A stretch of DNA of 64,000 bases from Streptomyces antibioticus (GTDB lineage: Bacteria; Actinomycetota; Actinomycetes; Streptomycetales; Streptomycetaceae). Location of the stretch: contig NZ_KQ948426.1 of assembly GCF_001514065.1 (NCBI RefSeq), positions 682,001-746,000 on the forward strand, in the 5' to 3' direction. A program made the position numbers and the translations under genes. Each line of letters opens with the position of its first letter. Position 1 is the stretch's first letter. Under the pieces are notes generated by a model that worked only from the letters and a program-made list of their open reading frames with translations, made no database searches and was not told the origin of the DNA. Below, in pieces: positions 1 through 64,000 of this stretch.

Positions 1-31
1 GATCACCCGCTCGATCTTCGGTACGGCCAGG

Positions 32-71
32 CGGAGGCGGTAACCCCGGCAACCCGGAGAAACCGCCTCCG
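32..71 (-). terminator. Inverted repeat downstream of the 40-aa gene
   Basis: Ten-base arms CGGAGGCGGT and ACCGCCTCCG flank a 20-nt loop. The hairpin lies just past the stop codon of the small leftward gene and probably ends that transcript. No T-run is visible. Confidence 0.55.
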
Positions 72-79
72 TCACTGGC

Positions 80-202
80 TCAGGCGCGCTTCCCTTCCTT
101 CACCGGCGGCTTCTCTTCCTGGGCGGCCGGTGGCTTGGGCGCGCTGCGGGCGGCTTCCGCGCGCAGGAGGGCGCGCAGGACGGCGTACGGGTCGACGGGC
201 AT
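80..202 (-). CDS. Small 40-aa hypothetical protein
   Basis: Predicted 40-residue protein beginning MPVDPYAVLRALLRAE and ending in a Lys/Pro/Glu-rich tail. A longer open frame exists, but the internal ATG at 202-200 is preceded by AAGGAG about 8 nt upstream, so I chose the short form. There is no membrane segment or signal peptide; the first half could form one amphipathic helix and the C-terminal half looks disordered. It is co-directional with the secreted small protein at 258-551 and followed by a hairpin at 32-71. Function is not recognised. Confidence 0.6.
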   Translation of the reverse strand: MPVDPYAVLRALLRAEAARSAPKPPAAQEEKPPVKEGKRA

Positions 203-257
203 GGTGGTCGTGCTCCTTGCGTTCGTTGCTGAAACGGCCTTGGTCGCGAGGGCCGGA

Positions 258-551
258 TCAGCAGCGCAGGACCACCGTGCGCAGGGCGAGCAGGCGGGAC
301 GAGGGGTGCGGCGGCGCCGGGAGCGCGGTGCCCTCCGGGATGACGGGGGAGGGTGGCGCGACGCGGGGCGCGGGACGCAGCGGGGCGACGGGATGCCGGT
401 CGGCCGGTCGCAGGACGGTGTCGAGCACGTCGTACTCGGCGACCTCACCGGCCGCGACCGGCACGGCGGCGGGCGCCCCGGCGGGTGCGACCGGCACGAG
501 CAGCGCGAGCAGCAGGACGAAGGCGCGGAGCCAGGTTCTGGTGCTGCTCAT
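258..551 (-). CDS. Small secreted hypothetical protein
   Basis: A 97-residue product. The N-terminus MSSTRTWLRAFVLLLAL has a basic start and a hydrophobic core ending in an Ala/Pro-rich stretch, a Sec signal peptide with cleavage likely near residues 24-35. The mature part is short, Pro/Arg-rich and has no recognisable domain. It ends in a Cys, which is unusual. The ribosome binding site before ATG 551 is weak. It may share a transcript with the 40-aa gene downstream. Function unknown. Confidence 0.5.
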   Translation of the reverse strand: MSSTRTWLRAFVLLLALLVPVAPAGAPAAVPVAAGEVAEYDVLDTVLRPADRHPVAPLRPAPRVAPPSPVIPEGTALPAPPHPSSRLLALRTVVLRC

Positions 552-620
552 GATTGCTGGTCTGCCCCGGGGAGTACGGGGTGCATCGCGTCGTCCGTCA
601 GATCCGCCCGCACGGGTGAC

Positions 621-1277
621 TCACACCTCGCGCGGCACCTGCGCGGCCCGCCCCCGCATCCGTACCGCCGTGACGATCTCGACGACGCCCACGACGACCA
701 GCCAGATCCCGCCGACCACGGTGAGGACGGCGACCGACTCGAAGGGGGAGTCGATGAGGACGATGCCGGCGACGAAGGTGAGGATGCCGAGGAAGACCTG
801 CCAGCCGCGGGCGGGCATCGACGGGTCGGAGGCGGCGGCCAGGGTCTGGGTGATGCCGCGGATCAGCCAGCCGATGCCGATCCACAGGGCGAGCAGCAGG
901 ATCGACTGCATGGGGCCGCGGAAGCAGAACAGGCCCAGCAGGATCGACAGGGCGCCGCTGATGAAGGCGAGCACGCGCAGGCCGGTCGTCCGGTGCGTGC
1001 CGAAGGCGGAGACCAGTTGGAAGACGCCGCTGACGACGAGGTAGACGCCGAAGAGGATGCCGGTGGCGAGGAGCGTGGAGCCCGGCCAGACCAGCACCAG
1101 GATGCCCAGGATCAGCGAGGCGATCCCGGTGATCAGGACCACCTGCCAGGCCGCCTTGGACAGCGCGTGGAGGGGGCCCTCGAAGGGGGGTTCCGGCTCG
1201 GCGGTCCGTCGCTGGGCGTGGACCTTGCGGTCGTCGTACTCCGGGCCCCAGGAGGAGCCGCTCGGTGCCTCGGTCAT
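621..1277 (-). CDS. HdeD-family (DUF308) integral membrane protein
   Basis: A 218-residue protein with a hydrophilic N-terminus of about 42 residues, then six hydrophobic segments with Gly-rich turns (LITGIASLILGILVL, GILFGVYLVVSGVFQLV, GALSILLGLFCF, LLALWIGIGWLIRGI, FLGILTFVAGIVLI, VVGGIWLVVVGVVEIV). The repeated two-helix unit is typical of HdeD/DUF308 proteins. In enterobacteria HdeD is linked to acid resistance; in actinobacteria the role is not established. It stands alone, with the HhH-GPD gene upstream on the same strand. Confidence 0.8.
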   Translation of the reverse strand: MTEAPSGSSWGPEYDDRKVHAQRRTAEPEPPFEGPLHALSKAAWQVVLITGIASLILGILVLVWPGSTLLATGILFGVYLVVSGVFQLVSAFGTHRTTGLRVLAFISGALSILLGLFCFRGPMQSILLLALWIGIGWLIRGITQTLAAASDPSMPARGWQVFLGILTFVAGIVLIDSPFESVAVLTVVGGIWLVVVGVVEIVTAVRMRGRAAQVPREV

Positions 1278-1332
1278 GGTCCATGCTTGGACCGCGGACG
1301 GCCGCCGTGCGAGGCGGGCTGAGCCGACCGGG

Positions 1333-1938
1333 TTACTTCTCGGCGGCCTTCGCCGCCTTGGCCGCGGCCTTCATCTCCTGCTTGTGCGCCCGCACTCTGG
1401 TCAGGGACTCGGGGCCCGTGATGTCGGCGACGGACCGGAAGGACTTCGCCTCGCCGTACGCTCCCGCGGCCTCCCGCCAGCCCTTCGGGGTGACGCCCAG
1501 CTGCTTGCCCAGCAGCGCCAGGAAGATCTGCGCCTTCTGCTGGCCGAAGCCGGGGAGTTCCTCCAGACGGCGGAGCAGTTCGCGCCCGTCCGTCACGCCC
1601 TTCCAGACCAGCTCGGCGTTGCCGTCGTAGTGCTCGACGAGGTACTGGCACAGCTGCTGGACGCGCTTGGCCATGGAGCCCGGGTAGCGGTGGACCGCCG
1701 GCTTCTCGGAGAGCAGGGCCGCGAAGGCCTCCGGGTCCTGGGCGGCGATCTCGTGGGCGTCGAGGTCGTCGCCGCCGAGGCGGTCCGCGATCGTCCGCGG
1801 CCCCTTGAACGCCCACTCCATCGGGACCTGCTGGTCAAGCAGCATCCCGACGAGCGCGGCGAGCGGGGAGCGCCCGAGGAGTGCGTCGGCCTCGGGGTCC
1901 TGGGCGAGGTGCAGGGTGACGTCCATGACCTCGATCAT
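1333..1938 (-). CDS. HhH-GPD-type DNA glycosylase-like protein
   Basis: A 201-residue protein. Residues 20-45 (SPLAALVGMLLDQQVPMEWAF) match the start of the HhH-GPD fold, and ELPGFGQQKAQIFLALLGK near residue 130 is the helix-hairpin-helix with its GFG turn that contacts the DNA backbone. There is no [4Fe-4S] cluster Cys set. Members of this uncharacterised actinobacterial group are presumed base-excision glycosylases; substrate is unknown. The Lys/Ala-rich C-terminus is probably a DNA-binding tail. An alternative ATG four codons downstream (MDVTLHL) is equally possible. The gap to the upstream siderophore-interacting gene is 13 bp, so they may be co-transcribed. Confidence 0.8.
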   Translation of the reverse strand: MIEVMDVTLHLAQDPEADALLGRSPLAALVGMLLDQQVPMEWAFKGPRTIADRLGGDDLDAHEIAAQDPEAFAALLSEKPAVHRYPGSMAKRVQQLCQYLVEHYDGNAELVWKGVTDGRELLRRLEELPGFGQQKAQIFLALLGKQLGVTPKGWREAAGAYGEAKSFRSVADITGPESLTRVRAHKQEMKAAAKAAKAAEK

Positions 1939-1951
1939 GCCGCGTGCCGGG

Positions 1952-2656
1952 TCAGGCCGCCCGCCAGTAGCCGAGCGCGTGCATCCGGTCCTTCGGCACG
2001 CCGAGTTCCTTGCGGACGTAGGCGGAGAGGGTGCGGGTCGTGCGGGTGTCGCAGGCGATCCAGACGTAGGCGTCCGGGTGGGCGCCGAGGAGGTCGGGCA
2101 GGTCCCTCTTCACCTCGTCCACGAGCGCGGCGGAGGCCCGGACGTCGTGGCGGGACGCGTCCGTGCGGAACGGGAGGCCGTCGGGGGCGCCCTCGAACCA
2201 GATCGTCGCCGGGGAGGAGTCCAGGGCCGCCAGGAGCGAGTTGATCGCGGGCAGCGAGGCCGGGTCACCGATCGCGAAGACGTGGGTCGGGGCCGGGTCG
2301 GGGTGTTCGAAGGCCGTGCCGTGGACCGTGGCCTCGATCGTGTCGCCGGGCTTCGCCGCGCGCGCCCAGTCGCTGGCCACGCCCTCGTGCAGCGCGAACT
2401 CCAGGCTGAAGGTGCCGGCCGCCGGGTCCGGGTCGACGAGGGTGTACGCCCGCTGGTGCGGCTTGCCCGCGGCGGAGAACCACAGGCGGACCCACATCGT
2501 CGGGTGCACGCCGGTCGCGGCGAGCAGGCCGCCGTCGGTCAGATGCAGCCGCCGGTACTGCGGGGTGACGTCCTCGGCGCCGGTCACCGTGAGGACGAAG
2601 TCCTTCGCGCGCAGCAGTTTGAGGACCGCGCCCTCCCAGCCGTGCCCCTGCCCCAT
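1952..2656 (-). CDS. Siderophore-interacting protein (FAD-dependent ferric-siderophore reductase)
   Basis: About 234 residues of the SIP/ViuB family: an N-terminal FAD-binding beta barrel (TPQYRRLHL, then WVRLWFSAAGKPHQRAYTL, the RxYT-type flavin motif) and a C-terminal NAD(P)H-binding half (HVFAIGDPASLPAINSLL). Such proteins reduce ferric siderophore in the cytoplasm to release iron. The in-frame start at 2686 would lie only 9 bp from the iron box, while ATG 2656 has GAGGGG about 10 nt upstream, so the shorter form is preferred. A consensus iron box sits 39 bp upstream, so repression by DmdR/IdeR under iron sufficiency is expected. It is divergent from the acylase operon. Confidence 0.88.
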   Translation of the reverse strand: MGQGHGWEGAVLKLLRAKDFVLTVTGAEDVTPQYRRLHLTDGGLLAATGVHPTMWVRLWFSAAGKPHQRAYTLVDPDPAAGTFSLEFALHEGVASDWARAAKPGDTIEATVHGTAFEHPDPAPTHVFAIGDPASLPAINSLLAALDSSPATIWFEGAPDGLPFRTDASRHDVRASAALVDEVKRDLPDLLGAHPDAYVWIACDTRTTRTLSAYVRKELGVPKDRMHALGYWRAA

Positions 2657-2694
2657 CGTCTGTCCACCCCTCGCGTACGATTCCACCGAAATAC

Positions 2695-2713
2695 TTAGGT
2701 GAGCCTAACCTAA
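2695..2713. promoter_or_regulatory. Iron box (DtxR/IdeR/DmdR operator) shared by divergent genes
   Basis: TTAGGTGAGCCTAACCTAA is a 19-bp near-palindrome matching the known DtxR-family consensus TTAGGTTAGSCTAACCTAA at all but one or two positions. It lies between the siderophore-interacting reductase (leftward) and the acylase operon (rightward) and overlaps the likely -10 regions of both. It is the only such site I noticed in the window. Confidence 0.9.
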
Positions 2714-2732
2714 AGCACGGGAGAGCTGCAGA

Positions 2733-4784
2733 GTGAGCGCCGAGATCTACCGAGATGCCTGGGGCATCCCGCATCTGCGGGCGGACGGCGTGCACGCACT
2801 CGCCCGGGCCCAGGGTCTGGTCACCGCCCGCGACCGCGCCTGGCAGCTGGAGGTCGAACGGCACCGCGCCCGCGGCACCTCGGCCGCCGTCCTCGGCATC
2901 GACGCCCTCCCCTGGGACCGCTTCGTCCGGCGCGCCCGCCTCGACGACACCGCGCGACGCTGCTTCGCCGACCTGGAGAGCCGGGACCCCGAGACGGCCG
3001 ACTGGGTACGGGCGTACGTCGACGGCGTCAACGACGGCCTCACCGGCGCGGACCTCCCGCTCGGCACCCCCGGCCCCTGGGAGCCCTGGACCCCGCTCGG
3101 CATCTGGCTCGCCACCCACATCCTCTTCGCGGGCTTCCCGGCGAAGCTCTGGCGTACCGAGGCGACGAAGCACCTCGGCGAGGCGGCCGTCGGACTGTTC
3201 GCCACCGACGGACCCGGCACCTCCGGCAGCAACGGCTGGCTGGTGAGCGGCGAGCGCACCGCGACGGGCCGGGCCGTCATCGCCGGCGACCCGCACCGCT
3301 TCATCGAGGACCCCGGCGTCTACCAGCAGATCCACCTGTCCTGCCCGGAGTTCGACGTCATCGGCCTCGCCGTCCCCGGCGTCCCCGGCATCGCCCACTT
3401 CGGCCACACCGGCACGGTCGCCTGGGCCATCACCAACGCCATGGCCGACTACCAGGACCTCTACGACGAGAAGCTGCGCCGCACCGGAGCCGGGGTGGAA
3501 GCCCTTGACCCGGACGGGAGGTGGCGGCGCGCCTCCCGGCACACCGAGACCGTCGCGATCGCGGGCGAGGAGCCGGTGGAGGTCGAGGTCATCGAGACCG
3601 CACGCGGCCCGGTGATCGCCGGCGGCCCCGAGGGCCTCGACGACGGCACCCCGCTCGCCCTCAGCCTGCGCACCCCGCCCCGGGTGACCGGCGACCTGGG
3701 CTTCAGCACCCTGCTCCCCCTCCTGCGGGCCCGCCGGGTCGCCGACGTCGACCGGGCCTTCGACCAGTGGGCCGAGCCGGTCAACGTGGTGCAGGCCGCC
3801 GACACCGAGGGCGGGCTGCTGCACCGGGTCGCGGGCCGGGTGCCGGTACGGTCCACCGCCAACCGCACCCGGGTGGTGCCCGCCTGGGAAGCCGGGCACG
3901 AGTGGACCGGCTGGCACGACATGCCCCGCGCCGGTCTCACCGACGGCGTCGCCGTCATGGCCAACCAGCGCGGCCCGGCCACCCCGCTCGGCGTCGAGTT
4001 CGCGCCGCCGCACCGCGCCGACCGCATCGCCGAACTCCTCGCCGGGAAGGCGAAGTGGACGGCCGCCGACATGCCGGCCATCCACATGGACACCCGTCTC
4101 GGCTCCGCAGGGCCCCTGTTGGACCACCTGGCGGCCCTCACGGACCTGAGCCCCGGGGCGGGTGAGCTCAGAGCGACGCTCCTCGCCTGGAACCGCCGTA
4201 TGGACGCGGACAGTTCGGCCGCCGCGCTGTTCGCGGCGGTGCGCACCGCGCTCGTACGACGCCTCGCCGCACACCCCGCCTTCGCCGCGCTCACCACCCC
4301 GCCCGCCTACCCGGAGGTCCTCCTCCCCTGGCTCGGGCTCACCCCGCGCATCGGGTTCGCGCTCGAACACCTGCTGCGGGCCGAGGAGTTGTACGGCATC
4401 GACCGGCCGGCCGAGGTGCGTGCCGCCGTCGAGGAGGTGGCCCTGGCAGGGCCGGTCAAGACGTGGGGCGACACGCACCGTCTGGTGCCGTGGCGGGCGC
4501 TGCCCGACCCGTCGTACGACGGACCGGGGCTCTCCGGCGACCACGACTGCGTGCTGTGCACCTCGGCCGTCCCCGGGCTCACCGACCTGGCCGCGCGCGG
4601 ACCCGCCGCCCGGTACGTGTGGGACCTGGCCCGGCGTGAGGACAGCCGCTGGGTGGTGCCGTTCGGCGCCTCCGGGGCGCCCGGCTCGCCCCACCACCGT
4701 GATCAACAGCCCCTGTGGCTCGGCGGCGAACTGGTCCCGGTCGTCACCGACTTCGAACAGCTCAGCAAGGAGAGCGATGTCTGA
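2733..4784 (+). CDS. Penicillin-acylase-family Ntn hydrolase
   Basis: A 683-residue Ntn hydrolase of the penicillin G acylase/AHL acylase/PvdQ type. The N-terminal EIYRDAWGIPHLRA is the family signature, and GTSGSNGWLV at residues 162-171 carries the GSN-x-W motif with Ser166 as the expected autoprocessing nucleophile. AGDPHRF follows, and the beta-chain region continues with GHTGTVAWAITNAMADYQDLY. Unlike most relatives it has no signal peptide, so a cytoplasmic role is expected. The GTG start has GGGAGAG upstream. It sits immediately downstream of the iron box and overlaps the next gene by 8 bp, so it is probably iron-repressed. Substrate unknown; a role in siderophore maturation or salvage is inferred from context only. 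Confidence 0.85.
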   Translation: MSAEIYRDAWGIPHLRADGVHALARAQGLVTARDRAWQLEVERHRARGTSAAVLGIDALPWDRFVRRARLDDTARRCFADLESRDPETADWVRAYVDGVNDGLTGADLPLGTPGPWEPWTPLGIWLATHILFAGFPAKLWRTEATKHLGEAAVGLFATDGPGTSGSNGWLVSGERTATGRAVIAGDPHRFIEDPGVYQQIHLSCPEFDVIGLAVPGVPGIAHFGHTGTVAWAITNAMADYQDLYDEKLRRTGAGVEALDPDGRWRRASRHTETVAIAGEEPVEVEVIETARGPVIAGGPEGLDDGTPLALSLRTPPRVTGDLGFSTLLPLLRARRVADVDRAFDQWAEPVNVVQAADTEGGLLHRVAGRVPVRSTANRTRVVPAWEAGHEWTGWHDMPRAGLTDGVAVMANQRGPATPLGVEFAPPHRADRIAELLAGKAKWTAADMPAIHMDTRLGSAGPLLDHLAALTDLSPGAGELRATLLAWNRRMDADSSAAALFAAVRTALVRRLAAHPAFAALTTPPAYPEVLLPWLGLTPRIGFALEHLLRAEELYGIDRPAEVRAAVEEVALAGPVKTWGDTHRLVPWRALPDPSYDGPGLSGDHDCVLCTSAVPGLTDLAARGPAARYVWDLARREDSRWVVPFGASGAPGSPHHRDQQPLWLGGELVPVVTDFEQLSKESDV

Positions 4785-5373
4785 CCGCTACGTGCACACG
4801 CAGGACGTCGACGGCTTCGGCACCGTCGCCATCCGCCCGCTCGACGCCAAGGCCGACGCCGGGCTGGTGCACGGCTGGGTCCGTGAGGAACGCGCCGCCT
4901 TCTGGGGCATGAACGGCCTCACCCAGGATCAAGTGGCCGACATCTACGCCCACATGGACACCCTCGACACCCACCACGCCTACCTCCTGGAGAAGGACGG
5001 TGAACCGGCCGGGCTGCTCCAGACCTACGAGCCCGAGGCCGACCGGGTCAGCGAGTGCTACGCCGTGCAGCCCGGCGACATCGGCGTCCATCTGCTCCTC
5101 GGTCCCGCCGACCCCACCGGGGGGCCACGCTCCGGCTGGTCCTCGGCGCTGCTGGGTGCCGTGGCCTCGTACGTCCTGATCGGACTGGACCGGCAGCGGG
5201 TGGTGGTCGACCCCGATGTGCGCAACGACAAGGCGATCGCCCGCTTCCTGCGCATGGGGTTCGTGGCGGGGGAGCGGGTCGTGCTGCCGGAGATCGACCT
5301 TCCGGACGTGTACCTGCCCGAGAAGCACGCCCAACTGGCCTTCCTGAGCCGGGAGGTAGTGTTCCCCGGGTGA
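4777..5373 (+). CDS. IucB/AlcB-type siderophore N-acetyltransferase
   Basis: A 198-residue GNAT-fold protein. VHLLLGPAD, then VVVDPDVRNDKAIARFLRMG followed by F, are the hallmark core of the aerobactin IucB/alcaligin AlcB acyltransferase group, which acylates N-hydroxylated diamines during hydroxamate siderophore synthesis using acyl-CoA. The ATG overlaps the acylase stop by 8 bp and the gene ends in a GTGA overlap with the cupin gene, so translation is coupled. No siderophore synthetase (IucA/DesD type) or lysine hydroxylase is nearby, so it may serve a pathway encoded elsewhere. Expected iron control through the box at 2695-2713. Confidence 0.83.
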   Translation: MSDRYVHTQDVDGFGTVAIRPLDAKADAGLVHGWVREERAAFWGMNGLTQDQVADIYAHMDTLDTHHAYLLEKDGEPAGLLQTYEPEADRVSECYAVQPGDIGVHLLLGPADPTGGPRSGWSSALLGAVASYVLIGLDRQRVVVDPDVRNDKAIARFLRMGFVAGERVVLPEIDLPDVYLPEKHAQLAFLSREVVFPG

Positions 5374-5837
5374 CCCCGGATGACCTCGTCGCCCACTACG
5401 GACTGGAACCGATCCCGCGCGAAGGAGGCCTCTTCCGCCGCACCTGGGAGGGCCCCGAGCGGGCGGACGGCGGCCCGGCGGGCACGGCCATAGTCGCCCT
5501 CCTCACCGCGGACGACCACTCGGCCCTGCACCGCCTGCCCGCCGACGAGATCTGGCACCACTACCTCGGCGACCCCCTGGAACTGCTCCTCCTCGCCCCC
5601 GACGGCACGTCCCGCACGGCCGTCCTCGGCCCGGACGTGCTCGCCGGACAGTCGGTGCAGCTGACCGTCCCCGCCGGCACCTGGATGGGCGGCCGCACCC
5701 TCGGCGCCTGGACGTTCTTCGGCTGCACGATGGCACCGGGGTTCACCTACGAGGGGTACGAGCACGGGGACCTGGAGACGCTGCTGGCGCGTTATCCGGC
5801 GGAGGCCGACCGGATCGCGGGACTGTGCCGTCCATGA
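5370..5837 (+). CDS. Cupin (DUF985/cupin_5) protein
   Basis: A 155-residue single-domain cupin. The family motif is seen in SALHRLPADEIWHHYLGDPL, with His, Glu and His positioned as metal ligands, followed by the second strand pair QLTVPAGTWMGGRT and TFFGCTMAPGFTYEGYE. Proteins of this family are small sugar- or metal-binding cupins, mostly of unknown reaction. The GTG start overlaps the stop of the acetyltransferase (GTGA) and the gene ends in an ATGA overlap with the SDR, placing it inside the iron-box operon. Confidence 0.82.
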   Translation: MTPDDLVAHYGLEPIPREGGLFRRTWEGPERADGGPAGTAIVALLTADDHSALHRLPADEIWHHYLGDPLELLLLAPDGTSRTAVLGPDVLAGQSVQLTVPAGTWMGGRTLGAWTFFGCTMAPGFTYEGYEHGDLETLLARYPAEADRIAGLCRP

Positions 5838-6592
5838 GACTCCTCGAAGGACAGGTCGCCCTGGTCACCGGCGCGGGCGGCGGCATCGGCCGGGGCATCG
5901 CCCTGCGGTTCGCCGAGCGGGGCGCGGCGGCGGTCGCCGTGCACTGCCGTACGTCGGTGGCGGCGGCGGAGGAAGTGGCGGCGCGGGTGCGGGAGTCGGG
6001 GGCGCGGGCCGTCGTGCTGCGGGCCGATCTCCGGGACGAGGGGGAGTGCCGGCGGCTGGTGCGGGAGGCCGCCGAGTGGGGTGGGGGGCGGTTGGACGCG
6101 CTGGTCAACAACGCCGGTGTGCAACCGGTGCGGGAACTGCCCGGGATGACCGCCGAGGAGTGGCGGGAGGTCGTGGACGCCAACCTGTCGAGCGTGTTCG
6201 CGTGTACGCAGGCGGCGGCCGAGGCGATGGACAGGGGCGGGTCCGTCACGCACATCGCCTCGATCGAGGCCCACGCCCCCGCCGCCGGGCACGCCCACTA
6301 CTCCGCCGCGAAGGCCGCCGTCGTCATGCACGCCCGGTCCGCCGCCCTTGAGTACGGGTCTCGCGGCATCCGCGTCAACAGCGTCTCCCCGGGCCTGATC
6401 GACCGGGACGGACTGGCCGGGTCCTGGCCGGAGGGGGTACGGCGCTGGGAACAGGCGGCCCCCCTGGGCCGCTTGGGCCGCCCCGAGGACATCGGTGACG
6501 CCTGCGTCTTCCTCGCCTCCCCGCTCGCTTCCTGGATCACCGGGCAGGACCTGGTCGTCGACGGCGGGGTGTCGGCGCGCCCGACCTGGTGA
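5834..6592 (+). CDS. Short-chain dehydrogenase/reductase (SDR)
   Basis: A 252-residue classical SDR: VTGAGGGIGRG binds the dinucleotide, LVNNAGVQ is the NNAG motif, IASIEAHAPAAGHAHYSAAK supplies the Ser/Tyr/Lys catalytic set, and the C-terminus has the usual VFLASPLASWITGQDLVVDG. An upstream in-frame GTG exists, but ATG 5834 overlaps the cupin stop as ATGA and is preferred. As the fourth gene of the tightly coupled operon behind the iron box it is likely co-expressed with the acylase and acetyltransferase. Substrate cannot be read from sequence. Confidence 0.88.
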   Translation: MRLLEGQVALVTGAGGGIGRGIALRFAERGAAAVAVHCRTSVAAAEEVAARVRESGARAVVLRADLRDEGECRRLVREAAEWGGGRLDALVNNAGVQPVRELPGMTAEEWREVVDANLSSVFACTQAAAEAMDRGGSVTHIASIEAHAPAAGHAHYSAAKAAVVMHARSAALEYGSRGIRVNSVSPGLIDRDGLAGSWPEGVRRWEQAAPLGRLGRPEDIGDACVFLASPLASWITGQDLVVDGGVSARPTW

Positions 6593-6647
6593 GTGTTCCG
6601 CGGCTCGCGTACGTACATGTCCCGGAGCGGCGGGACGGAGTACTGAC

Positions 6648-8423
6648 GTGGAGCGTGACGGTGGCCGAGGACGGCGGCGATTTCAAGGGCTGGTGCTGCT
6701 GGGCACCGTGCTGGTCCTGCTCCTCTTCGGCGGTGCGGGACCCGCGTCGGCCCACGCCGCCCTCCGCGCCTGCGACCCCGAGGACGGAACCGTCCTCAAG
6801 TCCGCGCCCCGCCATCTCACCCTGACCTTCACCGAGTCCGTCGGCCTGCTCGACGACTCCTTCCGCGTCCTGGACCCGGACAACCGGCGGGTCCGCACCG
6901 GCGAGCCCGAGCACGCGCCCGGCCGCTCCGACACGGCCCGCGTGACACTGCCCGCGAAGGGGCTCGGCGAGGGCACCTTCACCGTGGCCTGGCGGGTCGT
7001 CTCGGCGGACAGCCACCCGGTGTCGGGCGCGTTCACGTTCTCCGTGGGCAAGCCCTCGGTCACCTCGGCGGTCGCGGACCCCGGCCCGGTGGAGAACCCG
7101 ACGACGGCCACGCTCTACAACATCGCCCGCTATCTCGCCTATCTCGCCGTCGCCCTCCTCATCGGCACGGCCGTCTTCCTCGCCGGCTGCCGCCCCGCGG
7201 ACACGACCGTCCTGCCCCGGCTCCTGTGGGCGGGCTGGGGGATCCTGGCCGCGGCGACCGTCGCCCAGCTGCTGCTGCGGGCCTCCTACGAGACGGGCAC
7301 GGCCCCGGCCCTCGACGGCTTCGGCCGGACGCTGACGACCCGCCCCGGGCTCGTCCTCCTCGCCCGGCTGGGGCTGCTCGCGCTCACCGCGCTGTACCTG
7401 CGCTGGGTGCGCAGGGCGTGGAGCGCCAAGGGCACCCGGATCGCCGGCGGTGTCCTCGCCGTCGCCCTCGCCCTCACCTGGGCCGCCGGCGAGCACGCCT
7501 CCGCCGGTATCCAGGTGCCGGTGGCGATGACGGCCTCCGTGCTGCACGTCCTCGCGATGGCGGCCTGGCTGGGCGGCCTCGCCGCACTGGTCACCACCCT
7601 GTACCGGGCCTCCGTCGTGGAGGCCGCCACGGTCGCCCGCTTCTCCCGGCTCGCCTTCGCCTGTGTGACCGTCCTGGTCGTGACCGGCGTCTACCAGTCC
7701 TGGCGCGGCCTCGGCTCCTGGGCGGCGCTGACGGGGACGTCGTACGGCCGTCTCCTGCTCTTCAAGCTCGCGGCGGTGCTCGTGCTGCTGGGCGCGGCCG
7801 GGCTGTCGCGGCAGTGGACGGCGCGGCTGGTCACGGTGGACGCCGAGAACGTCGTACGGGAGCAGGAGCGAGTGCCCGAGCCGGTGGGCGGGCCGCCGCT
7901 GCCCGCACCGGAGAAGACCGTGGACGCCCCCGGTGACGACGGGTACCGGCGGGGGCTGCGGCGGTCCGTGGCCGTCGAGATCACCGTGGGGGTCGTGGTG
8001 CTGGTGCTCACGACCGTGCTGACCGGCACGCTGCCCGGGCGGGCGGCGGAGGAGGCCGGCACGGCGGCCCCGGGCGGCGGGCTGCCCGTCGCCTCGGTCA
8101 CGAACGTGCCCTTCGACATGGGCCCCGCCGGACGCGGCACCGTGCAGATCACCCTCGACCCGGGCCGGGTCGGCCAGAACCAGGTGCAGGCGATCGTCTA
8201 CGGCGCCGACGGCGGTTTCGCGATCGTCCCCGAGCTGCGGCTGACCTTCACGCTGCCGTCCCAGGACATCGGCCCCCTCGACGCCCGGCTCACCGACCAG
8301 GGCGGCTACTGGGGCACCAGCGACTTCAACCTGCCCATCGCCGGGACCTGGACGATGCGGACGACCGTGCGGATCTCCGAGACCGACCAGGTCAGCGAGA
8401 CGGACAAGGTCGAGATTCGGTAG
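6648..8423 (+). CDS. CopC-CopD fusion, copper resistance/transport membrane protein
   Basis: A 591-residue fusion. A signal peptide ends at SAHAAL, leaving an N-terminal His typical of CopC; the CopC beta-sandwich (residues 35-130) includes WRVVSADSHPVSGAF with a second copper-ligand His. About eight transmembrane helices of the CopD type follow, then a cytoplasmic linker, a further helix and an extracellular C-terminal YtkA-like beta domain. Family role: periplasmic copper binding and import into the cytoplasm. GTG 6648 has GGAG 8 nt upstream. No copper-sensor operator was recognised upstream, and no copper chaperone or CsoR gene is adjacent. Confidence 0.87.
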   Translation: MERDGGRGRRRFQGLVLLGTVLVLLLFGGAGPASAHAALRACDPEDGTVLKSAPRHLTLTFTESVGLLDDSFRVLDPDNRRVRTGEPEHAPGRSDTARVTLPAKGLGEGTFTVAWRVVSADSHPVSGAFTFSVGKPSVTSAVADPGPVENPTTATLYNIARYLAYLAVALLIGTAVFLAGCRPADTTVLPRLLWAGWGILAAATVAQLLLRASYETGTAPALDGFGRTLTTRPGLVLLARLGLLALTALYLRWVRRAWSAKGTRIAGGVLAVALALTWAAGEHASAGIQVPVAMTASVLHVLAMAAWLGGLAALVTTLYRASVVEAATVARFSRLAFACVTVLVVTGVYQSWRGLGSWAALTGTSYGRLLLFKLAAVLVLLGAAGLSRQWTARLVTVDAENVVREQERVPEPVGGPPLPAPEKTVDAPGDDGYRRGLRRSVAVEITVGVVVLVLTTVLTGTLPGRAAEEAGTAAPGGGLPVASVTNVPFDMGPAGRGTVQITLDPGRVGQNQVQAIVYGADGGFAIVPELRLTFTLPSQDIGPLDARLTDQGGYWGTSDFNLPIAGTWTMRTTVRISETDQVSETDKVEIR

Positions 8424-8505
8424 CGGGTTTCCCCAGAGCCGATTACTTCCGCCGGCGGCCACGGTCATAGGGGTGACACCGACGCCACGAAAGGACGTGA
8501 GTCAC

Positions 8506-8712
8506 ATGACCGAGCCGGTCAAGGGCCCCGCCAGCTACTTCCCCTCCATCGAGAAGAAGTACGGCCGCCCGATCGAGGAATGGGTGGAGCTGATCCGCAG
8601 CTCCCCGCTGACCCGGCACATGCAACTCGTCACCTGGCTCAAGACGGAGCACGGCCTGGGCCACGGCCACGCGAACGCGCTGGTGGCGCACACGCTGGCC
8701 GAGGGCAAGTGA
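8506..8712 (+). CDS. DUF4287 small protein
   Basis: A 68-residue protein; SYFPSIEKKYGRPIEEW and HGLGHGHANALVAH mark the DUF4287 fold, found alone or fused to START/AHSA1-type proteins. ATG 8506 has AAAGGA upstream; an upstream GTG at 8473 lacks one. It stands 82 bp after copCD and 49 bp before an SDR, in the same direction. No function is established. Confidence 0.8.
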   Translation: MTEPVKGPASYFPSIEKKYGRPIEEWVELIRSSPLTRHMQLVTWLKTEHGLGHGHANALVAHTLAEGK

Positions 8713-8761
8713 GCGGGCCCCCGGCAGGAGCCGCCGGGCGCCGGTGGCAGGATCCACCGGC

Positions 8762-9505
8762 ATGGGAACAGCAGCAGCACAGGACCGCCCCGTAGCCCTG
8801 GTCACCGGCTCCACGTCCGGCATCGGCGAGGCCGTGGCCCGGCGGCTGGCCGGGGACGGGATGCGGGTCGTCGTGCACTCGCGGCGCAGCACCGACGCCG
8901 GCGAGGCCCTGGCGGCGGAGCTCGGCGGGACGTACGTACAGGCGGACCTTGAGGTCGAGGACGAGACGCGGGCCCTGGTCGGGACCGCCCTCGGCCGCCT
9001 CGGCCGCCTCGACGTCCTGGTGAACAACGCGGGCATCAGCCGGCCGATCCCGCACGCCGACCTGGCCGCCGCGACGCCGGCGGACTGGCGCCGGCTGCTG
9101 GAGGTCAATCTGATCGCCCCGTGGGTGCTGTGCACGGAGGCGCTCCCGGCGCTCCGCGAGGCGCCCGGCGGCGGCAGCGTGGTGAACATCACCAGCCACG
9201 CCGGGGTGCGCCCCAAGGGCTCGTCCGTCCCGTACGCGGCGAGCAAGGCCGCCCTGAACCACGTCACCCGCCTCCTCGCCGCGGCGCTCGGCCCGGACGT
9301 CCGGGTCAACGCGGTGGCGCCCGGTCTGGTGGACACGCCGATGACGAAGGACTGGGCCGAGGCCCACCAACTCTGGCGCGAACGCGCCCCGATGCACCGC
9401 CCCGCCCGGCCCGCCGACGTGGCCGACCTGGTGGCCTCCCTGATCGCGAGCAGCTACCTCACGGGCGAAGTGATCATGCTCGACGGTGGCCTGAATCTGA
9501 CGTGA
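8762..9505 (+). CDS. Short-chain dehydrogenase/reductase (SDR)
   Basis: A 247-residue classical SDR: VTGSTSGIGEAVAR, LVNNAGIS, NITSHAGVRPKGSSVPYAAS with K following, and a C-terminal SSYLTGEVIMLDGGLNLT. All catalytic residues (Asn, Ser, Tyr, Lys) are present. ATG 8762 is chosen over a GTG at 8744 because the Rossmann motif starts closer to the end expected for the family. It is a different protein from the SDR at 5834. Substrate unknown. Confidence 0.87.
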   Translation: MGTAAAQDRPVALVTGSTSGIGEAVARRLAGDGMRVVVHSRRSTDAGEALAAELGGTYVQADLEVEDETRALVGTALGRLGRLDVLVNNAGISRPIPHADLAAATPADWRRLLEVNLIAPWVLCTEALPALREAPGGGSVVNITSHAGVRPKGSSVPYAASKAALNHVTRLLAAALGPDVRVNAVAPGLVDTPMTKDWAEAHQLWRERAPMHRPARPADVADLVASLIASSYLTGEVIMLDGGLNLT

Positions 9506-9655
9506 GCGACCGCACGGACGGGGCGGGGTCGAACCGGTTTCCGGCCTGGGCCCTCTGAACGGTGGGGGTCTTTGAACTTACGATGAGCGGCGGCCCAACA
9601 CCGCAAGACGCCCGTCCGACGTCCACCACACACGTTCAAGAAAACGGCCGGCCCA

Positions 9656-11092
9656 TTGATACCTGGAGAGCCGCGGGACCACCCGCTCCCGCGAATACGA
9701 CGAAGAACCACGTCCGCCGCGTGGCGCCGCCCACAGACGATCCTGTGGACCGCGGCCGGTGCGGTGACCCTCGGTTTCCTCATCGCGATGGAGCTCACCG
9801 CACGCCACTACGGCCTGCCGGGACCGCTGACGACCCAGGTCAAGGAGGTGATCCTCCCGCCCAAGTCGGGCTTCCTGCTGTACGGCGCCATGGCCCTGAT
9901 GATGGTGGTGCTCACCCGGCGGGAGCGCTTCCGCGCGCTCGGTGTCGCCCTCGGCATCGACGCCGTCCTGCTGCTCCTGCGCTGGGCGACCGGCACCGGC
10001 CTGCACGGCGGCCACCCGTTCGGCAACGGCGCGCTGTGGGTCGTCCTGGGCTACGGCGTCATCGCGCTGACCCGCCGCACCGGCGCCGAACGCGTCCTGC
10101 TGCTGAAGGGCGTGGGCCTGGCGCTCCTCCTGGTGGCCGGGCGCAAGACGGGCGACACCTGGCTGCTCATCACGGCCAAGGCCCGTCCGATGGTCCTGGA
10201 CCCGTACCTCGCGGTCGCCGACCGCGCGCTGGGCGACCCGTCCTGGGTGGCGGGCCGCATGCTCAAGGCCACCGGCCCGTTCGGCGCCCACCTCCTGGAC
10301 CTGGTCTACGGCCAGCTGGCGGTAGCCGCGGTCCTCGTCTCTCTCTACGGCCTGCGCAACGTGGCGGCCGAACGCCGCTTCCCGCGCCACCACCTGGTGC
10401 GCACCTTCCTGGTCATCGGCCTGCTCGGACCGGGCATCTACATGATCTTCCCGGTGGTCGGCCCGATCTTCGCCTACGGCACGGGCATCGAGCACTGGCA
10501 GCCGGTCGGCCTGTGGACCCACACGCCCGCCACCGCGCAGTGGTCGGTGGGCGACTTCTGGCCGAACACACCACCCCCGCTCACGGACCCGCACGCGATC
10601 CCGTTCGACGAGCTCACCCCCCGCAACTGCATGCCGAGCCTGCACACGGCCTGGGCCACCGCGATCTTCATCCACTCCCGCAGGGGCCCGCGCGTGCTGC
10701 GCTGGGCGGGCACGTTCTGGCTGATCGCCACCCTCGCCGCGACCCTCGGCTTCGGCTGGCACTACGGCACCGACCTCGTCGCCGGCGTGGTCTTCACGCT
10801 CACGATCGAGGCGGCCCTGCGCGCCCAGGCCCGCGGCTGGGACCGCTCCGCGACCCACCTGGTCACCTACGGCACGACGATCTTCACGGCCCTCCTCCTG
10901 TCGTACCGCTACCTGCCGACGGAACTGGCCCGCCTCCCCTGGCTGTACGGCCCGCTGATCCTGCTGGCGATGGGTTCGGTGATCTACGGCTACCTGCGCA
11001 CCACCAAGGCGTGGGAGAAGGGGGACATCTCCCTGCCGACACAACGCCGGCCGGAACCCGAACCCGAACCGGCACGGGCCGAGGCGACCTGA
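9656..11092 (+). CDS. PAP2-superfamily membrane phosphatase/transferase (AUR1-like)
   Basis: About 478 residues with roughly ten hydrophobic segments. The PAP2 catalytic motifs are NCMPSLHTAWA (PSLH) and GWHYGTDLVAG (HYgtD). The spacing and FPVVGPIFAYGTG resemble the PAP2_3/AUR1-like group, which includes inositol phosphate ceramide synthase-type and phosphatidylinositol-type transferases. The TTG start is uncertain: no good ribosome binding site precedes it, but the encoded basic N-terminus followed by the first helix is sensible. A -10-like TACGAT lies at 9579-9584. A strong hairpin follows. Confidence 0.8.
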   Translation: MIPGEPRDHPLPRIRRRTTSAAWRRPQTILWTAAGAVTLGFLIAMELTARHYGLPGPLTTQVKEVILPPKSGFLLYGAMALMMVVLTRRERFRALGVALGIDAVLLLLRWATGTGLHGGHPFGNGALWVVLGYGVIALTRRTGAERVLLLKGVGLALLLVAGRKTGDTWLLITAKARPMVLDPYLAVADRALGDPSWVAGRMLKATGPFGAHLLDLVYGQLAVAAVLVSLYGLRNVAAERRFPRHHLVRTFLVIGLLGPGIYMIFPVVGPIFAYGTGIEHWQPVGLWTHTPATAQWSVGDFWPNTPPPLTDPHAIPFDELTPRNCMPSLHTAWATAIFIHSRRGPRVLRWAGTFWLIATLAATLGFGWHYGTDLVAGVVFTLTIEAALRAQARGWDRSATHLVTYGTTIFTALLLSYRYLPTELARLPWLYGPLILLAMGSVIYGYLRTTKAWEKGDISLPTQRRPEPEPEPARAEAT

Positions 11093-11114
11093 CCCGGTTC
11101 GGGTCACCGGCCCG

Positions 11115-11148
11115 AGCGGGCCGGACCGCATGCACGGTCCGGCCCGCT
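11115..11148 (+). terminator. Hairpin after the PAP2 gene
   Basis: A perfect 14-bp stem (AGCGGGCCGGACCG with its complement) around the loop CATGCA. It lies between the convergent PAP2 gene and the VapC-like gene and probably serves both directions. No T-run. Confidence 0.75.
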
Positions 11149-11171
11149 GGGCTGGCGGAGGATACGCCGAC

Positions 11172-11590
11172 CTATTTGCCGCTCTCCGGGCCGTACCACT
11201 GGAGGGCCTGGCCGGTCACCGCTGCGATGCAGGCAAAGTCGTGGTCGCGGTGCAGGAGGGTGAGGCCTTGCAGTTCGGCCGTCGCAGCGACGACGAGATC
11301 CACGGTTCCCGCAGTGCGATGCTTTCCCTGTTTGGTGAGGGCTTCCTGCACTTGCCACGCGCGGTCGTAGGCTCGGTCGTCGACGGGAACCCAGCCGAAG
11401 ATCGACCGCATGTCCTCGATGCCGTGGGCCCTGTCGGCGGCCGACCGGGCGCTGTAGAAGAACTCGAGCTCAGTGATCGGGCAGGTGGCGATGAGCCCGG
11501 CGGCTGCCGCCTGGTCCCAGCCGTACTGCTCGGCGTCCTCGCGCATCAAGCGAGCGCGCTGGTGTCGATCAGGAACTGGGCCGAGTTCAC
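11172..11590 (-). pseudogene. VapC-like PIN-domain toxin, frame-broken near its N-terminus
   Basis: Two frames together spell one PIN ribonuclease of about 139 residues. The first part starts at GTG 11590 (overlapping the antitoxin stop as GTGA) and reads VNSAQFLIDTSALA, including the first catalytic Asp, before a TGA at 11548-11546. The rest continues in another frame from a TTG at 11549 and ATG at 11546: MREDAEQYGWDQAAAAGLIA, then PITELEFFYSA, TVDLVVAATAELQ and HRDHDFACIA, carrying the remaining acidic residues. About one base (net) is missing at 11545-11551 relative to a continuous frame. A restart at the overlapping TGATG would give a protein without the first Asp, probably inactive. A sequencing error or recoding cannot be excluded. 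Confidence 0.7.
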
Positions 11591-11802
11591 CGGCGGTAGT
11601 TCCCCTTGTTCTCGAAAAGCTCTAGATCGAACGCGCCGTCCGTGGCCGCGGCCCGCAGCCGGGCGAGAGCCAGGGCCCGGCGCCGGCTCTCCAGCACCTC
11701 GCGCAGAGCGGTGTTGACCGTCTCCTTCTTGGTGCTCGTACCGAGGGCTTTCGCCACGTCCGCTACCAGGTCGTCGGCCAGGTCGATAACCGTCCGGGTC
11801 AC
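11587..11802 (-). CDS. VapB-like antitoxin
   Basis: A 71-residue protein beginning VTRTVIDLADDLVADVAKAL and continuing GTSTKKETVNTALREVLESR, the ribbon-helix-helix/AbrB-adjacent pattern of actinobacterial VapB antitoxins. The C-terminal part, DGAFDLELFENKGNYRR, is the typical toxin-wrapping tail. GTG 11802 is chosen because the conserved VapB pattern begins there; a weak AGAGGG is upstream. The stop overlaps the toxin start. VapB normally neutralises its PIN toxin and represses the operon; with the toxin broken it may be an orphan antitoxin. Confidence 0.8.
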   Translation of the reverse strand: MTRTVIDLADDLVADVAKALGTSTKKETVNTALREVLESRRRALALARLRAAATDGAFDLELFENKGNYRR

Positions 11803-11856
11803 AAGTCGGCGACGCCCTCTGGGATCCACCCAAGCCCAACCGAGACGGACAACGTC

Positions 11857-11886
11857 GAAGGGCCCCACCTTGCGGTGGGGCCCTTC
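11857..11886 (-). terminator. Terminator downstream of tRNA-Ser
   Basis: GAAGGGCCCCACC, loop TTGC, then the exact complement. It lies 24 bp past the 3' end of tRNA-Ser in the direction of transcription. Confidence 0.8.
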
Positions 11887-11910
11887 GACATCGTGCCCGG
11901 TGAGGCACTG

Positions 11911-11998
11911 GCGGAGGATACGAGATTCGAACTCGTGAGGGGTTGCCCCCAACACGCTTTCCAAGCGTGCGCCCTAGGCCTCTAGGCGAATCCTCCGC
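11911..11998 (-). tRNA. tRNA-Ser (GGA)
   Basis: An 88-nt class II tRNA. The acceptor stem GCGGAGG pairs with CCTCCGC, the anticodon stem-loop is CACGC-TTGGAAA-GCGTG giving anticodon GGA, a long variable arm is present, and the T arm contains GTTCGAATC. CCA is not encoded. Confidence 0.95.
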
Positions 11999-12069
11999 GG
12001 CAAACAATACAAGACGTTGAGGAGTGCTCGCGAACTCGTTCCCACCCCTCGCCATCGGGTACTGTTTGG

Positions 12070-12160
12070 GCAGCCCCTCACGCGGCGCTATCTGACTGAA
12101 CTCCCCCAGGGCCGGAAGGCAGCAAGGGTAGGTCGGCTCTGGCGGGTGCGTGGGGGGCGC
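12070..12160 (+). ncRNA. ffs: Small SRP RNA (4.5S type)
   Basis: The apical signal-recognition motif GGCCGGAAGGCAGCAAGGGT is present, with the GGAA tetraloop and the conserved internal loop. The arms GCCCCTCACGC (12073-12083) and GCGTGGGGGGC (12148-12158) close the hairpin. This RNA binds Ffh for co-translational membrane targeting. Its place between tRNA-Ser and dnaX is the usual Streptomyces arrangement. Ends are approximate. Confidence 0.9.
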
Positions 12161-12225
12161 TTGCGTTCCCGGTGGAGCGGACGGGCGGGCCCGGGTTGTC
12201 AGTGGGCGCCTATAACCTCGTATGC

Positions 12226-14559
12226 GTGTCGTCTCTCGCGCTGTACCGCCGCTATCGCCCGGAGTCGTTCGCCGAGGTCATCGGGCAGGAGCATGTCACC
12301 GACCCGTTGCAGCAGGCGCTGCGGAACAACCGGGTCAATCACGCGTACCTGTTCAGCGGCCCGCGCGGGTGTGGCAAGACGACCAGTGCGCGCATCCTGG
12401 CCCGGTGTCTGAACTGCGAGCAGGGTCCGACGCCGACCCCGTGCGGGGAGTGCCAGTCCTGCCGGGACCTCGCCAGGAACGGCCCGGGTTCCATCGACGT
12501 CATCGAGATCGACGCCGCGTCCCACGGTGGTGTGGACGACGCCCGTGAGCTGCGTGAGAAGGCCTTCTTCGGACCGGCGAGCAGTCGCTACAAGATCTAC
12601 ATCATCGACGAGGCCCACATGGTCACGTCGGCGGGCTTCAACGCGCTGCTCAAGGTCGTCGAGGAGCCCCCGGAGCACCTCAAGTTCATCTTCGCCACCA
12701 CCGAGCCCGAGAAGGTCATCGGGACGATCCGGTCCCGGACCCACCACTACCCCTTCCGGCTCGTACCCCCCGGCACCCTCCGCGAGTACCTCGGCGAGGT
12801 GTGCGGCAAGGAGAACATCCCCGTCGAGGAGGGCGTGCTCCCGCTCGTCGTCCGTGCCGGCCAGGGTTCCGTGCGTGACTCCATGTCCGTCATGGACCAG
12901 CTCCTCGCCGGCGCCCGGGAGGAGGGTGTGACCTACGCCATGGCCACCTCCCTCCTCGGCTACACGGACGGCTCGCTCCTGGACTCCGTCGTCGAGGCCT
13001 TCGCCACCGGTGACGGCGCCGCCGCCTTCGAGGTCGTGGACCGGATCATCGAGGGCGGCAACGACCCGCGCCGCTTCGTCGCGGACCTGCTGGAGCGCCT
13101 CCGTGACCTCGTGATCCTCGCCGCCGTCCCGGACGCCACCGAGACGGGGCTCATCGACGCCCCCGCCGACGTCCTGGAACGGATGCAGACCCAGGCAGGC
13201 ACCTTCGGACCGGCCGAGCTCAGCCGCGCCGCCGACCTCGTCAACGAGGGCCTCACCGAGATGCGGGGGGCCACGTCTCCACGGCTCCAGCTCGAGCTGA
13301 TCTGCGCGCGCGTGCTGCTGCCCGCCGCGTACGGCGACGAGCGCTCCGTGATGGCCCGCCTCGACCGCCTGGAGCGCGGCGTCAACTTCTCCGCTGGCCA
13401 CGCCTCCGGTGGCATGGGCGCGCCCGCGATGGGCTACGTCCCCGGTCCCGACGCCCACGCCCCCGCGGCTGCCGCCCCGATCCCGCCGGGCGGCGGCGTA
13501 GCGGCGGCGCGAGCGGCGGTACGAGGCGGAGGGCCCGTGGGATCGGGAGGGACCGCGGGCCAGCCGATGCAGCCGGGCCAGCCGACGCAGCCGGGCCAGC
13601 CCGTTCCGGCAGCTCAGCCAGCCCCCTCCGCACCGCCCGTACAGCCGCCGGCCCAAGAGCCCCCCGCCGCAGCCGCACCCGCCGCCCCGCCTGCCGCTCC
13701 CGCCCCCACCGGCACCCCCGCCCCCACTCCCACCGGCACCCCCGCCCCCGCCCCCGGCGCATGGCCCACCGCCACCCCCGCCGGCGGCGGCCGACGCCCC
13801 GGCGGCTGGCCCACGGCCACCCCGGCGGGCGGCGGCGGCCAGCCCGCAGCCGCACCCGGCGCCGGCACCCCCGCTGCACCCCAGCCCACGCCCGCCGCCC
13901 CGGCACCCGCCCCCCAGTCCGCACCCCCCGCGGCCGCCACCGCCTACGCCCCCCCGGCCGGCGGCCTCGACCCCCGCATGCTCTGGCCGAACATCCTGGA
14001 GGCCGTCAAGAACCGCCGCCGCTTCACCTGGATCCTGCTCAGCCAGAACGCCCAGGTGGCCGGCTTCGACGGCACCACCCTCCAGCTCGGCTTCGTCAAC
14101 GCCGGTGCCCGTGACAACTTCGTCAGCAGCGGCAGCGAGGACGTCCTGAAGCAGGCGCTGGGCGAACAGTTCGGCGTGCAGTGGAAGATCGAGGCGATCG
14201 TCGACGCGGCGGGCGGCTCGGCACCTCCGCCTACCGGTGGCGCGCAGAACTTCAACGGCGGCTACGGCGGTGGCGGCGCCCCCAGCACGTACGGCGCCCC
14301 GGCCGCCCCCGCGCAACGCCCCCAGTCCCCCCAGCCCACATCCGCGGCATCCGCCGCCCCGACCCCGTCGACACCTCCTCCGTCGGCACCCCCCACCCCG
14401 GCACCCCAGCCCTCCGCCCCGGAGCCGCCCCCGGTCGCCCCCGAGGACGACATCCCGGAGGACGACGACCCCGACCTCAACGAGTCGGCCCTCTCCGGCC
14501 GCGAACTGATCGTGCGGGAGCTGGGGGCGACGGTGGTGGAGGAGTTCACGAACGAGTAG
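12226..14559 (+). CDS. dnaX: DNA polymerase III subunit gamma/tau
   Basis: A 777-residue clamp-loader ATPase. [19 protein letters not shown] opens the protein, Walker [10 protein letters not shown] is at residues 45-53, zinc-module cysteines lie at 61, 64, 73, 76 and 79, Walker B is IYIIDEAHM and the SRC-type motif is [13 protein letters not shown]. After residue about 390 comes a long Pro/Ala/Gly-rich linker, then a compact domain ([19 protein letters not shown]) and an acidic C-terminus. It loads the beta clamp and links polymerase to helicase. GTG 12226 is preferred: TATAAC lies 9 nt upstream with no ribosome binding site, so the mRNA may be leaderless. No slippery A-run for a short gamma form was seen. 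Confidence 0.95.
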
Positions 14560-14577
14560 GGCGGCGACTCAAGGCCC

Positions 14578-14695
14578 AGCTGAAGGCCGAACTCGAAGCC
14601 CAGCTCAAGGCCCAGCTCGAAGCCCAGCTCGAAGCCCAGCTCGAAGCCCAGCTCAAGGCCCAGCTCGAAGTCGAATTCCAGGCCGAACGCGAGCC
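14578..14695 (+). repeat. 12-bp tandem repeat between dnaX and purD
   Basis: About nine units of GCCCAGCTCGAA alternating with GCCCAGCTCAAG, starting 18 bp after the dnaX stop. In one forward frame it reads a repeated AQLE/AQLK tetrad, a strong amphipathic helix, and stays open into purD. No ATG, GTG or TTG start with a ribosome binding site precedes it in that frame, so I treat it as noncoding. Confidence 0.85.
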
Positions 14696-14807
14696 TCCAC
14701 TCGAAGCCGAGCCCGGCAGGAGTCGGAGGAACCTACAGGCCCTCCACCCCCCTCCCCTCAGCAACCCGCACAAAGCCGCACCCGCCAGGCCGGTTACTCT
14801 GAACCCC

Positions 14808-16061
14808 GTGAAGGTCCTTGTCATCGGCAGCGGCGCCCGCGAACACGCCCTGTGCCGCTCCCTGTCCCTCGACCCCGACGTCACCGCGCTGTACTGCGCC
14901 CCCGGCAACGCCGGCATCGCCGAGGTCGCCGAGCTGCACCAGGTCGACGCCCTGGACGGCAAGGCCGTCGCCGCGCTGGCCGGTGAGCTCGACGCCGAGC
15001 TTGTCGTCGTAGGCCCAGAGGCACCGCTCGTCGCGGGTGTCGCCGACGCCGTGCGCGAGCTGGGCATCCCGGTCTTCGGCCCCTCCAAGGAGGCCGCGCA
15101 GCTCGAGGGCTCCAAGGCCTTCGCCAAGGACGTGATGGCCGGCGCCGGAGTGCCGACCGCCCGCTCCTACGTCTGCACGACGCCCGAGGAGGTCGACGAG
15201 GCCCTCGACGCCTTCGGCGCCCCCTACGTCGTCAAGGACGACGGACTCGCCGCCGGCAAGGGCGTCGTCGTCACCGCGGACCTGGCGGCCGCCAGGGCGC
15301 ACGCCAACGCCTGCGACCGCGTCGTCATCGAGGAGTTCCTCGACGGCCCCGAGGTCTCCCTCTTCGCCGTCACCGACGGCGAGACCGTCGTCCCCCTCCA
15401 GCCCGCCCAGGACTTCAAGCGCGCGCTGGACGGCGACGAGGGCCCGAACACCGGCGGCATGGGCGCGTACTCCCCGCTGCCGTGGGCGGACCCGAAGCTG
15501 GTCGAGGAGGTCCTCGACACCGTCCTCCAGCCGACCGTCGACGAGATGCGCCGCCGCGGCACCCCTTTCTCCGGGCTCCTCTACGCCGGTCTCGCGATCA
15601 CGAGCCGCGGCGTCCGCGTCATCGAGTTCAACGCCCGTTTCGGCGACCCCGAGACCCAGGTGGTCCTGGCCCGCCTGAAGACGCCCCTCTCCAGCCTGCT
15701 GCTGGCCGCCGCCAAGGGCGACCTGGCCGACCTGCCCCCGCTGCGCTGGAGCGAGGACGCCGCGGTCACCGTGGTCATCGCCTCGCACAACTACCCCGGC
15801 ACCCCGCGCACCGGCGACCCGATCACGGGCCTGGACGCGGTGGCCGCCGAGGACGCCCCGCACGCCTACGTCCTGCACGCGGGCACCAAGCACGACGGCG
15901 ACGCCGTGGTCAGCGCGGGTGGCCGCGTCCTGTCCGTCACCGCGACCGGCAAGGACCTCCACGAGGCCCGCGACCGCGCGTACACCGCCGTCGGCCGCAT
16001 CCACCTCGACGGCTCCCAGCACCGCACGGACATCGCCGCGAAGGCGGCGTCCGGCGCCTGA
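14808..16061 (+). CDS. purD: Phosphoribosylamine-glycine ligase (GAR synthetase)
   Basis: A 417-residue ATP-grasp enzyme that joins glycine to phosphoribosylamine, step 2 of purine synthesis. [17 protein letters not shown] is the N-terminal signature, [16 protein letters not shown] the ATP-grasp lysine loop, and [13 protein letters not shown] and [15 protein letters not shown] the metal and substrate motifs. Length is normal. GTG 14808 is preceded by TACTCT 7 nt upstream and no ribosome binding site, consistent with a leaderless transcript. A strong terminator follows. Confidence 0.96.
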
Positions 16062-16097
16062 ACCGGCGTAGCCCGACCCCGGGATCCGATGAACCGA

Positions 16098-16133
16098 GCA
16101 GGCCCCGAATCCGTCTCTGGATTCGGGGCCTGC
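16098..16133 (+). terminator. Terminator after purD
   Basis: A perfect 15-bp stem, GCAGGCCCCGAATCC with its complement, and loop GTCTCT, 36 bp past the purD stop. The rest of 16134-16390 holds no gene I can support. Confidence 0.85.
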
Positions 16134-16390
16134 GGCTTTCGCACGCCCCGAACATGACTGAATCCCAGTCAAGATCCAAGGCCTGATCATCGCTGTCCGT
16201 CATCCACCTTTCCCCAAAGCCATTCCATCGAGTGACCGATGTCTTTAACGGCTGACGGAGACCGAGGGCCCAACTAGGGTGCGGCGCAAGCGTTCCGGCA
16301 CTTGGCCCACCGGCATTGCGATGTCGGTGGCTGGTGCCACAGTGGGGGAATGAGCAACGCCAGGACAGCAGGGAGGGGGCGACTCCGGTC

Positions 16391-18142
16391 GTGACCGGTA
16401 TGGGTGTGGAGGCAGGAGCACAGGCCGCTCGTTCCCGGGCTCTCGCCGTGCTGCGCATCCGCAGCCGCGCGCTGGCCGTCGCACTGCTGCCCGCCGCGGT
16501 CGCCGTGGTGCTGTACGCGGGAGACACAACCGGCCATCTGGTGGGTCCCGGCTGGCATGCTGCCCGCTGGACCGTCACCCCGCTCGCGGCCCTCGTCCTG
16601 CTCGCCGCCGCCGGCATAGCCCTGGTCGTGGCGCGCGCCCGGCCCGCGGTGAGCCCGACGGTCGCGATCGCCGAGGAGTCCGCCCCGGACCTGTACCGCA
16701 TGGTCCGCGACCTGGCCGACCGCCTCGACGTCCCCGCCCCCTCCGCGATAGCGCTCACCCCGGACTGCGACAGCTGGCTGGAGGACCGCACCCACCCGGC
16801 CCACGGCCCGCCCCCGCAGACCGACCGGGACGAGCTCACCGGCGCCCACGGCGCGCACCGCCGTACGGCAGCGGCCCCCGTCCTCGTCATCGGCTCCCCG
16901 TTCCTGTGGTGGATGCGCGTGGGCGAGCTCCGCGCCGTCCTCGCCCCGGTCGTCGCCGGTACGGGCCCCTCGGCCCACCCGGACATAGCCGCGGCCCGCC
17001 GTTTCGTGCGCGGTCTGGACGCCGCGGTGGCCGTCTCCTCGACGTCCGGCCGCTGCCCGCTGACCCGTGGGGTGTGCGCGGGCGTCGGCTGGGTGGCGCG
17101 GCTGCTGCTGCGCAGTTGCCGGGAGCATGCGGCGCTGATGGAGCGCGGGGTGGCCGCGGCGGCCGCCGAGCGCGCACAGGCGGTGGACTACGGACTGCGT
17201 ATCGTCGCGCAGGAGCAGGTGGGCCTGGCGTACGCGGGCTGGGACCGGCTCCTGACCCGCGTCGCGCTGCCCGCCTGGCGCATGGGTCGCTGGCCCTCCC
17301 GACTCGACGCCGGCGTGGTGGCCGCCCTCACGGAGCTGTCCCGCCGCGACCGCCTGGCCGAGGGCTTCGCCTCCCGCCTGGGCGAGCGCCCGGCCTGCGA
17401 CCTCCTGGAGGAACCCGGCGCGATCGACGAGGCGGCCTCCCTCCTCGCCGCCCGCCTCTTCCACGGCGGCCCCGCCGAGCAGGGCCCGGACTGGGCCCCG
17501 GTCACCTGGCAGGAGTACCCGGAAGAGGTCGTGGACCGAAAGTGGCGCCTGGACGCGGCTCGCCTCCACCGGGTCCTGGACGCCCACGGCATCCACCACA
17601 CCCCGGACCCCGCCACCCCGGCCACAGCGGGCCCCACCTTGTCGAGGGTCCTGGACTACTTGGCCACCCCGCCGGACACCGCAGCCGCCCCCGCCGCCGC
17701 CCCCGCCGATGTCGATGTCGAAGCCGACGGCGAGTCCGAACCCGGCAGCGAACGCACGCACACCCTCGCCGCAGCCCTCACCACCGAGCTCGCCCGCGAG
17801 GAGTCCGCGGCCCCCGAGGCAAAGGCCCCCGACACCCAGCCCCCGCCCCTGCCCTGGGACGACGCCACCCTCCCCCTCTTCCCGCTCCAACCCCCTCGCA
17901 CCGCCCGTGAGCTCCTCACCGACCACGTCACGGCGATGGTCTGCTGCGCCGCGATGGACACCGCCGGCGCCACCCCCGGCCTGGACTGGCTGGACGGCCC
18001 GACCCTCCTCATCAACGGAGAACGGACCCCGGACCTCGCCCCAGGAGTCCTCAGCCTCATCGAGGACGGCGACCCCGTCCCCCTGCGCCACTGGCTGACC
18101 CAGGCAGGCATACGCCCGGAGAAGCCGCTCCGCCTGGTCTGA
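16391..18142 (+). CDS. M48-like membrane protein lacking the HExxH motif
   Basis: A 583-residue protein with two N-terminal transmembrane helices (about residues 22-42 and 60-80) and a large cytoplasmic part. LVIGSPFLWWMRVGELRAVL is followed by APVVAG: this context matches M48 peptidases, where ELRAVLAHE-x2-H carries the zinc ligands, but here the His-Glu-x2-His residues are gone. A Pro/Ala-rich acidic linker follows residue 430 and a conserved 80-residue C-terminal part closes the protein. I infer a non-proteolytic M48 derivative, function unknown. GTG 16391 has a GGGAGGGGG sequence about 11 nt upstream. It runs with purD and purC. Confidence 0.65.
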   Translation: MTGMGVEAGAQAARSRALAVLRIRSRALAVALLPAAVAVVLYAGDTTGHLVGPGWHAARWTVTPLAALVLLAAAGIALVVARARPAVSPTVAIAEESAPDLYRMVRDLADRLDVPAPSAIALTPDCDSWLEDRTHPAHGPPPQTDRDELTGAHGAHRRTAAAPVLVIGSPFLWWMRVGELRAVLAPVVAGTGPSAHPDIAAARRFVRGLDAAVAVSSTSGRCPLTRGVCAGVGWVARLLLRSCREHAALMERGVAAAAAERAQAVDYGLRIVAQEQVGLAYAGWDRLLTRVALPAWRMGRWPSRLDAGVVAALTELSRRDRLAEGFASRLGERPACDLLEEPGAIDEAASLLAARLFHGGPAEQGPDWAPVTWQEYPEEVVDRKWRLDAARLHRVLDAHGIHHTPDPATPATAGPTLSRVLDYLATPPDTAAAPAAAPADVDVEADGESEPGSERTHTLAAALTTELAREESAAPEAKAPDTQPPPLPWDDATLPLFPLQPPRTARELLTDHVTAMVCCAAMDTAGATPGLDWLDGPTLLINGERTPDLAPGVLSLIEDGDPVPLRHWLTQAGIRPEKPLRLV

Positions 18143-18306
18143 GGCCTGCCGTATCGGAACCCCCGATTCCACTTTCGGCCAATTCGCAACGAATAGTGAC
18201 AGCATGCGTGCGTTATGTGATGTGCTGGGACCGACCGCGCACATGGCAAGGGCTTGCGACATACGACACGCACGACCACACGGGGGTACGAGGGAGGGGA
18301 GCAGCC

Positions 18307-19809
18307 ATGGGTTCGGAGCCGATCCGCCGCTGGGAGTCGGGAGCCCTGGCGCACGCCGTGACGGACCCCTTCGGCCAGGGCCCCCTCCCCTGGCTCCGGG
18401 GCAGTGAGACCTACTTCGACGACACCGGCCAGGTCGTCCCCTGGTACGTGGACGCACCGCAGCAGCCCCCCGCCACACCGGCCCGAGGCACCCGCATCCC
18501 CACCCCCCGCTCCTCCTCCGGCGGCCCCCGCGCGGCCGACGACGTCCGCCGCCAGATCAAGGGCTTCGCCGCCACCGGCACGGCCGCCCCCGGCGAGGCC
18601 ATCGACTTCCACATCACGGTCGACCCGCCCCAGGAGTTCAGCGTCGACGTCTACCGCATCGGCCACTACGGCGGTGACGGCGCCGCGAAGATCACCACCA
18701 GCCCCCGCCTCTCCGGCATCGTCCAGCCCCCGCCCCTCACCGCGGACCGCACGGTCTCCTGCCACCACTGGTGGCTGAGCTGGCGCCTCCAGATCCCCTC
18801 GTACTGGAGCATCGGCGCGTACGTCGCCGTCCTCACCACCGCCGACGGCTACCGCTCCCACGTCCCCTTCACGGTCCGCCACGACCAGCCGGCCGACCTG
18901 CTCCTGCTCCTCCCGGACGTGACATGGCAGGCGTACAACCTCTATCCGGAGGACGGCCGCACCGGCGCGAGCCTCTACCACGCCTGGGACGAGGACGGCC
19001 GCCTCCTCGGCGAGTCCGACGCGGCGACGACGGTCTCCTTCGACCGCCCGTACGCGGGCGCGGGCCTGCCCCTCCACGTGGGCCACGCCTACGACTTCAT
19101 CCGCTGGGCCGAGCGCTACGGCTACGACCTCGCCTACGCCGACGCCCGCGACCTGCACTCCGGCCGCGTCGACCCCACCCGCTACCGCGGTCTGGTCTTC
19201 CCGGGCCACGACGAGTACTGGTCGGCGAACATGCGCCGCACCGTGGAGCGCGCCCGTGACCACGGCACGTCCCTCGTCTTCCTCTCCGCCAACACCATGT
19301 ACTGGCAGGTGGAGTTGGGCCCGTCCCCGTCCGGCGTCCCCGACCGGCTGCTGACCTGCCGCAAGCGCAAGGGCCCCGGCCGCCCGGTGCTGTGGCGCGA
19401 GATCGACCGCCCCGAGCAGGAGCTGATCGGCATCCAGTACGCGGGCCAGGTCCCCGAGCCCCACCCCCTGATCGTGCGCAACGCCGACCACTGGCTGTGG
19501 GAGGCGACCGGCGCCCATGACGGCGACGCCATCGAGGGCCTGGTCGCGGGCGAGGCCGACCGTTACTTCCCGCGCACCGCCCTCCCCGCCCACGACGACC
19601 GCATCCTGCTCGCACACTCCCCGTACACCGACACCGAGGGCGCCCTCCGCCATCAGGAGACGTCCCTCTACCGCGCCCCCTCGGGCGCCCTGGTCTTCGC
19701 GTCGGGGACGTTCGCCTGGTCCCCGTCCCTGGACCGCCCGGGCCATGTGGACCCCCGCGTCCAGCGCGCCACCGCCAACCTCCTGGACCGCATCTGCAAG
19801 CGCGACTGA
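18307..19809 (+). CDS. N,N-dimethylformamidase large-subunit-like protein
   Basis: A 500-residue protein. VYRIGHYGGDGA, SWRLQIPSYWSIGAYVAVL, DVTWQAYNLYPEDG and FPGHDEYWSANMR are characteristic of the family of dimethylformamidase beta subunits, which hold a mononuclear iron centre with two Tyr and one carboxylate ligand; the Tyr in HDEYWS is a likely ligand. There is no signal peptide and no small-subunit gene nearby, so the substrate is unlikely to be assumed DMF. ATG 18307 has GGAGGGGAG upstream. It sits between the M48-like gene and purC, an arrangement without an obvious metabolic reason. Confidence 0.75.
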   Translation: MGSEPIRRWESGALAHAVTDPFGQGPLPWLRGSETYFDDTGQVVPWYVDAPQQPPATPARGTRIPTPRSSSGGPRAADDVRRQIKGFAATGTAAPGEAIDFHITVDPPQEFSVDVYRIGHYGGDGAAKITTSPRLSGIVQPPPLTADRTVSCHHWWLSWRLQIPSYWSIGAYVAVLTTADGYRSHVPFTVRHDQPADLLLLLPDVTWQAYNLYPEDGRTGASLYHAWDEDGRLLGESDAATTVSFDRPYAGAGLPLHVGHAYDFIRWAERYGYDLAYADARDLHSGRVDPTRYRGLVFPGHDEYWSANMRRTVERARDHGTSLVFLSANTMYWQVELGPSPSGVPDRLLTCRKRKGPGRPVLWREIDRPEQELIGIQYAGQVPEPHPLIVRNADHWLWEATGAHDGDAIEGLVAGEADRYFPRTALPAHDDRILLAHSPYTDTEGALRHQETSLYRAPSGALVFASGTFAWSPSLDRPGHVDPRVQRATANLLDRICKRD

Positions 19810-19878
19810 CCCCTGGTCCGAGGTCAGCCCCCTATAAGGGACAATCGACCCGTTGGGACAGAACCACGGGGAGGAACC

Positions 19879-20778
19879 GTGTCCGGATTCGTAGAAAAGC
19901 CCGAGCCGATCCAGGTGCCGGGCTTGGTGCATCTCCACACCGGCAAGGTGCGCGAGCTGTACCAGAACGAGGCGGGCGACCTCGTGATGGTCGCCAGCGA
20001 CCGTATCTCCGCGTACGACTGGGTGCTGCCCACCGAGATCCCGGACAAGGGCCGGGTCCTCACCCAGCTCTCCCTGTGGTGGTTCGACCAGCTCGCCGAC
20101 CTGATCCCGAACCACATCATCAGCACCGACCTCCCCGAGGGCGCCCCCGCCGACTGGGCGGGCCGCACGGTGGTCTGCAAGTCGCTCCAGATGGTCCCGG
20201 TCGAGTGCGTGGCCCGCGGCTACCTCACCGGCTCCGGCCTGGTGGAGTACAACGAGTCGCGTACGGTCTGCGGCCTCGCCCTCCCCGAGGGCCTGTCCGA
20301 CGGCAGCGAGCTGCCGGCCCCGATCTTCACCCCGGCCACCAAGGCCGCGGTCGGCGAGCACGACGAGAACGTGTCGTACGAGGAGGTCGCCCGCCAGGTC
20401 GGCGCCGACACCGCCGCCCAGCTGCGCCAGGCCACCCTCGCCGTCTACACCCGCGGCCGGGACATCGCCCGCGACCGGAGCATCCTGCTCGCGGACACCA
20501 AGTTCGAGTTCGGCTTCGACGGCGACACCCTCGTCATCGGCGACGAGGTCCTCACCCCGGACTCCTCCCGCTTCTGGCCGGCCGAGTCGTGGGAGCCGGG
20601 GCACGCGCAGCCGTCGTACGACAAGCAGTTCGTGCGGGACTGGCTGACCTCGGCGGCCTCCGGCTGGGACCGCAAGAGCGAGCAGCCGCCGCCCGCGCTG
20701 CCGCAGGAGGTCGTGGACCGCACCCGCGCCAAGTACATCGAGGCGTACGAGCGCCTGACGGGCACCAGCTGGAACTGA
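19879..20778 (+). CDS. purC: SAICAR synthetase
   Basis: A 299-residue enzyme that condenses CAIR with aspartate (purine step 8). GKVRELYQ, VASDRISAYDWVLP, PVECVARGYLTGSG and DTKFEFGFD are family motifs; length and order are normal. The GTG start has GGGGAGGAA directly upstream. A terminator shared with the convergent tRNA-Gly follows 9 bp after the stop. Confidence 0.96.
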   Translation: MSGFVEKPEPIQVPGLVHLHTGKVRELYQNEAGDLVMVASDRISAYDWVLPTEIPDKGRVLTQLSLWWFDQLADLIPNHIISTDLPEGAPADWAGRTVVCKSLQMVPVECVARGYLTGSGLVEYNESRTVCGLALPEGLSDGSELPAPIFTPATKAAVGEHDENVSYEEVARQVGADTAAQLRQATLAVYTRGRDIARDRSILLADTKFEFGFDGDTLVIGDEVLTPDSSRFWPAESWEPGHAQPSYDKQFVRDWLTSAASGWDRKSEQPPPALPQEVVDRTRAKYIEAYERLTGTSWN

Positions 20779-20787
20779 CCGCATGAC

Positions 20788-20816
20788 AAAGGCCCCGGTC
20801 GATGACCGGGGCCTTT
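20788..20816. terminator. Bidirectional terminator between purC and tRNA-Gly
   Basis: AAAGGCCCCGGTC, loop GAT, then the exact complement ending in CCTTT. It can stop purC transcripts from the left and tRNA-Gly transcripts from the right. Confidence 0.9.
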
Positions 20817-20823
20817 GATCTGG

Positions 20824-20896
20824 AGCGAACGACGAGGTTCGAACTCGCGACCTCAACCTTGGCAAGGTTGCGCTCTACCAACTGAGCTACGTTCGC
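20824..20896 (-). tRNA. tRNA-Gly (GCC), copy 1
   Basis: A 73-nt cloverleaf with acceptor GCGAACG/CGTTCGC and anticodon loop TTGCCAA (GCC). The adjacent bases 20821-20823 encode CCA. Identical in its 73-nt body to the copy at 24588-24660. Confidence 0.95.
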
Positions 20897-20919
20897 ACTG
20901 CGCCGAAGCGCGATGCCTA

Positions 20920-21528
20920 CTATACCCAACCTCGCTCGCGCGCGAGCCGCACGGCGGTGTGCCGGTTCTCCGCCCCGAGCTTCGAGACGGCCGACGACAG
21001 ATAGTTCCGTACGGTCCCCTGGGACAGCGCGGCCCGCTCGGCGATCTCCGCGACGGGCGCCCCGTCGGCGGCGAGTTCGAGCACCTCGGCCTCGCGCGCG
21101 GTCAGCGGCGAGTCCCCGGCGGAGATCGCGTCGGCGGCCAACTCGGGGTCGACGTAACGGTTTCCGGCGTGCACCGTGCGGATGATCTCGGCGAGCTTCT
21201 GTGCGCTCACCGTCTTGGGGACGAACCCGCGCACACCCGCCTCAAGGGCCCGCTTCAGATGCCCGGGCCGGCCGTGACCGGTGACGATCAGCACCCGGCA
21301 GCCGGGCAGTTCGGCCCGCAGCGATGTGGCGACCTTCACACCGTCCGCCCCGGGCATCTGAAGATCGAGCACCGCCACGTCCGGCTCGTGCGCCCGGGCC
21401 ATCGCCAGCGCCTCCGGCCCGGACGCGGCCTCGGCGACGACCACCAGATCGTCCTCCAGCGAGAGCAGCGCGGCCAGCGCCCCGCGGATCAGATGCTCGT
21501 CGTCGGCGAGCAACAGCCGTACGGTCAC
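20920..21528 (-). CDS. NarL/LuxR-type response regulator
   Basis: A 202-residue response regulator. The receiver domain has acidic residues LLLADDEHL and phospho-acceptor Asp in VAVLDLQMPGADG (about residue 55) with Lys in FVPKTVS; the LuxR-type helix-turn-helix is LTAREAEVLELAADGAPVAE with EIAERAALSQGTVRNYLSSA. GTG 21528 overlaps the stop of the kinase gene (GTGA). Last gene of a four-gene operon; the DesK/DesR-like pairing with an ABC exporter suggests it senses envelope stress or a drug and activates this operon. Candidate operator at 24503-24529. Confidence 0.93.
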   Translation of the reverse strand: MTVRLLLADDEHLIRGALAALLSLEDDLVVVAEAASGPEALAMARAHEPDVAVLDLQMPGADGVKVATSLRAELPGCRVLIVTGHGRPGHLKRALEAGVRGFVPKTVSAQKLAEIIRTVHAGNRYVDPELAADAISAGDSPLTAREAEVLELAADGAPVAEIAERAALSQGTVRNYLSSAVSKLGAENRHTAVRLARERGWV

Positions 21529-22733
21529 GAGGCCACCTCGGTCACCATCGGCACCTGGGCCACGAGCCGGAACACACCCTCCCGCACGGTCCCCGCCTCC
21601 AGCGTCCCGTCCACCGCCGCCAGCCGCTCCCGCAGCCCGGCGAGCCCGGACCCGCCCGGTCCGGACGGACCGGCCGCCCCGTCGTTCTCCACCGTCAGCA
21701 CCACATCCTCGCCCGACCGCCGTACGGTGACCGTGCACTGCTGGGCGTCGCCGTGCCGCAGGACGTTCGTCGTCGCCTCCCGGACCACCCAGCCGAGCGC
21801 CGACTGCACGTCCAGCGGCAGCCCGGCCGCCTCCCCGTTGACCGTGCACTCGATCCCGGCTGCCGCCAACACCCCCTGGGCTCCGCTGAGTTCAATCCCC
21901 AGGTCGGCCTCCCGATACCCGCGCACGACCTCGCGCACCTCCTGCTGCGACTCCTGCGCGATGCGCTGCACCTCGATCATCTGCTCCTCGGCCTCGGGCC
22001 GCCCGCGCCGGGCCAGCTGCACGGCGAGCTCGCTCTTCAGCGCGATCACCGCGAGGTTGCGGCCCATGACGTCGTGCAGATCGCGCCCGAACCGCAGCCG
22101 TTCCTCGGCGACGGCCAGCCGCGCCCGGGTCTCGCGGGCCTCGTCGAGTTCGTAGACGGCGTTGAGGAGCCAGGCCGAGAAGGCGGAGGTGAAGGCGAGG
22201 AACCCGGCACCCAGCAGCACGGCCAGCGTCGTCAGCAGGGCGGCGGAGCCCGAACGCCCCAGCGGAAGGGCGAGGACACCCGAGCCCGCCGCGAAGCCCA
22301 CGACGACGCCGTACACGTGCCGTCGGTCGGGCAGGCCCATCGCGAGCACGCCGGCGCCGAAGATCAGGACGACCGCGAAGATCCCGCCCGCGGCCGTGTC
22401 GACGTCGTCCCCGCTCGGCCCGCGCTCCGTGACGGCGATCGCCGTCACGGCGACCACGGTGGTGAGCGCGCCGAGCGTCCACATCGTGTGGACGGGCTGA
22501 TCGCGCCGGCCCAGGGTCCAGTCCAGCGCCCGGGACGCGGTCAGGGCACAGGTCACGGCGTGCCCGACCACCAGCGCCAGCAGCAGGGCGGCGAGCCAGC
22601 CCGGCACCCCGCCGCCGAGGAGCGGCAGCCCGACCGACGCCAGCTCGGCCAGCGCGAAGGCGTGGAACGACCACCGCGTGTACGTCTCCACCTTCGCCGG
22701 CGTGCTCTTGCGCCCCCACCAGCCCCCGGGCAT
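21525..22733 (-). CDS. Sensor histidine kinase (HisKA_3, DesK-like)
   Basis: A 402-residue kinase with about six N-terminal transmembrane helices and little extracytoplasmic sequence, so it probably senses the membrane itself. RLRFGRDLHDVMGRNLAVIA carries the phosphorylated His of the HisKA_3 dimerisation domain; GWVVREATTNVLRHGDAQQC and GGSGLAGLRERLAAVDG are the ATPase N and G boxes. ATG 22733 has GGAAGG 6 nt upstream, better than the GTG at 22739. The gap to the permease gene is 20 bp. Confidence 0.93.
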   Translation of the reverse strand: MPGGWWGRKSTPAKVETYTRWSFHAFALAELASVGLPLLGGGVPGWLAALLLALVVGHAVTCALTASRALDWTLGRRDQPVHTMWTLGALTTVVAVTAIAVTERGPSGDDVDTAAGGIFAVVLIFGAGVLAMGLPDRRHVYGVVVGFAAGSGVLALPLGRSGSAALLTTLAVLLGAGFLAFTSAFSAWLLNAVYELDEARETRARLAVAEERLRFGRDLHDVMGRNLAVIALKSELAVQLARRGRPEAEEQMIEVQRIAQESQQEVREVVRGYREADLGIELSGAQGVLAAAGIECTVNGEAAGLPLDVQSALGWVVREATTNVLRHGDAQQCTVTVRRSGEDVVLTVENDGAAGPSGPGGSGLAGLRERLAAVDGTLEAGTVREGVFRLVAQVPMVTEVAS

Positions 22734-22753
22734 GCTCACCCTTCCCCCGTACC

Positions 22754-23533
22754 TCAGCGCCTCGGCTCCCACCGGAACCACCGCCCTACAGCAAACACCC
22801 CTGCCGCCGTCCAGGCCAGCGCGGTCAGCACCGGCCCGATCGTCTCGTACACGCTGAGCTCGCCGGTCCAGCCGCCGCGGATCAGCGTGATCACCGGGGT
22901 CAGCGGCAGCAGTTCGCACACCGAGGCCATCCGGTCCGGCAGCAGTTCCAGCGGGACGGTCATCCCCGACCCCACCATGGCGACCATCACCAGCGGCAAC
23001 GCCGTGACCTGGGCGCTCTCCACGGTCCGGGTGACACTCGCGGTGACGGCGGCCAGCAGGGCACACACCGCAAGCCCGAGGAGCAGGCCCAGGACGGCGA
23101 GGTGCGGCGCCTTCGGGGCCGGGACGTCGAGCAGGACGGTACAGGCCACGGCCAGCACCAGGGACTGCACGAGCCCCGTCGTCACGGCCGGCAGCGCGGT
23201 CCCGGCGAGGATCTCGCCGTCCCGCAGCTCTCCCGTCCGCAGCCGCTTGAGGACGAGTTCCTCGCGCCGCCCGACGTAGACGCCGACCAGCGCCGAGTAC
23301 ACCGCGAACAGCAGCGAGAACCCGATCGCCCCCGGCAGCACCACCGTCCCGACATTGAGCCCGGTGCCCTTCAGGTCCATGTCCTCGGCCACGGTCCGCA
23401 CACTCACCGGCAGCACCAGCGGCACGAACACCGCGGTGACGATCATTCCCTTGCTGCGCCCGAAGAGGGTCAGCTCGGCCCGCGCGAGGGCCTTCACCCG
23501 GCCTGCCGCCATCCGATCGGCCATGGCGCTCAT
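22754..23533 (-). CDS. ABC-2 type exporter permease
   Basis: A 259-residue integral membrane protein with six hydrophobic segments and the ABC-2 layout: a cytoplasmic N-terminus (MSAMADRMAAGRVKALARAE), a first helix pair, EELVLKRLRTGELRDGEILA in the coupling region, and a C-terminal re-entrant helix. It pairs with the ATPase encoded immediately upstream; the start overlaps that gene's stop as ATGA. Together they probably export a lipid, peptide or drug. Substrate not readable. Confidence 0.9.
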   Translation of the reverse strand: MSAMADRMAAGRVKALARAELTLFGRSKGMIVTAVFVPLVLPVSVRTVAEDMDLKGTGLNVGTVVLPGAIGFSLLFAVYSALVGVYVGRREELVLKRLRTGELRDGEILAGTALPAVTTGLVQSLVLAVACTVLLDVPAPKAPHLAVLGLLLGLAVCALLAAVTASVTRTVESAQVTALPLVMVAMVGSGMTVPLELLPDRMASVCELLPLTPVITLIRGGWTGELSVYETIGPVLTALAWTAAGVFAVGRWFRWEPRR

Positions 23534-24459
23534 GCCCCGACCTCCTGCGCGGCGATCCCCAGGAACGCCTCCTCCAGCGAGGCCGAGCGCACATCGAGCC
23601 CCCGCAGCTCGACCCCCGCCCTCGATGCCCACACCAGCACTTCCGTGGCCACCCGTTGCAACTCCCGCGTCCGCAGCCGTACGACCCGTCCGTCGACCTC
23701 GTGGGAGAGCACCCCCAGTTCCCCGAGCGGCGGCAGGCCGCCCAGGAAGTACCCCTCGGGCAGCTCGAAGGAGATCCGCGAGGGCTGCCCGGCCGTCACC
23801 TCGGCGGGGGTCCCGGTGACCGCGATCCGCCCCTCGTGGAGGATGGCGAGCCGGTCGGCGAGGCCCTCGGCCTCCTCCAGATAGTGCGTGGTCAGCAGCA
23901 CCGTCGTACCGCTGTCGCGCAGCGCCCGCACCAACTCCCAGGTGTCCCGGCGCCCCTCGGCGTCGAGTCCGGTCGTCGGCTCGTCCAGGAACAGCACCTC
24001 GGGCCGCCCCAGCAGCGCGAGCGCGAGATCCAGCCGCCGCCGCTCGCCCCCGGACAACTGCTTCACGCGTACGTCGCTCCGGCGCACGAGCCCGACGAGC
24101 TCCAGCGCCTCGGCGGGCGGCCGCGCCCCGCTCACGCATCCAGCCCACATCCGGGCGGTCTCGGCGACGGTCAGCTCGGAGGGGAACCCGCCCTCCTGGA
24201 GCATCACGCCGGTCCGCGGTCGTACGGCGGCCCGCTCGGCGTAGGGATCGTGCCCGAGCACCCGCACCCGGCCCCCGGCCGGCGGTGCGAGCCCTTCCAG
24301 CAGTTCGACCGTGGACGTCTTGCCGGCCCCATTGGTGCCGAGCAGGGCGAAGACCTCGCCGCGGGCCACGGAGAAGCTGATCCCGCGGACCGCCTCGAAC
24401 CCGCCCCCGTAGACGCGTCGCAGGTCGGTGACCTCAATCACGTTCGTGTTCGTGTCCAT
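23530..24459 (-). CDS. ABC transporter ATP-binding protein (DrrA-like)
   Basis: A 309-residue ATPase: Walker A LLGTNGAGKTSTVE, Q-loop MLQEGGF, signature QLSGGERRRLDLALALLG, Walker B VLFLDEPTTGLD and H-loop TTHYLEEAE, then a C-terminal extension of about 90 residues typical of daunorubicin-resistance-type exporters. First gene of the operon ATPase-permease-kinase-regulator. The upstream region holds a TGTCAT half-site array. Confidence 0.94.
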   Translation of the reverse strand: MDTNTNVIEVTDLRRVYGGGFEAVRGISFSVARGEVFALLGTNGAGKTSTVELLEGLAPPAGGRVRVLGHDPYAERAAVRPRTGVMLQEGGFPSELTVAETARMWAGCVSGARPPAEALELVGLVRRSDVRVKQLSGGERRRLDLALALLGRPEVLFLDEPTTGLDAEGRRDTWELVRALRDSGTTVLLTTHYLEEAEGLADRLAILHEGRIAVTGTPAEVTAGQPSRISFELPEGYFLGGLPPLGELGVLSHEVDGRVVRLRTRELQRVATEVLVWASRAGVELRGLDVRSASLEEAFLGIAAQEVGA

Positions 24460-24502
24460 GGTGCAAGCGTCCCGGCGCCGAGGACCCGGCAGGAGTGCGC
24501 GC

Positions 24503-24529
24503 TGTCATCACTCGGCATGACAAATGTCA
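24503..24529. promoter_or_regulatory. Candidate operator array upstream of the ABC/two-component operon
   Basis: Half-sites TGTCAT (24503-24508), ATGACA (24517-24522) and TGTCA (24525-24529) form two overlapping inverted repeats, with 8-bp and 2-bp spacers, 44 bp upstream of the ATPase start. Placement and symmetry suit a NarL-type regulator acting on its own operon. Inference only. Confidence 0.5.
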
Positions 24530-24551
24530 GAGGCGCTGCGCGCACACGAAG

Positions 24552-24579
24552 AAGCCCCCCGGCGGAAACCGGGGGGCTT
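24552..24579 (-). terminator. Terminator downstream of tRNA-Gly copy 2
   Basis: AAGCCCCCCGG, loop CGGAAA, then the exact complement, 9 bp past the tRNA 3' end in its direction of transcription. Confidence 0.85.
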
Positions 24580-24587
24580 TCATCAAG

Positions 24588-24660
24588 AGCGAACGACGAG
24601 GTTCGAACTCGCGACCTCAACCTTGGCAAGGTTGCGCTCTACCAACTGAGCTACGTTCGC
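24588..24660 (-). tRNA. tRNA-Gly (GCC), copy 2
   Basis: Same 73-nt sequence as copy 1 at 20824-20896, anticodon GCC, but the following bases are CTT, so CCA is not encoded here. Confidence 0.95.
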
Positions 24661-24739
24661 ATTGCCTCCGGTCAGCTCTCACCGACCGGCGCGAGCATCA
24701 TCCTACCTGATCCACAAGAGGACCAGACCGGCGATGCAG

Positions 24740-24811
24740 AGCGGGTGACAGGAATTGCACACTGCGCCTTCCCCCTGGAAGGGGGATGTTCTGCTACTGA
24801 ACTACACCCGC
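24740..24811 (-). tRNA. tRNA-Gly (UCC)
   Basis: A 72-nt cloverleaf; acceptor GCGGGTG/CACCCGC, anticodon stem CCCCC-CTTCCAG-style loop with anticodon TCC, T arm with GCAATTCCTGTC. CCA not encoded. It is 79 bp upstream of the second tRNA-Gly(GCC) and may be co-transcribed with it. Confidence 0.92.
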
Positions 24812-24934
24812 ATGTACTCCGTGGGCTGGGCTTTTCCGTCCCCGCCCCTCGGCGTGCTCCAGACTCTAGCCGACCAGGAGGGGTGCAGCGCAAGTCGGTT
24901 GCCCCGAGGGGCGGGTGACCGGGCGTCGACGGGG

Positions 24935-25252
24935 CTACTGCGCCTCGGCGAACGCCTCGTAGACCTTCTTGGGGATGCGGCCGCGGGCCGGCACGTCCAT
25001 CTTGTTCGCCTGGGCCCAGGCGCGGACCGCCGCCGGGTCGGGAGCGACCTCGGTCTGCTTGTACGCCTTGCCCGACCGGGAACGCTTCCGGCCTGCTTCC
25101 ACGTAGGGCTCGAGGGCCTTACGCAGTTTCTCGGCATTCACCTGATTCAGGTCGATCTCGTACGACTTGCCGTCGAGTCCGAAGGCGATCGTTTCCGCCG
25201 CTTCCGAGCCGTCGATGTCGTCAAAGAGAGTGACCACGACCTTCTGCGCCAC
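24935..25252 (-). CDS. lsrL: Lsr2-family nucleoid-associated protein (LsrL type)
   Basis: A 105-residue H-NS-like xenogeneic silencer. The N-terminal dimerisation part is VAQKVVVTLFDDIDGSEAAE with the conserved second strand YEIDL; the C-terminal DNA-binding domain ends with the AT-hook-like PARGRIPKKVYEAF, where the RGR tripeptide enters the AT-rich minor groove. GTG 25252 has AAGGGA upstream. Position beside purS matches the second Lsr2 paralogue (LsrL) of S. coelicolor, from memory. The divergent intergenic region is unusually AT-rich for this genome, so self-binding is plausible. Confidence 0.92.
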   Translation of the reverse strand: MAQKVVVTLFDDIDGSEAAETIAFGLDGKSYEIDLNQVNAEKLRKALEPYVEAGRKRSRSGKAYKQTEVAPDPAAVRAWAQANKMDVPARGRIPKKVYEAFAEAQ

Positions 25253-25546
25253 GAATATCGGTCCCTTCGTACGGCACTTTGCCAATTCATTTGTACAGTG
25301 CCCGACAATGCATTGTGAAGCCCGACTAAATCCTTTGGCGTGTCCGAGCGCAATAGGTATCGGGTGTCGATCGCGGATCTTTCCTGGAAATTTTGGTGAA
25401 CGCCGCTCCCGATACCGGATCGTGACTGGGGTCACGTAGCTTCCTACAAGTCAACGCGCGTAGAAATTTTGTGCGGGTAGTCTGAAGACACCTGTTGGAG
25501 GACCACCCGCAGGAACCTTGCTCAGCACCACACACCGGGAGTGCCA
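25253..25546. promoter_or_regulatory. Divergent lsrL/purS intergenic region
   Basis: Roughly 290 bp with several A/T-rich blocks (for example around 25380-25395 and 25461-25470) in an otherwise GC-rich window. A perfect 9-bp inverted repeat, GGTATCGGG (25356-25364) and CCCGATACC (25408-25416), is separated by 43 bp. TAGTCT at 25478-25483 is a candidate purS -10. Confidence 0.45.
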
Positions 25547-25810
25547 GTGGCACGCGTCGTAGTCGACGTCATGCTCAAGCCGGAGATCCTCGACCCCCAG
25601 GGCCAGGCGGTGCAGCGCGCACTGCCGCGTCTGGGTTTCGAAGGCATCTCGGACGTCCGTCAGGGAAAGCGTTTCGAACTGGAAGTTGACGGGCCGGTCG
25701 ACGAGGCCGCGCTCGCCCGCATCCATGATCTTGCGGAATCCTTCCTCGCCAACACCGTGATCGAGGACTTCACGGTGAAGGTGGAAGAAGTCGCGGAGGC
25801 CGCGAAGTGA
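25547..25810 (+). CDS. purS: FGAM synthase subunit PurS
   Basis: An 87-residue protein starting [20 protein letters not shown], the standard PurS opening, and including [16 protein letters not shown]. PurS bridges PurL and PurQ and channels ammonia in the three-part FGAM synthase (purine step 4). GTG 25547 has GGGAG 5 nt upstream; the GTG at 25541 is too close to it. The stop overlaps the purQ GTG as GTGA, giving a coupled purS-purQ-purL operon. Confidence 0.96.
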
Positions 25811-26487
25811 CCGCTCGTATTGGCGTCGTCACTTTCCCGGGGAGTCTCGACGACCGGGACACCCAGCGCGCGATCCGCCTCGCGGGCGCCGAACCGGTCG
25901 CCCTCTGGCACAAGGACAGGGACCTCCACCAGGTGGACGCGGTCGTCCTCCCGGGTGGTTTCTCCTACGGCGACTATCTGCGGGCCGGCGCCATCTCCCG
26001 CTTCTCGCCGGTGATGGAGACGGTCATCGAGCAGGCGAAGGCCGGTCTCCCGGTCCTCGGCATCTGCAACGGCTTCCAGATCCTCACGGAGGCCCACCTC
26101 CTCCCGGGCGGGATGCTCGGCAACGACCACCTGCACTTCATCTGCCGCGACCAGAAGCTGCGGGTGGAGAACACCTCCAGTGCGTGGACGGTCGACTACA
26201 GCGCGGGCCAGGAGATCCACATCCCGCTGAAGAACATGGACGGCCGGTACGTCGCCGACGAGTACACCCTCGACAAGCTCGAGGCCGAGGGCCGCGTCGC
26301 CTTCCGGTACGTCGACTTCAACCCGAACGGCTCGCTGCGCGACATCGCGGGCATCACCAACGAGGCCGGCAACGTCGTGGGCCTCATGCCGCACCCGGAG
26401 CACGCCGTCGAGCCGCTCATCGGGTCGGGCCGCACCGACGGCCTCCCCTTCTTCACCTCGATCCTCAAGAAGCTGGTCAACGCATGA
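25807..26487 (+). CDS. purQ: FGAM synthase glutaminase subunit PurQ
   Basis: A 226-residue class I glutamine amidotransferase. The nucleophile Cys is in [11 protein letters not shown], and the catalytic His and Glu are in MPHPEHAVE near the C-terminus. It supplies ammonia to PurL. GTGA overlap with purS upstream and ATGA overlap with purL downstream. Confidence 0.97.
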
Positions 26488-28742
26488 GCCGGACGCCTCT
26501 GGACACGGTCGAGCACGCGGCCGCGACCCCCGACGTCGAGCTGCCCTGGGCCGAACTCGGTCTGAAGAAGGACGAGTACGAGCGGGTCGTGGAGATCCTC
26601 GGCCGCCGGCCCACCGGTGCCGAGCTCGCCATGTACTCGGTCATGTGGTCCGAGCACTGCTCCTACAAGTCCTCCAAGGTCCACCTCCGCCAGTTCGGCG
26701 AGAAGGCCCCGCAGAGCGACGCCCTCCTCGTCGGCATCGGCGAGAACGCGGGCGTGGTCGACGTCGGCCAGGGTTACGCGGTCACCTTCAAGGTCGAGTC
26801 GCACAACCACCCCTCCTACGTCGAGCCCTACCAGGGCGCGGCCACGGGCGTCGGCGGCATCGTCCGCGACATCATCGCGATGGGCGCCCGTCCGGTGGCC
26901 GTGGTCGACCCGCTGCGCTTCGGCGCGGCCGACCACCCCGACACCAAGCGCGTCCTGCCCGGTGTCGTCGCCGGCATCGGCGGCTACGGCAACTGCCTGG
27001 GCCTGCCCAACATCGGCGGCGAGGTCGTCTTCGACGCCTGCTACCAGGGCAACCCGCTGGTCAACGCCGGTGCCATCGGCGTCATGCGGCACGAGGACAT
27101 CCACCTCGCCAAGGCGTCCGGCGCGGGCAACAAGGTCATCCTGTACGGGGCCCGGACCGGCGGCGACGGCATCGGCGGCGCCTCGATCCTGGCCTCCGAG
27201 ACCTTCGACGACGCCAAGCCCTCGAAGCGTCCGGCCGTCCAGGTCGGCGACCCCTTCCAGGAGAAGCTCCTCATCGAGTGCACCCTGGAGGCCTTCAAGG
27301 AGAAGCTGGTCGTCGGCATCCAGGACCTCGGTGCCGCCGGTCTCTCCTGTGCCACGTCCGAGCTGGCCTCCAACGGCTCGGGCGGCATGCGCGTCACCCT
27401 CGACGACGTTCCCCTGCGTGACTCGACCCTCTCTCCCGAGGAAATCCTCATGAGCGAGTCGCAGGAACGCATGTGCGCGGTGGTGGAGCCGGAGAAGGTC
27501 GACCGCTTCCTGGAGATCTGCGAGAAGTGGGACGTCATCGCCACGGTGATCGGTGAGGTCACGGACGGCGACCGCCTCGAGATCTTCTGGCACGGCGGCA
27601 AGATCGTCGACGTCGACCCGCGCACGGTCGCGCACGACGGCCCGGTCTACGAGCGCCCGTACGCCCGCCCGTCCTGGCAGGACGAGCTCCAGGCGGACGA
27701 CGCCAACAAGCTGCCCCGGCCCACGACTTCGGACGAGCTGAAGCAGCAGGTCCTGAAGCTCGTGTCGTCCCCGAACCAGGCCTCCAAGAAGTGGATCACG
27801 TCCCAGTACGACCACTTCGTGCAGGGCAACACGGTGCTGGCCCAGCCCGAGGACTCGGGCATGATCCGCATCGACGAGAAGACCGGCCTCGGCGTCGCCA
27901 TCGCGACGGACGGCAACGGCCGTTACGCGAAGCTGGACCCGTACACGGGCGCGCAGCTGGCCCTCTCGGAGGCCTACCGGAACGTGGCGACGACCGGCGC
28001 CAAGCCGCTCGCCGTCTCCGACTGCCTGAACTTCGGCTCGCCCGAGGACCCGGCCGTGATGTGGCAGTTCGCGGAGGCCATCCGTGGACTCGCCGACGCC
28101 TGCCAGCAGTTGGGCACCCCGGTGACCGGCGGCAACGTCTCGCTCTACAACCAGACCGGCGAGGTCGCCATCCACCCGACCCCCGTGGTCGCGGTGCTCG
28201 GCGTCATCGACGACGTCGCCCGCCGCACGCCCGTCGCCTTCCAGGAGGAGGGGCAGCTGCTCTACCTCCTCGGCGACACGCGTGAGGAGTTCGGCGGCTC
28301 GGCGTGGTCGCAGGTCGTCCACGACCACCTGGGCGGTCTGCCGCCGAAGGTGGATCTGGAGCGTGAGCGCCTGCTCGCGGAGATCCTGATCTCGGCCTCC
28401 CGCGACGGCATGATCGACTCCGCGCACGACCTGTCCGACGGCGGTCTGATCCAGGCGGTCGTGGAGTCGGCGCTGCTCGGCGGCAAGGGCGCGCGTCTGA
28501 TCGTCCCGGACGGGCTCGACGCGTTCACCTTCCTCTTCTCCGAGTCGGCGGGCCGCGCGGTCGTCGCGGTACCGCGCTCCGAGGAGGTCCGTTTCAACGA
28601 CATGTGCGGTGCGCGGGGCCTGCCGGTCACCCGTATCGGTGTCGTGGACGGGGACACGGTCGAGCTCCAGGGCGAGTTCGAACTGACCTTGGATGAGCTG
28701 CGTACGGCGCACGAGGGGACTGTGCCGGGGCTTTTTGCCTGA
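26484..28742 (+). CDS. purL: FGAM synthase large subunit PurL
   Basis: A 752-residue PurL of the small type that needs separate PurS and Pur[17 protein letters not shown] is the N-terminal signature, [20 protein letters not shown] the metal-binding and substrate loop, and [20 protein letters not shown] begins the second repeat. It converts FGAR to FGAM with ATP. The ATG overlaps purQ's stop. A hairpin terminator follows. Confidence 0.97.
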
Positions 28743-28754
28743 CGGTTGTCGGCC

Positions 28755-28791
28755 GCGGCCCCCGCATGGACCAGGTCCGTGCGGGGGCCGC
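28755..28791 (+). terminator. Terminator after purL
   Basis: Twelve-base arms GCGGCCCCCGCA and its complement; the 13-nt interior contains a further GGACC/GGTCC pair. It begins 13 bp after the purL stop and lies before the convergent Uma2 gene. Confidence 0.8.
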
Positions 28792-28808
28792 TACATCGGC
28801 CGATGCCG

Positions 28809-29405
28809 TCAGCGCGCGGCGTAGCGCTTGAGGATCTCGGTGTCGAGGACGATGCCGACAGGGTCGGGCAGAGCCACCTGTTCACCGAAACCGACTGTGT
28901 GGGTGTCTCGGTATCGGGACCGCTCGGGATCTGGATTGCTGTGCACAGTGAGTGTGCTGTTGTCGCGGTCGATCAGCAGATAGACCGGGATCTGGGCTTC
29001 GGCGTAGGCCATGGGCTTCTCCACCCTGTCCCGGGCGTGAGTGTCGGAGTCGTACGAGGTGACCTCCACCGTCATGAGGACACCGCGAGGATCGGCCCAG
29101 TCCCCCTGGCCCGCAAAGTGCTCTGTGGGCGCGAGTACGCCATCGGGCTGGGCCCGGCCCTTCCGGTACGCATCGACCTGAAGGCCTGCGACGGGGTTGA
29201 GGTCGAGCTCGGGTCGTGCCTGCATGCACTGCCGGATCAGCCACATGATGATCGTGCTGTGATTGCCGTCGGTCATGCCCTTGATGCCGATCCGTCCGTC
29301 GATGAACTCCAACCTGACGCCCTCGAACTGCTTGGCGGCGAATCGGGCGATCTGCTCGAACTCCTCCACCGACATCTGAGACGTGCGCTCGGCCATAACC
29401 GTCAT
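28809..29405 (-). CDS. Uma2-family (DUF820) putative nuclease
   Basis: A 198-residue protein of the Uma2 group with a PD-(D/E)XK-like fold. Family features: RLEFIDGRIGIKG near residue 31, PDGVLAP at about 87, then MTVEVTSYDSD (the Glu-x-x-Ser motif) and RDRVEKPMAYAEAQIPVYLL with the catalytic-type Lys. ATG 29405 has GGAAGGGGG about 7 nt upstream. Family expansion is common in Streptomyces; biological role not established. Monocistronic. Confidence 0.85.
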   Translation of the reverse strand: MTVMAERTSQMSVEEFEQIARFAAKQFEGVRLEFIDGRIGIKGMTDGNHSTIIMWLIRQCMQARPELDLNPVAGLQVDAYRKGRAQPDGVLAPTEHFAGQGDWADPRGVLMTVEVTSYDSDTHARDRVEKPMAYAEAQIPVYLLIDRDNSTLTVHSNPDPERSRYRDTHTVGFGEQVALPDPVGIVLDTEILKRYAAR

Positions 29406-29506
29406 GTTGCACCCCCTTCCAGGCGGAAGCCAGTGTTGTCCGCCGCCCGGCGCCGCGCGGCGGCTTCCACAGCCGATCACACGTACGAGTGATCGCCCCG
29501 CGGACT

Positions 29507-30931
29507 TCAGTTCCCGACCGGCACCGCCGCGGGGACTGGCTCCGAGGACGCCGGCCCCGCCTTCGGCAGCCGCAGTGCCAGCACCACCCCGAGCCCCATC
29601 AGCGCCGCTCCGCACAGGAACACCGCATCCATGGCGGAGACGTACGACGTCATGTCCGTGCCGTCGCTCAGCCTGCTGATCAGGGTGCCGAACAGGGCGG
29701 CGCCCAGGGCCGTGCCGAGGGTCTGGAAGAAGCGGACGCCGGTCGTGGCGACCCCGAGCTGGTGGCGGGGTGCCGCGTCCTGCACGAGCTGGATGAGCTG
29801 GCCGATCAGCTGGCCGAACCCGGCGCCGACGAGGAGCAGTTCGGCGCGCAGCCACCACAGTGAGGTGTGGGTGCCGGTGGTGGCCAGGAGGAGGAAGGCG
29901 ACGGCGGTGACGGCGGACCCCGTGATCACGAACGTCCGCTCGGACCAGCCGCGTTCGGTGAGCTTGCCGGTGACGACGCCGACCACGGTCATGCCGATCG
30001 CCATGGGGATGAGGTACAGGCCCGCCGAGGAGCTCCCGATGCCCCGGACGACCTGGAGATAGATCATCACGTAGTACATCGAGCCGACCATGGCCGCGCC
30101 GACGAGCCCCTGGATGGCGAAGCCCCAGCGCAGCTCCGGGACCCGGAACATGGACAGCGGCAGGATCGGTTCGGCGGCGGTCCGCTGGCGGCGCAGGAAC
30201 AGGGCGAGGGAGGCCGCCGAGGCCAGCGCCAGCCCGATGACCTGCGGGGACGTCCAGTCGTACTCCTTGCCGCCCCATTCGGTGACCAGCAGCAGCGTGG
30301 TGGAGAAGGCGGCGGCGAGGGCCGCGCCCAGGAAGTCGATGCGGTGCCGCTCGGTGTGCCGGGGAAGTTTCAGGGCGAGTGCCGAGGCGATCAGGACGGC
30401 GATGCCGATCGGCAGGTTGACGTAGAAGATCCACCGCCAGCTCGCGTGGTCGGAGAGCACCCCGCCGATCCACGGGCCGAGCGCCATGCCGCCGCCCGCG
30501 ACGATGCCGCCCATGCCGGCGCCCTTGCTGTCCTTCTCCTTGCCGGGGTCCTTGAGCTGGGCGATCACCACCATCGTCACGCTCATCAGTCCGCCGGCGC
30601 CGATGCCCTGCACCGCCCGGGCGGCGATCAGCTGGCCGATCGACTGGGCGGCCCCGCACAGCGCCGAGCCGAACAGGAAGGTGCCGACGGCCCCGAGGAA
30701 GACCTGCTTGGCGCCGAGGGTGTCGCAGAGCTTGCCGTAGAGCGGCAGCACCGCGGCCGAGGCCAGCGAGAAGGCGCTGACCAGCCACGGGATCTTGTCG
30801 ATGCCGTGGGCGGGGTCGAGGTCCCGGACGATCGGGACGGTCGCCGCGGACACGATCTGCATGTCCAGGACGGCCAGCACGATCGTGGCGAGGCAGACGA
30901 GGAAGCCGATCTTGCGCTGGATTTCGGTCAT
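29507..30931 (-). CDS. MFS multidrug exporter, DHA2 family
   Basis: About 474 residues with 14 predicted membrane helices. Helix 1 ends in LAVLDMQIVSAATVPIVRDL, motif A-like LYGKLCDTLGAKQVFL follows helix 2, and the antiporter motif C region reads GPWIGGVLSDHASWRWIFYV, typical of DHA2 proton/drug antiporters. ATG 30931 is chosen because the longer frame begins inside the divergent promoter region. It is divergent from a TetR regulator 78 bp away, the usual drug-pump arrangement; the effector is unknown. Confidence 0.9.
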   Translation of the reverse strand: MTEIQRKIGFLVCLATIVLAVLDMQIVSAATVPIVRDLDPAHGIDKIPWLVSAFSLASAAVLPLYGKLCDTLGAKQVFLGAVGTFLFGSALCGAAQSIGQLIAARAVQGIGAGGLMSVTMVVIAQLKDPGKEKDSKGAGMGGIVAGGGMALGPWIGGVLSDHASWRWIFYVNLPIGIAVLIASALALKLPRHTERHRIDFLGAALAAAFSTTLLLVTEWGGKEYDWTSPQVIGLALASAASLALFLRRQRTAAEPILPLSMFRVPELRWGFAIQGLVGAAMVGSMYYVMIYLQVVRGIGSSSAGLYLIPMAIGMTVVGVVTGKLTERGWSERTFVITGSAVTAVAFLLLATTGTHTSLWWLRAELLLVGAGFGQLIGQLIQLVQDAAPRHQLGVATTGVRFFQTLGTALGAALFGTLISRLSDGTDMTSYVSAMDAVFLCGAALMGLGVVLALRLPKAGPASSEPVPAAVPVGN

Positions 30932-31009
30932 GGCAGAACCATGCCCGAGAATCGTGTACTCAGTCAATGTTTCATCCGGGATTAAATTTCATCTTGGTAC
31001 AGTGACGGC

Positions 31010-31657
31010 ATGGCTTTTGCTGAGGGCATGGGGCTGCGCGAGCGCAAGAAGCTCCAGACGGCGCTGCGGATCTACCGGACCGCGGTGGCGCTGTTCGACG
31101 AGAAGGGCTTCGACGCCGTCTCCGTGCAGGAGATCGCCGACGCCTCCGAGGTCTCCAAGATGACCGTCTTCAACTACTTCGGCACGAAGGAGGACTTGGT
31201 CTTCAAGCCCATGGAGGACCACTTCTCCGATCCGGCCCGCGCGGTGCGCGACCGGAAACCGGGCGAGTCCGCCGTGGAGGCCGTACGCCGGCAGTTCCTG
31301 GAGATGATCGACGGCCGTGACCCCTCGATCGGCCTGAACGCCGAGCCCTTCGCCCGCCGGATCCGCTCGGTGATCATCGCGACGCCCGTGCTGCGGGACC
31401 GGGCCTACGTCTCGGCGGAGAAGGGCGCCCTCGAACTCGCCGACCTGCTCACCGAGGAGACCGGCGACCGCACCCTGGCCCTGATCGCCGCCTCCACCCT
31501 CACCCACGTCCGCCAGGCCCTGATCGAGGAGCACCACCTGCGCATCGACGCCGGCGAGAGCGTGGACGAGGTCGCCGCCGACGCCGCCGAACGAGCCGAG
31601 CGCGCCTTCGCGTTGGTGGCCGGCGGCCTCTCCGGATACGCCGTCCGGCCCGCCTAG
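31010..31657 (+). CDS. TetR-family regulator of the divergent MFS exporter
   Basis: A 215-residue regulator. The helix-turn-helix is VSVQEIADASEVSKMTVFNY with FGTKEDLVF following, a standard TetR N-terminus. The C-terminal ligand domain ends in ALVAGGLSGYAVRPA. TACAGT lies 6 nt before the ATG and there is no ribosome binding site, so the mRNA is probably leaderless. It most likely represses the exporter and itself through the 78-bp divergent region. Confidence 0.9.
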   Translation: MAFAEGMGLRERKKLQTALRIYRTAVALFDEKGFDAVSVQEIADASEVSKMTVFNYFGTKEDLVFKPMEDHFSDPARAVRDRKPGESAVEAVRRQFLEMIDGRDPSIGLNAEPFARRIRSVIIATPVLRDRAYVSAEKGALELADLLTEETGDRTLALIAASTLTHVRQALIEEHHLRIDAGESVDEVAADAAERAERAFALVAGGLSGYAVRPA

Positions 31658-31666
31658 GCTGACCCC

Positions 31667-32464
31667 ATGCCACCGGCCAAGAAGCGCACCCGCAGCTACG
31701 ACCCCGCCAAGATCCGCACCGCGGTGCTCACCCAGTTCGGACAGGTACGACAGGCCGTACGCACCCTCACGCCCGAGCAGCTGGCCGGCCCCACCCGCCT
31801 CGGCGACTGGACCGTCCGCGACCTCGCCGCGCACCTCACCATGGCCGTCGGCGCCATCAGCAATGCCCTCGACGCCGAGGAACCGCCGAAGCGCGCCCTC
31901 GCCCTCCTGGACTGGCCCGCCACCACCGCGTCCCGAGGCGCCGACATCGACGACGGCACCCGGCGGCTGGCGCAGGAGAACCCCGACCTCGACGCCCTCT
32001 ACGCCCGCACCGGGGAACGCTTCACCGAGGCCCTCGACCGGGCCCCCGACGACCGCCTCATCGGCAGCCGCACCGGCGCCATGACCCTCGCCGACTACCT
32101 GGTCACCCGGACCGTCGAACTCGTCGTCCACACCGACGACCTGAACGCCGCCGTCCCCGGCCTCGACATCCCCTACGACCGCCAGGCCCTGGCCGCCTGC
32201 ACCCGGCTGCTCGCCGACGCGCTCGCCGCGAAGGCCCCCGGCGGCTCCACCGAGGTGCGGATCCCGCCGTACGCCGTGGTGCAGTGCGTCGAGGGGCTCC
32301 GGCACACCCGCGGCACCCCGCCCAACGTCGTCGAGACCGACCCCCTGACCTGGATCAGGCTCGCGACCGGGCGGCTGACCTGGAAGGAAGCGGTCGAGGA
32401 GGCCAAGGTGAGCGCGAGCGGGGAGCGGGCGGATCTCGGCGGTCTGCTTCCCGTGATGGGTTGA
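31667..32464 (+). CDS. Mycothiol-dependent maleylpyruvate isomerase-family protein
   Basis: A 265-residue protein with the DinB-like four-helix domain: LGDWTVRDLAAHLTMAVGAI and later YLVTRTVELVVHTDDLNAAV supply the metal-binding His residues, and a C-terminal sterol-carrier-like domain follows. Enzymes of this group act with mycothiol, the actinobacterial thiol. The N-terminal tail is basic. TAGGCT sits 6 nt before the ATG without a ribosome binding site, so it may be leaderless and transcribed separately from the TetR gene 9 bp upstream. Confidence 0.83.
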   Translation: MPPAKKRTRSYDPAKIRTAVLTQFGQVRQAVRTLTPEQLAGPTRLGDWTVRDLAAHLTMAVGAISNALDAEEPPKRALALLDWPATTASRGADIDDGTRRLAQENPDLDALYARTGERFTEALDRAPDDRLIGSRTGAMTLADYLVTRTVELVVHTDDLNAAVPGLDIPYDRQALAACTRLLADALAAKAPGGSTEVRIPPYAVVQCVEGLRHTRGTPPNVVETDPLTWIRLATGRLTWKEAVEEAKVSASGERADLGGLLPVMG

Positions 32465-32502
32465 CCCGGGAACCGGCCTTCCACCCCTCCCGTCCCAGTG
32501 GC

Positions 32503-33261
32503 ATGGACACACAGCGAATGACCCTCGCCGTCCTGACCGTCCTCCCGCTCGCCGCGGCCTGCGGAACCGAGCAGGCCGACGGCGGTTCGGTGGCCGCCGA
32601 GCGATCCGTCACCGGCATCCACTGGAGCGTCGAGAGCGTCACCGTGGACGGCACCACCCACAAGGCCCCCGCCGGGGCGAACGTCACGATCGAGGACGGC
32701 AAGGCGGCCGGCAACTACGGCTGCAACCACTTCAACGCCAAGGTCGCCTTCGAGGACGGCGCCATCCGGCTCAGCGACACCACCACCACGGAGATGGCCT
32801 GCGGGGAACGGCCCATGGCCTTCGAGAGGACCCTCGCCCGCACCCTCGCGGGAAGCCCCCTGAAGACCGACGTCACGGGCGACCGGCTCACGCTCACCAC
32901 CGACGACGGCGACAGGGTCCGGCTGACCGAGGAGAAGGACGCCCCGCTCTACGGCACCCGGTGGAACATCACCTCACCCGCCCCCACCGGTGAGGCCCAC
33001 CTCAGCTTCGACAAGAAGACCGGGAAGGTGACGGGCAGCCTCGGCTGCAACAAGGTGACGGCGACTGCCACGGTCCGCGACGGACATATCACCCTGGGCG
33101 CTCCCGCCACCACCCGAATGGTGTGCGACACCTCACTCATGAAGACGGAGAAGGCCCTCCTGGGCTTCTTCGACAGCACGGTGAGGTACGAACTGGATCA
33201 TCGCGCCCTCACGCTGACCAGCGAAAACGGAAAAACCACCAACGCGGTCGCGGCCAAGTGA
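32503..33261 (+). CDS. Lipoprotein with two META (HslJ-like) domains
   Basis: A 252-residue exported protein. The hydrophobic N-terminus ends in PLAAACG with Cys20 as the likely lipid anchor. Two META domains follow, each with the Gly-Cys-Asn motif: NYGCNHFNAKV and GSLGCNKVTATA, and each with a second Cys (EMACGE, MVCDTS) that may form disulfides. HslJ in E. coli is linked to heat shock and novobiocin resistance; role here unknown. Start choice rests on the signal peptide; no clear ribosome binding site. Confidence 0.82.
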   Translation: MDTQRMTLAVLTVLPLAAACGTEQADGGSVAAERSVTGIHWSVESVTVDGTTHKAPAGANVTIEDGKAAGNYGCNHFNAKVAFEDGAIRLSDTTTTEMACGERPMAFERTLARTLAGSPLKTDVTGDRLTLTTDDGDRVRLTEEKDAPLYGTRWNITSPAPTGEAHLSFDKKTGKVTGSLGCNKVTATATVRDGHITLGAPATTRMVCDTSLMKTEKALLGFFDSTVRYELDHRALTLTSENGKTTNAVAAK

Positions 33262-33322
33262 TCCCCAAAAGGTCCGTATCCCCAATTCGGACCAGTGGTC
33301 GACCTCGCCTACACTCGGGGAC

Positions 33323-34852
33323 GTGCCACGTGGTGACGGTCGACTCAATCATGATCTGCTCCCCGGCGAGAAAGGCCCCCAGGACGCGTGTGGCGTCTTC
33401 GGTGTCTGGGCTCCGGGTGAAGAGGTCGCCAAGCTCACTTACTTCGGGCTCTACGCCCTCCAGCATCGGGGCCAGGAATCCGCGGGTATCGCGGTCAGCA
33501 ACGGCTCCCAGATCCTCGTCTTCAAGGACATGGGCCTCGTGTCCCAGGTCTTCGACGAGACCTCTCTCGGTTCGCTCCAGGGTCACATCGCGGTCGGACA
33601 CGCCCGCTACTCGACCACCGGCGCCTCCGTGTGGGAGAACGCCCAGCCGACGTTCCGTGCCACCGCGCACGGCTCGATCGCGCTCGGCCACAACGGCAAC
33701 CTGGTCAACACGGCGCAGCTCGCCGAGATGGTCGCCGACCTCCCGAAGGACACCAACGGCCGTTCGACCCGCGTCGCGGCCACCAACGACACCGACCTGC
33801 TCACCGCGCTCCTCGCGGCCCAGGTCGACGAGGACGGCAAGCCGCTGACCATCGAGGAGGCCGCTCACACGGTCCTTCCGCAGGTGCGCGGCGCCTTCTC
33901 CCTCGTCTTCATGGACGAGCACACGCTCTACGCCGCCCGCGACCCGCAGGGCATCCGCCCGCTGGTCCTGGGCCGCCTGGAGCGCGGCTGGGTCGTCGCC
34001 TCGGAGTCCGCCGCCCTCGACATCTGCGGCGCCTCCTACGTCCGCGAGATCGAGCCGGGCGAGTTCGTCGCCATCGACGAGAACGGCCTGCGCACCTCCC
34101 GATTCGCGGAAGCGAAGCCCAAGGGCTGCGTCTTCGAGTACGTCTACCTGGCGCGCCCCGACACCGACATCGCCGGCCGCAATGTGTACCTCTCCCGCGT
34201 GGAGATGGGCCGCAAGCTGGCGAAGGAAGCCCCGGTCGAGGCGGACCTGGTCATAGCGACTCCGGAGTCCGGCACCCCGGCGGCCATCGGCTACGCGGAG
34301 GCGTCCGGCATCCCGTTCGGCGCGGGCCTGGTGAAGAACGCGTACGTCGGTCGTACGTTCATCCAGCCCTCCCAGACGATCCGGCAGCTCGGCATCCGTC
34401 TGAAGCTGAACCCGCTGAAGGAAGTCATCAAGGGCAAGCGGCTGGTCGTCGTCGACGACTCGATCGTGCGCGGCAACACCCAGCGCGCCCTGGTCCGCAT
34501 GCTCCGCGAGGCGGGCGCCGCCGAGGTCCACATCCGGATCTCCTCGCCGCCGGTCAAGTGGCCCTGCTTCTTCGGCATCGACTTCGCCACCCGCGCGGAG
34601 CTCATCGCCAACGGCATGACGATCGACGAGATCGGCACCTCGCTGGGCGCCGACTCCCTGGCGTACATCTCCATCGACGGCATGATCGAGGCGACCAGCA
34701 TCGCCAAGCCGAACCTGTGCCGCGCCTGCTTCGACGGCGAGTACCCGATGGAGCTCCCGGACCCCGAGCTGCTCGGCAAGCAGCTCCTGGAGACCGAGCT
34801 GGCCGCGGGTCCCGCAGCCACGGCCGCGGCCGACGCGATCCGTCGCCCGTAA
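33323..34852 (+). CDS. purF: Amidophosphoribosyltransferase
   Basis: A 509-residue enzyme catalysing the first committed purine step (PRPP to phosphoribosylamine). A propeptide of 22 residues precedes the nucleophile Cys23 in GPQDACGVFGVWAPG. HARYSTTGASVWENAQP and LGHNGNLVNT belong to the glutaminase domain, and LVVVDDSIVRGNTQ is the PRPP-binding motif. Cys residues near the C-terminus fit the Fe-S type enzyme. TACACT lies 7 nt before the GTG, suggesting a leaderless message. Confidence 0.97.
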   Translation: MPRGDGRLNHDLLPGEKGPQDACGVFGVWAPGEEVAKLTYFGLYALQHRGQESAGIAVSNGSQILVFKDMGLVSQVFDETSLGSLQGHIAVGHARYSTTGASVWENAQPTFRATAHGSIALGHNGNLVNTAQLAEMVADLPKDTNGRSTRVAATNDTDLLTALLAAQVDEDGKPLTIEEAAHTVLPQVRGAFSLVFMDEHTLYAARDPQGIRPLVLGRLERGWVVASESAALDICGASYVREIEPGEFVAIDENGLRTSRFAEAKPKGCVFEYVYLARPDTDIAGRNVYLSRVEMGRKLAKEAPVEADLVIATPESGTPAAIGYAEASGIPFGAGLVKNAYVGRTFIQPSQTIRQLGIRLKLNPLKEVIKGKRLVVVDDSIVRGNTQRALVRMLREAGAAEVHIRISSPPVKWPCFFGIDFATRAELIANGMTIDEIGTSLGADSLAYISIDGMIEATSIAKPNLCRACFDGEYPMELPDPELLGKQLLETELAAGPAATAAADAIRRP

Positions 34853-34886
34853 GCCTCGTAGAACCCAACCCGAAAGATCCCAGGCA

Positions 34887-35957
34887 ATGTCTGAGAGTTC
34901 CTCTACCGGTGCTTCCTACGCGGCTGCCGGCGTCGACATCGAGGCGGGCGACCGCGCCGTAGAGCTGATGAAGGAGTGGGTGAAGAAGACGCAGCGCCCC
35001 GAGGTCCTCGGCGGCCTCGGCGGTTTCGCCGGCCTCTTCGACGCCTCCGCCCTCAAGAACTACGAGCGGCCCCTGCTCGCCTCCGCCACCGACGGCGTGG
35101 GCACCAAGGTGGACATCGCGCGCCAGCTGGGCGTCTACGACACGATCGGCCACGACCTGGTCGCGATGGTCATGGACGACATCGTGGTGTGCGGTGCCGA
35201 GCCGCTGTTCATGACCGACTACATCTGCGTCGGCAAGGTCCACCCCGAGCGGGTCGCCGCGATCGTCAAGGGCATCGCCGAGGGCTGCGTCCTCGCCGGC
35301 TGCGCCCTGGTGGGCGGCGAGACGGCCGAGCACCCGGGCCTGCTGGGCCCGGACGACTTCGACGTCGCCGGCGCCGGTACGGGCGTCGTGGAGGCCGACC
35401 GGCTGCTGGGCCCCGATCGCATCCGTACGGGTGACGCGGTCATCGCCATGGCGGCCTCCGGTCTTCACTCGAACGGGTACTCGCTCGTCCGGCACGTCCT
35501 GCTGAACGAGGCGGGCCTGTCCCTGGACGCGCGGATCGAGGAGCTGGGCCGCACGCTCGGCGAGGAGCTCCTGGAGCCCACCAAGATCTACTCGCTGGAC
35601 TGCCTGGCGCTGATGCGCACCACCGACGTGCACGCCTACTCGCATGTCACCGGTGGTGGCCTCGCCGCCAACCTGGCCCGCGTGATCCCCGACGACCTGC
35701 ACGCGATCGTCGACCGCTCCACCTGGACCCCGGCCCCGATCTTCGACCTCGTCGGCAGGACCGGCTCGGTCGAGCGTCTGGAGCTGGAGAAGACCCTGAA
35801 CATGGGCGTCGGCATGATCGCGATCGTCCCCGAGGAGTCGGCGGACGTGGCGCTCGCGACGCTGGCCGACCGCGGGGTCGAGGCCTGGGTGGCCGGCGAG
35901 ATCACCGACCGCGGCGACCACGCCACCGGCGCGGAGCTGGTCGGGGACTACGCCTGA
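34887..35957 (+). CDS. purM: AIR synthetase (phosphoribosylformylglycinamidine cyclo-ligase)
   Basis: A 356-residue enzyme that closes the imidazole ring (purine step 5). SYAAAGVDIEAGDRAVELMK, FDASALKNYERPLLASATDG, NDxVC-type VVCGAEPLFMTDYI and GGETAEHPGLL are PurM motifs. It follows purF by 34 bp in the same direction and probably shares its transcript. A strong terminator follows. Confidence 0.97.
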   Translation: MSESSSTGASYAAAGVDIEAGDRAVELMKEWVKKTQRPEVLGGLGGFAGLFDASALKNYERPLLASATDGVGTKVDIARQLGVYDTIGHDLVAMVMDDIVVCGAEPLFMTDYICVGKVHPERVAAIVKGIAEGCVLAGCALVGGETAEHPGLLGPDDFDVAGAGTGVVEADRLLGPDRIRTGDAVIAMAASGLHSNGYSLVRHVLLNEAGLSLDARIEELGRTLGEELLEPTKIYSLDCLALMRTTDVHAYSHVTGGGLAANLARVIPDDLHAIVDRSTWTPAPIFDLVGRTGSVERLELEKTLNMGVGMIAIVPEESADVALATLADRGVEAWVAGEITDRGDHATGAELVGDYA

Positions 35958-35984
35958 CAGGCAGGCCGCTGACCGGCAGCGCAA

Positions 35985-36023
35985 AACCCGGTCCGGTGGT
36001 GTGGACCACTACCGGACCGGGTT
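35985..36023. terminator. Terminator between purM and the DUF3073 gene
   Basis: Thirteen-base arms AACCCGGTCCGGT and complement around a 13-nt loop, located between convergent genes, so it can act in both directions. Confidence 0.85.
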
Positions 36024-36038
36024 GCGACTGCTGGAGCG

Positions 36039-36293
36039 TCAAGCGCCGCGGCGTTGCTGCGACGACGGACCGGACTCGTCGTCCTCGTCCTCATCGTCGT
36101 CGTTATAGAGATCCGCGTACTGGGCGTACGGGTCGTCTTCATCGTCGTCTTCGAACGGCTCGCCATTCGGCGGCTGTTGCGAAGTCGAAGCGCCCAGCTC
36201 ATTGGCCAGACGCGACAGGTCAGTCCCGCCGCTGCTGTACTTCAGCTGGCGGGCGACCTTCGTCTGCTTGGCCTTTGCCCGGCCGCGCCCCAT
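36039..36293 (-). CDS. DUF3073 small protein
   Basis: An 84-residue protein: basic N-terminus MGRGRAKAKQTKVARQLKYS, then a strongly acidic run (EDDDEDDPYAQYADLYNDDD) and a short C-terminus. This charge-split layout is typical of the actinobacterial DUF3073 family, whose function is unknown. ATG 36293 has GAGGGGG 7 nt upstream. Converges on purM. Confidence 0.88.
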   Translation of the reverse strand: MGRGRAKAKQTKVARQLKYSSGGTDLSRLANELGASTSQQPPNGEPFEDDDEDDPYAQYADLYNDDDEDEDDESGPSSQQRRGA

Positions 36294-36585
36294 GGCTCGA
36301 CCCCCTCGGTGACGGGGCTCGATGGCCCCAGAGTCTTGACACGCGTTCATGATCTGGAACGGGCTCTCCGCAGAGAGACCGGCCCGTAGGGCTTCCACGG
36401 TACCTGAGCCCACGCCCATACGGTACGTCGCCCACAGGACGCGCCTGGCCCCAGAACCCGCGAGGCACCCTGTCCCCGCTGGTCAACCGCGATTTTAACC
36501 ACTTCTTGGCGCCCGACCCGCCGACGAACGTGAGAGTTCTCTCTAAGTGCCCGCCGACGGGTACCGGCCTGCGCCGCTACGACGG

Positions 36586-37683
36586 TCAGCGCGCGCGGCG
36601 CGCCAAGCCCGCCTCGTGCATCCGCTGCTCGGCGATCCGGTCGGCCGCGGCGGCCGGCGGGATACCGTCCGCCTTCGCACGTGCGAATATGGCGAGCGTG
36701 GTGTCGAAGATCTTCGCCGCCTTCGCCTTGCACCGGTCGAAGTCGAAGCCGTGCAGCTCGTCGGCGACCTGGATGACCCCGCCCGCGTTCACCACGTAGT
36801 CCGGTGCGTAGAGGATGCCGCGGTCGGCGAGATCCTTCTCCACACCCGGGTGTTCGAGCTGGTTGTTGGCCGCGCCGCAGACGATCTTCGCGGTGAGCGC
36901 GGGCACGGTGTCGTCGTTCAGGGCGCCGCCCAGCGCGCAGGGGGCGTAGATGTCGAGGCCCTCGGCGCGGATCAGGGTGGCGGTGTCGGCGACGGCCGTG
37001 ACGCCGGTCGGATGCGCCGCCAGGATGCGGCCCACGGCCTCCTCGCGGACGTCCGTGATGACGACCTCGGCGCCCTCCTCGCGCAGGTGGGTCACCAGGT
37101 GGTGGCCGACCTTGCCGACGCCCGCGATGCCGACCTTGCGGCCGCGCAGCGAGGGGTCGCCCCACAGGTGCTGGGCGGAGGCCCGCATGCCCTGGTAGAC
37201 GCCGAACGCGGTCAGCACGGAGGAGTCACCGGCGCCGCCGTTCTCGGGCGAACGCCCGGTCGTCCACCGGCACTCACGGGCGACGACGTCCATGTCGGCG
37301 ACATACGTGCCGACGTCGCAGGCCGTGACGTACCGTCCGCCGAGCGAGGCGACGAACCGGCCGTAGGCGAGCAGCAGCTCCTCGCTCTTGACCGTGTCCG
37401 GGTCACCGATGATCACCGCCTTGCCGCCGCCGTGGTCCAGGCCGGCCATGGCGTTCTTGTACGACATCCCGCGCGCGAGGTTCAGGGCGTCGGCGACGGC
37501 CTCCTCCTCGGTCGCGTACGGGTAGAAGCGGGTGCCGCCGAGGGCGGGGCCCAGCGCGGTGGAGTGGATGGCGATGACGGCCTTCAGGCCACTGGCACGG
37601 TCCTGGCAGAGCACGACTTGCTCATGACCGCCCTGGTCCGAGTGGAACAGGGTGTGCAGGACGCCGGCTGATACTTCGGTCAC
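36586..37683 (-). CDS. vdh: Valine dehydrogenase (Glu/Leu/Phe/Val dehydrogenase family)
   Basis: A 365-residue NAD-dependent amino-acid dehydrogenase very like Streptomyces Vdh. [20 protein letters not shown] and [14 protein letters not shown] carry the catalytic lysines, [13 protein letters not shown] is the NAD-binding Rossmann motif, and CGAANNQL completes the site. It deaminates valine and other branched-chain amino acids, feeding acyl-CoA precursors for polyketides. It stands alone between the DUF3073 gene and a divergent unknown gene. Confidence 0.94.
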
Positions 37684-37906
37684 TGTGGTGACTCCTGGAT
37701 GCGTAGCGGCGGTTGGGACCAGCTACCCGTAAGGGTGGCGGGCGCTGTGGGCACGAGATTAGAGCCTGGCTGCACCCGTCCACCTCGCCGTGCTCAGGAT
37801 CACCTACACACGGAGTACCCCCGTGCGACGATTTGCATAGATTTCGCGCCCGTTTGTGAGCGGGTTCCGAAGGTTTTCCTGGCAGCGGGCGGGGGAGGGA
37901 GCAGGC

Positions 37907-38749
37907 GTGCCCAAGGTGTCCTCGGTGGTCGTCCCGTATCCGACCTATCTCCGTGTGTACGAGCCGCTGGCCGCCTTCCCGGAGCCGGAGCGCAGCCACT
38001 GGGCGCGCTACGCCCGCCGCCCCGACCGCCCCTCGTACCAGGACGAACTGCGCCGCTCCCTGGCCGACTTGCTGCCCACCCCGCCGATGGCGGTGCCGGT
38101 GCACGAGAGCAGCGACGCCTTCGTGCTGGACGTGGACGGCGTGACCTGCGTCTGCCCCTGGCGGACCCGGCTGCGCGGCTGGCAGGCGCTGGCGGAGCTG
38201 GGCGAGGAGCTGCCGAAGCCGGTCCTGGACGCGGTGCTGCCGGAGGTCGTACGGCGGCAGGCGGCGCAGGACTACGAGCGGTGGCTGATCCGGAACCCGG
38301 ACGCCCGCCCCTGGATCCGCTCCTCGACCTGGCAGGTGCCGCTGCACTGGTTCGTGCTGGTCGGCGACGAGGAGCGGTCCTTCGACAAGGGGTCGGGGGA
38401 GATCCCGGCGATGCTGCGCTACCGGACGCCGATGGTGCAGGCGCGGCGGCGGGTGGCGCGGGCCCTCAGGACGCTGAAGGACACCCTGGACGAGGGGCCG
38501 CTCATCGACGGCCTGGTGGACGTGGGGCGTTGGCTGGAGGAGTTCCACCCGCGCTCGCTCGTCGAGCTGGACTACGGCGGCCTCGTGCACACGCTGCCGG
38601 CCGGCGAGCTGGAGGACGACCACTCGGCGGCGGACGTGGCCGAGGGCATCGAGGCGCTGCGGCAGGGTGACGGGGCGGCCGCGGGGGAGGCCTACGGACG
38701 GCTGGTGGAGCGCTGGCGGTCGGTCAGGGACCGGCGCTCGGCGAACTGA
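37907..38749 (+). CDS. Conserved actinobacterial protein of unknown function
   Basis: About 280 residues, no signal peptide or membrane segment. SSVVVPYPTYLRVYEPLAAF opens the protein; WIRSSTWQVPLHWFVLVGDEE and TPMVQARRRVARALRTLKD are prominent conserved-looking stretches. GTG 37907 is supported by a GGGGGAGGGA block 7 nt upstream; a longer start at 37856 is not. Its position next to bldC is, from memory, conserved in Streptomyces. I do not recognise a domain. Confidence 0.75.
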   Translation: MPKVSSVVVPYPTYLRVYEPLAAFPEPERSHWARYARRPDRPSYQDELRRSLADLLPTPPMAVPVHESSDAFVLDVDGVTCVCPWRTRLRGWQALAELGEELPKPVLDAVLPEVVRRQAAQDYERWLIRNPDARPWIRSSTWQVPLHWFVLVGDEERSFDKGSGEIPAMLRYRTPMVQARRRVARALRTLKDTLDEGPLIDGLVDVGRWLEEFHPRSLVELDYGGLVHTLPAGELEDDHSAADVAEGIEALRQGDGAAAGEAYGRLVERWRSVRDRRSAN

Positions 38750-39017
38750 GTGAGGCTTAGGTCACGAACGGGTGTTTGACGTGACGCTCGTTTTGGGGTT
38801 TTGTCCTCGCACTGAGTTGCCCGGAGCTTGAGGTTCGCCCGACATGGGACGTACGTCACTATCCGGGCTTTCATCTCAACTGAGGCTCAAGTGCGGTCAA
38901 GCGTGATGGACCGCACGTACCTGGCCCTTGCGTCTCTTCCCCCTCCTCATGCCAAAATAGGACAAGGGGCCCGGGGGAGGTTCCGCTTTGGGGGGTCTGG
39001 TGACTCCTGATCGTCCT

Positions 39018-39032
39018 GTGACTGATCGTCAC
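39018..39032. promoter_or_regulatory. BldD-box upstream of bldC
   Basis: GTGACTGATCGTCAC fits the known BldD consensus nTnACnnnnnGTnAn at every fixed position and is a near-perfect palindrome. It lies about 240 bp before the bldC ATG. bldC is a reported BldD target, from memory, so the site is credible. Confidence 0.75.
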
Positions 39033-39234
39033 AGTGGCGTGACTGTCCGCTATGGCATGGTCCATCGGCCTCTGTCGCCGATGAACACCTGGGGGGCAAT
39101 TCCATCGGTTTGGCCGACGCGGCTGGACAGATGGTGTAGTTGTAGTGCCGAGGACAAGCCGTTCGTCCTATAACCGACTCGACTCGCGTCCGCCATTTCG
39201 GGCAACGCGGGTCAAGGTGCAGAATTTAGAGGAA

Positions 39235-39256
39235 AGAACCGAGAAGGTTCGGTTCT
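39235..39256 (+). promoter_or_regulatory. Leader hairpin just before the bldC ribosome binding site
   Basis: Perfect 8-bp arms AGAACCGA and TCGGTTCT with a 6-nt loop end 4 nt before the AGGAGG of bldC. It could influence translation or mRNA stability. Confidence 0.5.
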
Positions 39257-39272
39257 CCCGAGGAGGCCGCTC

Positions 39273-39479
39273 ATGACCGCTCGCACCCCTGATGCCGAGC
39301 CGCTGCTGACCCCGGCTGAGGTCGCCACCATGTTCCGCGTGGACCCGAAGACGGTCACGCGGTGGGCGAAGGCCGGGAAGCTTACTTCCATCCGTACGCT
39401 CGGCGGGCACCGCCGCTACCGCGAGGCGGAGGTCCGTGCACTGCTCGCGGGCATCCCGCAGCAGCGCAGCGAGGCCTGA
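39273..39479 (+). CDS. bldC: Developmental regulator BldC
   Basis: A 68-residue MerR-like single-domain DNA-binding protein: LTPAEVATMFRVDPKTVTRW is the winged helix-turn-helix and LGGHRRYREAEVRALL the wing. BldC binds head-to-tail on direct repeats and holds Streptomyces in vegetative growth by controlling bldM, whiI and many others. ATG 39273 has AGGAGG 6 nt upstream. Transcribed alone behind a long regulatory region and followed by a textbook terminator. Confidence 0.97.
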   Translation: MTARTPDAEPLLTPAEVATMFRVDPKTVTRWAKAGKLTSIRTLGGHRRYREAEVRALLAGIPQQRSEA

Positions 39480-39624
39480 ACCAACTGAATAACGGACAAA
39501 CCGGCAGGTCCCCCAACGTGCCGATACGTCCGTGACACCGCTTCACAAGCTCCAAGCGACGCGGGTTCCGCCCCAACGGGGCCCACGCCCAAGCTCATCC
39601 CAAGAACATCACAGGGTGCGTCGT

Positions 39625-39665
39625 AGATCGCGCTGGACTCCGCCGGGTCCAGCGCGATCTTTTTT
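39625..39665 (+). terminator. Rho-independent terminator after bldC
   Basis: AGATCGCGCTGGA, a 10-nt loop, then its complement directly followed by six T. The rest of 39480-39939 holds no gene I can support. Confidence 0.93.
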
Positions 39666-39939
39666 GTGCGCGCGGAGCGTCCGGCTGCCGGCTCTGTGAG
39701 CGGGCTTGTCGGAGTCTGGGGAGGGGTGTCGGATCTCCTGTGGACGTCCCCTCCGGACTGGTGCAATTGCACATATTAAATTGACCAGTTGTAGGCGAAG
39801 GGTAAGTACCGCGGTTTCAGAAACTCATGCGGTGACACCCGTCACATGCCAGAGTCCTTGTTGCCTCTGGCTCATGTGCGCTAGAGGAGGCATGCGTTCC
39901 AGCGTCCCACGCCAGTACGGGTGTTGGGGCCGCCGTTGG

Positions 39940-40134
39940 TCATGCGTCGGCGGGACTTTCGTCCTGTACCGGCTCGTCGGCCCCCTCGGGAGCGCTGCGG
40001 GGCGGGGAGGCCATCGCCAGCCGCAGCAGCTGATGGCAGATCGGGCAGTGCCGGGTGAGATGGCGATAGGAGGAGGCGGCCGACAGATGGGCACGGAGCA
40101 GCGCCCGCGTCTCGTGCCTGACCGAAGCCGCCAT
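39940..40134 (-). CDS. Small Cys/His protein (DUF6274-like)
   Basis: A 64-residue protein. MAASVRHETRALLRAHLSAA is followed by SSYRHLTRHCPICHQLLRLA, where H-x4-HCPxCH could bind zinc. ATG 40134 has GGAGG 6-7 nt upstream, which selects this start within a long open frame. It resembles a Streptomyces family I recall as DUF6274; function unknown. Neighbours are bldC upstream and the tRNA-Asp repeat array on the same strand. Confidence 0.7.
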   Translation of the reverse strand: MAASVRHETRALLRAHLSAASSYRHLTRHCPICHQLLRLAMASPPRSAPEGADEPVQDESPADA

Positions 40135-40282
40135 ACGCCACCTCCAGGGGCCGCACAGGGAAGGGGCCCTGGTTTCTGGGTACCGACCGAATGTGACGCC
40201 GTCAAGACGGCACGAGGCGGCTGAGGGGGCTGTGCGGGGAGAGGCCCAGCTGGTCGACGTACGGCTGGACGCACAAACAAGA

Positions 40283-40308
40283 AAGCCCGGATCCGAAGAT
40301 CCGGGCTT
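40283..40308 (-). terminator. Terminator at the far end of the tRNA-Asp repeat array
   Basis: AAGCCCGGATC and complement around a tetraloop that reads TTCG on the minus strand, followed there by TCTTGTTTG. It closes the leftward transcript from tRNA-Asp. Confidence 0.8.
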
Positions 40309-40313
40309 CTTTA

Positions 40314-40718
40314 CTGCGGTCCTGACGGGATTTGCTGTACTCGATTGAGGCTGCGCCGCGGGCGCGGCCTCCACCTTGGCAGGGTGGCGAGCGGGTTGAG
40401 CGTGAAGAAGGGCCGTGCCCTTGTCGGGGCACGACCCTTGCTTCTTTGCTGCGGTCCTGACGGGATTTGCTGTACTCGATTGAGGCTGCGCCGCGGGCGC
40501 GGCCTCCACCTTGGCCGGGTGGCGAGCGGGTTGAGCGTGAAGAAGGGCCGTGCCGTTGTCGGGGCACGACCCTTGCTTCTTTACTGCGGTCCTGACGGGA
40601 TTTGCTGGACCCGATTGCGGCTGCGCCGCGGGCGCGGCCTCCACCTTGGCCGGGTGGCGAGCGGGTTGAGCGTGAAGAAGGGCCGTGCCCTTGTCGGGGC
40701 ACGACCCTTGCTTCCTTA
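40314..40718 (-). repeat. Three 135-bp tandem repeats made of tRNA-Asp pieces plus a terminator hairpin
   Basis: Units 40314-40448, 40449-40583 and 40584-40718 differ at only a few positions. Read on the minus strand each contains a hairpin AAGGGtCGTGCCCC/GGGCACGgCCCTT, an A/C-rich join, then the anticodon stem and variable region of tRNA-Asp (GCTCGCCACC..AGGTGGAGGCCGCG), a roughly 25-nt insertion, and the intact tRNA 3' end CAAATCCCGTCAGGACCG. The 5' acceptor strand and D arm are missing and the anticodon loop is altered. The intact gene follows at 40722. Confidence 0.9.
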
Positions 40719-40721
40719 CTG

Positions 40722-40796
40722 CGGTCCTGACGGGATTTGAACCCGCGGCCTCCACCTTGACAGGGTGGCGAGCACTCCAAACTGCTCCACAGGACC
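40722..40796 (-). tRNA. tRNA-Asp (GUC), copy 1
   Basis: A 75-nt cloverleaf: acceptor GGTCCTG/CAGGACC, anticodon loop CTGTCAA (GTC), T arm with GGTTCAAATCC. Same sequence as the copy at 45453-45527. Its downstream side carries the 135-bp array. Confidence 0.95.
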
Positions 40797-40890
40797 AGGT
40801 TTCGCGGCGCTTATTGTTGCATTGCGCTGCGAGAAGGACTGTACAGGAGGGTGAGGGTCCTGCGCGAACTCACCCCGTGTGCACGGTCGG

Positions 40891-43800
40891 TCACGGGACG
40901 GCCGCGTCGATCGCCTTCACGATCCGCTTGTCCGAGATGGGGTACGCCGTGCCCAGCGCGTGGGCGAAATAGCTGACCCGGAGCTCCTCGATCATCCAGC
41001 GGATGTCCAGGACGGCGGCCGGCACCGGGCGGCCCTGCGGCATCTGCTCCAGGAGCCAGGCGTACTCGTCCTGCATCTCGTGGACCTTCTCCATGCGCGT
41101 CGTGTCCCGCTGCACGGCCGTCGGCATCTGCTGGAGGCGACGGTCGGCGGCGACCAGGTAGCGCATCAGGTCCGGCAGCCGGCGCAGCCCCGTCGCCGTC
41201 ACGAAGCCCGGCTTCACGAGGGCGTCCAGCTGCTTGCGCACGTCCGTCAGGTTCGCGAGGAGCGCGGGGCTGCGTACGCCCTTCAGACGGCGCTCACAGG
41301 CCTGCCAGGCGGCCAGCACCTGCTGCACCTGCCCGACCGTGCGCACCGTCGTGTCGACGATCTCCGCGCGGACCTTGTCGTACAGCTTCCGGTACGACTC
41401 CTCGTCCCACGCCGGTCCCCCGAAGTCGCCGATCAGCTTGTCCGCCGCCGCCATCGCGCAGTCGTCGAACAGGGCCTGGATCGTGCCGTGGGGGTTGGCG
41501 GAGAGCGCCAGCTTCTGGGCGTTCGTCAGGTGATCGCTCGCGAACTTCGCCGGGTTCACCGGGATGTTGCGGAGCACCAGCCTGCGCGTGCCCTTCCACA
41601 TTGCCTCAGCCTGCTCCGCCTCGGTGTCGAAGAGCCGGACCGAGACCGTGTCGCCGTCGTCCACGAGGGCCGGGTACGCCTTCACCGGCTGACCGGCCCG
41701 GCGCGTCTCGAAGACCCGCGTCAGCGTGCCGATCGTCCAGTCCGTGAGGCCCTTGCGCTCCAGGGACTCGCCGCCCTGGCGCTCGGCGGTGGCCGCCGCG
41801 GCCTGCGAGAGGGCCTGGCGCGCCTTCGGCTTCAGCCGGAGCTTCAGTGCCTCAAGATCCTTGTCCTCGGCCAGCTTGCGGCGCCGCTCGTCGACGATCC
41901 GGAAGGTGATGCGCAGGTGCTCGGGGATCTTCGACCAGTCGAAGTCCTCGGCCTCGAAGGGCACCCCGACCATGCGCTTCAGCTCACGGGCCATGGTGGT
42001 CGTGAGGGGCTCCTGAAGGGGGACCGCCGTGTCCAGGAAGCGTTTGGCGAAGTTCGGCGCCGGGACGTAGTTGCGGCGGATCGGCTTGGGGAGGGAGCGG
42101 ATCAGCTCCGTCACGACCTCCTCGCGCAGGCCCGGGATCTGCCAGTCGAAGCCCTCGTCCGTGACCTGGTTGAGGACCTGGAGCGGGATGTGGACGGTGA
42201 CACCGTCGGCGTCCGCGCCCGGCTCGAACTGGTAGGTGACCCGGAACTTCAGCTGGCCCTGCCGCCAGGAGTCCGGATAGTCGGCCTTGGTGACCGCCTC
42301 CGCCGACTCCCGGATGAGCATCTCCCGCTCGAAGTCGAGGAAGTCGGGCTGCTCGTGCCGCTTGCGCTTCCACCAGGAGTCGAAGTGGGCGCCGGAGACG
42401 ACGTGGTCGGGCACCCGCTGGTCGTAGAAGTCGAAGAGGGTGTCGTCGTCGACGACGATGTCCCGGCGCCGGGCGCGGTGTTCGAGCTCCTCGACCTCGC
42501 TCAGCAGCTTGCGGTTGTCGGCGTAGAACTTGTGGTGCGTACGCCAGTCGCCCTCGACGAGCGCGTTGCGGATGAAAAGCTCGCGGCTCGTCTCGGGGTC
42601 GATCCGGCCGTAGTTGACCTTGCGCTGGGCGACGATCGGTACGCCGTACAGCGTGACCTTCTCGTACGCCATCACGGCCGCCTGGTCCTTCTCCCAGTGC
42701 GGTTCGGAGTACGTCCGCTTCAGCAGGTGCTCGGCGAGCGGCTCGACCCACTCCGGCTCGATCTTGGCGTTGACGCGGGCCCAGAGGCGCGAAGTCTCCA
42801 CCAGCTCCGCCGACATGACGAAACGGGGCTGCTTCTTGAAGAGCGACGAGCCCGGGAAGATCGCGAACTTGGCGCTGCGGGCGCCCAGGTACTCGTTCTT
42901 GTTGCCGTCCTTCACGTCCTTCATCCCGATGTGGGAGAGAAGGCCGGCGAGGAGGGAGACGTGGACGGACTGGTCCGGCGCGTCGTCCTCGTTGAGATGG
43001 ATGCCCATCTGCTTGGCGACGGTGCGCAGTTGCGTATAGATGTCCTGCCATTCGCGGATGCGCAGGAAGTTGAGGTACTCCTGCTTGCACATCCGGCGGA
43101 AGGACGACGACCCCCGCTCCTTCTGCTGCTCGCGGACGTACCGCCACAGGTTCAGATAGGCGAGGAAGTCGCTGGTCTCGTCGCGGAAGCGGGCGTGCTG
43201 CTGGTCGGCCTGGGTCTGCTTGTCGGCGGGGCGCTCACGCGGGTCCTGGATGGACAGCGCCGCCGCTATGACCATGACCTCGCGAACACAGCCGTTCTTG
43301 TCGGCCTCCAGGACCATTCGGGCCAGCCGCGGGTCCACAGGCAGCTGGGCGAGTTTGCGGCCGGTGTCGGTGAGGCGCTTGCGCGGGTCCTTCTCGGCCG
43401 GGTTCAGCGCGCCGAGCTCCTGGAGGAGCTGGACGCCGTCGCGGATGTTGCGGTGGTCCGGCGGGTCGATGAAGGGGAACTTCTCGATGTCGCCGAGGCC
43501 GGCCGCGGTCATCTGGAGGATGACGGAGGCGAGGTTCGTGCGGAGGATCTCCGCGTCCGTGAACTCCGGGCGGGCGAGGAAGTCGTCCTCGCTGTACAGC
43601 CGGATGCAGACACCGTCGGACGTACGGCCGCAGCGGCCCTTGCGCTGGTTGGCGCTGGCCTGCGAGATCGCCTCGATGGGGAGCCGCTGGACCTTGGTGC
43701 GGTGGCTGTAGCGGGAGATACGGGCGAAGCCCGGGTCGATGACGTACTTGATGCCCGGGACGGTGAGGGAGGTCTCGGCGACGTTCGTCGCCAGAACGAT

Positions 43801-44859
43801 CCTGCGGCCGGTGTGCGGCTGGAAGACGCGGTGCTGCTCGGCGTGCGAGAGCCGGGCGTAGAGGGGGAGGACTTCCGTGAACCGGTAGTTCTTCTTGTTC
43901 AACGCGTCCGCGGTGTCGCGGATCTCCCGTTCGCCCGAGAGGAAGACCAGGATGTCGCCCTTGCCCTCGCCCTGGAGCTCCTCGACGGCGTCGCAGATCG
44001 CGGTGATCTGGTCGCGGTCGGCGTCCTCGGAGTCCTCTTCGAGCAGCGGGCGGTAGCGGACCTCCACCGGGTAGGTCCGGCCGCTGACCTCGACGATCGG
44101 GGCGTCCCCGAAGTGCCGGGAGAAGCGCTCGGGATCGATGGTGGCGGAGGTGATGACGACTTTCAGATCCGGCCGCTTCGGCAGCAGCTGGGCCAGATAG
44201 CCGAGCAGGAAGTCGATGTTGAGGGACCGCTCGTGGGCCTCGTCGATGATGATCGTGTCGTAGGCGCGCAGCTCGCGGTCGGTCTGGATCTCGGCGAGCA
44301 GGATGCCGTCGGTCATCAGCTTGACGAAGGTGGCGTCCGGGTTCACCTGGTCGGTGAACCGCACCTTCCAGCCGACGGCCTCGCCGAGGGGGGTGTTCAG
44401 CTCCTCGGCCACACGCTCGGCGACGGTCCGGGCGGCGATACGGCGGGGCTGCGTGTGCCCGATCATGCCGCGGACGCCACGACCCAGCTCCATACAGATC
44501 TTCGGGATCTGGGTCGTCTTGCCGGACCCGGTCTCACCGGCCACGATCACGACCTGGTGATCACGGATGGCGTCCGCGATCTCGTCCTTCTTCTGGCTGA
44601 CCGGGAGCTGCTCGGGATAGCTGACGGCGGGCACGCGGGAGCGGCGCCCGGCCATGCGTTCCTCGGCCTTCGCGACCTCGCCCTCGATCTCGGCGAGCAC
44701 GGCGGCACGGGCCTCCGGCTTGCGGATCTTGCGCGCGCCTTCGAGCCGGCGGCCGATCCGGTGCGCGTCACGCAGGGACAGCTCGCTCAGGCGGGGGGCG
44801 AGGGCGCCGAGGCTCGGGGCATCGGAGGCGCCGGGGGCGGGGGCGGGATGCGTAGACAT
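40891..44859 (-). CDS. hrpA: ATP-dependent RNA helicase HrpA
   Basis: A 1322-residue DEAH-box helicase, full length for the family. Walker A is VAGETGSGKTTQIPK, Walker B IIIDEAHERSLN (DEAH), motif III VITSATIDPERFS and motif VI SANQRKGRCGRTSDG; the winged-helix, HA2 and OB-fold parts follow, and the long C-terminal DUF3418 region marks HrpA rather than HrpB. E. coli HrpA rescues stalled ribosomes. It is the largest gene of the window and runs leftward towards tRNA-Asp. Confidence 0.96.
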   Translation of the reverse strand: MSTHPAPAPGASDAPSLGALAPRLSELSLRDAHRIGRRLEGARKIRKPEARAAVLAEIEGEVAKAEERMAGRRSRVPAVSYPEQLPVSQKKDEIADAIRDHQVVIVAGETGSGKTTQIPKICMELGRGVRGMIGHTQPRRIAARTVAERVAEELNTPLGEAVGWKVRFTDQVNPDATFVKLMTDGILLAEIQTDRELRAYDTIIIDEAHERSLNIDFLLGYLAQLLPKRPDLKVVITSATIDPERFSRHFGDAPIVEVSGRTYPVEVRYRPLLEEDSEDADRDQITAICDAVEELQGEGKGDILVFLSGEREIRDTADALNKKNYRFTEVLPLYARLSHAEQHRVFQPHTGRRIVLATNVAETSLTVPGIKYVIDPGFARISRYSHRTKVQRLPIEAISQASANQRKGRCGRTSDGVCIRLYSEDDFLARPEFTDAEILRTNLASVILQMTAAGLGDIEKFPFIDPPDHRNIRDGVQLLQELGALNPAEKDPRKRLTDTGRKLAQLPVDPRLARMVLEADKNGCVREVMVIAAALSIQDPRERPADKQTQADQQHARFRDETSDFLAYLNLWRYVREQQKERGSSSFRRMCKQEYLNFLRIREWQDIYTQLRTVAKQMGIHLNEDDAPDQSVHVSLLAGLLSHIGMKDVKDGNKNEYLGARSAKFAIFPGSSLFKKQPRFVMSAELVETSRLWARVNAKIEPEWVEPLAEHLLKRTYSEPHWEKDQAAVMAYEKVTLYGVPIVAQRKVNYGRIDPETSRELFIRNALVEGDWRTHHKFYADNRKLLSEVEELEHRARRRDIVVDDDTLFDFYDQRVPDHVVSGAHFDSWWKRKRHEQPDFLDFEREMLIRESAEAVTKADYPDSWRQGQLKFRVTYQFEPGADADGVTVHIPLQVLNQVTDEGFDWQIPGLREEVVTELIRSLPKPIRRNYVPAPNFAKRFLDTAVPLQEPLTTTMARELKRMVGVPFEAEDFDWSKIPEHLRITFRIVDERRRKLAEDKDLEALKLRLKPKARQALSQAAAATAERQGGESLERKGLTDWTIGTLTRVFETRRAGQPVKAYPALVDDGDTVSVRLFDTEAEQAEAMWKGTRRLVLRNIPVNPAKFASDHLTNAQKLALSANPHGTIQALFDDCAMAAADKLIGDFGGPAWDEESYRKLYDKVRAEIVDTTVRTVGQVQQVLAAWQACERRLKGVRSPALLANLTDVRKQLDALVKPGFVTATGLRRLPDLMRYLVAADRRLQQMPTAVQRDTTRMEKVHEMQDEYAWLLEQMPQGRPVPAAVLDIRWMIEELRVSYFAHALGTAYPISDKRIVKAIDAAVP

Positions 44860-44961
44860 ACGCGATCCAGGATCTCATCCCGGCGAAATTCATGGCGAAC
44901 GCTTTTGCCGCGGGCGGCGGGCGTGCGTGTGAGACGCGCGGGAGACGCCGTGAGATCGGCC

Positions 44962-45279
44962 TCAGGAAACCTGGAAGACGTCCCCCGGCCCCTGCGCGGG
45001 TACCGCGGCCTCGGCCTCGCGCCGGCGCCGGTTCTCGTCGAGGGCGATCGACTTGGCCGTGTTGGAGACCGCCTTGATCCCCAGGTAGGCCGTGGTCATG
45101 GTGCTCACCGCGGTGAAGGCGGCGGTGAGGATGGCCACGGCGACGGACTGGTCGCCGTCCAGTCGCCAGACACCGATGACCGCCACCACCACGATCGCCA
45201 GATTGCTGGACACCACCGCCAGCAGTCCGTACCGGGCCCGAGCGAGCTCCACCCCGTCCCCCTGCACAGCCTTGGCCAT
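44962..45279 (-). CDS. Small two-helix membrane protein
   Basis: About 105 residues. Two hydrophobic segments, YGLLAVVSSNLAIVVVAVIG and VAVAILTAAFTAVSTMTTAY, are joined by WRLDGDQS; the C-terminal tail is basic then Ala/Pro-rich. ATG 45279 has GGGGGAG close upstream. It looks like a small stand-alone membrane protein of unknown role. Confidence 0.7.
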   Translation of the reverse strand: MAKAVQGDGVELARARYGLLAVVSSNLAIVVVAVIGVWRLDGDQSVAVAILTAAFTAVSTMTTAYLGIKAVSNTAKSIALDENRRRREAEAAVPAQGPGDVFQVS

Positions 45280-45317
45280 CGTCTCCCCCTGAGCACTGAG
45301 CATCGAGTAGGAACGAC

Positions 45318-45347
45318 GAAGCCCCTCCGGCTTCCCGGAGGGGCTTC
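45318..45347 (-). terminator. Terminator downstream of tRNA-Phe
   Basis: GAAGCCCCTCCGG, loop CTTC, then the exact complement. It separates the tRNA-Phe/Asp/Glu group from the membrane-protein gene. Confidence 0.88.
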
Positions 45348-45355
45348 GATCATGG

Positions 45356-45429
45356 TGGCTGGGGCCGGGGTCGAACCGGCGACCTATCGCTTTTCAGGCG
45401 ATCGCTCGTACCAACTGAGCTACCCAGCC
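45356..45429 (-). tRNA. tRNA-Phe (GAA)
   Basis: A 74-nt cloverleaf: acceptor GGCTGGG/CCCAGCC, anticodon loop CTGAAAA (GAA), T arm GGTTCGACCC. CCA is encoded at 45353-45355. Confidence 0.95.
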
Positions 45430-45452
45430 ACGAGGCTTCAGGGAAACCTCAG

Positions 45453-45527
45453 CGGTCCTGACGGGATTTGAACCCGCGGCCTCCACCTTGACAGGGTGGC
45501 GAGCACTCCAAACTGCTCCACAGGACC
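45453..45527 (-). tRNA. tRNA-Asp (GUC), copy 2
   Basis: A 75-nt copy of the tRNA-Asp at 40722-40796, anticodon GTC. It lies between tRNA-Glu and tRNA-Phe in a Glu-Asp-Phe transcription order and has no repeat array of its own. Confidence 0.95.
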
Positions 45528-45565
45528 AAGCTGTTGCGTACGACAGTGTCGCACACGGTGTTGCG

Positions 45566-45638
45566 TGCCCCCAACGGGATTCGAACCCGTGCTACCGCCT
45601 TGAAAGGGCGGCGTCCTAGGCCGCTAGACGATGAGGGC
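45566..45638 (-). tRNA. tRNA-Glu (UUC)
   Basis: A 73-nt cloverleaf: acceptor GCCCTCA/TGGGGGC with one G-U pair, anticodon loop CTTTCAA (TTC), T arm GGTTCGAATCC. First of the Glu-Asp-Phe tRNA cluster. Confidence 0.95.
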
Positions 45639-45717
45639 TATCGGCCCGCCTTGCGCTTCGCAGCGCGTCGGGGACGTGAGAAGCATATGGGATGCCGGGA
45701 GGTATCGCCAAAACGGT

Positions 45718-47301
45718 TTAGGGAGCCCGGCTGGAAGGGGTGGAGGGCGGGGTCGGGGAGGGGGTCGGCGAGTGGGTCGCGCCCGGCAGGTTGTCCTCCG
45801 GGAGATGGCGGCTGACCTCGGCGGTCGTCAGGCCGAGGCCGCCCAGTTTGATCGAGTCCCAGGCCTGGAGGCGGCGGGTGTCCCGGTCGAAGTAGAGGAT
45901 CGAGGCCTCGATCGGGTCCGGGTACTTGCCCTCGACCGCGCGCAGCCCGCTGCCGCCGGTGGAGCCCTCGACGCGCAGCCGGGTGCCGTTGCTCATGACC
46001 TCGGTGTCCTCGTGGTGCAGGTGCCCGGAGAGGACCAGCGGGACCGAGCCGTCGACCTCGCGGGCGGCGGAGGGTTCGTGGATCACGGCGACGTCGACGG
46101 GCTTCCCGGCGGTCGTCCAGTCCCGCAGCGACGCGGCGAGCCGGGCGCCGGCCGCCTCCTGGGTCTCCTGGGCGCCGGACTTCTCGCTGCGGTCGGGCGT
46201 GAACTGGGGATCGCCCAGCCCGGCGAAGCGCAGCCCGGCGACGGTCTCGGCGCGGCCGTCGTCGAGGACGTGGACGTTCTTCATGCGTTCCAGGTAGCGC
46301 TGGGTGACCCGGGAGTCGTGGTTGCCGCGGACCCAGACGTAGGGCGCCCCGAGGTCGGCGACCGGGTCGAGGAAGCCGTTCTCGGCGGCGGTGCCGTGGT
46401 CCATGGTGTCGCCGGAGTCGACGATGACGTTGACCTGGTACTGCTCCACCAGCGAGGCGATGATCTTCCAGCTCGCCGGGTTCAGATGGATGTCGGAGAC
46501 GTGCAGGACGCGGATGGTCGTGGGGTCCGGCTGGTAGGCGGGAAGCGTGGACGTGACGTCGTACAGCTTGGTCACGTTCGTCACCAGGCGGGCCAGTTCC
46601 TGCTGGTAGACGTCGAACTCGGTGACGATGCTGCGGGCGTTGCCGACCAGGGACGGTGCCGAGGAGAGCAGGCCGGAGAACTTCGGCTGGAGGACCGAGT
46701 CGGGGTTCCAGGTGGCGTACGCCGTCCCGCCGGACGCGGCCAGCAGGGTCAGGGCGAGGCCGCCGGCGGCGAGGGCGCGGCGCGGGCGGCGGTAGACGGC
46801 GAGGCCGAGGGCGGTGGCGCCGGCGACGACGGCGACGCAGGAGCGCAGGGCCAGGTCGAGGGTGCCGTGTTCGACGTCCTTCGCGACCTCGTCCTGGAGG
46901 CCGGAGAGGCGTTCGGGGTGGTCGACCAGGGCCTGGGAGCGGGCCGGGTCGAGCTGGTCGACGTTGACGTCGAGGCGGACCGGGGCGTGGTGGCTGTCCA
47001 GTTGCAGGGCGCCGAGCGGGGAGATGTTGATCTTTGTGCCGCCGGTGAGGGACGGGCGGAGGGTCATCGTGGTGTTCATGGGCCCGACGGGGGTGCGGAC
47101 GTTGCCCACGATCAGCAGGCCCAGCCAGGCGCCGAGCAGCACCACCGCGACCAGGCCGAGGGCGCGGCCCCACGGGTGCGGCTGGGGGACGAGCTCGACG
47201 GCCGGGTGCGGGCGGCGGGCGCGGTAGTGCCGGGCGAGGGTGCGCGGCGAGCGGCGGACACGGATCAGGGCGTTCAGGACTGCGGCGGGGACGCGGGCCA
47301 T
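45718..47301 (-). CDS. Membrane-anchored metallophosphoesterase
   Basis: A 527-residue protein with a transmembrane helix near residues 45-67 and a second hydrophobic pair around 150-190. The calcineurin-like domain follows: VLHVSDIHLNP, VDSGDTMDHG, VRGNHDSR, VAVIHEP and LSGHLHHED are all five metal-binding motifs in order. The C-terminus is a Pro/Ser/Thr-rich tail. Topology suggests the catalytic domain is outside the membrane. Substrate unknown. The zincin gene lies 56 bp upstream in the same direction. Confidence 0.88.
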   Translation of the reverse strand: MARVPAAVLNALIRVRRSPRTLARHYRARRPHPAVELVPQPHPWGRALGLVAVVLLGAWLGLLIVGNVRTPVGPMNTTMTLRPSLTGGTKINISPLGALQLDSHHAPVRLDVNVDQLDPARSQALVDHPERLSGLQDEVAKDVEHGTLDLALRSCVAVVAGATALGLAVYRRPRRALAAGGLALTLLAASGGTAYATWNPDSVLQPKFSGLLSSAPSLVGNARSIVTEFDVYQQELARLVTNVTKLYDVTSTLPAYQPDPTTIRVLHVSDIHLNPASWKIIASLVEQYQVNVIVDSGDTMDHGTAAENGFLDPVADLGAPYVWVRGNHDSRVTQRYLERMKNVHVLDDGRAETVAGLRFAGLGDPQFTPDRSEKSGAQETQEAAGARLAASLRDWTTAGKPVDVAVIHEPSAAREVDGSVPLVLSGHLHHEDTEVMSNGTRLRVEGSTGGSGLRAVEGKYPDPIEASILYFDRDTRRLQAWDSIKLGGLGLTTAEVSRHLPEDNLPGATHSPTPSPTPPSTPSSRAP

Positions 47302-47357
47302 TGGTCCCGTATGCCCAAGTCCGGGGGCGGGTATGCGGCGGACTTCGCCCGCGGTGA

Positions 47358-47708
47358 TCAGCCCCAGCCGAGTTCGTGCAGGCGCTCGTCCTCGATGCCG
47401 AAGTGGTGGGCGATCTCGTGGACGACGGTGACGGCGACCTCGTGGACGACGTCGTCGCGGGTCGCGCAGTGGCGCAGGGTCGGGCCCATGTAGATCGAGA
47501 TGCGGTCGGGCAGGACGCCCGCGTACCACTCGCCGCGTTCGGTGAGCGGGGTGCCCTCGTAGAGGCCGAGCAGGTCGGGGTCGTCCGCCGGGGGTTCGTC
47601 CTCGACGAACACCGCCACGTTGTCCATGACCCGGGTCAGCTCGGGCGGGATCCGGTCCAGGGCCTCGGCCACCAGCTCTTCGAAGGTGTCGCGCGTCATC
47701 TCCAGCAC
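47358..47708 (-). CDS. Zincin-like metallopeptidase family protein
   Basis: A 116-residue minimal zincin. VVHEIAHHFGIEDERLHELG carries HExxH and the downstream third ligand region; LYEGTPLTERGEWYAGVLPD and RISIYMGPTLRH are family-specific. Such short proteins are widespread in actinobacteria without a known substrate. GTG 47708 (reading VLEMTRDTFEELV) is chosen over the internal ATG 47699 because GACAAT lies 6 nt before it and a GAG directly abuts the ATG. Confidence 0.85.
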   Translation of the reverse strand: MLEMTRDTFEELVAEALDRIPPELTRVMDNVAVFVEDEPPADDPDLLGLYEGTPLTERGEWYAGVLPDRISIYMGPTLRHCATRDDVVHEVAVTVVHEIAHHFGIEDERLHELGWG

Positions 47709-47858
47709 AGGGCCATTGTCGGGGACGGGGGCGCCGTCCGCGGGGTCGGGCGCGGTTCGGGTGAGGGCGGGCCGCACCGGGGTCCGGCGCGTGTCCTCTT
47801 GCGGGCGGCGGGAGTTGAACAGGTTGACTCCCTCACCCGCCCTCGGAGGTGGCTGCCC

Positions 47859-48386
47859 GTGCGCCCCAAGTACGTACCCGTCCGTCTGGCCGCCACGGTC
47901 ATGGCCGTCGCCGCTGCCGCCGGCTGCATGAGCGTCGGTGACGACGACGGGGGAAAGAGCGCCAAGCCCTCGCACTCCGCGGGCGAGCGGGGCGGTGAGG
48001 CGCCGGACGGCGGGGCGGCGGTGTCGGGCGGCGGCTCCGGGTACGGGGCGGCGGGCGTCGACGGCAAGCACGGGAAGAAGGAGAAGGGCAAGGGGAAGGA
48101 CGGGGAGTCGGCGTCCCCCTCCGCCTCGGCGTCCGCCGCGGACGAGGCGTCCCCCTCGGCGAAGCCCAAGCCCGGGAAGCCCGACCAGCCGGGGCAGCCG
48201 ACCCCGACCAAGGCGCAGCCGACGCCGACGAGGCCGGCCGACCCCGACCCGGTGACGCCGACGCCGGAGCCCCCGTCGCCGGAGCCGTCGACGCCCCCGG
48301 CCGAGCCGTCCTCCTCCGCGCACCCGGACACCGAGCCGCAACTCGTCCAGCGGGAGCCGGCGCCGACGGCGGGATCACCGGCGTGA
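47859..48386 (+). CDS. Pro/Ser-rich putative lipoprotein
   Basis: A 175-residue exported protein. VRPKYVPVRLAATVMAVAAA leads to AGC, with Cys23 as the likely lipid anchor. The mature part is low-complexity: Gly/Asp, then Lys-rich, then Ser/Pro/Thr-rich wall-spanning sequence with no folded domain. GTG 47859 has GGAGGT 8 nt upstream. It could be a cell-wall spacer or stub; no function is recognised. Divergent from the zincin gene. Confidence 0.7.
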   Translation: MRPKYVPVRLAATVMAVAAAAGCMSVGDDDGGKSAKPSHSAGERGGEAPDGGAAVSGGGSGYGAAGVDGKHGKKEKGKGKDGESASPSASASAADEASPSAKPKPGKPDQPGQPTPTKAQPTPTRPADPDPVTPTPEPPSPEPSTPPAEPSSSAHPDTEPQLVQREPAPTAGSPA

Positions 48387-48439
48387 CGGTGTCGCGAGGG
48401 TGTGGCGATGTGACGTACGTCTAGTCCGGGGGGATTGGT

Positions 48440-48469
48440 TTGCCTTCGGGGGTGGAGGGTGCGTATGGT
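48440..48469 (+). promoter_or_regulatory. Candidate promoter of the DEAD-box helicase gene
   Basis: TTGCCT and TATGGT are separated by 18 bp, a good housekeeping-sigma arrangement. It predicts a start near 48476 and a 5' leader of about 150 nt, which contains a hairpin around 48507-48530 (GAGAGCGCC with GGCGCGTTCTC). Confidence 0.6.
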
Positions 48470-48627
48470 GGTAGATCGTTTGATCCCATTGCCCGGCGCC
48501 ATTGCAGAGAGCGCCGTGTGGCGCGTTCTCTCCCTTGCCGTGGCTGACCGCATAGAGGCGGTCGTATTGCGAAATCACGGAGTTGACGGGCGCGTGCCGA
48601 CGAGACTCCGGAAGGTTTCGCTTACGC

Positions 48628-50838
48628 ATGTCCATTTCCAGTTCTGATCACATCGTCATGCCCGAGAACGACGAGAACGAGGCGGCCGTCGAGGCGCTCG
48701 AGACCGTCGACTCGGTCTCCTCGGCCGACTCGGCCGACGAGACCCCCGAGGTCACCTTCGCCGACCTCGGTCTGCCCGAGGGCGTCGTGCGCAAGCTCGC
48801 GCAGAACGGTGTGACCACCCCCTTCCCGATCCAGGCCGCGACCATCCCGGACGCCCTGGCCGGCAAGGACATCCTCGGCCGTGGCCGCACCGGCTCCGGC
48901 AAGACCCTCTCCTTCGGTCTGCCGACCCTGGCGCGTCTCGCCGGCGGCCGCACCGAGAAGCACAAGCCCCGCGCGGTCATCCTCACCCCGACCCGTGAGC
49001 TCGCGATGCAGGTCGCGGACGCCCTCCAGCCTTACGGCGACGTCGTCGGCCTGAAGATGAAGGTCGTCTGCGGCGGCACGTCGATGGGCAACCAGATCTA
49101 CGCCCTGGAGCGCGGCGTCGACATCCTCGTCGCCACCCCGGGCCGACTGCGCGACATCATCAACCGCGGTGCCTGCTCCCTGGAGAACGTCGAGGTCGCC
49201 GTTCTCGACGAGGCCGACCAGATGTCCGACCTGGGCTTCCTGCCCGAGGTCACCGAGCTGCTCGACCAGGTCCCGGCCGGCGGCCAGCGCATGCTGTTCT
49301 CCGCCACGATGGAGAACGAGATCTCCACGCTGGTCAAGCGCTACCTGGTCGACCCGGTCTCGCACGAGGTCGACAGCGCCCAGGGCAACGTCACGACGAT
49401 GTCCCACCACATCCTGATCGTGAAGCCCAAGGACAAGGCGCCGGTCACCGCGGCCATCGCCTCCCGCAAGGGCCGCACCATCATCTTCGTCCGCACCCAG
49501 CTGGGCGCCGACCGCATCGCCGAGCAGCTGCGCGAGGCCGGTGTGAAGGCCGACGCGCTGCACGGCGGCATGACCCAGGGCGCCCGCACCCGCACGCTGG
49601 CCGACTTCAAGGACGGCTACGTCAACGCGCTCGTCGCCACCGACGTCGCCGCCCGCGGCATCCACGTGGACGGCATCGACCTGGTCCTCAACGTGGACCC
49701 GGCCGGCGACCACAAGGACTACCTGCACCGCGCGGGCCGCACGGCGCGTGCCGGTCGCACGGGTACGGTCGTCTCCCTCTCCCTGCCGCACCAGCGCCGC
49801 CAGATCTTCCGCCTGATGGAGGACGCGGGCGTCGACGCCGGCCGCCACATCATCCAGGGCGCCGGCGCCTTCGACCCCGAGGTCGCCGAGATCACCGGTG
49901 CCCGGTCGATGACCGAGGTCCAGGCCGAGTCCGCGGGCAACGCCGCGCAGCAGGCCGAGCGTGAGGTCGCCTCCCTGACCAAGCAGCTGGAGCGGGCGCA
50001 GCGCCGCGCGACCGAGCTGCGCGAGGAGGCCGACCGCCTCGTCGCCCGGGCCGCCCGCGACCGCGGTGAGGACCCGGAGGCCGCGGTGGCCGAGGCGCAG
50101 GCGGAGGCCGTGGCCGCCGTCGAGGCCGCCGCGGTGGCCGTGCCCGAGCAGCCCGCGGCGCAGGACGTCGACCGTGACGACCGCGGTGGCCGTGGCTTCG
50201 AGCGCCGTGACAACGACCGTGGCGGCTTCCGCCGCGACGACCGTCCGTCCGGCCGCTCCTTCGAGCGCCGTGACGACCGCGGTGGCCGTGGGTTCGAGCG
50301 CCGGGACAACGACCGTGGCGGCTTCCGCCGTGACGACCGTCCGGCCGGCCGTTCCTTCGAGCGTCGTGACGACCGTGGCGGCTTCAACCGCGACAACCGC
50401 GACAACCGTGGCGAGCGTGGCTTCGAGCGCCGTGACAACGACCGCGGCGGCTTCCGCCGTGACGACCGCCGCGACGACCGCGGTGGCCGTTCCTTCGAGC
50501 GTCGTGACGACCGCGGTGGCTTCAACCGCGACAACCGCGACAACCGCGACCGTGGCGAGCGTGGCTTCGAGCGTCGGGACAACGACCGTGGCGGCTTCCG
50601 TCGCGACGAGCGTCCGGCCGGCCGTTCCTTCGAGCGTCGTGACGAGCGTGGCGGCCACCGTGGCAGCGACCGTCCCTTCAACCGCGACCGCCGCGACGAC
50701 CGTCCGGGCTTCCGCTCCGGTGGCCACGAGCGCCCCTACGGCCGCCGTGACGACCACCGCGGCACCGGTACCGGCTCCGGTTCCGGCTCGTCCTTCGGCC
50801 GCCGCGACGACAAGCCGCGCTGGAAGCGCAACGGCTGA
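48628..50838 (+). CDS. DEAD-box RNA helicase with C-terminal Arg/Gly repeats
   Basis: A 736-residue helicase. Motifs: ATIPDALAGKDILGRGRTGSGKT (Q motif and Walker A, given in part), VAVLDEADQM (DEAD variant DEADQ), MLFSATM (SAT), and HRAGRTARAGRTGTVVSL (motif VI). A short coiled-coil region (EREVASLTKQLERAQRRATE) precedes about 170 residues of near-repeats of FERRDNDRGGFRRDDRP, an RNA-binding RGG-like tail. Probably acts in cold-shock or RNA turnover, as for other DeaD/RhlE types. A long leader suggests post-transcriptional control. Confidence 0.93.
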   Translation: MSISSSDHIVMPENDENEAAVEALETVDSVSSADSADETPEVTFADLGLPEGVVRKLAQNGVTTPFPIQAATIPDALAGKDILGRGRTGSGKTLSFGLPTLARLAGGRTEKHKPRAVILTPTRELAMQVADALQPYGDVVGLKMKVVCGGTSMGNQIYALERGVDILVATPGRLRDIINRGACSLENVEVAVLDEADQMSDLGFLPEVTELLDQVPAGGQRMLFSATMENEISTLVKRYLVDPVSHEVDSAQGNVTTMSHHILIVKPKDKAPVTAAIASRKGRTIIFVRTQLGADRIAEQLREAGVKADALHGGMTQGARTRTLADFKDGYVNALVATDVAARGIHVDGIDLVLNVDPAGDHKDYLHRAGRTARAGRTGTVVSLSLPHQRRQIFRLMEDAGVDAGRHIIQGAGAFDPEVAEITGARSMTEVQAESAGNAAQQAEREVASLTKQLERAQRRATELREEADRLVARAARDRGEDPEAAVAEAQAEAVAAVEAAAVAVPEQPAAQDVDRDDRGGRGFERRDNDRGGFRRDDRPSGRSFERRDDRGGRGFERRDNDRGGFRRDDRPAGRSFERRDDRGGFNRDNRDNRGERGFERRDNDRGGFRRDDRRDDRGGRSFERRDDRGGFNRDNRDNRDRGERGFERRDNDRGGFRRDERPAGRSFERRDERGGHRGSDRPFNRDRRDDRPGFRSGGHERPYGRRDDHRGTGTGSGSGSSFGRRDDKPRWKRNG
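50176..50700 (+). repeat. In-gene tandem repeats coding the RGG-like tail
   Basis: Repeated blocks such as CGTGACAACGACCGTGGCGG and CGTTCCTTCGAGCG recur at roughly 50-120 bp spacing. Every block keeps the reading frame, so copy number changes would lengthen or shorten the tail without breaking the helicase. Confidence 0.8.
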
Positions 50839-50858
50839 CGCCGACTGAGCTGATCAAG

Positions 50859-50892
50859 AAGGGCCCGTACGACTTCGGTCGTACGGGCCCTT
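50859..50892 (+). terminator. Terminator after the helicase gene
   Basis: AAGGGCCCGTACGAC, tetraloop TTCG, then the exact complement, 20 bp past the stop. A very stable hairpin. Confidence 0.92.
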
Positions 50893-51598
50893 CGGCTTTC
50901 CGGAGGCGGCTTTCCGAAGGCCTCGTCCGCCGAGCGCATCGGAGGCTTCGCCTCGGAGCCGTAGGCGTCCACACCCGTTCCGACCGGTCGGAACTGAAGG
51001 GACATGAAGGCGGGTACGTCGATCCGCCTCACGCTCCTCGAGGGGCAGACACACCAAGGCACGTACGGCGACCCGACCCGCCAGATCGGCCTGGTGGGCA
51101 AGGTCAGCGGGGCGGATCACCGGCGTGCTCTAGGGCACGTGGGGCAGCGGCTACACGCAGGTCGCGGTCGGTGGGACGTGGTTCGACCCGGCATACGGCG
51201 ACCAGAAGGCGCACCGGCTGCGGCGGGACGCGCTCGATGGCACCAGGAGACGTCGTACGGCGCGGTGACGTTCGCGGCCGGGGACCTGGCGACCGGTGAG
51301 CCGGACACCAACTACCTGCCTCCCTGTACAAGCGCCACATCGACCTGGGGGCCGGGGCCGCCAGATTGTGGACGCGTCCAGGCAGTACGTCGTCTTCGGA
51401 TACGGCTGCATGTTCGGGTTCGGCAGCTGGTTCGGTCGTACGGGCCCCTCCGGGGCTCCACAACGTGTCAACAATCGACTACCGGGGCCTGTGTGCCGGT
51501 TGTTAACATCCCAAGCGCTTGCATGGCGGAGTGTGGCCGAGGGGGAATTCGACGAGGCCTGCCGCGGTGCCTCTTCTGACTTCCCTGGGGAGGGAACC
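50893..51598. other. Gene-poor 700-bp stretch with possible decayed coding sequence
   Basis: No frame is convincing throughout. Short protein-like stretches appear in different frames (GAVTFAAGDLATGEPDTNYL near 51262-51320, then RQYVVFGYGCMFGFGSWFGR near 51380-51440), which may be remains of a gene. CAAGCGCTTG at 51512-51521 is a LacI-family-like palindrome 78 bp before the next gene. Confidence 0.4.
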
Positions 51599-53716
51599 TT
51601 GACCCGGCCTGCCCGGATCGCTCTCGCTCTCGTCGGCCTGGCTGCCCTCGGCGCCGGCTCACTGACCACCACCGCGGGCAGGGCGGCCGCGGACACCACC
51701 CCGACGCCGATCACCACGAGCGGCGTCTGGGGCCTCGACTACTCGGGCGGCTTCCTGACCGACGTGGAGGTCGCACCGAGCGGCTACCAGTGGGTGATCG
51801 GACGTCAGATCTCCGCCGATGGCTCCACGGTGCTCGCCAAGACGTCCCGCGGCTACGCGGAGACCGACGCGGGCGGCGACCACATCGAGCGGGTACCGTG
51901 CGACGCTGGCGCATGCGTGCCGATGCGCACCTTCGGCAACACCTATGCCGGCTACTTCATGAACGCCGCCGACGGCAGGCAGACGGCCCAGATCTATCTG
52001 ACCGAGAACTCGCTGAGCGGCACGGACCAGCCGACGGTCACCGGCGGCCGTTTCGTCGACGCCACCGGCCGCTACTACGTCTACCAGGCGTCCTCGACCG
52101 GCAAGCAGTACGTCGACGCGGTGGACACCTACCGCACTGCGGGCGTCCGGCTTACCCGCTCGATCACGGCCGCTTCCGTGTGGGGCTCGGCGCTGTGGAC
52201 GCCCGGCTCGGGCAACGGTGCCGTCACCCAGTACGACCTGGAGACGAAGAGAACGGTCGCCACCGTCTCCACCGGAGCCCCCTGCACGGTCAAGGAGCTT
52301 CAGGTCATCGGCCGGTGGATCTACTGGAACTGCGGCACGACGGGTGCCGCGGGGGTGTACGACCGTACGGCGAGGAAGAACATCACCGTGCCCTCCGGGC
52401 CGGCCCTCGTCGGCGACGGCTATCTCGTCCGGCACGACCGGACCGCCGGGAAGCTGATGCTGACGGACTACCACTCCGGTACGGCCGCCGTCGCGCGCGA
52501 GATCGCCGACCTGCCCGCCGGGAACACCGCCGACCAGCGGCGGCTGACCTGGACGGTGGACAAGCTCGGTGGTGACATCGCCTACGTCGACGCGGACCAC
52601 ACGATCCGGATCGTGCAGAGCGGGGTGCCGGCCCAGGCCCTGGCGAAGATCGAGTCGGACGTGGCCGGCGACGCCGTGGACGTGAAGGGCAAGAACGGCG
52701 TCGAATACTGGGGCAGCTACTGGCAGTTGAACAAGCCTGCCGATTGGACCTTCACGGTGAAGGACGCGCAGGGCCGCACCGAGCGCACCCTCACCGGCAG
52801 CGGCGCGTCCGTCGACGTCGAATGGGATCTGAGGTCGGACACGGGCACCTATCTGACCAACGGCCCCAAGACCTGGAGCCTCAAGGCCGTCGCCCAGGAC
52901 GGCGGCGGCACCTACACCACGGGCGGCTCGCTCGGGTACGTCGGCGGCCTCCCCGGCTTCCACGACCAGGGGTACTACAGCTACGGCGAGCTGGTCACCC
53001 TCAACTCCTCGGGCGCCCTGACCTTGCATTACACCAAGGGCAAGGGCACGTTCGACTTCAAGTCCTCCGGCTCGGGCTGGCCCGCCGGCTCGGTCGCCGT
53101 GCCCTTCGCCGACATGGGCAGCGACCGGTGCGCCGAGCTGCTGGTGCGGATGCCGGGCGGTGAGCTGCGGCGCTACACGGGCCGCTGCGGCAACCCGTAC
53201 AAGCCGTCCCACGCCTATGTCTCCCTCGGCACTGGCTGGAACGCCTACAACGTCCTGACCTCGCCCGGTGACCTCACCGGCGACGGACGCGCCGACCTCC
53301 TCGCCCGCAAGGCGTCGAACGGCGACGTCTACCTGTTCGCCAACGGCGGCAACGGGAAGCTGAAGACGGGCGTGAAGATCCGCACGTGGTCCGGCTACAA
53401 GAAGATCGTCGGCGCCGGTGACCTCGACGGCGACGGTTTCGGTGACGTCCTGGCGCTGGACAGGTCCAACACCCTGTGGCGTTACGACGGCACGGGCACG
53501 GGCCAGGTGGAGGAGCGGGTGAAGCTCTTCAGCGACTGGGGCGGCTCCTACAACGCGATCGTCGGCGTCGGCGACATCACCGGCGACGGGAAGGCGGACA
53601 TCGTCGCGCGGGACACCAGCGGCAACCTGTACCGCAACAACGGCGACGGCAAGGGGTCGTTCGGGGCGCGGACGAAGATCGCCTCCGGGTGGCAGGTATA
53701 CAAGGGCATTTTTTAG
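51599..53716 (+). CDS. Secreted FG-GAP/VCBS-repeat protein
   Basis: A 705-residue exported protein. The signal peptide includes RIALALVGLAALGAGSLTTT and ends near AAADTT. A beta-propeller-like region of about 400 residues follows, then a FlgD-Ig-like part (DWTFTVKDAQGRTERTLTG), and at the C-terminus FG-GAP repeats GDLTGDGRADLLAR, GDLDGDGFGDVLAL and GDITGDGKADIVAR with calcium-binding DxDxDG-type loops. Start TTG 51599 has GGGAGGGAA just upstream. Such proteins bind polysaccharide or surfaces; no enzyme domain is visible. A LacI-like palindrome upstream hints at sugar control. Confidence 0.83.
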   Translation: MTRPARIALALVGLAALGAGSLTTTAGRAAADTTPTPITTSGVWGLDYSGGFLTDVEVAPSGYQWVIGRQISADGSTVLAKTSRGYAETDAGGDHIERVPCDAGACVPMRTFGNTYAGYFMNAADGRQTAQIYLTENSLSGTDQPTVTGGRFVDATGRYYVYQASSTGKQYVDAVDTYRTAGVRLTRSITAASVWGSALWTPGSGNGAVTQYDLETKRTVATVSTGAPCTVKELQVIGRWIYWNCGTTGAAGVYDRTARKNITVPSGPALVGDGYLVRHDRTAGKLMLTDYHSGTAAVAREIADLPAGNTADQRRLTWTVDKLGGDIAYVDADHTIRIVQSGVPAQALAKIESDVAGDAVDVKGKNGVEYWGSYWQLNKPADWTFTVKDAQGRTERTLTGSGASVDVEWDLRSDTGTYLTNGPKTWSLKAVAQDGGGTYTTGGSLGYVGGLPGFHDQGYYSYGELVTLNSSGALTLHYTKGKGTFDFKSSGSGWPAGSVAVPFADMGSDRCAELLVRMPGGELRRYTGRCGNPYKPSHAYVSLGTGWNAYNVLTSPGDLTGDGRADLLARKASNGDVYLFANGGNGKLKTGVKIRTWSGYKKIVGAGDLDGDGFGDVLALDRSNTLWRYDGTGTGQVEERVKLFSDWGGSYNAIVGVGDITGDGKADIVARDTSGNLYRNNGDGKGSFGARTKIASGWQVYKGIF

Positions 53717-53764
53717 CCACGTTGTGGCGTGTGTCACGCCCCCGGCGAGGGAAATGCTGGGGGC

Positions 53765-55309
53765 ATGACAGATGACGCGATAGCGAGCGGGCCGTCCAAG
53801 GGGCCATCCGGCCTGTCGGACGAGGAACGGCTGGCCCAGCTCGGTTACACGCAGGTCCTTGCCCGCCGTATGTCGGCGTTCTCCAACTACGCGGTCTCCT
53901 TCACGATCATCTCGGTCCTGTCCGGCTGTCTGACGCTGTATCTGTTCGGCATGAACACCGGCGGCCCCGCGGTGATCACCTGGGGCTGGGTCGCGGTCGG
54001 GCTGATGACGTTGTTCGTCGGGCTGTCGATGGCCGAGATCTGTTCGGCGTACCCGACCTCCGCTGGCCTGTACTTCTGGGCCCACCGGCTGGCCCCGCCC
54101 CGGACCGCCGCCGCCTGGGCGTGGTTCACGGGCTGGTTCAACGTGCTCGGGCAGGTCGCCGTGACCGCCGGCATCGACTTCGGGGCCGCGTCCTTCCTGG
54201 GCGCCTACCTGAACCTCCAGTTCGACTTCAAGGTGACTCCGGGTCGGACGATCCTGCTCTTCGCCGCGATCCTCGTCCTGCACGGCCTGCTGAACACCTT
54301 CGGCGTGAAGATCGTCGCCCTGTTGAACGACATCAGCGTGTGGTGGCACGTGATCGGCGTCGCGCTCATCGTCGGCGCGCTGACCTTCGCCCCCGACCAC
54401 CACCAGTCGGCGTCCTTCGTGTTCGGCGAGTTCGTGAACAACACGGGCTGGGGCAGCGGGGTGTACGTGGTCGCGCTCGGCCTGCTGATGGCCCAGTACA
54501 CCTTCACCGGCTACGACGCCTCCGCCCATATGACCGAGGAGACGCACGACGCCTCGACGGCCGGCCCGAAGGGGATCGTGCAGTCGATCTGGACCTCGTG
54601 GATCGCCGGTTTCGTGCTGCTGCTCGGCTTCACCTTCGCCATCCAGTCCTACGACGATGCCCTGAACTCCCCGACGGGGGCGCCGCCCGCCCAGATCCTG
54701 CTGGACGCGCTGGGCGCGACGAGCGGGAAGCTGCTGCTCCTGGTCGTCATCGGTGCACAACTCTTCTGCGGGATGGCGTCCGTGACCGCCAACAGCCGCA
54801 TGATCTACGCGTTCTCGCGCGACGGTGCCCTTCCGTTCTCGCACCTCTGGCACACCGTCAGCCCACGCACCCGCACGCCCGTGGCGGCCGTGTGGCTGGC
54901 GGCGGGCGGCGCGCTGCTGCTGGGACTGCCGTACCTCATCAACTACACGGCCTACGCGGCGGTCACCTCGGTGGCGGTGATCGGCCTCTACATCGCCTAC
55001 GTCATCCCGACCCTGCTGCGGCTGCGCAAGGGCGAGGAGTTCGAGCGCGGGCCGTGGCATCTCGGCCGCTGGTCCAGGGCGATCGGCGTGGTGTCGGTGG
55101 TGTGGGTCGGCGTGATCACGATCCTGTTCATGCTGCCGCAGGTCTCGCCGGTCAACTGGGAGACCTTCAACTACGCGCCGGTGGCCGTCCTCGCGGTCCT
55201 CGGCTTCGCGGCGGCCTGGTGGCTGGCCTCGGCCCGGCACTGGTTCCTCAACCCCGACCACGAGCGGACGCGGGCACGGGAAGCGGCCCGCAAGGGGGCA
55301 GCGGCATAG
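53765..55309 (+). CDS. Amino-acid/polyamine permease (APC family)
   Basis: A 514-residue transporter with 12 hydrophobic helices. RMSAFSNYAVSFTIISVLSG is the broken first helix, MAEICSAYPTSAGLYFWAHR the conserved helix 3 region, and YTFTGYDASAHMTEETHDAS the helix 6-7 motif seen in GABA/choline-type (AmtA/Bat1-like) permeases. The soluble C-terminus is short and basic. No operon partner; the tRNA-Lys gene follows. Confidence 0.9.
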   Translation: MTDDAIASGPSKGPSGLSDEERLAQLGYTQVLARRMSAFSNYAVSFTIISVLSGCLTLYLFGMNTGGPAVITWGWVAVGLMTLFVGLSMAEICSAYPTSAGLYFWAHRLAPPRTAAAWAWFTGWFNVLGQVAVTAGIDFGAASFLGAYLNLQFDFKVTPGRTILLFAAILVLHGLLNTFGVKIVALLNDISVWWHVIGVALIVGALTFAPDHHQSASFVFGEFVNNTGWGSGVYVVALGLLMAQYTFTGYDASAHMTEETHDASTAGPKGIVQSIWTSWIAGFVLLLGFTFAIQSYDDALNSPTGAPPAQILLDALGATSGKLLLLVVIGAQLFCGMASVTANSRMIYAFSRDGALPFSHLWHTVSPRTRTPVAAVWLAAGGALLLGLPYLINYTAYAAVTSVAVIGLYIAYVIPTLLRLRKGEEFERGPWHLGRWSRAIGVVSVVWVGVITILFMLPQVSPVNWETFNYAPVAVLAVLGFAAAWWLASARHWFLNPDHERTRAREAARKGAAA

Positions 55310-55443
55310 GCCCTCACCGACGCCCCGAACCGGTCGATCCGTGATCTTTGCGGCCGGTACCCGACCCCGGCGCGGCCGTGTCCCCGATACCCGATCGGAG
55401 AGACGGCCGCGTCCGGCTATGCTCGGGGAGGCAACATCGCCTG

Positions 55444-55516
55444 GGGCCCTTAGCTCAATTGGCAGAGCAGTGGACTTTTAATCCATTGGTTGTGGGTTCG
55501 AGTCCCACAGGGCCTA
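55444..55516 (+). tRNA. tRNA-Lys (UUU)
   Basis: A 73-nt cloverleaf: acceptor GGGCCCT/AGGGCCT (outer G-U), anticodon loop CTTTTAA (TTT), T arm GGTTCGAGTCC. A -10-like TATGCT lies at 55418-55423. CCA not encoded. Confidence 0.95.
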
Positions 55517-55523
55517 CAGAACA

Positions 55524-55559
55524 CGGCGCCCGAGCCGGCTTCGGTCGGTTCGGGCGCCG
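55524..55559 (+). terminator. Terminator after tRNA-Lys
   Basis: CGGCGCCCGA and TCGGGCGCCG arms with an additional CCG/CGG pair inside, starting 8 bp after the tRNA. Confidence 0.8.
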
Positions 55560-55671
55560 CGGCGTTTCCGGAGAACCCGGTCCTGGTGTTCGGCCTCGAC
55601 TGGCTCGGGGCGCGACGAGAGCACGCAGGCCTCCAGAAGCATCCGATCGGGGCGCCGACCTGCTGCCGGGG

Positions 55672-56322
55672 TCAGCGCGTCCCTGGCCACAGCGCCCCGA
55701 GGATCAGCCTTACCTGGTCGATCAGGTGCGCCGGGTCGAAGGTGCCGGGGGCCGTGAGGGCCAGGCGGCCGAAGTGTTCCGCGCAGGCGACCAAGGCGTG
55801 GGCGAGGATGCGCGGGTCGAGGGGCGGGGCGTCTCGGTCGGCCGGGAGGCGGGTGAGCCAGGCCTCGACCAGGAGGCGGAACCGCTCTCTGTCCGCCTCG
55901 ATGCGGTCGCGGACGACGGCCGGCATGTTGCCGGGCGGCGACAGGATCAGGCGCCAGGTGTCCGGGTCCTGATGGAGCATCACGGACATGCGGCGCACGG
56001 TCTCCGCGGCGAACGCGGCCGGGTCGGGCGACTGGGCCGAGTCGGGCAGCGTGGCGAGCAGGCGGTCGAAGGCGCGGGCCTGCTGCCGGTCGAGCAGCGC
56101 GGTCAGCAGGGTGTCGAGGTTGTCGTAGGCGCCGTAGACCACGGACCGGGCGACGTCGGCCCGCTTGGCGACGGCGTCGATGGAGATCCGGTCGTAGCCC
56201 TCGCTCACGATCACGGCGAGGGCGGCGTCCAGCAGTTGCTCGCGGCGCTGCTCGATCGGGACGCGGGGGGCGTAGGGGCGTCGTTTGCGGGGCCGGTCTC
56301 CGGAAGTCGCGTGGGTCGACAC
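55672..56322 (-). CDS. TetR-family regulator divergent from the MpaB-like gene
   Basis: A 216-residue regulator. The helix-turn-helix is ISIDAVAKRADVARSVVYGA with YDNLDTLLTAL following. The basic N-terminal arm (DRPRKRRPYAPR) may add DNA contacts. GTG 56322 has TAAACT 6 nt upstream and no strong ribosome binding site, so it may be leaderless. A perfect 19-bp palindrome lies 21 bp upstream, in the promoter shared with the oxygenase gene, so mutual repression is likely. Confidence 0.9.
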   Translation of the reverse strand: MSTHATSGDRPRKRRPYAPRVPIEQRREQLLDAALAVIVSEGYDRISIDAVAKRADVARSVVYGAYDNLDTLLTALLDRQQARAFDRLLATLPDSAQSPDPAAFAAETVRRMSVMLHQDPDTWRLILSPPGNMPAVVRDRIEADRERFRLLVEAWLTRLPADRDAPPLDPRILAHALVACAEHFGRLALTAPGTFDPAHLIDQVRLILGALWPGTR

Positions 56323-56342
56323 CTTGGCAGTTTACGACAGAC

Positions 56343-56361
56343 GTGTCTTAATTTAAGACAC
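56343..56361. promoter_or_regulatory. 19-bp palindromic TetR operator
   Basis: GTGTCTTAATTTAAGACAC is a perfect palindrome with a single central T, unusually AT-rich for this genome. It sits between the divergent TetR and MpaB-like genes and overlaps their promoter elements. Confidence 0.85.
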
Positions 56362-56390
56362 CAGTGTCGTAAGTGAGGGGCGGCGGCTTC

Positions 56391-57452
56391 ATGGCCAAGG
56401 TGAGGCGCGGTGACGTCATACCGCACGAGGACTACGGGTTCTTCGGGCCCGGGTCGGTCGTGTGGAAGGTCTGGAGCTATCCGACCGCCCCGACCGTGGG
56501 GTTCCAGCGTGCCGTGGTCGTCGAGGAACTCGACCCGCCGCTGGTGGCCGCCGTCCACGCGACCCAGGGCATCTACCGACGCGCCCGCACCCGTTACGAC
56601 CGCACGCTGCGGTACTTCGCCATGGTGGCCTTCGCCGGCACCCGTGAGGTCTGCCAGGCCGCGGACGTCCTGGTCAAGGTCCATTCCAAGGCGATCGGCG
56701 AGCTGCCGTACGGCGGCGGCATCTACGACGCCAACGACCCCGCCTCACAACTGTGGATCCAGCTCACCGGCTGGCACTCGATCCTCTACGCCTACGAGAG
56801 ATACGGCCCCGGCAAGCTCACCGAGCGGGAGGAGACGGAGTACTGGGAGGCCTGCGCCCTCGCCGCGGAGCTCCAGACCTGCTCCCCGGACGACGTACCG
56901 CGCAGCCGGGAGGGAATCCGGGCGTACTTCGCCGAGATGCGCCCGCGGCTGTCCGCCAGCCCGATCGCCCAGCAGGCCATGAACCACCTGCTCAGGACCG
57001 AGCTGGTGCTGCCGCCGACGCCGTGGTGGGCGAAGCCCGCGAGCCTCGCCGTGGCGCGGGCCCAGCGGATCGCCACGATCGCCACCCTGCCGCGCTGGAT
57101 GCGCGAGCTGGCCGGCATCCGGCAGTCCCGCCTCCTCGACAGCCTCATCGTGCCCTTCATGAAGACGGCCTTTGCGCTCGCCCATCTGAGCCCCCGGCTC
57201 GAACTGCTCCTGATAGGACGGCTGTCGCCCTCCACGGTGCCGGTGATCGCGCCGATGAAGCTCGGCGTCCCGCCCCGCACGCCGGAGGTGCTGACGCCCG
57301 CCGAGGCCCGCGCCCGGCACGGCTACCCCAGGCCATCCGAGGCCCACCTCGACTTCCGCGCCCGGCAGGCCGCCCGCGTCTTCGAGGACGGCAAGGCGCC
57401 CAGCGACCAGGGACTCATCGAGTCCCAGGAGATCCTCGGCCCGCTCTCCTGA
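56391..57452 (+). CDS. MpaB-type oxygenase (DUF2236) family protein
   Basis: About 353 residues. FFGPGSVVWKVWSYPTAPTV, then RTRYDRTLRYFAMVAFAGTR and VHSKAIGELPYGGGIYDAND with PASQLWIQLTGWHSILYAYE are the DUF2236 core; the His residues in VHSKAIG and TGWHS are expected haem or metal contacts in MpaB/Lcp-related enzymes. ATG 56391 has GAGGGG upstream and is preferred over GTG 56373. Role in oxidation of a hydrophobic substrate is inferred from family only. Controlled presumably by the divergent TetR. Confidence 0.85.
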   Translation: MAKVRRGDVIPHEDYGFFGPGSVVWKVWSYPTAPTVGFQRAVVVEELDPPLVAAVHATQGIYRRARTRYDRTLRYFAMVAFAGTREVCQAADVLVKVHSKAIGELPYGGGIYDANDPASQLWIQLTGWHSILYAYERYGPGKLTEREETEYWEACALAAELQTCSPDDVPRSREGIRAYFAEMRPRLSASPIAQQAMNHLLRTELVLPPTPWWAKPASLAVARAQRIATIATLPRWMRELAGIRQSRLLDSLIVPFMKTAFALAHLSPRLELLLIGRLSPSTVPVIAPMKLGVPPRTPEVLTPAEARARHGYPRPSEAHLDFRARQAARVFEDGKAPSDQGLIESQEILGPLS

Positions 57453-57464
57453 AGGGCGGGAGGG

Positions 57465-58100
57465 TTATCCGACGCTCAGCTCGGTGAGTTCGCCCAGCGG
57501 CAGCGTGTGCTGGGTCTGGAGCACCTTCGCCCGCAGGTAGCGGACGTTGTGGGCGGTGGTGAAGACCCCGGTGGGGACGCGGTCGCGGACGTCGATGCCG
57601 AGGTCGCGCAACTGGCCCGCCTTGTCGGGGTTGTTGGAGAGGAGGTCCAGCGACTCGATGCCCAGGGCCTTCAGCATCTGCGCGGCGGCCGTGTAGTCGC
57701 GGTCGTCCTCGGGCAGGCCCAGCGCGGTGTTCGCGGCGTAGGTGTCGAGGCCCTGGTCCTGGAGGGCGTACGCGTCGAGCTTGTTGTAGAGACCGATGCC
57801 GCGGCCCTCCTGACGGAGGTACAGCAGCACGCCGCCGCGTTCGGCGATGCGCTCGACCGCCTCGCGCAGCTGCGGGCCGCAGTCGCAGCGGGCGGAGCCG
57901 AAGACATCGCCGGTGAGGCACTCGGAGTGCAGCCGGACCAGGGGGTCGGGGCCCGGTTCGCCGAGGACGACCGCCAGGTGTTCCTGGCCGTCGACCAGTC
58001 CGTGGAAGGTGACCAGCTCGGAGTCGACGCGGTAGCCGTCACCGAAGCGCAGGGGCACGCGGACACGGGAGCGCTGGGTTGCGGCGGGGATGTCGGTCAT
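57465..58100 (-). CDS. ribA: GTP cyclohydrolase II
   Basis: A 211-residue stand-alone RibA without a fused RibB domain. Zinc ligands are the three Cys in ECLTGDVFGSARCDCGPQLR; LRQEGRGIGLYNKLDAYALQ holds the catalytic Arg and Tyr region, and LLSNNPDKAGQL the GTP-binding part. It opens GTP to the pyrimidine precursor of riboflavin and F420. ATG 58100 has GGAG 8 nt upstream. Two operator-like palindromes lie directly upstream, matching one before the MarR gene. Confidence 0.93.
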   Translation of the reverse strand: MTDIPAATQRSRVRVPLRFGDGYRVDSELVTFHGLVDGQEHLAVVLGEPGPDPLVRLHSECLTGDVFGSARCDCGPQLREAVERIAERGGVLLYLRQEGRGIGLYNKLDAYALQDQGLDTYAANTALGLPEDDRDYTAAAQMLKALGIESLDLLSNNPDKAGQLRDLGIDVRDRVPTGVFTTAHNVRYLRAKVLQTQHTLPLGELTELSVG

Positions 58101-58125
58101 GCGGGTACTCCGGTCCGTAGACATA

Positions 58126-58147
58126 TCTGCTTCAGATTTGAATCAGA
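58126..58147. promoter_or_regulatory. MarR-type operator candidate 1 (before ribA)
   Basis: A 22-bp imperfect palindrome with arms TCTGcTTCAgAT and TTGAAtCAGA, 26 bp upstream of the ribA ATG. The TTCA..TGAA core matches the two sites at 58172 and 58738. Confidence 0.75.
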
Positions 58148-58171
58148 TCTACGGTTCGAGACCCTACCTCA

Positions 58172-58189
58172 TGCTTTAAATTTGAAGCA
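58172..58189. promoter_or_regulatory. MarR-type operator candidate 2 (ribA upstream)
   Basis: TGCTTTAAATTTGAAGCA, an 18-bp palindrome broken at one pair. Lies 72 bp before the ribA start and 30 bp after the marR stop. Confidence 0.8.
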
Positions 58190-58218
58190 ACAGGTATATG
58201 GCGCTCGTCACGCACCCG

Positions 58219-58722
58219 TCATGAACAGGATGGCGACGACCGCCGCCGCCACGGAACCTCGTCCCCCGTGTCCTCCTGGAGCCCGTCCGCGATCACCCGG
58301 GAGATCTCCTCCAGCTGCCCCACCTGCTCCGGGCTGAGCCGGTCGAAGATCGCGGAGCGGACCGCCTCGACATGTCCCGGCGCCGCCCGCTCCACCTCGG
58401 CCATGCCCTCGTCGGTCAGTACGGCGATGCTGCCGCGCTTGTCCCACCGACAGCTCTCCCGCCCGACCAGCCCGTCCTTCTCCAGCCGGGTCACGGCGTA
58501 CGTGAGCCGCGGCCGCGTGATCTTCAGCCCCTCGGCGAGGTCGGTCATCCGCAGCCTCCGCTCCGGCGCCTCGGAGAGAGTGGCAAGGATGGAGTAGTAC
58601 AGGTGCGGCATGCCGGCATCCTGCTGGAGCTGCCGGTCGATCGCGTCCTCCAGGAGGTGCGTCGCGGCCATGTACGCGCGCCAGGCGCGCTGCTCCTCGG
58701 GGGTGAGCCAGCGGGTCGTCAT
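58219..58722 (-). CDS. MarR-family regulator
   Basis: A 167-residue regulator: winged helix RLRMTDLAEGLKITRPRLTY with AVTRLEKDGLVGRESCRWDKRG as the wing region, flanked by dimerisation helices. ATG 58722 has TACACT 6 nt upstream and only a GGGAG abutting the start, so the message may be leaderless. An operator-like palindrome sits 16 bp upstream, and two more stand before the downstream ribA, so it probably represses itself, ribA and the divergent reductase/deaminase gene. Confidence 0.9.
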   Translation of the reverse strand: MTTRWLTPEEQRAWRAYMAATHLLEDAIDRQLQQDAGMPHLYYSILATLSEAPERRLRMTDLAEGLKITRPRLTYAVTRLEKDGLVGRESCRWDKRGSIAVLTDEGMAEVERAAPGHVEAVRSAIFDRLSPEQVGQLEEISRVIADGLQEDTGDEVPWRRRSSPSCS

Positions 58723-58737
58723 GCTCCCAGTGTAGGT

Positions 58738-58757
58738 TTGCTTCAAACTTGAACCAA
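58738..58757. promoter_or_regulatory. MarR-type operator candidate 3 (marR / RibD-like divergent promoter)
   Basis: TTGCTTCAAACTTGAACCAA, inverted arms TTCAA and TTGAA with a 2-bp centre and further outer matches. It lies between marR and the divergent reductase/deaminase gene, overlapping the marR -35 region. Confidence 0.75.
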
Positions 58758-58829
58758 GAGTGCCACGTCACAGCACCCACCACCCGCCGCAGCACGCCAC
58801 CGCACACCTCAGCGAGAGGGACCGCGCCG

Positions 58830-59957
58830 ATGCCCCACCCGTACGTCCTCCTCTCCGCCGCCGTCTCCCTCGACGGCTACCTCGACGACACCGGCCCCGA
58901 CCGGCTCCTGCTCTCCTCCCCGGCCGACTTCGACCGCGTCGACGAGGTCCGCGCCTCCGTCGACGCGATCCTGATCGGCGCCGGCACCATCCGCGCAGAC
59001 AACCCGCGCCTGCTGGTGAACTCCGCGGAGCGCCGCGCGGCCCGGCTGGCGGCGGGCAAGCCGGAGTACCCCCTGAAGGTCACGGTCAGCGGCTCGGGCG
59101 ACCTGGACCCGGAGGCGAACTTCTGGCACACGGGCGGCGACAAGGTCGTCTACACGACGGACAAGGGCGCCGAGCGTGCCGAGGCGCACGGCCTCGCCGC
59201 CGACGTCGTCTCCCTCGGCGCCGACCTCGACTGGCACCGCCTGCTGGCCGACCTCACCGCCCGGGGCGTGGACCGCCTCATGGTCGAGGGCGGCGGCCGG
59301 ATCCACACCCAGCTCCTCCAGCTGGGCCTCGCCGACGAACTCCAGCTGGTGCTGGCCCCGTTGTTCGTCGGCACCCCGGAAGCCCCCCGCCTCTTCGGCC
59401 CGGGCGGCTATCAGGCCGGACGCCTGCGGCTGACGGAAACCCGGCAGATCGAGGACGTGGTCCTCATGCGCTACGAACCCACCGCCCCCGGCACCGGCCC
59501 GCGCGCCACGCCCGCCGACCACCACTGGCTCCGTCTCGCCTGCGAACTGGCGACGCTCTGCCCGCCCTCGCGGACCGCGTTCAGCGTCGGCGCGGTCGTG
59601 GTCGCCGCCGACGGCACCGAACTCGCCCGCGGGCATTCGAGGGAGGGCGACGACCCCGTCGTACACGCGGAGGAGGCGGCCCTGGCGAAGGTCGACCCGA
59701 ACGACCCCCGGCTCGCGTCGGCGACCGTCTACAGCAGCCTGGAGCCCTGCGCCCGCCGCGCCTCCCGCCCCGCGCCCTGCGCCCGGCTGATCCTCGACGC
59801 CGGAGTACGACGGGTCGTGACGGCCTGGCGGGAGCCGGACACGTTCGTGGCGGCGGCGGACGGGAACGGGCTGCTGGCGGCGCAGGGGGTCGACGTCGTC
59901 GTACTGCCGGAGTACGAGGAGCGGGCGAAGGCGCCCAACAAGCACTTGCTGTCGTAG
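58830..59957 (+). CDS. RibD-like reductase-deaminase fusion with reversed domain order
   Basis: A 375-residue bifunctional protein. Residues 1-215 form a RibD_C/DHFR-like reductase (SAAVSLDGYLDDTGPDRLLL, ILIGAGTIRADNPRLL, VDRLMVEGGGRIHTQLL). Residues about 235-375 form a cytidine/deoxycytidylate-type deaminase with zinc ligands in VVHAEEAALAKV (His, Glu) and LEPCARRASRPAPC (two Cys). Canonical RibD has the deaminase first. ATG 58830 is preferred to the TTG inside the operator. Shares operator-like sites with ribA, so both steps after GTP opening are probably co-regulated. Confidence 0.87.
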   Translation: MPHPYVLLSAAVSLDGYLDDTGPDRLLLSSPADFDRVDEVRASVDAILIGAGTIRADNPRLLVNSAERRAARLAAGKPEYPLKVTVSGSGDLDPEANFWHTGGDKVVYTTDKGAERAEAHGLAADVVSLGADLDWHRLLADLTARGVDRLMVEGGGRIHTQLLQLGLADELQLVLAPLFVGTPEAPRLFGPGGYQAGRLRLTETRQIEDVVLMRYEPTAPGTGPRATPADHHWLRLACELATLCPPSRTAFSVGAVVVAADGTELARGHSREGDDPVVHAEEAALAKVDPNDPRLASATVYSSLEPCARRASRPAPCARLILDAGVRRVVTAWREPDTFVAAADGNGLLAAQGVDVVVLPEYEERAKAPNKHLLS

Positions 59958-60034
59958 GGGCGAGAGCGGGCGAAGGCGCAAACAAGCACATGCTGTCGTA
60001 GGGGCGAGGAGCGGGCGAAGGCGCCGAACAGGCG
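59921..60034 (+). repeat. 45-bp tandem repeat spanning the 3' end of the RibD-like gene
   Basis: Units start at 59921, 59966 and 60011 (the last partial), each opening with GCGGGCGAAGGCGC. The first unit encodes the last residues ERAKAPNKHLLS and the stop; the others are noncoding copies. A duplication of the gene's tail. Confidence 0.88.
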
Positions 60035-60128
60035 CCTGTTGCCCTGATCGTGGGACCCCGCCCGGTCCGGCCGACCGATCGGCCCAACAGATCCTGCGGC
60101 CCGGCAACCCCCGGTCCACGCTTCCCCT

Positions 60129-61343
60129 ATGAGGCCCCGACTCACCGCCGCTCTCTTGCTGGCCCCCCTCCTCGCCACCGCCTGCGCGGAGACCGGTGCC
60201 GGCACCCGCACCATGGCCCGCGCGCTGCCCCCGGACACCGCCTTCACCCACCCCGGCGTGCTCGTCAGCGAGGCGCAGCTGGAGGCCGTGCAGAAGAACG
60301 TCACCGCGGGGAAGCAGCCGTGGCTCAAGGCCTACCTCGACATGCGGGACAGCAAGTACGGGGCGTACAACTACCGGCCCGAGCCGTACGCCAGCGTCGA
60401 CTGCCCCGGTGGCGACCACGCCGACCGGCCCGCGCACGGGTGTGTCGAGGAGCGCGAGGACGCCATCGCCGCCTACACCCAGGCCCTTCTCTTCCGGATC
60501 ACCGGCAAGCAGCAGCACGCCGTGAAGGCCAGGGAGATCCTGGACGCCTGGTCGGCGAAGATGCGGCGGCACACCGAGGAGGACGCCGGGTTGCAGACCG
60601 GGTGGGCCGGGTCGACGTGGGCGCGGGCCGCCGAGCTCGTCCGGCACAGTCCCGGCGCGGGCTGGCCGGCGGACCGGGTCGCCCGGTTCGAGACCATGCT
60701 GCGCACGGCGTATCTGCCGACCGTCACCCGCAAGGTCCCCGACTACAACGGCAACTGGGACCTCGTGATGACCGACGCGGCCATCGGGATCGCCGTCTTC
60801 CTGGAGGACCGCAAGGCCTTCGACCACGCCCTGGAACGGTTCCGCGAGCGCGTGCCCGCCTACTTCTACCTGGCGAAGGACGGCAAGCTGCCGATCACGC
60901 CCAAGGGGTCGACCGTCACCACTCCGCAGAAGCTCACGACGTACTGGTTCGGGCAGCGGACGTACAAGGACGGCATGTCCCAGGAGACCTGCCGCAACTT
61001 CAAGCACGTCGGCTATTCCGTCGCCGCCACCGCCCACATCGCCGAGACCGCCTGGCACCAGGGCATCGACCTGTACGGCGAGGTGAAGGACCGGCTCAAG
61101 AGCACCCTCGCCTTCCACGCCCGCTACCAGGCGGGGGAGACCGCGCCCGGGTGGCTGTGCGGCGGCAAGGTGGACCGGACCATGGGGCCGGACCTGGAGG
61201 TCGCCCTCAACCACCTGGAGAACCGCCTCGGCATCGCCGTCCCGGCCGCCCACAAGCTCGCCGAGGAGACCCGCCCGGCCGGCACCGACAACCTCTTCGT
61301 CTCCTGGGAGACCCTGACCCACGCGGGCAATCCCGGCAGCTGA
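60129..61343 (+). CDS. Alginate-lyase-family lipoprotein
   Basis: A 404-residue exported protein. MRPRLTAALLLAPLLATACA gives a lipoprotein-type signal with Cys19. The mature domain is an alpha/alpha toroid of the AlgL/PL5-like superfamily: HPGVLVSEAQLEAVQKNV, TQALLFRITGKQQHAVKARE, TVTRKVPDYNGNWDLVMTDA and FKHVGYSVAATAHIAETAWH with candidate catalytic Asn/His. Substrate may be an acidic polysaccharide. No operon partner; tRNA-fMet follows. Confidence 0.83.
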   Translation: MRPRLTAALLLAPLLATACAETGAGTRTMARALPPDTAFTHPGVLVSEAQLEAVQKNVTAGKQPWLKAYLDMRDSKYGAYNYRPEPYASVDCPGGDHADRPAHGCVEEREDAIAAYTQALLFRITGKQQHAVKAREILDAWSAKMRRHTEEDAGLQTGWAGSTWARAAELVRHSPGAGWPADRVARFETMLRTAYLPTVTRKVPDYNGNWDLVMTDAAIGIAVFLEDRKAFDHALERFRERVPAYFYLAKDGKLPITPKGSTVTTPQKLTTYWFGQRTYKDGMSQETCRNFKHVGYSVAATAHIAETAWHQGIDLYGEVKDRLKSTLAFHARYQAGETAPGWLCGGKVDRTMGPDLEVALNHLENRLGIAVPAAHKLAEETRPAGTDNLFVSWETLTHAGNPGS

Positions 61344-61417
61344 GAACCGCCCGTGAGCTGGGGCGACGTATATGTGGCGCGAGCGGTCCCGCGGATGGCG
61401 TATGCTGGTTTCACCGA

Positions 61418-61491
61418 CGCGGGGTGGAGCAGCTCGGTAGCTCGCTGGGCTCATAACCCAGAGGTCGCAGGTTCAAATCCTGTCCCCGCTA
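61418..61491 (+). tRNA. Initiator tRNA-fMet (CAU)
   Basis: A 74-nt cloverleaf with the initiator marks: an unpaired first base (C1 opposite T) and three G-C pairs in the anticodon stem (CTGGG-CTCATAA-CCCAG). T arm GGTTCAAATCC. A -10-like TATGCT lies 12-17 bp upstream. CCA not encoded. Confidence 0.95.
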
Positions 61492-61502
61492 CTGAAGGCC
61501 CA

Positions 61503-61542
61503 GGGCCGGAATCCAGTCAATGGATTCCGGCCCTGAGTTTTT
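61503..61542 (+). terminator. Rho-independent terminator after tRNA-fMet
   Basis: GGGCCGGAATCCA, loop GTCAA, complement, then TGAGTTTTT. Perfect 13-bp stem with a T-run. Confidence 0.93.
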
Positions 61543-61598
61543 CCCTCGGTCGGTCCACACCGCTCGCCGCCCGCCCCCGCTCCGGGAAACCTGGAGAT

Positions 61599-62681
61599 GT
61601 GGATCAAGAAGCGGTGGACGAATGGCGCGTCTCCGCGCTGCGCTTCCTCCCCGCTCTGCTGATCGTCGGCGGTGTCGTCTACGACGTCCTGACCCCCCGC
61701 GACTTCACCGCGGTCCCCTTCTTCACCGCCGCCCCGCTGGTCGCCGCCCCCCTGTACTCGCTGGGCGGCACGCTCGTCACCGGAGCCGTGGCGCTGGCGG
61801 CGACCTACGGCGTGCACCTGCGCTTCGGCAGCCATCTGGACGCCGACACCCTCACCGAGACGCTCACCGTGCTCACGGTCGCCGCGCTCGCCGCCTTCCT
61901 CAACCGGGTGGTGCGCCGCGGCGACCAGCGGCTCGCCTCGCAGCGGGTGATCGCCGAAGCCGCCCAGCGCGCGGTGCTGCCCGAGCCGGAGGACCGGATC
62001 GGCGCGTTCGAGATCGCGGTGCGCTACGAGGCGGCGCAGCGGGACGCGTTCATCGGCGGGGACCTGTACGCCGTGCAGGACAGCCCCTACGGGGTGCGGG
62101 TGATGGTGGGGGACGTACGGGGGAAGGGGATGGGGGCGGTGGCCGCGGTCGCCGTGCTCATCGGGGCGTTCCGGGAGGCCGCCGAGCAGGAGGCCACGCT
62201 CGCGGCGGTCGCGCGGCGGCTGGAGCGGGCGCTGGACCGCGAGGGCACCCGGCGCGGGGGCCTCGACGCCGTGGAGGGGTTCACCACCGCCGTCCTCGCC
62301 GAACTCCCGCGCGGCGACGGCGTCGTCCGCATCGTCAACCGCGGCCATCCGCCACCGCTGCTGCTCGGCCCCGACGGCGCCGTACGTCCGCTGCCCGCCA
62401 CCGAGCCCGCACTGCCGCTCGGCCTGGGCGAGCTCGGCAGTTGGCTCGACCGCGTGGAGCAGGCCCGCTTCCCCGACGGGGCCACGCTGCTTCTCTACAC
62501 CGACGGCCTGTCCGAGGCCCGCGACCGGCACGGGGAGTTCTACGACCCGGTGGCCCGGCTCGCGGGCCGTGTCTTCCGCTCGCCCGGGGTGCTGCTGTCC
62601 GCCCTCGCCGAGGAGGTGCGCCGGCACTGCGGCGGCGGAACGAGGGACGACATGGCGCTGCTCGCCGTACGCCGGCCGTGA
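61599..62681 (+). CDS. Membrane PP2C/SpoIIE-type serine phosphatase
   Basis: A 360-residue protein. Residues 10-105 hold about three to four hydrophobic segments ending in a short helix (RRGDQRLASQRVIAEAAQRA), then the SpoIIE/RsbU phosphatase domain: FIGGDLYAVQDSPYGVRVMV, VGDVRGKGMGAVAAVAVLI (the GDVxGKG metal loop), IVNRGHPPPLLL and LLLYTDGLSEARDRHG, and TRDDMALLAV. Such phosphatases act on anti-sigma antagonists in Streptomyces stress and development circuits. Start GTG 61599 or 61614 is uncertain. Confidence 0.9.
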   Translation: MDQEAVDEWRVSALRFLPALLIVGGVVYDVLTPRDFTAVPFFTAAPLVAAPLYSLGGTLVTGAVALAATYGVHLRFGSHLDADTLTETLTVLTVAALAAFLNRVVRRGDQRLASQRVIAEAAQRAVLPEPEDRIGAFEIAVRYEAAQRDAFIGGDLYAVQDSPYGVRVMVGDVRGKGMGAVAAVAVLIGAFREAAEQEATLAAVARRLERALDREGTRRGGLDAVEGFTTAVLAELPRGDGVVRIVNRGHPPPLLLGPDGAVRPLPATEPALPLGLGELGSWLDRVEQARFPDGATLLLYTDGLSEARDRHGEFYDPVARLAGRVFRSPGVLLSALAEEVRRHCGGGTRDDMALLAVRRP

Positions 62682-62767
62682 CGATGTGACGGCCGGTGAT
62701 CGGGCGAGCGCCCTCCGCATAACAACTGACATACCGTCAATACCTGTGAGGTTCCTGAGGGTCTCCT

Positions 62768-62793
62768 CGGGCGGGGTCAACTCGCCCGTTTTT
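62768..62793 (+). terminator. Terminator after the phosphatase gene
   Basis: CGGGCG and CGCCCG arms with a 9-nt loop followed by five T. The rest of 62682-62929 is non-coding leader and promoter sequence without a recognised gene. Confidence 0.75.
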
Positions 62794-62929
62794 CACCGGC
62801 CATGACCCCTACGTCCTGCTGAAAAAGGTTAATGATCAAGCGGAACAGCTTGGAATCCACACCCCGGGTCTATTAACGTTCGATAACGCAGCGCGGTCGT
62901 CCCAGCCGTCACAAGAGTCGGCTCCGTGC

Positions 62930-63070
62930 GCACGCGCCGAATCCCGCAAGGGAACCGGGGAACCACCAACTTGGGGTGAATCACGCGTAAGCCGCCGTGG
63001 CAGCACGGCGGATATACGCGCGTAGGAGACCTTCCTGCTCCGAACCCGTCAGCTAACCCGGTAGGCGAGA
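62930..63070 (+). ncRNA. Putative c-di-AMP riboswitch (ydaO/yuaA class)
   Basis: The conserved blocks of the ydaO class occur in order: CGCCGAATCC, CAAGGGAACCGGGGAACCA, TTGGGGTGAATC, then GTAGGAGACC and CGAACCCGTCAGCTAACCCG with GTAGGCG closing the pairing to the 5' arm. The motif ends about 25 nt before the M23 peptidase start. In Streptomyces this class controls cell-wall hydrolase genes and turns them off when c-di-AMP binds. Ends approximate. Confidence 0.85.
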
Positions 63071-63093
63071 AGGAAGGAAAGGAGCACGCCCAC

Positions 63094-64000
63094 GTGGCGT
63101 CAAACCGGCCTGCCCCCGAGGCCCCGTATGTGCCGAGCCAGCGCAGCACCGATGCCTTCGGCTACGGCAGCTACCACCACGACGAGGGCCCGCAGGACGT
63201 CTGGAATCCCACCGAGGACTCCCTCCGTCCGCCGCGTGGCAAGCACCGGGTGGCCAAGCAGCGCGGCGGGGGACTCGCCCGCAGCTCCACGGTCCTGGGC
63301 GTCGGTGTCATAGCCGCCGTCGGCGCGGGCGGCATGGCCAGCGCCAACACCGGCAAGCCGCCGGTCTCCATCTCGATACCCGACCTGCCCAACGTGGGCG
63401 GCGTCTTCGGCGGTGACGACGAGGCTCCCAAGGGTTCCGCCACCGCGCTCAGCAGCCTGGCCACCAGCGCCACGCAGACCGCCGAGACCGGCTCGGACGC
63501 CGGTGAGGCCCTGCGCAACCGGATCATGGCGCAGGCCGAGAGCCAGCAGAACCAGGTCGACAACAAGGCGCAGCTGGCCGCTGAGGCCGAGGTCGCCTCG
63601 CAGACCGCGAAGGCCGAGGCCGCCGCGCTCAAGCAGGCCGCCGACGACGCCGCGGCGGCGAAGAAGGCAGCCGAGGAGAAGGCCGCGAAGGAGGCCGAGG
63701 CCAAGCGCCTGGCCGAGCTCGCCAAGCAGTTCACGCTGCCGACCTCGTCGTACACCATCACGGGGACCTTCGGTCAGGCCGGTTCGCTCTGGTCCTCCGG
63801 CTACCACACCGGTCTGGACTTCGCGGCGCCCACGGGCACGCTGATCAAGGCGATCCACAGCGGCACCATCACGGAGGCCGGCTGGGCCGGCTCCTACGGC
63901 TACCGCACGATCCTCACCCTCGACGACGGCACCGAGCTGTGGTTCTGCCACCAGTCCTCGATCAGCGTCAGCGTCGGCCAGAAGGTCGGCACCGGCGATG
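63094..64000 (+). CDS. M23-family (LytM-type) peptidase, cut by the window end
   Basis: The first 302 residues are visible. A long cytoplasmic N-terminus (about 62 residues) precedes a hydrophobic segment at 64-85, then an Ala/Gln-rich coiled coil at about 135-212 (AAALKQAADDAAAAKKAAEE). The M23 domain begins near 215 with GYHTGLDFAAPTG (His238, Asp242 as zinc ligands) and LWFCHQSS (His286). It probably cleaves peptidoglycan cross-links. GTG 63094 has AAGGAG upstream. The putative riboswitch lies directly before it. The C-terminus lies outside the window. Confidence 0.92.
   Translation, partial: MASNRPAPEAPYVPSQRSTDAFGYGSYHHDEGPQDVWNPTEDSLRPPRGKHRVAKQRGGGLARSSTVLGVGVIAAVGAGGMASANTGKPPVSISIPDLPNVGGVFGGDDEAPKGSATALSSLATSATQTAETGSDAGEALRNRIMAQAESQQNQVDNKAQLAAEAEVASQTAKAEAAALKQAADDAAAAKKAAEEKAAKEAEAKRLAELAKQFTLPTSSYTITGTFGQAGSLWSSGYHTGLDFAAPTGTLIKAIHSGTITEAGWAGSYGYRTILTLDDGTELWFCHQSSISVSVGQKVGTGD

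Follow-up and report, generated by a model that had tools for sequence, protein, structure and literature searches.

A palindromic 28-nt module in conserved arrays of truncated tRNA-Asp copies of Streptomyces

Introduction

In the 64,000-nucleotide stretch of the Streptomyces antibioticus genome analysed here (the window), an intact tRNA-Asp gene is followed by three shortened copies of itself. Two questions arise: how did such an array originate, and what is the sequence that occupies the T arm of each copy? The first-pass annotation of this DNA, made from the letters alone, had proposed either att-like sites left behind by integrative elements or an expanding transcript of tRNA-like decoys processed together with the tRNA. 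We addressed these questions by comparing the locus with its relatives in other genomes and by searching for the T-arm sequence elsewhere, both in this genome (10.1 Mb in 29 contigs) and across the genus.

Results

The intact tRNA-Asp(GUC), the source of the copies, is placed at 40721-40796 of the minus strand by ARAGORN and at 40722-40796 by Rfam. Downstream of it in the direction of transcription, and on the same strand, are three units of 135 bp (40305-40709): unit 3, the nearest to the tRNA, at 40575-40709, unit 2 at 40440-40574, and unit 1, the farthest, at 40305-40439. Tandem Repeats Finder reports this repeat at 40305-40739 with a period of 135, 3.2 copies and 97% matches, and pairwise comparison of the units shows 3, 4 and 5 differences over the 135 positions, so the near-identity claimed at first sight holds. 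Read along the minus strand, each unit begins with a terminator-like hairpin of 32 nt, AAGGGTCGTGCCCC..GGGCACGGCCCTT (40678-40709, 40543-40574 and 40408-40439 in units 3, 2 and 1), continues with a tRNA-Asp-like stretch from about tRNA position 24 through the anticodon arm (anticodon-arm part at 40633-40662, 40498-40527 and 40363-40392), passes through a replaced segment of the T arm and closes with the exact tRNA-Asp 3' end CAAATCCCGTCAGGACC (40588-40604, 40453-40469 and 40318-40334). The 5' acceptor strand is absent from every unit, the D arm is absent except for its last bases GCTC, and the anticodon loop is altered in each. These features, the full 3' end and the stable hairpin agree with the earlier description, as does the lack of an array at the second tRNA-Asp of the window (45452-45527), which lies within a Glu-Asp-Phe group. 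None of the three units is called as a tRNA by ARAGORN or Rfam. Elsewhere in the window, a 95-nt tRNA-Asp call of ARAGORN at 20349-20443 lies inside coding sequence and looks false.

The last unit is followed by a terminator-like hairpin (40282-40309, minus strand) whose sequence differs from that of the unit hairpins. Upstream of the tRNA lies a gene for an hrpA-type helicase with DUF3418 and HA2 domains (40891-44859, minus strand), which is linked to the array in relatives, and downstream of the array lies a DUF6274 gene (39940-40134, minus strand). An assembly artefact, named at the outset as something that would refute the array, is unlikely because the units bear their own substitutions and multi-copy arrays are present in other genomes, including the single-contig genomes G093 and G044. 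The repeat was also considered as a protein repeat, its period being divisible by 3 and its frames open; this reading was rejected since the periods in other species (127, 134, 143 and 184) are not multiples of 3.

The T arm had been correctly recognised as altered, but the change is a replacement rather than an insertion. The tRNA sequence GGCCGCG-GGTT-CAAATCC appears as GGCCGCG-(28 nt)-CAAATCC in 74 of the 93 units that could be parsed (out of 101 units from 83 arrays, 8 remaining unparsed), and in the other 19 the replacing segment measures 27-38 nt. The replaced tetranucleotide, GGTT on the tRNA strand, is AACC on the plus strand, and the module that stands in its place occupies plus-strand positions 40605-40632 in unit 3 and, in diverged form, 40470-40497 in unit 2 and 40335-40362 in unit 1. 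On the strand opposite to the tRNA it reads CTGTGTCYGATTGCGGCTGCGCCGCGGG in many relatives. 

This module is not confined to the array. At up to two mismatches it occurs at 18 places in this genome, one of them being the array, against none for the reversed pattern; a second reversed-pattern control gave 0 against 15 places, and two further controls likewise gave 0. Our main result is this dispersed palindromic module itself, which looks like a very small spreading sequence and, judged by its anatomy, resembles a tiny repeat of the kind of Rickettsia palindromic elements (RPE) or REP elements. At sites whose empty form is known, some 28 nt have taken the place of four, and in tRNA genes the replaced nucleotides belong to the 3' part of a loop, viewed along the module strand. 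In four relatives (L050, L070, L099 and a variant in L021), the module replaces the 3' part of the anticodon loop in extra tRNA-Phe copies, and in three of these four cases AAAAG has given way to 29 nt, a net gain of 24.

A dispersed repeat without any Rfam match at the loci tested, GGGGCGCGGGG-AACT-GCGCGACCAGCC with its variants, is found at 83 places in this genome (for example, C2:287760-287811). By eye, 69 of the 83 keep AACT (one of them as ACT), and 14 carry a relative of the module, 28-30 nt long, at this position. Flanking duplications do not mark these sites: the scores were 16.7 for 23 repeats without the module and 16.5 for 11 repeats with it, against a background of 19.3. A 61-nt hairpin bearing the module at its apex was matched in 62 of 150 genomes at E 0.001, a count that includes tRNA units and module-only matches. 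Several large hairpins with the module or one of its relatives are situated at gene ends, between direct duplications of the gene end that vary in length (27-70 bp). Scripted detection recovered duplications of 27-45 bp at L175, L184 and L193, that is, at three non-tRNA loci of the 30 examined, and the same script also scored the tRNA units L199 and L202. Inspection by eye added L171 and the start of a presumably recO-like gene in L168 (G040, around 1300-1650). Both duplicate copies contain the final codons together with the stop in L171, L175 and L184. At another locus, L169 (G062), the module is possibly reversed inside a coding region, around 1494.

The module also occurs in frame inside protein genes of relatives (L194, L195, L200, L201 and L214-L222), where it is translated as TASDSGSAAG or a close variant. 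The host proteins are SdhA-like, NuoL-like, a RimI-like acetyltransferase and others. Filled and empty orthologs, as expected for an RPE-like sequence, were found among the sdhA-like genes. Thirty such loci, picked with a query that itself contains the module, were read by eye: 8 have a clear module, 4 have diverged look-alikes, 13 have short loops, 4 have unrelated insertions, and 1 went unread. The match length is 510 nt in the 8 clear-module loci versus 486-489 nt in the 13 short-loop loci, and the filled loci carry the module in more than one register. On a tree of 22 sdhA-like loci, at least five changes between the filled and empty states are needed, two of them forced by well supported branches, with 3 of its 8 module rows (L217, L221 and L223) being diverged look-alikes and with 8 of the 30 loci, including the module-bearing L216, L219 and L222, left out. 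The filled L215 is sister to the empty L230, which is the locus of the genome studied here. The loop is generally variable, as its unrelated insertions and the look-alikes too diverged to call testify; despite this, neither mutation step by step nor GC-rich coding that is alike by chance explains well why the loci share a block of 28 nt. Of the NuoL relatives of known structure, PDB 8e9g is without the module stretch and 6hum has other residues at that position; the comparison of acetyltransferases revealed no clear gap at the module and no clear empty form. A moving block is the best reading of the module shared by all these places, its movement by an active process being inferred.

How widely the array itself is distributed was estimated in several ways. 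When one unit was compared with 295 genomes of the genus, the best match had E < 1e-7 and was longer than a tRNA-only match in 58 of them by a count made by eye, its own genome included. The core is located close downstream of a tRNA-Asp in all 30 loci inspected from this search and in 57 of the 60 named loci of the pattern scan, the three exceptions being an assembly gap (L068), a contig end (L095) and an apparent tRNA-Phe element lying between (L050). The relatives in these 60 loci belong to Streptomyces (57), to entries named only actinobacterium (2) and to Actinacidiphila (1). The array stands either after tRNA-Asp alone or after the Glu-Asp-Phe group, in the latter case with tRNA-Phe in the unit, and is mostly linked to the hrpA-type gene. 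Among the collected loci there are 83 distinct arrays, of which 69 have one unit, 10 have two and 4 have three.

A strict pattern detected a module-bearing tandem copy in 39 of 392 Streptomyces genomes and a tandem tRNA-Asp copy without the module in none of them (gap ranges of 100-160 and 82-140, respectively, with exact anchors, so that decayed copies are missed). Conservation beyond the strain, which the first-pass annotation had named among the deciding points, is strong. The contrast between these two counts had suggested that the insertion was coupled to the duplication; this idea was dropped because a single origin, indicated by the hrpA tree, is sufficient to explain the lack of module-less copies. 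A strict pattern for the module was also run over 396 genomes of the phylum. It matched one of the 12 Streptomyces rows and none of the 384 genomes outside this genus. The absence outside the genus is only weakly indicated, since the pattern missed this genome and G067, both of which carry the array. In our data, the module is known only from Streptomycetaceae, by a test that is insensitive outside the genus.

On a midpoint-rooted hrpA tree of 42 rows, all 27 rows with the array (this genome entering twice) fall into one well supported clade, which also contains 3 of the 15 rows without it. Gain and loss of the array require 4 changes on this tree versus 12.5 in shuffles. The rows without the array are a biased sample from the small-genome end of the listing (15 of the 25 fetched loci, the other 10 having no intact pair of hrpA and tRNA-Asp in the stretch), and the tree covers the arrays other than those of the Glu-Asp-Phe locus and of Actinacidiphila (L083). 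The simplest account is one old gain followed by several losses and then by local changes in copy number, the single origin being suggested by the branching order of the hrpA sequences. Comparison of spacers in 82 of the 83 arrays agrees with local change: the spacer after the tRNA and that after the last unit have a mean identity of 0.82 within genomes and 0.66 between them, with 47 of 82 arrays at 0.8 or more; local duplication or homogenisation is the likely cause. The last spacer of the array in the window differs (0.60), and the last terminator is therefore probably the native one.

The units do not change evenly. Across 325 pairs from 26 genomes, the mean identity is 0.844 in the module columns, 0.616 at hrpA third positions and 0.469 on the anticodon-arm side, and the module exceeds the hrpA third positions in 320 of the 325 pairs, which are not independent of each other. 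These values come from a set of 30 loci, 4 of which have no usable hrpA; of the module, the search pattern contained no more than the final 3 nt, whose columns were excluded. Because 84% identity between species stands against 62% at hrpA third positions and 47% in the tRNA-derived flank, the module beside tRNA-Asp looks constrained. The same loci show no variation in the tRNA 3' end, which, however, the search pattern included. The anticodon-arm part is decaying in other species, except for GGAGGCCGCG. In a profile of 80 of the 83 arrays, many of which were found by patterns or BLAST queries containing the core, identity to tRNA-Asp begins near tRNA position 24 and exceeds 0.9 only in about GAGGCCGCG adjoining the module.

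Folding was compared with mononucleotide shuffles in the same 82 arrays. Strong folding is seen in the first spacers, with a mean z of -4.7 and 74 of 82 below -2, and the last ones have a mean z of -3.4 with 62 of 82 below -2, while the core alone, on the tRNA strand, folds no better than shuffles (mean z 0.02). For the outer helix of the module, the share of paired cells is 92.6% when the strand opposite to the tRNA is read and 64.8% on the tRNA strand, a difference that rests largely on G-U pairs. Covariation in the core does not rise above the shuffle control and is uninformative, because the stems, including the partner side, hardly vary.

Discussion

The data establish the anatomy of the array, the module common to its units and to other sites, the exchange of 28 nt for 4 in the tRNA-Asp copies, the distribution, the conservation of the module above hrpA third positions and the clustering on the hrpA tree. 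Beyond this we lean, with some confidence, towards the reading that a 28-nt element entered a partial tRNA-Asp copy and was then inherited, multiplied and brought under constraint, in repeats that probably serve as a structured insulator. In an ancestor shared by a large clade of Streptomyces, a palindromic mini-element of this size would have come to lie in the T arm of a partial tandem copy that ran from about tRNA position 24 to the end of the terminator. The intact upstream tRNA-Asp would have stayed functional, and the truncated copy with its own terminator would have been inherited and, in some lineages including the present one, multiplied, with unequal exchange or slippage as the probable cause. 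Other sites in the genus would have received the module in a similar way, about 28 nt replacing 4: the loops of extra tRNA-Phe copies, the apices of dispersed hairpins and a turn in the sdhA-like gene. The likeliest role of the repeats is that of a structured insulator, rich in terminators, which separates tRNA-Asp from the DUF6274 gene; their folding spacers suggest it. An insulator of this sort need not conserve the sequence of the module, so its conservation is left unexplained by this role; the constraint on the core may reflect a function at the level of either RNA or DNA.

The proposal that the units are att scars, left by integrative elements that used the 3' end of tRNA-Asp, could draw on the tandem arrangement and on an identity reaching exactly to the tRNA 3' end. 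In one relative, L050 (S. himalayensis), tRNA-Phe does appear to have served an integrative element: upstream of the unit, at about 3050-3130, this locus has a tRNA-Phe 3' half without the 5' half, probably the far att site of an element integrated in tRNA-Phe, and this att-like fragment carries no module. For tRNA-Asp, we consider att scars very improbable. The 50,697 phage and the 72,556 plasmid records yielded three matches each, none of which covered more than part of the query (34-51%) or had an E better than 0.1, and viral contigs gave no exact pattern match; the neighbours of the array are the hrpA-type helicase and DUF6274 genes. The tRNA 3' sequence that would form the core is interrupted in all 93 parsed units, in 74 of them by exactly 28 nt and in the other 19 by 27-38 nt, and the conserved 28-nt block also occurs in protein genes and in other places where no att site of an integrase is expected. 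Moreover, the spacers resemble the host's own terminator and are alike within a genome, and the array fits vertical inheritance on the hrpA tree. Thus, the suggestion of att-like sites finds no support here. As a candidate mover, the Y1 transposase (PF01797) was rejected: nine matches were found in 5 of 8 genomes, and the best module-like sequences near them scored 20-28, against a background average of 24 and 50 or more for real modules, so that no RAYT linkage appeared at the PF01797 loci of these eight genomes.

Two readings without an insulator seem unlikely to us, and to a similar degree. One is a regulatory RNA locus, in which tRNA-like or antisense RNAs from the repeats act on tRNA-Asp or its processing. 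It agrees with the conserved sequence of the module together with 10 nt, with that of the tRNA-Asp 3' end (which belonged to the search patterns) and with the better pairing of the outer helix opposite to the tRNA. This strand difference, as stated above, depends on G-U pairs and is accompanied by no real covariation; no sigma-70-like promoter, the one promoter type sought, was found in 40230-40900, and at gathering scores Rfam yielded only tRNA at the loci tested, the weak sub-threshold matches looking like chance. Processed tRNA-like decoys in particular are at odds with the missing 5' acceptor strand and with a module that pairs better on the opposite strand. A bolder combination, in which a mobile module of a new kind swaps for 4 nt at or near hairpin loops and turns and was captured at tRNA-Asp in a plus-strand antisense RNA, appears very doubtful to us. 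In such an RNA, the conserved arms (17 and 10 nt) would match the complement of the 3' half of tRNA-Asp to the left and right of GGTT, and with the module hairpin looped out, it would be able to pair with or sense tRNA-Asp. The other reading is a functionless pseudogene array under concerted evolution, with the module as an old passenger. The homogenised spacers, the varying copy number, the decayed anticodon arm and the rows without an array inside the array clade all speak for it. The identity of the module between species, well above both hrpA third positions and the adjoining flank, speaks against it, since homogenisation acts inside a genome and cannot account for likeness from one species to another.

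If the module is mobile in the way that the favoured reading supposes, it would be among the smallest spreading sequences known to us, and one whose presence in tRNA copies and in housekeeping enzymes does not kill the cell. The tRNA-Asp array offers an old, conserved and easily deleted locus for asking whether such a sequence has gained a function. For annotation, a practical warning follows: extra protein loops reading TASDSGSAAG and odd tRNA calls may be the module.

We recognised no earlier description of the module or of the array in the literature as covered by titles and the beginnings of abstracts, subscription journals falling mostly outside this scope, and we know of no element that explains the exchange of 28 nt for 4. 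Integrative elements of actinomycetes have attachment sites at tRNA 3' ends, and the array recalls them in that the 3' half of a tRNA is repeated downstream of the gene; the array differs in that the module lies inside the copy, the spacers are host-like, and no adjoining element or integrase was found. MITEs are small and have no coding capacity, features shared by the module, but they make a target-site duplication of constant length, and at the module no constant duplication is seen, four nucleotides apparently being lost rather than duplicated. REP elements are short hairpins with a conserved 5' stretch, repeated in a genome, often within larger palindromes and associated with RAYT transposases. 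The module is likewise a short palindrome with a conserved 5' stretch, repeated in the genome and often set within larger palindromes; it differs in having no linked Y1 transposase at the loci tested and in occurring also inside coding genes and tRNA copies. The RPE, of about 100-150 bp, are palindromic and dispersed, and they occur in intergenic DNA as well as in frame within coding genes. On these general features the module is like them, yet it measures only 28 nt, replaces 4 nt at sites whose empty form is known and resides in the tRNA loops and hairpin apices of Streptomyces.
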